Both the position numbers and the translations under genes were made by a program. Below the pieces are notes generated by a model. The model was not told the origin of the DNA. It did not search any database and saw nothing but the letters and a program-made list of their open reading frames with translations. A stretch of 31,696 nucleotides of DNA, taken from positions 1 through 31,696 of IMG/VR virus record IMGVR_UViG_3300036785_000006, one strand, 5' to 3'. Of this stretch, positions 1 through 31,696 are shown piece after piece (position 1 is the stretch's first letter; the number at the start of each line of letters is the position of its first letter). Source of the DNA: a virus.

Positions 1-1
1 A

Positions 2-58
2 CTGGCAAAGTGGTACGGCGTCAGCTCGCGTACGATACGGAGAATAGGAGACGAGTAA
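2..58 (+). CDS. C-terminal end of an upstream gene, HTH-like (partial)
   Basis: The frame starting at base 2 is open from the window edge and encodes 18 residues ending in KWYGVSSRTIRRIGDE before TAA at 56-58. The stretch resembles the recognition helix of small phage helix-turn-helix proteins (the pattern W/F-GVS-x-RTI-xRI). The stop overlaps the next gene's ATG as TAATG, a junction type used repeatedly in this genome, which is why this frame was preferred over the other two. The rest of the gene lies outside the window, so the function is only inferred. Confidence 0.45.
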   Translation: MAKWYGVSSRTIRRIGDE

Positions 59-231
59 TGACAATATTGGTAAACGTAATCATAGTACTGCTAATCGTAG
101 GCGCGATCCTATACATCCTGCCAAGGATACCGATAGACAATACGATCAAGCTGATCATTCAAGTACTGGTGATCATAGTGGTGGTAATCTACCTACTGCA
201 ATTGGTGACAGGCGTTAAGGTGGTAGGATGA
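58..231 (+). CDS. Small two-helix membrane protein, Thivi_2564-like
   Basis: This encodes 57 residues. Two hydrophobic helices (about residues 3-21 and 29-50, rich in Ile, Val and Leu) flank a short polar loop with PRIPIDN. The layout resembles the small Thivi_2564 family of membrane proteins, whose function is not established. The ATG at 58 was chosen over an earlier in-frame ATG at 10 because AGGAG at 46-50 sits 7 bases upstream and the start overlaps the preceding stop as TAATG. Its 3' end overlaps the polymerase start as ATGA, so the genes are probably translationally coupled. A two-helix phage protein could be a holin, but no endolysin or spanin lies nearby in the window, so that is only a possibility. 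Confidence 0.8.
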   Translation: MTILVNVIIVLLIVGAILYILPRIPIDNTIKLIIQVLVIIVVVIYLLQLVTGVKVVG

Positions 232-2351
232 ACCGCTGCCACGTTGACTTTGAGACACGTAGTCTGGTGGACCTTCGTACTAGGGGGTCTACCATATACG
301 CGCAAGACCCTAGCACGGCACCATTAATGCTCGCCTTCATAGATGGTGAGTACGAAACAGTATTCGACTTCATGCAGGATGAGACATACCGAAAATGTAT
401 CTACCCCGCAATGAAGTTAGACGATCCGTTCCTTCACGATTTCCCACCATTCATACCGGAGAGACTACATCATGCTATCGTCAACGATTATACCTTTGTC
501 GCTCACAATGCCCGGTTCGAGCAGGATATATGGTACTGGATATGCCACCGCAGATGGGGCTGGCCGATGCCTAAGCGTTGGTCTTGTACCGCTGCCCGCT
601 CCGCTTACTGGGGTCTTCGGCGATCACTTGAAGGAGCAGGAAGTGACCTTGAACTACCGATCCAAAAGCAGACTGAAGCTGGTAAGAAATTCATTAATAC
701 TTTCTGTATCCCACGCGCATACAAGGGTCCGAAAAAGAACGGTATTGTGCAGACGCTGTGGGCTGAACCGGAAGAACTGCCGAGAGATTGGGATATAGGA
801 GTAGGGTACTGCCTCGATGACGCGCGTACAGAAGCTCTCATTGACACTATATTGCCAGACCTACCTAACTTCGAGCAGCAAGTCTGGGAGCTTGACTTTA
901 AGATTAATACACGAGGGGTACCGATCGACACAGACACCGCTGGCAAAGCGATACATTTTTCAGACCACTATAATGAAATTGCCGTGTGGCGCTTTAATGC
1001 ACTCACCGGATTTAACCCCACGCAGCGCGACCGCGTTCTTGAGTACCTCAACAAAAGAGAAGAACTGGAAAAGCTACCTAATCTTAGAACCCGGACGCTT
1101 TCCCGCATTGTACAGGATGATCTACCGCATGATCTACGTGATATCATAAGTATCAGACTAGATGCTGCTAGAGCTTCGGTAAAGAAACTAGAAGCTATGC
1201 GAGCTAATACCAGTGAGGATGGTTATGCCAGAGGTTTATTCGTGTACTACGGTGCCCATACTGGACGAGCTAGTGCCAAACGTATCCAGCCTCATAACTT
1301 CATACGTGGCAATGCTATGCTTGCGGATATCATGTTCAAGTTCCTTAATAACAATGCATGGCGTAGCGGTATTGGCGATAGTGGCTTACCTGTTTGGGTA
1401 GAACATGCTGACATGCTCTTTACCCGACCACTCAAGGCTCTCGCGCATTCTATGCGGGGATTCATTAAAGCACCTAAAGGCAAGATCATAGTCTCAGGTG
1501 ACTACTCACAGATCGAAGCCAGAGTGCTGGCATGGCTCGCCAATTGTCATACTCTACTAGATAGCTACCGAAAAGGAGAAGACACCTATGTTCGTTTCGC
1601 AGCGGATCATATGTATAGAAGGTGCTACGATGACTATTTTGGGACAGACGGTAAAGTTCTACCGATGTATGAGGACGAGCGGCAACGCGCAAAGTCCGCT
1701 GTCCTTGGTTGCGGTTTCCAGCTCGGAGCACTCGGATTTAGAGCCTATTGTGATAACATGGATATCATTATAACCGAGGAAGAGTCACAGTTTACCATTA
1801 ATGCATATCGTAACGCATACCCAGAGATCAGCGACTATAACAATGGCTTGTGGACCAGAGTAAACTGGTGCGCTATTGAGGCAGTACGCGACGAAGGTAA
1901 GGTAATCACACTATGGGGTACCGAGATTACATTCCATGTGCAACGTCTCGATACTGAACGTTGGTGGCTACTGATAACATTACCGAGCAAACGCCACATA
2001 GCGTACTATCGTCCAAAAATAGATACAGTCAACCAGTGGGGCAATCAGCAACTAACATTCAGAACCGACTGGCCGGGAGGTACGCAGCGAGAACATACTT
2101 ATGGTGGCAGGCTTACCGAAAATATAGTACAGGCTGTAGCGAGAGACATATGCATGGCAGGGGCATTAAAGGCAGAGGAAGCTGGATACGAAGTCTTTGG
2201 TACCGTTCACGACGAAGTACTGTCACTCTGCAATATTGGGTACGAACAGTCCTTATTGTCATTAAAGCAATGCTTGCTTGACGTACCGATCTGCTACTCA
2301 GGACTACCGCTCAATGCCGAAGTCAAAAGCTTTGAGCGTTACAGGAAATAA
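228..2351 (+). CDS. Family A DNA polymerase with 3'-5' exonuclease
   Basis: This 707-residue protein is the phage replicative polymerase. The N-terminal proofreading domain carries exo I DFET (D7, E9), exo II HNARFEQD (N94, D100) and exo III YCLDD (Y194, D198), the DEDDy arrangement. The polymerase domain shows a TGRASAKRIQPHN motif near residues 345-358, motif A DYSQIEARVLAWL starting at D425, motif B RQRAKSAVLGCGFQ (R485 to Q498), and motif C VHDEV with H661 and D662. Aligning motif B with the E. coli Pol I O-helix puts Leu493 at the Phe762 position and Phe497 at the Tyr766 position. There is no N-terminal 5' nuclease domain, as in T7-type polymerases. It overlaps the preceding small membrane gene by ATGA. 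The assignment is secure; the functional effect of the O-helix residues is inferred. Confidence 0.97.
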   Translation: MNRCHVDFETRSLVDLRTRGSTIYAQDPSTAPLMLAFIDGEYETVFDFMQDETYRKCIYPAMKLDDPFLHDFPPFIPERLHHAIVNDYTFVAHNARFEQDIWYWICHRRWGWPMPKRWSCTAARSAYWGLRRSLEGAGSDLELPIQKQTEAGKKFINTFCIPRAYKGPKKNGIVQTLWAEPEELPRDWDIGVGYCLDDARTEALIDTILPDLPNFEQQVWELDFKINTRGVPIDTDTAGKAIHFSDHYNEIAVWRFNALTGFNPTQRDRVLEYLNKREELEKLPNLRTRTLSRIVQDDLPHDLRDIISIRLDAARASVKKLEAMRANTSEDGYARGLFVYYGAHTGRASAKRIQPHNFIRGNAMLADIMFKFLNNNAWRSGIGDSGLPVWVEHADMLFTRPLKALAHSMRGFIKAPKGKIIVSGDYSQIEARVLAWLANCHTLLDSYRKGEDTYVRFAADHMYRRCYDDYFGTDGKVLPMYEDERQRAKSAVLGCGFQLGALGFRAYCDNMDIIITEEESQFTINAYRNAYPEISDYNNGLWTRVNWCAIEAVRDEGKVITLWGTEITFHVQRLDTERWWLLITLPSKRHIAYYRPKIDTVNQWGNQQLTFRTDWPGGTQREHTYGGRLTENIVQAVARDICMAGALKAEEAGYEVFGTVHDEVLSLCNIGYEQSLLSLKQCLLDVPICYSGLPLNAEVKSFERYRK

Positions 2352-2474
2352 GTATTAATGCGCTCGTTAACTATTACAGAAAAAAGACAGAGATTGAGAA
2401 TTTTTAACTTGACGCCTTGCAAGCCGCCGCTCATACAGGTGCGGCAGTCACGAAACTGTCTAAGGGGCTTAACC
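2352..2474 (+). promoter_or_regulatory. Leader of the first secreted-protein gene, with a possible hairpin and weak promoter
   Basis: This 123-base gap after the polymerase stop contains TTGACG at 2410-2415, a plausible -35 element, but only a poor -10 about 17-18 bases later. A GCCGC/GCGGC stem (2423-2427 with 2441-2445, 13-base loop) follows. AAGGGG at 2462-2467 is the ribosome binding site for the ATG at 2475. An ATG at 2358 opens the same frame without a good ribosome site and would bury the signal peptide, so the gap is treated as untranslated leader. Confidence 0.3.
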
Positions 2475-3395
2475 ATGAAAATCAGGACTACACTTACCGC
2501 GTTACTCCTCGCGTCCGCTTCGGTGGCCTACGCGCAGGACACCACACTCAACTCTGCTTCTGGTAGCACTGCCAATTCTGGCAGTCAGTCCGGTGCAGCC
2601 AGCAACCAGTCACAGAGCAATAACGGTGGTAACAACGCCGGGATCGGCAGCAGCACCAGTACCAGCACCAGCGGCAGTGATGCACGGTCTGGATCGGTAA
2701 GTGGCTCACAGAGCAATGGCAACCAGCAGGGTCAAGGCCAGACACAGGGCCAAGGCCAGATGCAGGGGCAGGATGCTCACAACTCGGTATCGACTGCCTC
2801 AACACAGGGGCAGAACGCTACCAACTCGCAGGGTACCACAGTATCCAACACCTTTAATAGCACTCAGTTGAAGAGAACCTACGTTGGTACTAACACCGCA
2901 GTCCCGCTTGCGGCTAGCAGTAGCTTTAGCTCTGATTACTGCGGTGGTACTGTCAGCGGCGGTGCAAGCGTGGCTCCAATCGGAGTAAGTATCGGCGCAA
3001 GCGCACCGAAGATGGACAAGTCATGCCAGTACCTTCGCATGGCTGAGAAGGCTGGTATTGTCAGTGCTAACTGGCATAATCTAGGTGAAGAGAATATGGC
3101 AATCGCGGAGAATACCTTGGCAACTTGGGCAGTCTGTATGGCTGCACCCCGCGAAGGCAAACACAGCAACGACAACATTGCAGCGCAAGCCTGCATGGCA
3201 CTTGGATTAATGGGTAGCGCTGGCAGTCCACCAAGCCCGCCGCCCGCGTACGTTCCGCCTGCTCCTGTAACCCCACCAGAGGCATACCGTGCTCAACCCC
3301 CCGCTAGTGACTACAGCACGCAACCTATGCCTCCAAAAGAACCGCGCGGTGAAGTAACCACACACGCTCCGCCAGTAGCGGTCAATGTGCCCTAA
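2475..3395 (+). CDS. Secreted low-complexity protein with Pro-rich tail, unknown function
   Basis: This encodes 306 residues from the ATG at 2475. The N-terminus MKIRTTLTALLLASASVAYA is a typical Sec signal peptide with an A-Y-A cleavage site before QDTT. A long Ser/Asn/Gly/Gln-rich region follows, with short repeats such as GQGQTQGQGQMQGQ. A compact segment comes next with four cysteines (in DYCGG, KSCQY, AVCMA and QACMA) that could form two disulfides in the periplasm or outside. The last 70 or so residues are rich in Pro (PPSPPPAYVPPAPV). No enzyme motif was recognised. It sits between the polymerase and a second secreted Ser/Ala-rich gene, and the two may act together. Possible roles are envelope modification, superinfection exclusion or an extracellular matrix-like protein, all guesses. 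The start was chosen for the signal peptide and AAGGGG ribosome site. Confidence 0.75.
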   Translation: MKIRTTLTALLLASASVAYAQDTTLNSASGSTANSGSQSGAASNQSQSNNGGNNAGIGSSTSTSTSGSDARSGSVSGSQSNGNQQGQGQTQGQGQMQGQDAHNSVSTASTQGQNATNSQGTTVSNTFNSTQLKRTYVGTNTAVPLAASSSFSSDYCGGTVSGGASVAPIGVSIGASAPKMDKSCQYLRMAEKAGIVSANWHNLGEENMAIAENTLATWAVCMAAPREGKHSNDNIAAQACMALGLMGSAGSPPSPPPAYVPPAPVTPPEAYRAQPPASDYSTQPMPPKEPRGEVTTHAPPVAVNVP

Positions 3396-3571
3396 GGGCC
3401 AACTCGTCCGGTACCTACATTTGCCCCCGTAGGACGGACAGGGGCGGTATGATCTGAAGCTCTGTATCCCCTGAACCACAGATAACGCCGCCCCACCTTT
3501 AATACCCGCCAGTATGGGGGATACTGGGAAAAGGGTTCATTCCCCCACTTCGTCACAGTAGGAGAATATTA
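3396..3571 (+). ncRNA. Highly structured intergenic leader, candidate regulatory RNA
   Basis: There is no gene in these 176 bases, but several exact inverted repeats are visible on the transcribed strand. One hairpin has a two-part stem, GTCCG/CGGAC (3406-3410 with 3435-3439) enclosing CCTAC/GTAGG (3412-3416 with 3429-3433). A second stem GGGGCGG/CCGCCCC (3441-3447 with 3488-3494) encloses TCTGT/ACAGA (3461-3465 with 3478-3482). A third hairpin is CCAGTAT/ATACTGG (3509-3515 with 3521-3527) with a GGGGG loop. No long U-run follows any of them, so they are not obvious intrinsic terminators. The stretch ends at the AGGAG site for the gene at 3572. It could be a 5' leader controlling that gene, a small RNA, or a processing site. 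Confidence 0.4.
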
Positions 3572-3961
3572 ATGCGTAAGTTCATTTCTGCCGCAATCGC
3601 GATCCTCGGTTTCACCCCCGCGCTCGCGATGGCTGCTACTCTCGGCGTGGCCGCAGGTAGCGGTGCCTCCAACTCGTCGTCTGCCGCTGCTTCGTCTTCG
3701 ACGGGCGGTAGCTTCTCCGCGATTGCCGGCATTACCGGTCAGCAGTCCAGCGGTGCCGCTGCCGATGCAGGTACCGCAAAGACCACGATCACCAACGGCT
3801 CGGTAACGACCACCAGCCAGAACCAGGCTGCTACCACACAGCAGGGTTCGACCGCCTCGCTCGGTCTGGCTGCATCGGCCAACCACAACGCTACCGGCGC
3901 GACTGGCAGTTCGGCTGCTTCGGGCCAGTTCAGTACGCTTCAGATCTTCCTTGTGCCGTAA
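3572..3961 (+). CDS. Small secreted Ser/Ala/Gly/Thr-rich protein, unknown function
   Basis: This encodes 129 residues. A signal peptide (residues 1-21, ending A-L-A-M-A) precedes a mature chain composed almost wholly of Ser, Ala, Gly, Thr, Asn and Gln, without cysteines or charged patches. AGGAG at 3562-3566 supports the ATG. The coding sequence is visibly more GC-rich than its neighbours, with many TCG, CTC, GCG and ACG codons, while surrounding phage genes favour TAC, GTA, CTA and TTA. This could mean recent transfer or selection for high expression. A strong terminator begins 24 bases after its stop, so it ends its transcription unit. It shares design with the protein at 2475-3395 (signal peptide, low complexity), but no clear sequence repeat connects them. 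No function is assigned. Confidence 0.75.
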   Translation: MRKFISAAIAILGFTPALAMAATLGVAAGSGASNSSSAAASSSTGGSFSAIAGITGQQSSGAAADAGTAKTTITNGSVTTTSQNQAATTQQGSTASLGLAASANHNATGATGSSAASGQFSTLQIFLVP

Positions 3962-3985
3962 CCTGAGGAAGATATGAAGACAGGG

Positions 3986-4020
3986 AGGGTCAGTATCGAA
4001 AGGTACTGGCCCTTTCTCTT
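3986..4020 (+). terminator. Intrinsic terminator with GAAA tetraloop
   Basis: A 12-bp stem (3986-3997 with 4002-4013, including two G-U pairs) closes a GAAA tetraloop at 3998-4001 and is followed by TTCTCTT. This is a textbook rho-independent terminator, placed directly after the second secreted protein and before the nuclease/helicase cassette. It would separate the secreted-protein genes from the downstream genes or attenuate read-through. Confidence 0.85.
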
Positions 4021-4042
4021 ACCTACCAGACTTGACAAGGAT

Positions 4043-4070
4043 TAATGCACATGACACCAGTAATGCACAT
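4043..4070 (+). repeat. 10-bp direct repeat TAATGCACAT over a start region
   Basis: TAATGCACAT occurs at 4043-4052 and again at 4061-4070, an 18-base period. Each copy contains an in-frame ATG (4045 and 4063), with a third ATG at 4051 between them. The repeat could be an operator pair or a small duplication of the start region. Confidence 0.5.
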
Positions 4071-4290
4071 CAAGATCGTCAACCGGATCAAGACTGAGAG
4101 CATTAATGCTACTGACTTACACAGCATACTCGAACCGGCTCAAACGGTATGTATCACATTCGAGAGCCAGAAAAAACTTGAGTCTTACAGGCGCATGATC
4201 TACACTATCAACCGCCAAGGTGAGTACAGGTATCGTACCCTGCGTGACGAACAGGAAATGTGGGGCTTGGTGATCTGGCGCATGGCATGA
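4051..4290 (+). CDS. Small hypothetical protein
   Basis: This encodes 79 residues beginning MTPVMHIKIVNRIK. The frame also allows starts at 4045 and 4063; 4051 was preferred because AAGGA at 4037-4041 lies 9 bases upstream, whereas it is only 3 bases from 4045. The protein is mixed charged and hydrophobic, has one cysteine (CITFESQKK) and no membrane segment. It ends with GLVIWRMA. No family was recognised. It is the first gene after the terminator at 3986-4020 and starts a run of closely packed genes with nuclease and helicase functions, so a role in DNA metabolism or host takeover is possible but unsupported. Confidence 0.6.
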   Translation: MTPVMHIKIVNRIKTESINATDLHSILEPAQTVCITFESQKKLESYRRMIYTINRQGEYRYRTLRDEQEMWGLVIWRMA

Positions 4291-4302
4291 TTGGAGGGGC
4301 TA

Positions 4303-4449
4303 ATGTATCAGGCTCAAACACGGACCTCATTAAAGTGTTTCATCTTCCACCGTAGGAGCTGGACGAAGTTCTGGTACAATCAGGTAACGTACTATACCTG
4401 TAACAAGTGCGGAAGGGGATGGATTAAAGATGCTCGAAAAAGACATTGA
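4303..4449 (+). CDS. Zinc-ribbon-like micro-protein
   Basis: This encodes 48 residues in plus frame. GGAGGGG at 4293-4299 precedes the ATG by a few bases, a strong ribosome site. The protein contains C12-x3-H16 and C33-N-K-C36-G-R-G-W, spaced like a small treble-clef or zinc-ribbon metal site, and is otherwise basic and aromatic (HRRSWTKFWYN). Similar short phage proteins with a C-x3-H and a C-x2-C-G-R-x-W element are known, without defined function. Its last 20 bases overlap the start of the VRR-NUC gene in another frame, which suggests coupled expression. A nucleic-acid or protein-binding accessory to the nuclease is a reasonable inference only. Confidence 0.6.
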   Translation: MYQAQTRTSLKCFIFHRRSWTKFWYNQVTYYTCNKCGRGWIKDARKRH

Positions 4450-4756
4450 AAAGTATATGCGAGTAACCCTACAGCGATGGGGCTTTCGCTTCCTCAAGTT
4501 CACCTCACCGGGCAATACCGGAGTGATGGATAGGATCATACTATACCCAACTTACAGCCCGCGTCCACCAGAGTTTGTTGAAATCAAACAACCTAAGGGG
4601 CATGAGGCTACCAAGCAAGCCATTCTCCGCCATGACTTCCGCTGCCGTGGCGTGATCGTCCATGAGCCTGTCTGGTGCATGGATGACGCCAAACTCTTGT
4701 GTCTGGAACTGGTAAGCCGCGTCCGTCCTGAATACGAACGGCTGCACCCGCAATGA
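4430..4756 (+). CDS. VRR-NUC domain nuclease
   Basis: This 108-residue protein matches the stand-alone phage VRR-NUC family of PD-(D/E)xK nucleases, which process branched or structured DNA. The N-terminus has E3 and the helix IEKYMRVTLQRWGFRFLKF. GNTGVMDRI carries the catalytic Asp, and FVEIKQPKG supplies the E-x-K pair. The C-terminal half has the Q-x-x-I-L-R-H helix and a G-V-I-V-H strand typical of the fold. GGATGG upstream serves as the ribosome site. Its stop overlaps the ATG of a membrane micro-protein (ATGA). The neighbouring SNF2-type helicase is a common partner in phage genomes. The length is normal for the family. Confidence 0.9.
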   Translation: MLEKDIEKYMRVTLQRWGFRFLKFTSPGNTGVMDRIILYPTYSPRPPEFVEIKQPKGHEATKQAILRHDFRCRGVIVHEPVWCMDDAKLLCLELVSRVRPEYERLHPQ

Positions 4757-4917
4757 CCGTCAAAAGCATAATGAGGGTATTTATCCTCACCACCTCTCTC
4801 GTCATGGCGTACATGACAGTAGATTGTGCGTTCAAGAACGATCTGGCAGGCACGGCATTCTTCGGTACATTAGGTATCATTAATACAATCAACTTAGTTA
4901 AGGTGATGGGTCTATGA
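4753..4917 (+). CDS. 54-residue membrane micro-protein between nuclease and helicase
   Basis: This short gene fills the space between VRR-NUC and the helicase exactly. Its ATG overlaps the VRR-NUC stop and its TGA overlaps the helicase ATG, both as ATGA. The product has a basic N-terminus (MTVKSIMR), a hydrophobic segment at about residues 7-24, a polar turn with DCAFKND, and a second hydrophobic segment at about residues 31-52. It would be a two-helix inner-membrane protein. No family was recognised. The perfect overlap at both ends, in a region where every junction is ATGA, is the main argument that it is real. Confidence 0.65.
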   Translation: MTVKSIMRVFILTTSLVMAYMTVDCAFKNDLAGTAFFGTLGIINTINLVKVMGL

Positions 4918-6443
4918 CAAAACCGTACCGCCTCACTGATGGCCAGCTCGCCCGCGACTACCAACTACGTGCCTCGCATAAGGTATTCACTGGTACTGAC
5001 GGAGACGGTACGGCTACTATCATTGACATGGGACTTGGCAAGACTTTCATAGTACTGCAAGCCATTAATGATCTTATCACACTAGGCATAGTCAAGCGCG
5101 TTCTGGTAGTCGCCCCCATACTCGTCTGCGAGACAGTGTGGAAACAAGAGGCTGCTATCTGGAATACCACCAACAAGCTGACATTCTCACTCATGCGCGG
5201 TACCCGAAGCAAGCGCATGGATGCGCTACTGGCGGACGCGGATGTATACCTAATCAACCCTGAACTGATAGGCTGGCTCAGTGACGAGGTAGCACAGTTA
5301 TCCATATGGTTCGATATGTTGGTAGTAGATGAAAGCTCGATGTTCAAGAGCGCCAACAGCAAACGCTTTAAGACGCTTATGCGTAACACCGGGTTTCATC
5401 CTTTTAAACGCTCGGTAATCCTGACAGGCACGCCAGCGCCTACCAGCTTACTTAACCTCTGGCCACAAATATACATACTGGATCATGGTGACAGACTGCA
5501 CGAAACCTTCACCCAGTACCGCGATCACTTCTTCTACAAGCAAGCGCAAGTAGCCGATCATATCTACCGGTATGGTGTCTCGCCAGATGAGTTTGAGGTA
5601 CGACCGGACTGGATGCCCAAGGAGGGCGCACCAATAAAGATACATGAACTGATCGCTGATATAGCGGTAGAACTGAACGGAGAGGACTATGGCGTTCTAC
5701 CCCCTACTATCGGTGACGCGAGTAAAGACGAGGTACCACCGACGCATTCTCATCGCGTTGAACTTCCACCGGATATTCGTGAGCTTTACGATAGGATGGA
5801 GAAGGAAGCATTAATTGAACTTGGTAAAGACTTCATCATGGCTGCTAATGGCGGCGCAAGGAGCTTGCTATGTGAGCAGATCGCCAGCGGCTTTGTCTAC
5901 CATACCGATGAGTTCGGTACTCAGACTACCAAGCACTTGCACGACCTCAAGCTGGACAAGCTATGCGAACTACTGGATATTCTCAATACAAACTGTCTGA
6001 TTACCTACCACTTCGTCGCTGACCGTGAGCGGATCATGCAACGCTTCGCCCGCTATGGTATACCGATAACAGTACTAACCAGCAAGAATGCCGATACCGT
6101 TATCAACAGGTGGAACCGTGGCCTCATACCCAACTTGCTCCTGCACCCACAATCTGCATCACACGGTATCAATCTTCAAGAGGGAGGCCACAACATTATC
6201 TGGTATAATCCCATGTGGTCCAATGAACGGTACCAACAAGCAAACGCCCGTATCGCTCGTTCCGGTCAAAAGAACATAGTCGGCATTCACCACATTGTTG
6301 CCAGCAAGACAGTAGATGAATTAAAGCTACTCATGTACCGTCAGCGAGGCGACAATCAGACCAAGTTCCGCGCTGCCCTACGCGGATACCAAGAACTACG
6401 CGGGTGGAGCATTAATGACACTGTACTAAAGGACATACTATGA
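4914..6443 (+). CDS. SNF2-type DEAD/DEAH-box helicase (superfamily 2)
   Basis: This encodes 509 residues. RecA-like domain 1 has the Walker A motif DMGLGKT (residues 38-44), VLVVAPILV as motif Ia, the Walker B motif VVDESS (D139, E140) and TGTPAP at 171-176. Domain 2 includes an LLHPQSASHGINLQ motif V region and motif VI QANARIARSGQ near residues 440-452, with arginine fingers. The arrangement matches compact phage SNF2 helicases, which act as ATP-driven DNA translocases in replication or recombination. It is flanked by ATGA overlaps with the membrane micro-protein and the DEDDh exonuclease. No DnaB-type helicase or primase is visible, so this may be the main replication helicase in the window. 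Confidence 0.93.
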   Translation: MTKPYRLTDGQLARDYQLRASHKVFTGTDGDGTATIIDMGLGKTFIVLQAINDLITLGIVKRVLVVAPILVCETVWKQEAAIWNTTNKLTFSLMRGTRSKRMDALLADADVYLINPELIGWLSDEVAQLSIWFDMLVVDESSMFKSANSKRFKTLMRNTGFHPFKRSVILTGTPAPTSLLNLWPQIYILDHGDRLHETFTQYRDHFFYKQAQVADHIYRYGVSPDEFEVRPDWMPKEGAPIKIHELIADIAVELNGEDYGVLPPTIGDASKDEVPPTHSHRVELPPDIRELYDRMEKEALIELGKDFIMAANGGARSLLCEQIASGFVYHTDEFGTQTTKHLHDLKLDKLCELLDILNTNCLITYHFVADRERIMQRFARYGIPITVLTSKNADTVINRWNRGLIPNLLLHPQSASHGINLQEGGHNIIWYNPMWSNERYQQANARIARSGQKNIVGIHHIVASKTVDELKLLMYRQRGDNQTKFRAALRGYQELRGWSINDTVLKDIL

Positions 6444-6928
6444 ACTACTACCTAGATACCGAGTTCGACGGGCCAGACGGTCAGCTACTCAGCCTTGGAC
6501 TTATCCGCGAGGATGGCGCATCAATGTACGCGACCATGCGCCTTGCCAAGCCGGTACTGGACCCTTGGGTGCGTAATAACGTCATGCCATTCCTCTACCA
6601 TATCCCTTCTACCCATATCGACTATAAGCTGATCGACGTGAAGCGTAGCACACTACAGAACGCATTAGAGGGTTTCCTGAGCCTCGACAAAGACGGACTA
6701 CCAAATATAGTCTCAGACTGGCCAAGCGATATCGTACACTTCTGTAGCCTGCTCATGCCCGCACCGGGTCAGATGCTTGACATACGCGCTATCAGTTTCT
6801 TGATAGCTCGCGTAGATGCTTACCCAACTACCCTGATAGGAGCTGTCCAGCATAATGCCTACTGGGATGCTATGGCATTATGGAACCACTTCAGACCGGA
6901 GGATAATGACAATGAAAGACTTACGTGA
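6440..6928 (+). CDS. DEDDh 3'-5' exonuclease (DnaQ/Rv2179c-like)
   Basis: This 162-residue protein has the DEDD signature. Motif I is YLDTEFDG (D6, E8) near the start, motif II includes the Asp pair around SDWPSD, and motif III is VQHNAYWDA with the H-x-x-x-x-D form of the DEDDh subgroup. The N-terminus, with SLGLIREDG following, is closest to the small Rv2179c-type 3'-5' exoribonucleases. The substrate (RNA or single-stranded DNA) cannot be told from sequence. The start overlaps the helicase stop (ATGA) and the 3' end overlaps the next gene by 17 bases. The size is normal for stand-alone family members. The role is inferred as nucleic-acid turnover or proofreading beside the polymerase. Confidence 0.85.
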   Translation: MNYYLDTEFDGPDGQLLSLGLIREDGASMYATMRLAKPVLDPWVRNNVMPFLYHIPSTHIDYKLIDVKRSTLQNALEGFLSLDKDGLPNIVSDWPSDIVHFCSLLMPAPGQMLDIRAISFLIARVDAYPTTLIGAVQHNAYWDAMALWNHFRPEDNDNERLT

Positions 6929-7268
6929 ACTGGATCACCTACGCTATACCGAAGGCGAGCTAGATCGCTTTGGTAAGCAGGGAGGTAGGCACGAAGGCGT
7001 ATTTATTATTACCAGATCAGGCAAGCTTGACCTACGCATTATCGCCGATGCTGGCCAAGGATGGGATCATGTATCGGTATCAACTGCCATGCGCTGCCCG
7101 ACTTGGGAGGAAATGGACATGGTGAAAGATATGTTCTTCAAGGTACACGAAGTTGCCATGCAGCTCCACGTACCGAAGAAAGATCATATTAACATCCATC
7201 CGTTCACGCTCCACCTCTGGCGACCGCACAAAGGTGGTGTGCCTCGCCCTGACGGCTGGCGCGTCTAG
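6912..7268 (+). CDS. DUF7694-like phage protein
   Basis: This encodes 118 residues from the ATG at 6912. GGAGG at 6898-6902 is 9 bases upstream; the ATG at 6906 in the same frame is only 3 bases away. The protein contains the recognisable run WDHVSVS, then CPTWEEMDMVKDMFF, then MQLHVPKKDHINIHPFTLHLWRP. This matches a widespread family of small phage proteins (DUF7694 as I remember it) that share PTW-x-E-M, a QLH-x-P and an HP-x-x-LHLWRP motif. The conserved His and Trp residues suggest a catalytic or binding pocket, but no activity is known to me. It ends the packed nuclease/helicase cassette. Confidence 0.75.
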   Translation: MKDLRELDHLRYTEGELDRFGKQGGRHEGVFIITRSGKLDLRIIADAGQGWDHVSVSTAMRCPTWEEMDMVKDMFFKVHEVAMQLHVPKKDHINIHPFTLHLWRPHKGGVPRPDGWRV

Positions 7269-7373
7269 GAACGCCGTTCTCTGGCGATTTAAGATGATCT
7301 GTCAAAAAGTCTAGGGGTGGAGTGCCAGACCATGTTAGACCCTACGCAAAACGGCTCTGAGGGGAGAAATTAA

Positions 7374-7829
7374 ATGCCCGACCTGCGATCCAAAGCCCGC
7401 AAGTTCTATGACTTTGCTACCATGCGACTGAGTGGCAAGAGTGACATTTGCTACCGAGCCTACGACCTGCTGCGTCCACCGGAGAGAGGGTACAAGGCTC
7501 ATATGCTCGAACATTCATTCGAGCGTATGGCGAAGCATGCTGGCCTCGAATGGGCGATTGGCCGAGACATAGAAGTACTGGAAACAATCCAAGCGCACTT
7601 CAGGAGCATGGGGTTCGGTAAAATCTATATCCCCGGATGCCGCAAGTTGGTACGGGAGTACTATATCTATAGTCGCCTTCAGTATGGTGGTATGCAAGGC
7701 TGGACCATGCGTGATCCCGACGAGAGTGCCATGATCTACGAGGCACACATTAAAGCATGTGCCAAGGACATAGAAGTGGCCCCGGAGCGCGTGATTTCCC
7801 CGAGGCCACTCGTTGGTCCGTTGTACTGA
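7374..7829 (+). CDS. Hypothetical protein, last gene of the plus-strand arm
   Basis: This encodes 151 residues. GAGGGGAG at 7358-7365 precedes the ATG, after a 105-base gap that holds only a weak CGCC/GGCG hairpin just past the previous stop. The protein is basic and helical-looking (MPDLRSKARKFYDFATMRL) with several Tyr, Arg and Cys residues and no signal peptide or membrane segment. The middle (HFRSMGFGKIYIPGCRKLVREYYIYSRL) has no motif I can name. No family was recognised. Being the distal gene of the replication arm, it may be an accessory or host-takeover protein, but there is no evidence. Its stop codon lies in the loop of the hairpin at the convergence of the two arms. Confidence 0.7.
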   Translation: MPDLRSKARKFYDFATMRLSGKSDICYRAYDLLRPPERGYKAHMLEHSFERMAKHAGLEWAIGRDIEVLETIQAHFRSMGFGKIYIPGCRKLVREYYIYSRLQYGGMQGWTMRDPDESAMIYEAHIKACAKDIEVAPERVISPRPLVGPLY

Positions 7830-7848
7830 TGCGTGCCGACAGCGGACC
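7815..7848. terminator. Bidirectional hairpin between convergent arms
   Basis: GGTCCGTTGT (7815-7824) pairs with ACAGCGGACC (7839-7848) in a 10-bp stem with one G-U pair and a 14-base loop. The plus-strand stop (7827-7829) is in the loop and the minus-strand stop codon (7848-7850) abuts the stem. It lies exactly where the two transcription arms meet. No U-run follows on either strand, so it may be a weak terminator, a protector of both 3' ends, or a rho-assisted site. Confidence 0.45.
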
Positions 7849-8228
7849 TACTTAGGTTGCGGTACTACCGGCGGGAGAGGATGCCCGACACTCGGTTGAT
7901 CACCCGGAAGACCCTGATCGGGATGTACAGGAGGAGCCGGCAGGGTATTGTCAGGAGCGCCCGGACAACCGGGCCAGCCTCCTACCGGCAATGCCGGTAG
8001 TGAGTTGTCAATGCCAGGGATATCACCGGGTAGCGTGTTGTCAGGGTGTCCCGGTACTCCTACATCGGGATGCCCCGGCAGGCTGTTGTCGATCTGTTCG
8101 CCGCCAGTCTTGGCAATGATAAGCTCGCGGTAAATATGCTCGTAAGCTACTGCGGGCGGTACATCCTTGGGCTGCGCCAGCTTGACGCGGCGAACTGAGG
8201 AACCGAGTGGAACGCGAATAACTGTCAT
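7848..8228 (-). CDS. Proline-rich PDNTLPG-repeat phage protein
   Basis: This encodes 126 residues. AGGAGA upstream of the ATG at 8228 fixes the start; an earlier in-frame ATG has no ribosome site. The first 50 residues form an ordinary mixed region (MTVIRVPLGSSVRRVKLAQP). The rest is a degenerate repeat of about 8-14 residues built on H/A-PDN-x-LPG: DNSLPG, HPDNTLPGD, IDNSLPA, APDNTLPA, HPDQGLPGD. Proteins with PDNxLP or PDQGLP repeats occur in several podovirus genomes near the tail genes, without an assigned function. As the distal gene of the late operon after the spike it may be a virion decoration, linker or assembly factor. The repeats should be an extended, flexible, possibly polyproline II chain. 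Confidence 0.7.
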   Translation of the reverse strand: MTVIRVPLGSSVRRVKLAQPKDVPPAVAYEHIYRELIIAKTGGEQIDNSLPGHPDVGVPGHPDNTLPGDIPGIDNSLPALPVGGWPGCPGAPDNTLPAPPVHPDQGLPGDQPSVGHPLPPVVPQPK

Positions 8229-8284
8229 GGTTCGTCTCCTAGCTAGGGCGATCACATTAGCACTCCAAAATCATAATGAAAAGC

Positions 8285-11014
8285 CTAAAGCCACTCGCTA
8301 AATCCAGCCACCGGAGTACCCGGTACAGTAGTAACTTGGCACCCTTGTCCTACTATTGCCCACGGCCAATAGTCACCTGAGTTGAAGATTGATCCTCCGG
8401 TACCAGCAGCGGGATTACCGTTCTGATACGCGCCACCTTTCGCAACCCAAAACAGGCCAGCATTAAAGTCAACGCACATATCTACAGTATCGCCAGTGTA
8501 CCAAGTAGCACTTACACCATAATCTTGACCATGCGCCATGATTTGACCATAGCCGACATAGCCCGCTGTCCAGTCATACAGCGCATCCCACGGAGCGGCA
8601 GTGAGGTCAACTTGGTTCCATGCAATCCCTATGACCATTGGGTTATCGTTGGGGTCCGGTGAGGCAACGTCACAATGGTAGGCAAAGTGCCACTTGCCAG
8701 TGTTATGCATAGTAACACCAAGCACGCCTTGGTGAGCATCGGTAGGACCGGGTGCAGCAGTATGATTACTGTTAGACAATACAAGGTTTGTATTCTTATG
8801 CGCGGGATCGAAAGCTAGACCTACTACCGACGCAACCCCACCGGTTAAAGTCCTTTGATCATTAAACTGGACCATTAATACCCCTGCGGTGGGGAAACCT
8901 ATGTAGCATCTACCGTAAATATTAGGGTCCGCTGCCAGACAGCTAGGACGATCACAGAAGCCACCCGGATACTGTATCATGCGTACCCAGTTTGCTCCAT
9001 CGTCCATGCTCATCCATAGTCCATATGTCATCCATACCGATGGCGTATAGGCTCCGTCCATGCGATGCCCGATAACATATATTATGGTCGGATCGCCCGG
9101 TACTGCTGGTGGACCAAAACCAACACCGTAGCAGTCCGAAAAGGTAAAGCCAGAGCCATTAATGTTATCATTGCCGGATACTGGACCCCAATGGTAGCCG
9201 CTATCTGTGGACCTGAATACACCATAGCCTGCATCACCGGGCGCCCACCACAATTCGGTAGCTGACCGCTGGACGAGCTTGCCGTGGTAAGAGTCTCTAT
9301 CCACGTTAACACCAAGAGTACCACTGTATATGCGGGTAAGGTTTGCACCCTTATTGGTAATCCTCCACAGCCCACGAGAGTTCAAATCATCAGGCGTCAA
9401 GCTATCACTGTTAATTAGGTACACCCATCCTGCACCGCCGACAAAGTGATCGCGTATTAATATAGACCTCTGGATAAACATAGAAGAGTGGAACCAATGC
9501 ATAACATCATTACCGAGTCTAACTGGCGTCCAGTTAATACCGCCATCAACGGTACGCATAAGATGTGCATTATTAGTCTGTGCCTGTAGGAACGTGTTAT
9601 GGTCCCATGCGATGATATTACCACCGCCAGCGGCACCATCCTGCATACCAACATCACCCTCGAAGCTTCCCCATGTTCCACCATTGTTAGGACTGGACAT
9701 GCCCTTGCCTTCCTTCACGGTACAGACAAGAAAGTTCGGATCGCTCTCAGCCCAGTCAACGCCTTGGCTATGACGAATAGACTGTACGCCATCATTAGCG
9801 TTCATTGTCGGGAATACCTTCCCCGGCTTAAGTATAGCCATAGCAGTACGATCCTGCATGGAGCACAGTAACGTACTATCAGGCTTAACTTGCATATTGT
9901 CTATAACCATATTCTCGCAGCCGACTGACTGTTCAAGCCATGTCATTGGATTTGTATAGACGTGAGGCGCTGTACCTTTCCAGCAACCTATACCCTCGAC
10001 TACCCATATGTTATCATGGCTATCTACGCATAGCCCACCGTTCGCCATGTACCACTCAGCAGTAGTCTGATGCCATGTGATACGATCAGCTACCCGGTTC
10101 TTGTCCATGTATCCTGTAAAGTTATCTCCGTTATCAGTTGAGAGGTACAAGCTACCACTTGTATCCATCGTGTATATGTAGCCCGTTACCGGACTTATTG
10201 CTATTGAATGTCCTTGTACCGGAGCTGTGCCGAGCCATGCACTCCCATTCCACCGATTATACGGAGCATTAGTGTCCATATTAGTAGGATGCCCGATAAC
10301 GTGCAAGTCACCAACAGAAGTATCAATAGCTAAATGGCACATCAGCATAGTATCAGAACCGGGCACCATAGCCCATGTAGCACCACCATCACCAGACCAA
10401 TATAATGCAAGACCGTTCCACACATAGATCGACTGACAACGCCCACCAGATGCCGAGCGCGGATCAAATACTATTGCTGCTTTAACTGGTAGTGGTATCG
10501 TACTAGTCGGTATTATGGTCCAGTGTCCGCCTCCGTCTAGTGTATACTGCAAACCAAGCAAGGGTGTACACGAGAACAAAACATTAGGGTTCGTAGGGTC
10601 ATACCGAAGTGGCGTTCCCATTGTCCGCACACTATCATTAGTAGATGCATTAGGATCGCCGCCCCATGCTTGGTTCCATGTAACTGTATTGCCACCATCA
10701 TATGTTATGTACAGTCGGCCCCACTGAATAAACGCCATACACTGCGAGTTAGTAGGCGCTATAGCCGCATCATAAATTCCATTATGAAAGATACCATCAG
10801 CGGTAGCAGGGATGTAGTTATCCCCGAGACGCATTAATGGTGTCCACTCTATATCAGTGTCCTTACGGAAATAAACGCCACCAACGTCATTGCGTATGAT
10901 CTTGGTATTGTCGTTAGCTATCTGTATGCCTGTTACCCATCCACCAGCACCGACCACGTTACGAGACGTAGACCGAGTACCATAGACTTGTTTCGTAGAT
11001 AGATCGACAGTCAT
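8285..11014 (-). CDS. GH74-like beta-propeller tail spike, predicted polysaccharide depolymerase
   Basis: This encodes 909 residues with many Asp-box (BNR) repeats of the form S/T-x-D-x-G-x-x-W: TYDGGNTVTW, TLDGGGHW, SGDGGATW, STDNGDNF, TVDGGINW, STDSGYHW and SMDDGANW. The N-terminus GGWVTGIQI...RNDVGGVYFR and the downstream RTMGTPLRYDPTNPNVL closely follow glycoside hydrolase family 74, whose members have two seven-bladed propellers and cleave beta-glucans such as xyloglucan. The two catalytic Asp positions of GH74 are apparently kept: D43 in NDVGG and D420 in GVDWAESDPNFL. There is no signal peptide, as expected for a virion protein. It lies among the fibre genes, so a spike that degrades a host surface polysaccharide is the best reading. 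The substrate is unknown. Confidence 0.8.
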   Translation of the reverse strand: MTVDLSTKQVYGTRSTSRNVVGAGGWVTGIQIANDNTKIIRNDVGGVYFRKDTDIEWTPLMRLGDNYIPATADGIFHNGIYDAAIAPTNSQCMAFIQWGRLYITYDGGNTVTWNQAWGGDPNASTNDSVRTMGTPLRYDPTNPNVLFSCTPLLGLQYTLDGGGHWTIIPTSTIPLPVKAAIVFDPRSASGGRCQSIYVWNGLALYWSGDGGATWAMVPGSDTMLMCHLAIDTSVGDLHVIGHPTNMDTNAPYNRWNGSAWLGTAPVQGHSIAISPVTGYIYTMDTSGSLYLSTDNGDNFTGYMDKNRVADRITWHQTTAEWYMANGGLCVDSHDNIWVVEGIGCWKGTAPHVYTNPMTWLEQSVGCENMVIDNMQVKPDSTLLCSMQDRTAMAILKPGKVFPTMNANDGVQSIRHSQGVDWAESDPNFLVCTVKEGKGMSSPNNGGTWGSFEGDVGMQDGAAGGGNIIAWDHNTFLQAQTNNAHLMRTVDGGINWTPVRLGNDVMHWFHSSMFIQRSILIRDHFVGGAGWVYLINSDSLTPDDLNSRGLWRITNKGANLTRIYSGTLGVNVDRDSYHGKLVQRSATELWWAPGDAGYGVFRSTDSGYHWGPVSGNDNINGSGFTFSDCYGVGFGPPAVPGDPTIIYVIGHRMDGAYTPSVWMTYGLWMSMDDGANWVRMIQYPGGFCDRPSCLAADPNIYGRCYIGFPTAGVLMVQFNDQRTLTGGVASVVGLAFDPAHKNTNLVLSNSNHTAAPGPTDAHQGVLGVTMHNTGKWHFAYHCDVASPDPNDNPMVIGIAWNQVDLTAAPWDALYDWTAGYVGYGQIMAHGQDYGVSATWYTGDTVDMCVDFNAGLFWVAKGGAYQNGNPAAGTGGSIFNSGDYWPWAIVGQGCQVTTVPGTPVAGFSEWL

Positions 11015-11023
11015 GGCATGATC

Positions 11024-12988
11024 CTAGAACAGCTTGTTGAACCAAGACCGGATAACATCCTCGTCCGACCCAAAGCGCGTACTACTTACAAGTGTAGCCG
11101 CATAAAACTGCATATCCGAAGTAATACCAGCAGGCTCCGCTGGGCTATTACCTAAGCAGATACCCGGCGCTGTTGTGTTACCAGCCCACGCACCAGCCGG
11201 AGGCGTTACGGTATCAATTTTAACATAGGAATTACCAGACTCATGGTTTTCAAAAATGACATGGTTAGCCAAATCTACAGGCGTACTATTTGATGCGCCG
11301 CTGCCATCGAATACGGCTAAATCATTAGCTGCAACGAAATACAAATAACCAGAGTACGAGGACGCATTGTCTCCCGGCGTCCATACTCTATCATCTGTTG
11401 GAGTACTATTAAATTTAACAGCACTCATACGCTGCCATACATTGCTCGGATATAGCGTCAGAGTGGTATTAATGAGACTAGACAATGGCCCATGCTTGGT
11501 AAGCCACATCTTAGTACCAGATACATTAAGTATAAAATAGTCACCACCGGTCGGCATCGTTAGATGATAACCATTTCCAGAGAGATCATTAATACGCCTC
11601 ACCGGATCACCGTTCGCTACCGCTGGCGTTGTACCAGCTACATCTTGGAAAATACTACCAGAACGAGCAATCTCGTATCCCGCCGTAGCTCGCGTATAAT
11701 CATACGGTGGATCGAAAGCCGGATTGTGGATCACATCTATATGGATGCTCAGTACGTTGCTATTGTTACCACCTAGATCAACACCGGTAACTGTAGCATC
11801 CAAAGCCGGAGCACTGTAGTAGTCTAGCGTGCCATTACCAACCATCTGAACATTAAAGGACGTTCCGGGCGCTACACCGGTAAACTGGAAAGCACCAGCA
11901 CTCGGTCCAGCAAGTACTGGGTTACACGGCTCACTGAAAGTAACCGGTAGTGATATCTGCGATCTATCAGGATAGCTAAATGTGCCACCACCTGTTGCAG
12001 TCGGTGCAGTAACATCGCCCCACTTGAGGAGATTACTGAAATCACTGACTAGCGAGCCAGCGGCATTCGAGCGTATAACCGCAACGAATATCTCGCCATT
12101 TGCCAGTGTAAAATTCTCAAGCCCCGGAAATACAATCGGACCACTAGTACCTACCGTAACCCATACCGAAGTGTACACTGGGCTACTCATATCCATATTG
12201 TGAGAGACTATGCACTGTAGTCTATCGGTAGCTGGTATCACTGCTAGATCAGTAGTGAGCTGTATCGGATAAGTAGTCTGTGTCGCTACCGGAGCTATGG
12301 CAATAGCAGGCAGACCAACAGGCGGTGCGTTCTGGACGGTAACATTAATATTACTCGTCTTAGGACTATTAATGCCATCATAGTATGACTCGGTAAGCAC
12401 GACAGTAGTACTAGACGGAGAACCGGTACCGTCATACGCCCATGTGCGCGCAGTACCATTAATATCGAAACCAACTGGCCCACCGCTTATAGAGATAGAC
12501 GACGATCCGGGGTAGGAACCATTAATGGTACCACTTGACGGTGTACCAATTGTGAAAACAGTACTGGATAGTGTTAGTGCCGCAAGTGTTACCTCAAGAA
12601 CATTAATGACAGCAATGTTAATAGTGGTGACAACATCCGCCTGTCCGCTCTTGGACGCGGTAATAGTCGCGTGAAGGAACTGCTCGGACTCGTAGTCAAT
12701 CGCGCCTGCCACATTAAGGTTGCTACCGGATATTGCCAGTAGACCAGCGGGACTTTGTGAGGTAAGCGCATAAGTCCATCCAGTACTACCGCTCGGTTGA
12801 TTACCAACTGACAGTGTACCGATAGTAGTACCAGTAGCCGTATTCTCTGTTACCGAAGCGTTACTCAGTAACACAGTTGGAATAAGCTGTTGAAGCAGTG
12901 CAGCCTGCCCACCCTCGGTAATGCCAGTGTAGTGACCGAAAGTCCATTGTCCGTAGGACGGATATGTAGGGTCCGGTACAAAGCTCAT
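11024..12988 (-). CDS. Tail-associated protein with cadherin/Ig-like and concanavalin-type lectin domains
   Basis: This encodes 654 residues. About residues 40-125 form a cadherin-like beta-sandwich (VTENTATGTTIGTLSV...IDYESEQF...). Ig-like or fibronectin-like segments follow to about residue 400, with one starting DVTAPTATGGGTFSYPD. The last 230 residues look like a concanavalin A/laminin-G type jelly roll (FQDVAGTTPAVANGDPV, DLSGNGYHLT), ending in SDEDVIRSWFNKLF, common at the end of such phage proteins. These domains bind carbohydrates or surface structures. The start overlaps the fibre stop as ATGA, and the GH74-like spike follows 9 bases after its stop. It is probably a receptor-binding or adhesion component of the tail. 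Domain edges are estimates. Confidence 0.7.
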   Translation of the reverse strand: MSFVPDPTYPSYGQWTFGHYTGITEGGQAALLQQLIPTVLLSNASVTENTATGTTIGTLSVGNQPSGSTGWTYALTSQSPAGLLAISGSNLNVAGAIDYESEQFLHATITASKSGQADVVTTINIAVINVLEVTLAALTLSSTVFTIGTPSSGTINGSYPGSSSISISGGPVGFDINGTARTWAYDGTGSPSSTTVVLTESYYDGINSPKTSNINVTVQNAPPVGLPAIAIAPVATQTTYPIQLTTDLAVIPATDRLQCIVSHNMDMSSPVYTSVWVTVGTSGPIVFPGLENFTLANGEIFVAVIRSNAAGSLVSDFSNLLKWGDVTAPTATGGGTFSYPDRSQISLPVTFSEPCNPVLAGPSAGAFQFTGVAPGTSFNVQMVGNGTLDYYSAPALDATVTGVDLGGNNSNVLSIHIDVIHNPAFDPPYDYTRATAGYEIARSGSIFQDVAGTTPAVANGDPVRRINDLSGNGYHLTMPTGGDYFILNVSGTKMWLTKHGPLSSLINTTLTLYPSNVWQRMSAVKFNSTPTDDRVWTPGDNASSYSGYLYFVAANDLAVFDGSGASNSTPVDLANHVIFENHESGNSYVKIDTVTPPAGAWAGNTTAPGICLGNSPAEPAGITSDMQFYAATLVSSTRFGSDEDVIRSWFNKLF

Positions 12989-14919
12989 CTTAGCATGACC
13001 TGTTCAAGAGCGGAGAGCCGCTGTTCCTGTCCTACCATCATAAACGCGATAAGATCGGGAAGCATAATAGAATAACGATTACCACTGGGCGTTACCACCT
13101 CTTCATGGTTCTCGTCGTGATGAATACTCTCTTCCCACTCACTGTAGCTGACAAAACCATAATCGAGTGCATTAAGACCATTAGCCTCAAATATTGATAT
13201 CGCAGTCTGTGCAAGAATACCACACTGTAGCTTGGCAGCTTCGCCTTCTGTATCCAGATCGCGGAGCCACTGATATATACCAATCTCTTTTACAAGCTCC
13301 TTGGATACCGCCAGTTCTACATCAGTCAGCCCACCACGCCATCGCTTCTCGCGAGCATCCGAAGTCGTCATACTGGACGACATGCACCACACGCTGCTCC
13401 ATCTATGCCCCGGCGCTCCGCAGATCGCATTGCCATCAGCAACAGGCTCAAAGGCTGTATCATAGTACAGAAAACAATCGCCAGTTGTACTGTGCCATAG
13501 CTTATTAGTATTAGCTTGAGCGTATATGAGCCAGTATATAGAATTATTATCCCGTTCTGTGTACTGCAAAGCTGCGTTACCTGTATCCGATCCTAGTACA
13601 CCGTGGCAACTAACAGTGCCCCATACATCTATGCCTGCACCGCCTACCCGTAATGATCGTACTCCATTAGCAGAAAAACTAAGTAAACCATCACCCTCAC
13701 CGAACATGCCAGTATCATTATCAGCGGTAGTACGATAGGCAGGATTAGCAGCATTACCGGCACCAGCTATAATGCATCCATTAGGTACCTGAAACAGCCC
13801 CGGCTGGCTCGTGAACATTTCTGTATTATTAACAACAAACCGAAGTGCACCAGTACCACGATTATAATTAAGCCAGCAGTTAGGATTAAAACCAAAACCC
13901 GGACCACCAGCTACATTAAGGGCTATATAAAATTGGGTATCGTAACCGGGATATACCGCGCCATCTACAAATATATTACCAAATGTCTGTACGTTACCAT
14001 CAGTCTGTATTAACATATTATTGTTAGCATTAGCACCGAGGTACAATCCTCCTACCTGCGAGCGAAAGTATCCATTGCCACCGTCATGCTGCCACAAACC
14101 AGCACCATTATTCAAATTAATTTGCTGGCCATTAACCTGCATATTAGTATTAAAAACATGAGGTCCACCATTCTCATTTTGATACTGAAGACCCCCACCA
14201 CCTGCAAATGGTATAAATCCTATATAACCTTTACGAGCACCACTAGCATTCTGAAACGAAATATACCCGGTATTATTAGCACCGCCAAGATTTAATAATA
14301 CTTGCCCGTTACCGGGAGAAGCCACTGCTACTGAACTAGTAGTACCTATAGTACCTGTATTATTAATACCATTACTATACACTACTGCATTAAAATGACC
14401 GTTTTGAGCCCATACTTGACCGTTTGTACCTATATCTCCCGTAACTGAAAGAGAACCACTAACAGTAGCAGTATTAAGGACTGTATTACCAGTAACAGTA
14501 AGATTAGCGACACTTAAATCACCAGTAGCAGTAATACCACTTACATTAAAGTTCCCAGTAGCCGTAACGTCACCAGTGACCTGTAATCCGGTAGCAGTCC
14601 ACAAACCAATCTGATTACCATTAATGCCTACACCTAACTGAGCCACACCGGGCTGATACAAGCCCGTATTCGCATCGAGGTTGAATGTCAGACCGGGAGC
14701 AGTTACCGAACCGGGCGCAACACCTAGAACATGATTACCGCCCATCTGCAATGAGTTCGTCATCGGTATCAAGCCATTACGCATGAATACCTGATTGAAC
14801 GCCGCAGCGAAGTTATCATCTTCCTCGTCATGGCGATCCGCCATGATATGAATACCGGAGTCTCTATCGTTCTGCCAGCTATGCAGACGGGTAAAGTTGC
14901 CAGATGGATCGAAAGGCAT
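12985..14919 (-). CDS. Tail fibre with C-terminal S74 intramolecular chaperone
   Basis: This encodes 644 residues starting MPFDPSGNFTRLHSW, an N-terminal module shared by many podovirus fibres, followed by DRHDEEDDNFAAAFN. The start at 14919 was chosen because AAGGA lies 7 bases upstream and the previous gene's TAA ends one base before it. Residues about 130-190 carry VTATGNFNVSG-like beta repeats. The C-terminal domain is peptidase S74: TTSDAREKRW with Ser520 and Asp521, the site where endosialidase-type chaperones cut themselves off after trimerisation. The final helix QEQRLSALEQVMLR is typical of the family. Its middle third (about 13900-14600) is noticeably AT-rich compared with neighbours, consistent with modular exchange of receptor-binding sequence. 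Confidence 0.88.
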   Translation of the reverse strand: MPFDPSGNFTRLHSWQNDRDSGIHIMADRHDEEDDNFAAAFNQVFMRNGLIPMTNSLQMGGNHVLGVAPGSVTAPGLTFNLDANTGLYQPGVAQLGVGINGNQIGLWTATGLQVTGDVTATGNFNVSGITATGDLSVANLTVTGNTVLNTATVSGSLSVTGDIGTNGQVWAQNGHFNAVVYSNGINNTGTIGTTSSVAVASPGNGQVLLNLGGANNTGYISFQNASGARKGYIGFIPFAGGGGLQYQNENGGPHVFNTNMQVNGQQINLNNGAGLWQHDGGNGYFRSQVGGLYLGANANNNMLIQTDGNVQTFGNIFVDGAVYPGYDTQFYIALNVAGGPGFGFNPNCWLNYNRGTGALRFVVNNTEMFTSQPGLFQVPNGCIIAGAGNAANPAYRTTADNDTGMFGEGDGLLSFSANGVRSLRVGGAGIDVWGTVSCHGVLGSDTGNAALQYTERDNNSIYWLIYAQANTNKLWHSTTGDCFLYYDTAFEPVADGNAICGAPGHRWSSVWCMSSSMTTSDAREKRWRGGLTDVELAVSKELVKEIGIYQWLRDLDTEGEAAKLQCGILAQTAISIFEANGLNALDYGFVSYSEWEESIHHDENHEEVVTPSGNRYSIMLPDLIAFMMVGQEQRLSALEQVMLR

Positions 14920-14920
14920 C

Positions 14921-17485
14921 TTACGGTCCTTTAGGTGTAGAGTAGTCACCGGTATCAGTAACAGAGCCAGTTAGACCAGGGTACTTCTGATTTTGATTAT
15001 TAGCTATATACGCACCCATCGTAGCATTCCTAGCGGCACGCACTACCGCTGCCATTCTATTAGGTGTAGCACGCTGAAGTAAGGAAGAAGCAAACTGGGG
15101 ATCAAGAATAGATCTCTGTACCAGAGCATCTACCTTACCTTGATTACTGAAATGTTCGGCTGCAAAGTGGATCAATCGAGAAGTAAAACCCGTCTCAGCA
15201 GGAACTGTACCGAGCTTACTCGTAGTATCCTTTGGAGTACCACCAGTACGGAGAAACTCTTGGGTTTCAAGTTCTTTCTGTATACGTCCAAGCGCGTTAC
15301 GCTGATCGTCACTAAGCAGTGTTGTCCCTTCAGTTTTCGCCAGTATATTCTTTATCGCTGTACTTTTGTTACCGGGCACTACATTACCCTGTTCATCTAT
15401 GGTAGCACCCGACTCACCTATAGTACTAATATGATCGGCCAAACCCGCACGCAAACCATCTATGGCGTTCTGATCGCCAGAGGCTAGCACACTATCGCGT
15501 AGTTCATTAAAGCCTTCAGCATTCTTCTTACCAAGTAAACTCGTGACCCTTGTTTGAACATCCGCACCCGGAGCCGAGACCTTATCAAGCTGGCTACCTT
15601 TGAAATCTTTGACATTAGAAGCCGCTTGCCGAATATCATTAATATCATTCTGTAATGCAGGGAACCGCTGCGCAAGCTGATCGTAGTCAGCATTCTTAAA
15701 ATCTTTTACTGCACCGGTATCCACCATACGCCGTAGCTGTTCACGCATAGCTTGTTCACTAGCATTCGGTCCTACCGCTTGGGTAAGCTGATCGGCCATA
15801 TCACCACCAGCCCCACCTTTCTGCACAAGCTGTTCCGGTAGTGCGGTATCACGCACATTAGGCTCATTATACTTACCGGTACCAAATGTATCACCAACCG
15901 GACCTTGTTCAAAAGTCTGACCCTGATACGCTCGTACCGCTTTTGCATCATTCAGTCGCCGAATATATTGGTTCGGTAAATCAGGTGCTACAGTCTTATT
16001 AATGGAACTCCGTAAGTCTTCCATAGCGGCAGCTTTTTCTGCCTCGCCACTCACTCTCGCATTACCAGCAAGATCAGCAAGCCTCTGGTCTATATTGGTA
16101 ACAGTCCTTGTATTCAAGTTACCTTCACCTAGAGTATCGAGCAAACCACTTATAACCCTATTAGCTTCAGCAGGAGCATCACCGCGTAAATCACCATACC
16201 ACTTTTGGCCCACGCGCTGTATCTGATTTATCAAGCTTTGTGGATCTGTCTTTACACTGATACCATTCTGTAAAACAGGATGACTGTACGCTTCAGCACT
16301 ATCAGCCTTAGCAGCATCATACGCTTCTGCTACTTTTCCACGTATGTCTCTACCACTGGTAGCTTGATCGACAAGACCACCGATCTTATTACGCGCCGCT
16401 ATCAGTACGTTAGAAAGCCCCGTCTTGATCGTCTGTCCTAGCGTTCCTACCGATCCAACGTCACCTGTGCCGAGTTGCGTTAATGCCGCCGCTGTACGCG
16501 CCTGTGCATTATCCTGCATACGAGCTTGAATATCATCACTTGGTACACTACGCTGTAAACCCGTTAACCCCCTATTACCCGCTACTTCCGCGAGAGTAGG
16601 ATTAACACCGGTAACTGGTGTAGGAGCATTAGCTATATTACTGATCGCTTGGCTCTGTGCCGCTTCATCACCAGCGGCACCCTTTAGTATCTTTGCTGCC
16701 GGTCCAAGTCCTTCGCCTATAGTATGACTAGCAATTTTACCAGCAGCCCGACCAGCAGCCTCCGCCGCAGTAGGTACCGCAATACCGGTAGCAAGCGCAC
16801 CTACCGATGCAGCAGCTTTCTCCCACCACGGAGCATTAGGATCAAGAATCTCCGGTAATGCACCTACCGTACCTGATGTTGCGCCAGCAACACCTTGAGT
16901 AGCTAAACGATCCGCCGCCGGTAATAATCTTGATGCAATACTCGCTGCCGCTGGCGCTGCACCCGCTGCACGCGCTGCCAATGCCTCTTCACCAATGCCC
17001 GGTATTAATGCAGCCGCGGCACCGCGAGTTGCCGCACTAGCAAACTTCTCACCGGTCGTTACAGGTTGAACAAAATGACTAGCGGCTTTATCCGTAATAC
17101 TTTGTACTAAATCTCCTGAGGTTGGCGCGCTACCACCCGACAGCCCACGCATCATAGCATTTGTAACCATTTGCTCCGGGTTCATAGCTTGCGATGCAAA
17201 TTGGGATACATCACCTAGCGCGTGCACAACATCCCCGAGACGCATAGAAAGCGTCTCACCCCATGTACGCGGCTTTTCCTCAGGAGCAGGAGCAGGGGTA
17301 GGAGTCGGACTTGGCGCGGGAGTTTCAGTAGCCGCCCTACTGCCACCATCCATACTAACAATCTTCTTACCGGGAAAATCCTTTGCAGCTTGACTAGCAA
17401 CATCTTGTGGCCCAGTCCCATCTGGCACACCACTATAGGTATGAACAGTACCGTCCGAAAATCTGACAGTAGGATTAAAGGGCAT
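14921..17485 (-). CDS. Large internal virion (DNA ejection) protein
   Basis: This encodes 854 residues. The N-terminal TVRFSDGTVHTYSGVPDGTGPQD is a small domain found at the start of podovirus internal virion proteins. A Pro/Ala linker (TPAPSPTPTPAPAP) follows, then a long Ala/Gly-rich helical body with amphipathic or weakly hydrophobic segments such as GVAGATSGTVGALPEIL and ASVGALATGIAVP that could insert into membranes. The rest is helical and rich in Gln, Asn and Asp, ending with NQNQKYPGLTGSVTDTG. No enzymatic motif was seen. It lies between the lysozyme-bearing protein and the tail fibre, the usual place for ejection proteins that form a channel across the envelope. The ribosome site is weak; the start is 9 bases past the previous stop. 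Confidence 0.72.
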   Translation of the reverse strand: MPFNPTVRFSDGTVHTYSGVPDGTGPQDVASQAAKDFPGKKIVSMDGGSRAATETPAPSPTPTPAPAPEEKPRTWGETLSMRLGDVVHALGDVSQFASQAMNPEQMVTNAMMRGLSGGSAPTSGDLVQSITDKAASHFVQPVTTGEKFASAATRGAAAALIPGIGEEALAARAAGAAPAAASIASRLLPAADRLATQGVAGATSGTVGALPEILDPNAPWWEKAAASVGALATGIAVPTAAEAAGRAAGKIASHTIGEGLGPAAKILKGAAGDEAAQSQAISNIANAPTPVTGVNPTLAEVAGNRGLTGLQRSVPSDDIQARMQDNAQARTAAALTQLGTGDVGSVGTLGQTIKTGLSNVLIAARNKIGGLVDQATSGRDIRGKVAEAYDAAKADSAEAYSHPVLQNGISVKTDPQSLINQIQRVGQKWYGDLRGDAPAEANRVISGLLDTLGEGNLNTRTVTNIDQRLADLAGNARVSGEAEKAAAMEDLRSSINKTVAPDLPNQYIRRLNDAKAVRAYQGQTFEQGPVGDTFGTGKYNEPNVRDTALPEQLVQKGGAGGDMADQLTQAVGPNASEQAMREQLRRMVDTGAVKDFKNADYDQLAQRFPALQNDINDIRQAASNVKDFKGSQLDKVSAPGADVQTRVTSLLGKKNAEGFNELRDSVLASGDQNAIDGLRAGLADHISTIGESGATIDEQGNVVPGNKSTAIKNILAKTEGTTLLSDDQRNALGRIQKELETQEFLRTGGTPKDTTSKLGTVPAETGFTSRLIHFAAEHFSNQGKVDALVQRSILDPQFASSLLQRATPNRMAAVVRAARNATMGAYIANNQNQKYPGLTGSVTDTGDYSTPKGP

Positions 17486-17494
17486 AGCGATTGC

Positions 17495-19591
17495 TCACTT
17501 CTTTTGTCCCTGTCCCGGCCAGTTAGAAACTGTCCCACCACCTGGTAAATTACCGGCTACTACAGGACCCCCTGTGTAGGTACTACCAGAGTTAATAAAT
17601 GCTGCGTACGGATTATCGGGAGGTGCGAGCCTATCCTTACCATAGGTATTCTCGTATGACTGATTTTCCCTACTTGTGTAATCTCTCTGGCTTCCAAGAA
17701 GATCAGTTACCGTCTTAGCACTTGTCCATAGACTCGGGTTATACCGAGCAAATATAGCCTGTTCACCGGGGGCCATTGCTTTAACGCCACCTGCTGCAAC
17801 TTCTACCTGCGAAGCAACACGCTGTACCATCGCGCGGGTTGTTGCGCCATCAGGGTCCACTTTATTAGCCGCTTCTGGCCCCATAGCTCCATATGCTACA
17901 CTAAATGACTGTGGCCGCGCTTGTACCGCTTTAATCGCATCATCCACCGCCTGAATACTAGCATTATTCTGACCCCACCTATCACGGATTTTCGGCGGTA
18001 CTTTGAAATTCGCTGCATCAGCTCTAATCTGTGCCTCACGTATCGCCGCATTCTCTTCCTGTGTCTTCAAGGACGTATCATACCCAAACTTCTGCGCAGC
18101 TTGCCCTTGCGCGATCTGAGCACCATACTGCGCTTGATCCATCGTACGATTACCAGCAAGCGCAGCGGTACGCTCATCAAACGGTTGCGCATACGCTTTA
18201 GCTGCTTCGGTATTGTAAAGGTTCTGCTGCGATTGTTCAAGTATATCACCGCGAGCCGCAGCCGCTCGGTACGCTTCCATCTTAGCCGCCTGATCTTCGG
18301 TAAGACCTTGCTCTATCGTGGGTTGCGCCACCATGTACGCGAGAGCTGAGTTACCAGCCATACTTGGATTAGCCAGTATGTTATCAGCTATACTCAAGCG
18401 AGACGACTGCACACGATCTGGAAGAGGAATAGGAGTAGGCGCTGTCGGCGGTGGTGGTGCTGCCGCAACAGCCTCATGCGGGGCAGTTGGTATTGCTACA
18501 GAGATTGGCTTGCCATCCGGTCCAACACCGCCAACAGCGACATTACCGGTACCACCGGTAACACCCATGCCTAATGCTTGTTGCCCACGCCGTATATCCC
18601 CACGCGCACCCTCTGGCCCCGGACGCATATAATTACGCACAAAAGCATTCAGTACGCTGGGAGCATCCTGAGCAGCTAATACCGATGCTCCACCGGGATC
18701 GCCACCTTGCAGTTCTTTATGTACATACTCTAGCTGTTGATCCATTGTCGGGTTGTCGCCGAACATAGCTCGCAAACCCGTTTGCCTTGATCCACGCCAT
18801 TGACCTAAACCCATCGCACCTGATCCGCCGCCAGCACTATTAAAGGCATTAGGATCGCTCCCACTCTCTGCCTGAATACCGGCTGCAATCCCCCGTGCCT
18901 GTTCAGGGGTATAACCTTTGTTAGTAAAGAAATTTACTATGTAACCATTAAGCCCACTTCCACCGGAACCTTGTGAACTAGTAGACCCCGTATCCCCCGC
19001 TGGTGCGGGAGCCGGGGTACCCGTAGGGTTTGTTGGTATCATAGGCGCACTGGGCGCTCCCTGCGTGAGTGGACGCTGTACAAGTCCGGCACCACCGGTA
19101 ACATCACCGGGCGATGAAACCCCTGTCATACCGGCGGTAGGAGGTTGCCATGCTTGCGGGTCAACTTGCGTACCCGTTAATGCTCCTGCTACACCACCTA
19201 CCGGTGATCTAGGCATAGCAGACGCAAGAGCGGTTGGTACTCCTTGCTGATCTTGCCGCCACTGAGTATAGCCTTTATTGTATGCATCTGTACCTTTACC
19301 CTCAGCGGCTATATAAGGAACCATATCCCTTTTCATAAGGTAGCCACCAGCTACACCAGATAACGCCCGAGCAAGCCCTTCGGCGATACCACCGCGTACA
19401 GGAGCAAAGTTACTACCTTGAGCTAACAAGTTAGTATCAATACCAATACCGGGATCTTGCGCTAGACGAGCATTCAAACCCGGTAAAGCACCTAAGTACA
19501 TCTTACCGTCATTACTAGGCAACAAGCCCTGCGCAGCGAGTTGTGAGTTCGCCGCTGCCTGTTGTTCGGGTGTAAGAGGCATAGCAGGCAT
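17495..19591 (-). CDS. Virion protein with phage tail lysozyme domain
   Basis: This encodes 698 residues. After a Pro/Gly-rich N-terminal third, residues about 210-340 form a phage tail lysozyme domain (Phage_lysozyme2 type): IVNFFTNKGYTPEQARGIAAG, then QAESGSDPNAF with the likely catalytic Glu, then GAMGLGQWRGSRQTGL. The C-terminal half is helical and Gln/Ala-rich, as expected for an internal or ejected virion protein. The role is local digestion of peptidoglycan during DNA entry rather than lysis at the end of infection. The start is one base after the previous gene's TAA, with AAGG as ribosome site; a second ATG at 19582 is also possible. Flanking genes encode other ejection proteins. Confidence 0.85.
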   Translation of the reverse strand: MPAMPLTPEQQAAANSQLAAQGLLPSNDGKMYLGALPGLNARLAQDPGIGIDTNLLAQGSNFAPVRGGIAEGLARALSGVAGGYLMKRDMVPYIAAEGKGTDAYNKGYTQWRQDQQGVPTALASAMPRSPVGGVAGALTGTQVDPQAWQPPTAGMTGVSSPGDVTGGAGLVQRPLTQGAPSAPMIPTNPTGTPAPAPAGDTGSTSSQGSGGSGLNGYIVNFFTNKGYTPEQARGIAAGIQAESGSDPNAFNSAGGGSGAMGLGQWRGSRQTGLRAMFGDNPTMDQQLEYVHKELQGGDPGGASVLAAQDAPSVLNAFVRNYMRPGPEGARGDIRRGQQALGMGVTGGTGNVAVGGVGPDGKPISVAIPTAPHEAVAAAPPPPTAPTPIPLPDRVQSSRLSIADNILANPSMAGNSALAYMVAQPTIEQGLTEDQAAKMEAYRAAAARGDILEQSQQNLYNTEAAKAYAQPFDERTAALAGNRTMDQAQYGAQIAQGQAAQKFGYDTSLKTQEENAAIREAQIRADAANFKVPPKIRDRWGQNNASIQAVDDAIKAVQARPQSFSVAYGAMGPEAANKVDPDGATTRAMVQRVASQVEVAAGGVKAMAPGEQAIFARYNPSLWTSAKTVTDLLGSQRDYTSRENQSYENTYGKDRLAPPDNPYAAFINSGSTYTGGPVVAGNLPGGGTVSNWPGQGQKK

Positions 19592-19592
19592 A

Positions 19593-20930
19593 TTACCAAA
19601 CCTTTCCGTAGTCCACCATCAGATACCCTGATGGGTCTGTCAGTACCGCACTTGGACGTACCGATAGAACTTCATCCGCCATAACGCCAAACCGGACAGT
19701 AGTATCACCGATGTAGCGAAATACATAAGTTTTAATGCCATTAGCCAATTTACCGATCTGTTGAATACGAGCCTTCAACCTACGATCCGAATGCAAGAGT
19801 GCTGCACCACCTAAGCTACCGGCTAACCCAAACACACTGCCAAGCGCAGATTGTTGTTGCGCCAACTGTTGCTGATACGTTTGCTCCTGTTGACCGTACT
19901 GTGTTTCTACCAAACCAGCATAGTTCACTGGCGCTTGCTGTGATTGAGCATACTGAGCAAATTGTGGGTTCTGTACACCACCAGCCTGTCCCATTAATGC
20001 AGAAACATCATTCAATGGCATATTACGCAGGTACGCGGCTTCCTGTATCTGCTGCTGCCGAGCTTGATTATTAAAGGTTGCATTCGCTTGCGCTTGTGCA
20101 GCCGACTGCTGCTGTGCAGTATTACCGAATGATGCTTGCTGTAAGTTCTGCTGATTAGCTTGTGCTTGCGCTTGGTTCGCGAACTGTCCTTGGGTAGTAT
20201 CTTCACCCACCGCTTGTTGCCTCGCCGATAACGCAAGACCAAATAAGCGTGACTGTTCCGCACCGCCCGCCTGAATACCGGAGTAATTGGCTTGGTTGTA
20301 TGCGTCCGTCTTTGCCATGTTGAATTGCTGCATGGCTCGCTGATACGCAGCACTATTCTGTGAGACACCTTCGCCAGCCAACTTAGACTCAAGTTGGTTC
20401 TGTTCTGTTTGAAATTGTGGATCGAGGCGCGAGGTAGCTTGCTTATACAGAGCATCACTTACCTGCTGTGCTTGTGCACCAAAATCTGAAGAACCGGGTA
20501 GTGCTGGCGCGTTACCGAAGTCCAATGACGACTGAACATTACCACCGGTACCGTATGAGTTCTGTATAGGACCGGTATTAAAGCCAGTCTGTAGGGGCGT
20601 CATACCAGCGTATGAGAATGGCGTCGACTGCGCTTGAGCTACATTATTAATGTTACTCTGCGCCAGATTAGCTAACGAATTTGACACACCAGTCTGTGTG
20701 TTATATAATTGTTGCTGCCCCGGACTATATGTCTGATTACTGGTATACTGTGGCGTCCCATCAGGATTAGTACCGGTCTGATTAAAAGTCAAAGAGCCTT
20801 GCGGAGTATTCTGATTGATGCGGTTCATTTCGGCGTTGGTTATCGCCGTCTGCTGGTTCATCTGCGCTTGTTGCGCCGCCACCGCGCTCGGATCGGGCGG
20901 CGTCGGTGCCTGCGGTGTCGATTTGCCCAT
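19593..20930 (-). CDS. Gln/Asn-rich internal virion protein with S74-like C-terminal domain
   Basis: This encodes 445 residues. The first 320 are dominated by Gln, Asn, Ala and Ser and look helical (QQAQMNQQTAITNAEMNRINQN, then long runs like QANQQNLQQ). The C-terminus has LLHSDRRLKARIQQIG, then NGIKTYVFRY, FGVMADEV, and ends YLMVDYGKVW. This is the short chaperone-like endosialidase/S74 domain with Ser381-Asp382 at the cut site, found at the ends of many phage structural proteins. AGAGGA 8 bases upstream supports the ATG. Its first 149 bases overlap, in another frame, the end of the GNAT gene. It is likely an ejection or tail-core protein released by self-cleavage. Confidence 0.75.
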   Translation of the reverse strand: MGKSTPQAPTPPDPSAVAAQQAQMNQQTAITNAEMNRINQNTPQGSLTFNQTGTNPDGTPQYTSNQTYSPGQQQLYNTQTGVSNSLANLAQSNINNVAQAQSTPFSYAGMTPLQTGFNTGPIQNSYGTGGNVQSSLDFGNAPALPGSSDFGAQAQQVSDALYKQATSRLDPQFQTEQNQLESKLAGEGVSQNSAAYQRAMQQFNMAKTDAYNQANYSGIQAGGAEQSRLFGLALSARQQAVGEDTTQGQFANQAQAQANQQNLQQASFGNTAQQQSAAQAQANATFNNQARQQQIQEAAYLRNMPLNDVSALMGQAGGVQNPQFAQYAQSQQAPVNYAGLVETQYGQQEQTYQQQLAQQQSALGSVFGLAGSLGGAALLHSDRRLKARIQQIGKLANGIKTYVFRYIGDTTVRFGVMADEVLSVRPSAVLTDPSGYLMVDYGKVW

Positions 20931-21363
20931 TCTCGCGATCCTCTAAGTAACGGCATTCGCTGGCTAATAGGCCATAGATCAGAGCATCTTTAATGCCATC
21001 ATAGCCTAACCGCAAATTACCCTCAAGGGTGAAACCAAGCGCATTAAGGAACTCCCGGCAACGCCTGTTACTCTTCTTAGTAATACTGGTACAACGCGCA
21101 CAACCTAACTGTTGAAACACATATTGGAACACTCCGCGTACAACATCTGGTTGCCATGCTATAGGCGTTTCGGCTGCACAAGATATCTGACAGTCATGCC
21201 CACGATACTCGGATATCACCACACCCGCCACAAAATGCCCAACATCATTAATAACTGCAAAGGCAGTTACCATAGACAAATCAGGATTAAAGTTCACCCC
21301 GGCCATTTCACCAACATACTTACATACCAAACGGGTATTTGGTCCTGCCGAAATAAGTTTCAT
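20782..21363 (-). CDS. GNAT-family acetyltransferase of phage type
   Basis: This encodes 193 residues. The core (residues about 35-145) has the GNAT order: a strand with AFAVINDVGHFVAGVV, then a Arg/Cys-rich helix (KKSNRRCREFLNALGF), the EGNLRLGYDG strand and the IYGLLASECRYL end typical of the small acetyltransferases found in late operons of podoviruses. The usual family ends near ECRYL. Here about 50 polar residues follow (TAGTDAARSERGGGATSADE and more), read from the same DNA as the start of the virion gene at 20930 in another frame. The start overlaps the preceding stop as ATGA. The target is unknown; acetylation of a virion or host protein is a guess. Confidence 0.82.
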   Translation of the reverse strand: MKLISAGPNTRLVCKYVGEMAGVNFNPDLSMVTAFAVINDVGHFVAGVVISEYRGHDCQISCAAETPIAWQPDVVRGVFQYVFQQLGCARCTSITKKSNRRCREFLNALGFTLEGNLRLGYDGIKDALIYGLLASECRYLEDRENGQIDTAGTDAARSERGGGATSADEPADGDNQRRNEPHQSEYSARLFDF

Positions 21364-22937
21364 CCCAGTAATCCCTCCGCTTCCTCATACAAGTGTTGGG
21401 TAGCAAACCACTCCAAGGTCGAACCTTTAAGTTGTCCTTGAACCCATATAGATCCTGCTACCCCATATTGATTAAATGACTGGATCAAATGTTGAGTATA
21501 CGCACCAGCACCCCATATATCAACATCCCATGATGCATAGTCCCAAACTCCATCAGCACCGGGATCGAGCGTACCAGAAGACGGTAGCGGAGCACTCTCC
21601 TTAAAATCTACCGACAGATTGGCCGTCAAGGAGATTGCCGTTTCCGAGGCCATTAAGAACGTCGCCCAATGGAACTGTTTGTATCCCATACCACCATAGT
21701 AGTTATACGCAGTCTTAGCCACCCAATTAATCGGACTACCGTTATCATCAGTCCCTACAGCCGCTTGACGTACCGAACCATCATAACGCCCATAGTATAG
21801 CATATCGTTAGCAACACACCAACAAAGCGCATTAATTTCACTAGAATACATATTCCCCCATGCTTGGGTAGTTGTATTCATAATAAAGTGATTATAAGTA
21901 CTCGCTATATTAGATGTGGCTGGTACCGATACTATCAACCAACCGGACTTCGCAAATAATTTCATACACCAACCATATACGTTACTATAGATATTATGGT
22001 TGAGAAGTATATTACCGAGTTTTGAAGTAAGTGCTGTTAGCTCAAATCTGGTATCAACTGTCTTTCTAATCTCAGAGAACTGTATAGCGCCTTGCTGCGT
22101 AAGAACTACTAAGTCCCCACCATAATCTTCGAGACACTTACGCCCGACAGGAGGTGCAGACTTATACTTGCCAGCAAGTGTCCATGCTGTTGCATCACCG
22201 GGATCAAGCCCCTGATACATTAGGTATTCACCCTTACTTGTAATGAATATTATGTAGTCAGCAGGACCGTCACCAGCATCTATTGAAAATGTTGCTATGG
22301 ACCTAAGATACCCGCCTCTCGTCGCGATCTGACCTAAATCAAACCACTCCATCGCACCTTGTATCTGGCCCGGCGGTAAGTAGTAAAAACCCAACTTACC
22401 CTGAGTACCCCAAAATAAACGGCCCATATAGGACCATACATAATTTAATAGCGCAGCAGCCTCATTAAGTCCGGTAAATACCAAATCAGTGACAGCAGTA
22501 CCGTTATACGAGAATGGCGTATCATCATTTTCAGTAGTAACAATCAAGAACTGAGCATTATCAGCGGTAGTAGAGAACATGACTGATATTGTCTCTTGGC
22601 CGTGCAAGCCTGTCTTCACAGTTACCGGAGTTGTCCCACTAGAAACATTAACATAATGCCCGTCACCAGTAAGCGCAAATATCTGATCAGCGGTAAGACC
22701 CCCCGAATAAACATCAAGTGAGTACACACCACCAAATCCTAGTGGAGCCGAATGTACCGCAACACCCGGTCGCACCTTACATGAAGTTGTACCGGGGAGC
22801 ATATTATCCAATTGATACGCTTCATTCTCAGCCATAGCCGCTTTAGCATCACGACCATTAAGACCGCCGACGGGAGCCGGTATCGACTTTGGTTTACTGC
22901 GTTGAGCAGGACTAATGTCAATGCCTTCATAAAGCAT
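21360..22937 (-). CDS. Head-closure or packaged-DNA stabilisation protein (beta-propeller type)
   Basis: This encodes 525 residues. The N-terminus SIPAPVGGLNGRDAKAAM...AYQLDNMLPGTTSCKVRPGV matches a widespread N-terminal signature of podovirus connector-plug proteins that have a beta-propeller-like body. The rest consists of short beta strands with repeated Trp/Tyr pairs (YVWSYMGRLFWGTQGK, LCWCVANDMLYYGRYDG). It lies directly after the tubular adaptor, with TAATG overlap at its start, and before the GNAT gene (ATGA). The role is inferred from position and N-terminal pattern: sealing the portal-adaptor channel after packaging and attaching the tail needle or fibres. Confidence 0.7.
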   Translation of the reverse strand: MLYEGIDISPAQRSKPKSIPAPVGGLNGRDAKAAMAENEAYQLDNMLPGTTSCKVRPGVAVHSAPLGFGGVYSLDVYSGGLTADQIFALTGDGHYVNVSSGTTPVTVKTGLHGQETISVMFSTTADNAQFLIVTTENDDTPFSYNGTAVTDLVFTGLNEAAALLNYVWSYMGRLFWGTQGKLGFYYLPPGQIQGAMEWFDLGQIATRGGYLRSIATFSIDAGDGPADYIIFITSKGEYLMYQGLDPGDATAWTLAGKYKSAPPVGRKCLEDYGGDLVVLTQQGAIQFSEIRKTVDTRFELTALTSKLGNILLNHNIYSNVYGWCMKLFAKSGWLIVSVPATSNIASTYNHFIMNTTTQAWGNMYSSEINALCWCVANDMLYYGRYDGSVRQAAVGTDDNGSPINWVAKTAYNYYGGMGYKQFHWATFLMASETAISLTANLSVDFKESAPLPSSGTLDPGADGVWDYASWDVDIWGAGAYTQHLIQSFNQYGVAGSIWVQGQLKGSTLEWFATQHLYEEAEGLLG

Positions 22938-23671
22938 TAGGTACCCCCGATAGGCCCAAGACCTATGTATCCGTTGGTAAGCGGCGGATAGTCCACAACC
23001 TGCCTACCGACAGCAATATCTCCCGGCCCGAGATACTGAGCAAAGCGTGTCTTAAGCGCCGCATTGAACTCGGCAAGCTCTGCGGTGAAATCCAGACCTT
23101 TCTTGGAACGCCAGCGCCACGATAGACCAAGTTCAACAACTTCCTCATCTATTACCGCTATGTCACTATCAATCACATAAGCACTCTTGGGATTTCCAGT
23201 AGCGTCCATAGCTATATTATTAGTAACATACATGAACACCAAATCTTCAGGAGCGGTAGGCGTCGGAGCCACTACAAAGTTCATACCGAGACGATCTATC
23301 CGAAAGCTGGTGAACCACGGTGTCCAGTAGCCAGCATAGGCACCATAGCCGCCATACATAACCCGATACCACTCAGTAGGCATCATAGTACCTTTGAGCT
23401 GATAGTACTTACTCTTATTCCACGCACTGCCTACGACCCAGTGGTGGAAATCAGCCGGTAGTGGGTAAGCTGCCTGATTTGGTACCGTTGTAAATACATA
23501 CTCCTTGACCAGTTCCGGCCAGTTATTCTTAAATGAAACCGATTTCAGTACCTTATTAATCAGCGCGAACGATTGCCGCATATTCTGATCCTGATTGCCC
23601 GCCACTCCTACCGACGGTGCTGGCCAGCCGTTGCTGTCCATTACAGTCTTGACAACAGACAACATGGTCAT
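22937..23671 (-). CDS. Tail tubular protein A-like adaptor
   Basis: This encodes 244 residues. It resembles T7 gp11-type adaptors: a helical start (VVKTVMDSNGW...MRQSFALINKVLKSV), a central beta region (TVPNQAAYPLPADFHHWVVGSAWNKSKYYQL) and a C-terminal helix with IDEEVVELGLSWRWRSKKG and EFNAALKTRFAQY. Such proteins form a dodecameric ring under the portal. AGGAG precedes the ATG by 9 bases. Position two genes after the capsid protein and before the head-closure gene agrees with this role. Its TAA overlaps the next ATG as TAATG. Confidence 0.78.
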   Translation of the reverse strand: MTMLSVVKTVMDSNGWPAPSVGVAGNQDQNMRQSFALINKVLKSVSFKNNWPELVKEYVFTTVPNQAAYPLPADFHHWVVGSAWNKSKYYQLKGTMMPTEWYRVMYGGYGAYAGYWTPWFTSFRIDRLGMNFVVAPTPTAPEDLVFMYVTNNIAMDATGNPKSAYVIDSDIAVIDEEVVELGLSWRWRSKKGLDFTAELAEFNAALKTRFAQYLGPGDIAVGRQVVDYPPLTNGYIGLGPIGGT

Positions 23672-23681
23672 TTTGGTACTC

Positions 23682-24329
23682 CTAGATGATATCGGCTAAT
23701 TTACCGGTTTCACCGAGCCTATTGGTCAATTCTGTCATCTTGGCATTAAGCTCTTTAAGACTATTCTGTAGCCGCTCATTCTCTACGCGCAGGTTATCTA
23801 CCTCACCCACGAGCTTAGACGTATCAGCACTACCGGCAGCAGCGGCAAGCCACTCTTTCGCCTGTTCGCGTAGTTCACGCGCACCGAGGCCAAGATATGT
23901 CATATTGCCATCTGATAGCCCTGCGAGAGCTTCAACAGTAAAGATATTGGAAGCTGCCAGTGTCGCCTGTAGGCCACGATCTATACGCGGCCACATCTTT
24001 AATGGCGTTCCACCTAGATCACGCTGTTGTTCATTCGCTTTAAAGCGTTCCACATACTCACGCATTTCATCATACTTATATGATTTCATACTAGGATCAG
24101 GGTTGCCAGTCACATCCCGCGATTGTTCGGAGAACGTACGCTCAATCTCGAACCGAGGAGTAGAAGCTTTCTGACCGGGAGTAATAACATCACAGTACAA
24201 GATCGTATCGAAGATCGCTCTACCGGACATAACCGATGCTGCTTCATTCTTTTCACTATCGTAGAAGAAGCGTAGTATGGAGCCGTCAGGACCACTCATC
24301 ATACCTTCTGTAAACATACCCATATCCAT
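23682..24329 (-). CDS. Structural protein with C-terminal coiled coil, unknown role
   Basis: This encodes 215 residues. The first half has FRFEIERTFSEQ-like charged beta/helix text (RFEIERTFSEQSRDVTGNPD). A middle helix-hairpin-helix-like stretch follows (AASNIFTVEALAGLSDGNMTYLGLGARELREQAKEWL), similar to a DNA-binding or oligomerisation motif seen in phage proteins at this locus. The last 45 residues form a strong heptad coiled coil (VGEVDNLRVENERLQNSL). Such proteins are common between the capsid and adaptor genes in podoviruses but have no named function that I know. AGGAG upstream supports the start. It is separated from the capsid gene by an intrinsic terminator, so its dose may be lower than that of capsid protein. 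Confidence 0.65.
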   Translation of the reverse strand: MDMGMFTEGMMSGPDGSILRFFYDSEKNEAASVMSGRAIFDTILYCDVITPGQKASTPRFEIERTFSEQSRDVTGNPDPSMKSYKYDEMREYVERFKANEQQRDLGGTPLKMWPRIDRGLQATLAASNIFTVEALAGLSDGNMTYLGLGARELREQAKEWLAAAAGSADTSKLVGEVDNLRVENERLQNSLKELNAKMTELTNRLGETGKLADII

Positions 24330-24340
24330 AATACGCTCCT

Positions 24341-24381
24341 AAAAAGGTGGGACGGGCAGCTCGCCAAGAAATACCCGCCCC
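24341..24381 (-). terminator. Intrinsic terminator after the major capsid gene
   Basis: Read on the minus strand, GGGGCGGG pairs with CCCGTCCC (plus positions 24374-24381 and 24349-24356, one G-U pair, 17-base loop) and is followed by ACCTTTTT (plus-strand A-run at 24341-24345). It sits 8 bases past the capsid stop codon. It probably attenuates late transcription so that capsid mRNA exceeds the tail genes downstream. Confidence 0.8.
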
Positions 24382-24389
24382 ATAGGGGG

Positions 24390-25358
24390 TTAAGCCTTCA
24401 TAACACCTTGGAACTTGCGGCCCGAGGTAGTCATATTACCGGCCCAACCAATCAGCTTCACAAATGCATCTTGGTTGTTCGTGAAGCGATCAGGCGCAAG
24501 CGGTACGTACTGCCGATCTGTATGCGGACGTAGGTACAAGTAGTCCGTATTGAGGAAGTACATATGGTTAGCTGGACATGCACCGCCCATACCACCATCG
24601 AACACAACATCGGCACTCATGTACTTCAGGCTCTCGAAACCAGCCTGTGCCATGTCTGGCGAGGTAAACCGCTGATTAGGCAGCAATGCTCCCCAGTATA
24701 ACATATAGTAGGCATTGTCAGTAATGATCAAATCAGGATGATCTGTCTGGCGTACCAACTTCAGCCACATGGTATTCATGTAGTTTAGTATGTTCGCCGT
24801 AGTGGCAGCACCACCGCCGTTGGTAACAGCACTGAACGCTTGGTTTACCCAAAATGCCCATGTACCACTATCAATACCGCCGACAATACCAGTACCGGTG
24901 TCAGCCACCAGTAATGCCAAACCACCGATAGATTTACCGGCGCCGGCAGTACCATCACCGTATACCGCTGCCGCCATCCTGTTCTTGAACGTCTTCTCGG
25001 CATTGTCAATACGAGCGCGCAATAAGTCAATCAGCTTCTCTTTGCCGCTGTTTATCAGTTCTTCAAGACCGGACATGGTGACTGCTACCGCTGCCTGTTT
25101 CCAGTCATACTCAGAAGCCGTCAGTACGTCACTCGGACTGATATTCAGCGTATCGTACCCGGAATACCATGTGAACGTGCCGTTCTCACCGTATTCAAGT
25201 TCCTGCATAATGCGAGTACCGCCATCGGCAGGCATAATATGGCCCTTACTCTCCAAGCGGGCCAAAAGTGCATTATTGTTGGTAACATTGTCTGCGAGTT
25301 TCCTACTACGGTTTTCAAGCGTAGTAGTGACAATCTCGGATACGTTAGGGGAGGCCAT
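24390..25358 (-). CDS. Major capsid protein (HK97 fold)
   Basis: This encodes 322 residues. The sequence is typical of podovirus capsid proteins of the HK97 fold: an N-terminal helix (ASPNVSEIVTTTLENRSRKLADNVT), an E-loop-like GTRIMQELEYGENGTFTWYSGYDTL, the long spine helix (SGLEELINSGKEKLIDLLRARIDNAEKTFKNRMA), AVYGDGT, and a C-terminal A-domain ending in GWAGNMTTSGRKFQGVMKA. AGGAG lies 7 bases upstream. It follows the scaffold gene directly and is followed by the terminator. The length (about 35 kDa) is normal. There is no separate delta domain, so the upstream scaffold should do the assembly job. Confidence 0.92.
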   Translation of the reverse strand: MASPNVSEIVTTTLENRSRKLADNVTNNNALLARLESKGHIMPADGGTRIMQELEYGENGTFTWYSGYDTLNISPSDVLTASEYDWKQAAVAVTMSGLEELINSGKEKLIDLLRARIDNAEKTFKNRMAAAVYGDGTAGAGKSIGGLALLVADTGTGIVGGIDSGTWAFWVNQAFSAVTNGGGAATTANILNYMNTMWLKLVRQTDHPDLIITDNAYYMLYWGALLPNQRFTSPDMAQAGFESLKYMSADVVFDGGMGGACPANHMYFLNTDYLYLRPHTDRQYVPLAPDRFTNNQDAFVKLIGWAGNMTTSGRKFQGVMKA

Positions 25359-25368
25359 TTCCGTACTC

Positions 25369-26493
25369 CTAGTTTGCTACCGACGCATCGTAGGCAGCGG
25401 ATAGTTCATCTATAAGGGTACGGTTTGCATTGTTCGGCTTTCTCCCTGCATCCCCTGCGGGACCACCATTAATAGATGCACCTGCGGCTCTGGCCTTGGC
25501 TGCTTCGGCGGCTGCTTTGTCCTTTAGTGCCTGCGCCGATGACTCCTGTATTCTGGTCCTTACGGCCAGATTACTATAGGTAGCAAAATCATAGGCGGCG
25601 TTCAGAACTTCCCTATCATCGAGATAGGGCTGCTGCTGCTTCAACGCTGCAATATGCTGTTCTATCTGAGGTGCTACCTCATTGAAGTGAGGATGCATCA
25701 GATTACCGGATGCATCTTTCTCGTCAATAAAGGTCTGTACCAAAGCTAGATTGTTCGCATACTGCTGACCGGTAGCTTGCGAGGTCATTCCATTAATAGA
25801 GTTGCGTAATTGGGTTATCTCCTGTAGCAAACCATCGTAGCGCGGATCAGGCGGTTGATTACTCCGCTGGTCACGCTGGTCGAGTAGAACATCCAAGTTC
25901 AGCTTATGCTGGTCCGCAAACCATAGTACAAACTGACCCGGATCGCGACCGGCAAAATCAGACAATGCAAGCACCTGCTGTATCGCTACCGCTGGTGGCA
26001 TTCCATTAGCTGCCCACGGCCCGCGCCGTGGTCCGATCACTTGCTCTATCGTGCTGTACTCATTAAAGAGCGCCGCACTATTGTTCACACCCTCCATTGT
26101 ACGCTCTAGGAAGGCCCGAGTTTCCGCCGGGAGCGATGTGAACTGTTGCTGCTCTACCGGAGTAAGGCGATCAGCCCAATTCGGGAGCGCCGGTACTTCA
26201 GGAGCTGCGCCAGCATTAAAAGCGTCAATCGCTTCCTTACTGGCGAATGTACCATCTTTGTTATGATATCGGTCCCCCACCTTTACCAACTCAGGAGCAT
26301 CGGTAGGCTTTGCAGCTACCGGCTCAACTGGTTCTTTCGGTTCGGCAGGTTCATCGTGGTCTTTAAAGGCATCCGAGAGCATGTCCCGTAAGGACGGCTC
26401 CGGTGCATCCGGCTTATCCGGTACTACTGGCGGCTCTACGGCTGTACCGTTCAGATCGCTAGTAAGGTCAAGATCGTCAGGTACGTCAGCCAT
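25369..26493 (-). CDS. Scaffold (capsid assembly) protein
   Basis: This encodes 374 residues. It is acidic and Pro-rich at the N-terminus (ADVPDDLDLTSDLNG), helical and Gln-rich in the middle (LQEITQLRNSINGMTSQ, HIAALKQQQPYLDDREVL) and ends with a basic-helical region (KDKAAAEAAKARAAGA) and a short hydrophobic-acid tail (TLIDELSAAYDASVAN). Composition, size and its place immediately before the capsid gene fit a scaffold with a C-terminal coat-binding helix. GGAGG precedes the ATG, which overlaps the previous TAA as TAATG. Family assignment is by composition and position, not by a named motif. Confidence 0.75.
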   Translation of the reverse strand: MADVPDDLDLTSDLNGTAVEPPVVPDKPDAPEPSLRDMLSDAFKDHDEPAEPKEPVEPVAAKPTDAPELVKVGDRYHNKDGTFASKEAIDAFNAGAAPEVPALPNWADRLTPVEQQQFTSLPAETRAFLERTMEGVNNSAALFNEYSTIEQVIGPRRGPWAANGMPPAVAIQQVLALSDFAGRDPGQFVLWFADQHKLNLDVLLDQRDQRSNQPPDPRYDGLLQEITQLRNSINGMTSQATGQQYANNLALVQTFIDEKDASGNLMHPHFNEVAPQIEQHIAALKQQQPYLDDREVLNAAYDFATYSNLAVRTRIQESSAQALKDKAAAEAAKARAAGASINGGPAGDAGRKPNNANRTLIDELSAAYDASVAN

Positions 26494-26876
26494 TAATGAC
26501 CTCCCAATTGTTTGATCGCCTCGGCAATGTCACGGCCAGATACCGGCGCATGAGCATCCCTGTTCTTCTGATCTACCGGTGGAGGCATATCACCAGCCTC
26601 CACCACATTGTGCTTCTTCATATGCTCTCTATGCTGACTGCGACTGGTAATGTAAGACCCATCGAGTGGAGACTGGTACGGAGACTTGTCAGGCATATAG
26701 TAGGGGGAAGCATTAATGGCATTCTCACTACTTCCCCCGTACGCAGGAGCAATGTAATTGTAGCCGTCACTTCCCCGATAGGTTTTGAACTTAGGTATAG
26801 ACCTAGAATGTCCTCTGACAGATACGTATGTCCGTCTGCCAATATAATCGTCAGGGAAGTCATATAAGTCGGTCAT
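26493..26876 (-). CDS. Small hypothetical late protein
   Basis: This encodes 127 residues and is rich in Tyr, Ser and Pro. It contains [31 protein letters not shown], a segment resembling one found in many small phage proteins between portal and scaffold (S-P-L-D-G-x-x-I-x-S-R-x-x-R/H-R-E-H-x). Function unknown; no zinc-binding cysteines are present, so the FmdB-like zinc-ribbon reading of that family is not supported here. It overlaps the previous stop as ATGA and its own TAA overlaps the scaffold start. Confidence 0.65.
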
Positions 26877-27043
26877 AGTGCAAACTTGTTCTTGGTAGGA
26901 ACTGGCGGCTGTCCCGGTATCTTGGGTTTACCCGCATTCGTTAATGCCATCGCTACCGCCTGTTTCTGCGGACGGCCAGCATTAACTTCATTCGCAATAT
27001 TCTGCGATACCACCTGCTGACTTGTACCTTTCTTGAGGGGCAT
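26873..27043 (-). CDS. Small hypothetical protein after the portal gene
   Basis: This encodes 56 residues starting [21 protein letters not shown]. The pattern PLKKGTS-x-x-x-x-S-x-N-I and [12 protein letters not shown] is common to a family of short phage proteins in this position, with no known function. AAGGAGG lies upstream of the ATG at 27043, and the portal stop ends 1 base before. A longer frame beginning at 27151 runs through the portal gene and was rejected. The protein is basic, with a helix and an unstructured Pro-rich tail ([14 protein letters not shown]). Confidence 0.75.
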
Positions 27044-27044
27044 G

Positions 27045-29459
27045 TCATTCCTCCTTCTTGGTATTCTCGGCGTTCTTATCCGCCAGTTCCAACGCATGAG
27101 CTTGCACCTGCCCGGCTTGCTCCATTTTGTATTCGTGGGCCAGTGCAGCACTATTATCTTGTTGTGTCCGGTCCTGACCGGCCTGATCTACTTCGGTAGC
27201 AGCATCTTCACGATCATGGGCCAGTCCTACCGCGGCAAGTGCTTGCGCGTGTGCAGCGGCTTGCCGGTCAAGCTGATGCTGGCGTTCCTCACTCAAGATA
27301 TTGGTACCGAGCTTCTGCCGCTCAAGATCTATCTTGTGACCGTCCATCACCAGTTGACCCATTCGGTACTGATGGTCGTTCTGGTTCTTCTCACGGTCCA
27401 CTTGCGCGCGCAGTTGGGCTTCATTCATCTTGGTACTGTTATCGTTCTGGTTAGTTTGAGTATCCACCTGTGCCCTTATCTGCGCTACCGCTTGAGCCGA
27501 CTGTGCAGCCGCAGCACCATTGTCACCTTGCCCCGGAGGTGGTGTCGGTGGCATCGCCTGTAACTTCTGCTGGAAGTCCTCAAATACCTTTTCAAGCGGC
27601 CTAGAGGCGCTAAACGTACGCAAGGTAAACATCATTATGCCACCGAGCAGACCGCGCATGTCGGGGAACTGCATGGCGAGCGGACCTGCCTGTTGCAAGA
27701 ACGCGCCCATTGATGACAAGAATTGCATCCGGTCTTGGCGTTCTTTTTCCTCGTCCGGTAGTATCGTAGAGTCCGTCTCAATATCTACCGCTGACATACG
27801 CATTTCATCACTGCGGATTAGTTTCAGTACCTTCTGAAACATCTGCGTGATTATCTCGTGTTGTGTCGGCGGCGGAGGCTGCGGAGGCGGTGGTGGCGGC
27901 TGTTGTGGCTGCTGCTGTACCGGTGGTTGACCGGGCTGTGGTGGTTGTTGTGGCTGTTGCTGCTGCATCTGTGCTTGGCGCAGCATCATCGGGTATTGTT
28001 TCTTCGCCTGCTGGTACTGAAGCTCCATCTGCTTCTCTTGCGGCGTCACGTCCGGTATTGTGAGGCCCGAATACAGAAGAATAGTTTTGTCAGAGAAGTG
28101 TTCAGCGGCAATCTCTACCATTATTCGGATGATATCCCGGCAGAACCTCTGTACTTCCCTCTGCATGTCCTTAAGTCGTCCGGTAGCCCAGTCAGCCTTA
28201 ATCTCCTGCGCTCCAAGCGTCTCACTTGCCTTCGATACTCCCCGTACGATATCCGAGAACCCTGTGATCTCATATATTTCATTTTTCGCTATCTCGCGTT
28301 GCTTGAACATTTCACCTAGTACAGTGGCTATATCAGCAATCGGTACCCACTGGACAACACCAGTTACGCCGCCTTGGCCCATGAACGCGGCCCAGTCCTG
28401 TACCGGTACCATCTTGTTACCGGGACTCTCCAACAAACTAGCTAGAGCCTCTTGCGAGCCATCGTACAGACCACGGACTTTAATGGCTTCGGTGAGGTAG
28501 CGTATTCTCTCAGTCAGTCTATCCAGCTCCGCTGCCTGCGGGCGATACTGACTATAGAGTGCTTTCGGTATGAAGTCTCTTGTAGACCATACCGCACGTA
28601 TTGGACGCGGGCATGGAAAGAAATTCTCCAGTTTCAGGTAGTCACTACGCTGGTCCAGTACATCGTCATCATAGTCTTCCGAGTACCAAACTACCTGCCC
28701 ATTCTCTTTGTCCCATATCTCCCATATCACCGTCTGCCGCTTGGGATTATCTTGGTTTTGCCGATCCTTCCTGTCATATTGATTGTAGGTATAAGTCAGC
28801 CCATTGGCCTTCTCTTTACCGAACCGTGCTTGTGCTTGCTTTTTGGTGTAATACACTCTTCTAGCCAGCCACGGTAGTTCCTCCCATACCCGACCTGCGC
28901 CCCACCGCATATCTTTCCAATACACATAGTCCAACGCGATCTTCTCGCCAGTCTTATACTCGCGAGGATTGCCGTTCGCATCTGTCTCTTGGGTATTGTC
29001 ATTGGAACTTATCATGGGCGCTAATTTCGGTTCATAGCGCACCCATGCAGTACCTAGACCGGGCAGGAGATAGTCAGATACACAATTCTTGAGCACATAG
29101 TCAAAATCCACGCACTCAATACAATACTGCCCTACGGCCTCCAGTAGCATCGAAGCAGCAACTTTAATGTTATCCTCGGTATCAGTCTGCCTCGTCTTGA
29201 CCTCGCACTTCGGCGTCTGCCCATAGAGTGAGGGTTTAATTGTCTCGGTACTGGAATAGAGGATATTATACTTGTCACCCGGATTACGCATTTCGATCAT
29301 AAACCGGTCTATCACGATATCGCCGTCCGCGACGAACGTGTAGAACTTCTTCTCGCTGCGTGCTATCTGCTCCTGCCAATAGTCCCTGCGGTTGCTACCG
29401 TCCTTAGACTGGGGGTCGGGACCGCCGTTGGTAGGTTTGGGATCAGGAACAGTGGCCAT
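27045..29459 (-). CDS. Portal protein (P22-like)
   Basis: This encodes 804 residues, long as in P22-type portals. The core includes [21 protein letters not shown] near the start, a [21 protein letters not shown] strand-helix, [22 protein letters not shown], and a C-terminal half of helices. Residues about 490-535 carry a Pro/Gln-rich insert ([20 protein letters not shown], then [11 protein letters not shown]). The last 150 residues repeat coiled-coil segments ([24 protein letters not shown]), which would correspond to the barrel that points into the capsid in P22. The protein forms the dodecameric DNA entry ring. An AGGG site precedes the ATG. It follows TerL after a 73-base gap. Confidence 0.9.
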
Positions 29460-29532
29460 ATCGGTACCCTAAGTAGCGTGACCAGCGTGACAGAGGACGA
29501 ACACACCAAACGCCAGTCACGCCATGCGAACA

Positions 29533-30981
29533 TTAATACCCGTAGCGCCGCTCGTCCAGTGTCGTTTGCCGCTCCTTCCAAAGATCGCTCATCGTCAGCT
29601 CGCGCACGGTTTTCGGCGGGGCACGCTCTGGCGTGGGGGCCGGTCGCGTCCACGGACGGCTCATCAGCCCGTAGCGCAGATCGTCAGGCGCATGATCCTC
29701 GGCATCGGTGTCGCAATCCTCGGGGTTCTTACTGTCGTGCTGTAATGCCGGTAGCGTTCTTATCAGCGCCGGACACGTATTAAAGCAATACCACATAGGG
29801 ATACCAACCCCGTTATCGACATCAGGGTCGGCATCAATCCCAGTAAGTCTCTCACGTACCGCATTCCAACCAGCGAGACGAGAATTGTCAGCAGGACGAA
29901 AAAATACACCCGCACGCGCCATGACCTCCGCATGACTTGGGCCTCCATCCTGCTTAAATGCACTCGGGTCCAGTACTCGGTAGGTGATCTTCTCACCGGT
30001 AGGTGTCCTTGCTTTAATGCCCTGCGCTACGCGGGAGGCAGGCCATCGCAGCCCGGTATTGATCATGCCATGCACTGCCCCGTACCATTCGCGGTACGTT
30101 ACCACCGCACCTTTTGGTAGGCCGGCAGGACCGGCTGTGCCGTCCGATACCGCGTGCCAGTGGAATGAGAACGGTGACGCGCTACCCCAGTCCCCCGACA
30201 TGAAATGGAGCCAATGGGGAGGCACAACAAAGGCTTCTATAACATGCCGGGAGGTCGTAAACTCAGGGAAGTATGCTCCGGTGATTACATTCCAATCGCC
30301 CTCTAGCCATGCCTTTACCAATTCAGGACTGCCCACCTCGCGTAGTCGCGACACGTACTGGGGATCAGCCTGCATTAATATCTTGTTATCGGATACGCGT
30401 GATGGGATAAACATTCGGGTATTACCCTCGGGGCTTATTATCCTCTCCATACCGGCCGGGTAGTGATCTATGAAGTACGCTCGTACCGCATGATGGCCGG
30501 GTCCACCGGGGTTGGCAGTCGCCCGTATTCTCTTGTGCGTGATCGCCGGGTCGGTACTTCTTACGCACGCCTTCAGCCGATTGTAGGCATTAAGTGATGG
30601 CCAGTTACCTAACTCATCAAACCCGATCCACGGATACTGGTGTCCTTGGTACAGCATAGCATCGTCATCATTAGCAATGTGCCGTAACTTGAGAGTGCTC
30701 CCAGTAGGAAACACAAATGTCCTATCAGCTACTTTCCAGTGCGCCCCCAGTGGCAGGTACATTTCCTTCCCTTGAACTATCACCTCTTCCAACTCTGGAT
30801 AGGAGCGCCGAAAGAGGATACCGGCCCATCCCGGCCCCTGCTCTATGTCCTGCAAGTAGTCTCCTAACAGGAAGCTGGTTTTCCCTCCGCCACGCGCTCC
30901 ACCGAACAGCAGTTCCAGTATGAACCGGGCAGATATGGCCAGCGCCTGCGGTCCGGGTTGGGGTTGCCATACTACTGACAC
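29533..30981 (-). CDS. Terminase large subunit
   Basis: This encodes 482 residues. Walker A is GGARGGGKT (residues 27-35), Walker B is FDE (D122, E123) after QYPWIG, and TANPGG (155-160) is motif III. The nuclease domain starts with MSGDWGSA (D264) and has the later acidic residues DTDAEDHAPDDLRYGL near the C-terminus. It pumps DNA into the procapsid through the portal and cuts the concatemer. Its ATG overlaps the small subunit's stop. The length is normal. The C-terminal order (EDH-x-x-D-D-L-R-Y-G-L) is a common TerL ending. Confidence 0.95.
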   Translation of the reverse strand: MSVVWQPQPGPQALAISARFILELLFGGARGGGKTSFLLGDYLQDIEQGPGWAGILFRRSYPELEEVIVQGKEMYLPLGAHWKVADRTFVFPTGSTLKLRHIANDDDAMLYQGHQYPWIGFDELGNWPSLNAYNRLKACVRSTDPAITHKRIRATANPGGPGHHAVRAYFIDHYPAGMERIISPEGNTRMFIPSRVSDNKILMQADPQYVSRLREVGSPELVKAWLEGDWNVITGAYFPEFTTSRHVIEAFVVPPHWLHFMSGDWGSASPFSFHWHAVSDGTAGPAGLPKGAVVTYREWYGAVHGMINTGLRWPASRVAQGIKARTPTGEKITYRVLDPSAFKQDGGPSHAEVMARAGVFFRPADNSRLAGWNAVRERLTGIDADPDVDNGVGIPMWYCFNTCPALIRTLPALQHDSKNPEDCDTDAEDHAPDDLRYGLMSRPWTRPAPTPERAPPKTVRELTMSDLWKERQTTLDERRYGY

Positions 30982-31481
30982 TACAGTATGTCCTTAAGCA
31001 CGCTCTCGTACTCGGCATCCTCTGCCTCATGGGTTATCCGGGTGAGTTCCCTCTTAGTCAGCTCCTGCTCCCTGTGTACCTGCCATTCCTCGTAGGAGCT
31101 GGCACGAGGCATTACCGCTACGTTCACCGTGAGAGCTGAAGTGTGGTCGGTATCGGGTTTGTAGCCGGGCACTCTGGCCTTCAGCATCAGGGACAGGAGA
31201 CTATCACTGTACTCGGTACGGTGGCCTACTAGCTCTCCCTGCTGATAGATCGGTACTTCGACTCCCTCGACTGCTCGTCGGTATGCTTCACCCTCTAGTG
31301 ACGCCCACCCGATTTGCTGGGCAGTCGCTATCCTTGTTCGTACCGACTCATCGCGCGTGATCAGGGCATTAATACCGCGGAGATCTAGTCCAAGGGAGCG
31401 GGCAGCTTTGTGCAGATCACCGCGCAAGTGGATCACCGCTTCCTCTAGACGGCTTAGCGTAATTTCGTTCACGACCAGCAT
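30981..31481 (-). CDS. Terminase small subunit
   Basis: This encodes 166 residues from the ATG at 31481; a longer frame starts at 31511. The later start was chosen because CGAGG is 8 bases upstream, and the upstream ATG has no ribosome site and lies inside a likely promoter. The N-terminus (ITLSRLEEAVIHLRGDLHKAARSLGLDLRGINALI) looks like a helix-turn-helix for pac/cos recognition. It continues AVEGVEVPIYQQGELVGHRTEYSDSLLSLMLKARVPGY, a signature of small terminases near a TerL of this type. It is the first gene of the late operon. The HTH is inferred from pattern. Confidence 0.85.
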   Translation of the reverse strand: MLVVNEITLSRLEEAVIHLRGDLHKAARSLGLDLRGINALITRDESVRTRIATAQQIGWASLEGEAYRRAVEGVEVPIYQQGELVGHRTEYSDSLLSLMLKARVPGYKPDTDHTSALTVNVAVMPRASSYEEWQVHREQELTKRELTRITHEAEDAEYESVLKDIL

Positions 31482-31509
31482 GGCACGATCCTCGTTAATG
31501 CCGGGGGGC

Positions 31510-31536
31510 ATTAAAACTTGCGGAGCACTTCGTCAA
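31510..31536 (-). promoter_or_regulatory. Candidate late promoter for the minus-strand arm
   Basis: On the minus strand TTGACG (plus 31531-31536) is followed after 15 bases by TTTAAT (plus 31510-31515), a good -10 with a slightly short spacer. Transcription would start just before the terminase small subunit at 31481. A second, weaker -10 candidate TATACT lies at plus 31579-31584. Confidence 0.35.
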
Positions 31537-31577
31537 GTTCTTGAGAAAAATATTATTTACTACCGGGCATGTACGGT

Positions 31578-31593
31578 CAGTATAGTACTACTG
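31578..31593. promoter_or_regulatory. Operator-like inverted repeat in the divergent region
   Basis: CAGTATAGTACTACTG is an inverted repeat: CAGTA (31578-31582) and TACTG (31589-31593) with a 6-base centre. It lies between the outward and inward promoter candidates and overlaps the weak -10 TATACT of the minus strand. A regulator binding here could switch between the two directions, but only the palindrome is seen. Confidence 0.35.
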
Positions 31594-31598
31594 TAATT

Positions 31599-31627
31599 TT
31601 GACATATGCTCTCGAAGTGTAAACAAT
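31599..31627 (+). promoter_or_regulatory. Candidate outward promoter, TTGACA/AACAAT
   Basis: A consensus -35 TTGACA (31599-31604) is followed by 17 bases and then AACAAT (31622-31627, four of six matches to the -10). It reads plus-strand, out of the window, so the region 31482-31696 is likely a divergent control region. The last 15 or so bases are an alternating GC run (GCGCGTGCGCGCGCGC). Confidence 0.45.
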
Positions 31628-31696
31628 GCGCGGGGGTGCGGGTGATCGCGCATAATGCGTGGGTACGCGCACGTTGGACTGCGCGTGCGCGCGCGC

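Follow-up and report, generated by a model that had tools for sequence, protein, structure and literature searches.

A phage GH74-like tandem-propeller protein with a conserved catalytic aspartate pair as a candidate host surface glycanase

Gene content of the locus

The window, i.e. the whole stretch of DNA analyzed here, spans 31,696 bases and is a contig from an uncultured virus. Its late operon is podovirus-type, lies on the minus strand, and encodes a terminase, portal (phrog_12082), capsid protein (phrog_9953), tail protein, amidase-like protein, tail lysozyme protein, and fibres. The portal is approximately 30% identical to those of Myxococcus phages Mx8 and Mx9, Stenotrophomonas phage BUCT555, and Rhizobium and Ruegeria phages. 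Searches with the capsid protein gave eight strong matches in 385 genomes from the class of a Sphingomonadales MAG and one match in 399 genomes from the order of a Massilia genome, which leans, not decisively, toward an alphaproteobacterial host. A GNAT-like acetyltransferase (20782-21363, minus strand; phrog_4470) is also encoded inside the virion operon, where it overlaps the structural gene at 19593-20930; it is conserved at the same place in contigs L061, L069, L077, and L085.

The last large gene of this structural operon (8285-11014, minus strand) starts with ATG and encodes a protein of 909 amino acids in an open frame. A GH74-like tandem seven-bladed propeller occupies residues 16-721 (8852-10969), and a C-terminal extension covers residues 732-909 (8288-8821). 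Directly downstream, a short Pro/Gly-rich repeat protein of 135 amino acids is encoded (7848-8255, minus strand), with repeats of the PGHPDNTLPG type and a weak homologue in contig L183. Upstream are a gene referred to here as the partner (11024-12988, minus strand), whose product consists of an N-terminal motif of about 21 residues, a cadherin-like domain, and then about 450 residues, and a tail fibre gene (12985-14949, minus strand) whose product carries a C-terminal S74 intramolecular chaperone and an N-terminus conserved in backbone relatives.

The GH74-like gene was found in none of the 25 backbone relatives examined, several of which are fragments. In L061 and L069, whose capsid proteins are 82-86% identical to that of the window, the slot between the fibre N-terminus and the gene at 7374-7829 contains only fibre-like and small proteins. 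Because the GH74-like gene follows the fibre gene at the end of the late operon and is absent from these relatives, it can be regarded as a swapped host-contact module. Both its location among tail and receptor-binding genes and its variability between relatives are those expected of a phage spike.

Fold of the GH74-like protein

An HMM built from five GH74 proteins (four plasmid-encoded, one from an unverified scaffold) matched the protein collinearly over residues 21-276 and 287-714 with 85.7 bits (about 86-87), and no other window protein scored above 0. Shuffled controls reached at most 7.2 bits when residues were permuted and at most 67.5 bits when blocks of 45 residues were permuted; local repeats therefore supply much of the score, and blade order supplies the rest. 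Together with the full-length fold described below, these controls rule out chance Asp-box similarity. The motifs that had first drawn attention to GH74 (VTGI, NDVGG, RTMG...DPTNPNVL, and GVDWAESDPNFL) are all present in the frame. The accompanying count of at least seven Asp-boxes was slightly generous: six motifs of this type are located at residues 158, 207, 292, 488, 602, and 669, and RNDVGGVY, which also fits a loose Asp-box pattern, is the catalytic segment. Curated libraries gave weak matches only, such as 38 bits to NF045728 (F510_1955 glycosylhydrolase), below the curated cut-off of 175 bits, and 16.3 bits to Sortilin-Vps10, below the Pfam gathering score of 33 bits, a threshold that some relatives of the protein pass locally. 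The protein does not match a non-catalytic BNR protein better than it matches GH74.

An AlphaFold2 (AF2) model based on phage sequences only (8 rows) had a pTM of 0.58 and a poorly modelled C-terminus, and GH74 ranked first in its fold comparison (Z 35.8). The core modelled from 41 rows, none of which came from canonical GH74 plasmid loci or the PDB, reached a pLDDT of 85.2 and a pTM of 0.88. In VIA comparisons, this core superimposed on GH74 5fkt with a Z of 38.9 and 2.7 Å over 631 residues; all 17 GH74 entries listed gave Z values of 34.0-38.9 and 2.7-3.3 Å over 629-648 residues, and the closest unrelated fold gave 25.5. The double propeller proposed in the preliminary description is thus supported by both the collinear HMM match and the predicted structure, and a single propeller is excluded at the level of evidence that AF2 and fold comparison provide. 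In a BFVD fold search, the best TM-score was 0.25, and no viral protein with a double propeller matched well.

The C-terminal extension (phrog_10080) is possibly SPRY-like, with TRIM67 and TRIM9 as weak best PDB matches (E 0.6-0.9), and it is missing from the 56% identical relative in contig L052. It may contribute to glycan or virion binding. A 28% match to this domain occurs in Achromobacter phage 2-1 (L006:5001-5540), on the strand opposite the annotated gene WKV22039.1, an annotation that may have been placed on the wrong strand.

Phage relatives and phylogeny

Viral relatives were detected with an alignment that included GH74; a single-protein search of viral contigs gave none, and a canonical-GH74 alignment used as the query gave no confirmed viral relative. 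Eleven distinct phage contigs, including the window, encode a GH74-like protein. In the contigs that were checked, portal, terminase, capsid, tape-measure, or fibre genes are nearby, and different phage types are represented. Relatives beside phage structural genes occur in siphovirus L052 (portal, tape measure, and J), podovirus L059, L055, L057, L058, L060, and L054.

In a tree computed with a quick method, with two long branches and no inferred root, eight phage proteins grouped in a single clade (SH-aLRT 97) separate from canonical GH74, and the window protein belongs to this clade and not to the canonical one. The phage clade also falls outside the sampled cyanobacterial, verrucomicrobial, chloroflexal, and Bacteroidota GH74-like lineages. 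Among bacteria, a varied set of non-canonical GH74-like proteins (L140-L181, from Akkermansia, Opitutaceae, cyanobacteria, Chloroflexota, and Flavobacteriaceae) keeps both catalytic Asp residues and has a changed second motif (WDxGxF or DRxGF).

Searches of 50,697 phage records (INPHARED copy) with three phage-type proteins and a GH74 fragment gave no propeller-spanning match except in one unverified phage scaffold of 4.9 kb (MT838787), which clusters with canonical and bacterial GH74 and was considered probably bacterial. A Sphingomonadales contig (L151) with 35% identity over the first propeller was also set aside; it is cut by the contig end and has no clear phage neighbours.

Cassette organization and putative virion attachment

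The N-terminal motif of the partner (MxF...P.YGxWxFG) occurs at the same slot in relatives with unrelated C-termini. Its last 450 or so residues share 49% identity with the C-terminus of a siphovirus protein (L052:5154-7991). This siphovirus protein begins with a tail tube domain (PF18906), and its gene lies directly upstream of the 56% identical GH74-like gene. A docking or binding domain may decorate the tail tube of this siphovirus. In both the window and L052, 9 bases separate the partner-type gene from the GH74-like gene. The shared domain and the identical gap support a two-gene cassette, with the window and L052/L053 as the one independent pair for co-inheritance, and indirectly support virion attachment via the partner.

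No signal peptide was recognized at the N-termini of the window protein or of its relatives in L052, L055, and L059. The relatives in L054, L057, and L060 have signal-peptide-like or lipobox-like N-termini, and these starts make it probable that the infected cell exports some of the proteins instead. In two of these contigs (L060:4214-10130 and L054:934-10119), several tail-region proteins in a row, the GH74-like one among them, have N-termini resembling signal peptides, lipoboxes, or TAT signals.

The tail spike originally suggested is plausible in view of the gene position, the N-terminal motif of the neighbour, the siphovirus cassette, and the lack of a signal peptide. However, no recognizable anchor or trimerization domain was found in the protein itself, and the S74 chaperone is located on other window proteins and not on this chain. 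The missing anchor and the starts of the three relatives would also suit an active GH74-like glycanase that is not part of the virion, but is soluble and released by lysis (or, in relatives that carry signal peptides, exported) and strips exopolysaccharide or biofilm matrix to let progeny spread. We consider such an enzyme unlikely here, since the window protein lacks an export signal, its gene directly follows fibre and anchor-type genes, and the siphovirus carries the partner domain as a fusion with a tail-tube-like protein.

Catalytic residues

Mutated PDB entries are useful to locate the catalytic positions of GH74, as 5fkq reads RTAIGG and 5fkt reads LGAIGG where relatives carry Asp. In PoXEG74, D70 and Asp477 are catalytic and Trp347/Trp348 are required for processivity (PMC10317168). 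With a chain offset of 32, D70, D477, and W347/W348 were mapped to RTDIGG, LGDVSGF, and AWWPD, respectively. Alignment of the phage protein to PoXEG74 places D43 at D70 and D388 at D477, and the WWPD segment is missing. D43 (codon 10886-10888, minus strand) lies in RNDVGG, the counterpart of RTDIGG, and D388 (codon 9851-9853, minus strand) lies in MQDRTAM, the counterpart of LGDxGG. Because LGDxGG holds the second catalytic Asp and aligns with D388, this residue is assigned as the second member of the pair.

Both catalytic Asp residues had been described as kept, with D43 and D420 as the candidates. The pair is indeed intact and D43 was correctly named, but the second residue is D388. D420 (codon 9755-9757, minus strand) is part of an S(I/V)DYAE segment (SVDYAE in the window) that is variable in relatives, with A, T, S, N, or E at this position in many of them; it was rejected on this ground and because the PDB mutants and the PoXEG74 numbering point to D388. 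The correction matters to anyone making catalytic mutants.

D43 and D388 are invariant in 51 sequences, comprising 8 phage proteins (approximately 25% identity), 38 bacterial relatives, and 5 GH74 proteins, and three phage members identified subsequently (L196, L199, and L200) keep both as well. Only 17 residues are invariant over the 51 sequences, and three of these are acidic (D43, D388, and D522). The superposition on GH74 suggests that D43 and D388 would face each other across a cleft.

A GH74-derived propeller that has lost catalysis and only recognizes a receptor should also be considered. Phage adhesins often keep a fold while catalysis is lost, and the GDxGG segment of GH74, with its small residues behind the second catalytic Asp, reads QDRTA in the window protein. 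The invariance of the catalytic pair, which makes up two of the three invariant acidic residues, nevertheless makes a binding-only protein quite improbable and argues for a catalytically competent one.

Proposed function

The xyloglucan-binding platform formed by the W347/W348 pair in processive members is absent from the window protein, together with WWPD. This absence bears more on substrate than on family, because endo-dissociative members vary at these positions too. The loss of the Trp pair and the separate clade point to a bacterial surface glycan rather than xyloglucan as the substrate. That the phage instead helps its host to degrade plant xyloglucan or other biomass polysaccharides is very improbable, for although canonical GH74 enzymes are xyloglucanases and GH74 has been listed once among the auxiliary metabolic carbohydrate genes of cold-seep viruses (PMC8319345), the window protein has neither a signal peptide nor the processivity pair, its clade is separate from canonical xyloglucanases, and its gene lies inside a structural operon beside fibres.

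With somewhat better than even confidence, we favour a catalytically competent, phage-specific GH74 relative that is most likely carried by the virion and hydrolyses a host surface glycan unlike xyloglucan. The protein would dock non-covalently on the product of the directly upstream gene (11024-12988), and its two seven-bladed propellers would clamp a polysaccharide chain. D43 and D388 would then act as the acid/base pair, and the chain would be cut by endo- or exo-glycanase action, with an inverting mechanism presumed by analogy with GH74. The target may be a capsule, exopolysaccharide, or LPS glycan of the host with a repeat that differs from xyloglucan, and its hydrolysis would allow the phage to reach a secondary receptor.

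A broader reading, which we put forward tentatively and at slightly less than even confidence, is that the phage proteins represent a hitherto undescribed, phage-only family of tandem-propeller glycanases sister to GH74, deployed in a swappable two-gene virion cassette against bacterial surface polysaccharides. The docking domain would be free in podoviruses and fused to the tail tube in siphoviruses, and the module would be common to unrelated phages of the same host. The cassette, present in both a podovirus and a siphovirus, offers a case in which the transfer of complete host-entry modules between unrelated phages can be tested. With a GH74-type clamp that keeps its catalytic pair, phage host entry would gain an additional enzyme class and probably new glycan specificities as well.

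Comparison with known systems

The window protein resembles GH74 xyloglucanases (CtXGH74A 2cn3, CjGH74 5fkt, PoXEG74 6mgj, and OXG-RCBH 1sqj) in its full-length tandem seven-bladed Asp-box propellers, both catalytic Asp positions, and the N-terminal GGG(F/W)VxG and R(T/N)D(I/V)GG segments. It differs from them in that it is phage-encoded, only 20-25% identical, placed in a separate clade, and extended by a C-terminal domain. In addition, it lacks the processivity Trp pair and the INDDxHQ segment, and has QDRTA instead of GDxGG.

Among known phage depolymerases, most are beta-helix enzymes and a smaller number have a single propeller. The catalytic residues of GH58 differ from the GH74-like pair. 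The GH58 endosialidase tailspike of phage K1F is trimeric with a beta-helix stalk, and has a single six-bladed propeller and S74 on the same chain, whereas the window protein is a double propeller and S74 is located on other proteins. The K1F protein is likewise an Asp-box propeller and is a capsule-degrading phage spike (PMC2716378). Among the openly accessible papers searched, none that joins GH74 with tail spikes was found. The cold-seep study, compared here by description only, likewise places GH74 in viral contigs, and its available part does not cover tail location, catalytic residues, clade, or cassette. In the DepoScope work, n-bladed propellers account for about 12% of the polysaccharide-degrading folds detected in phage proteins (PMC11326577). 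Propeller folds are inferred there to degrade polysaccharide, as proposed here, and GH74 and xyloglucan are unmentioned. Measured against these systems, the proposed spike would be unusual as a GH74-type tandem propeller, but not as an Asp-box propeller, since such a spike is known from K1F and n-bladed folds are among the polysaccharide-degrading ones detected in phage proteins.
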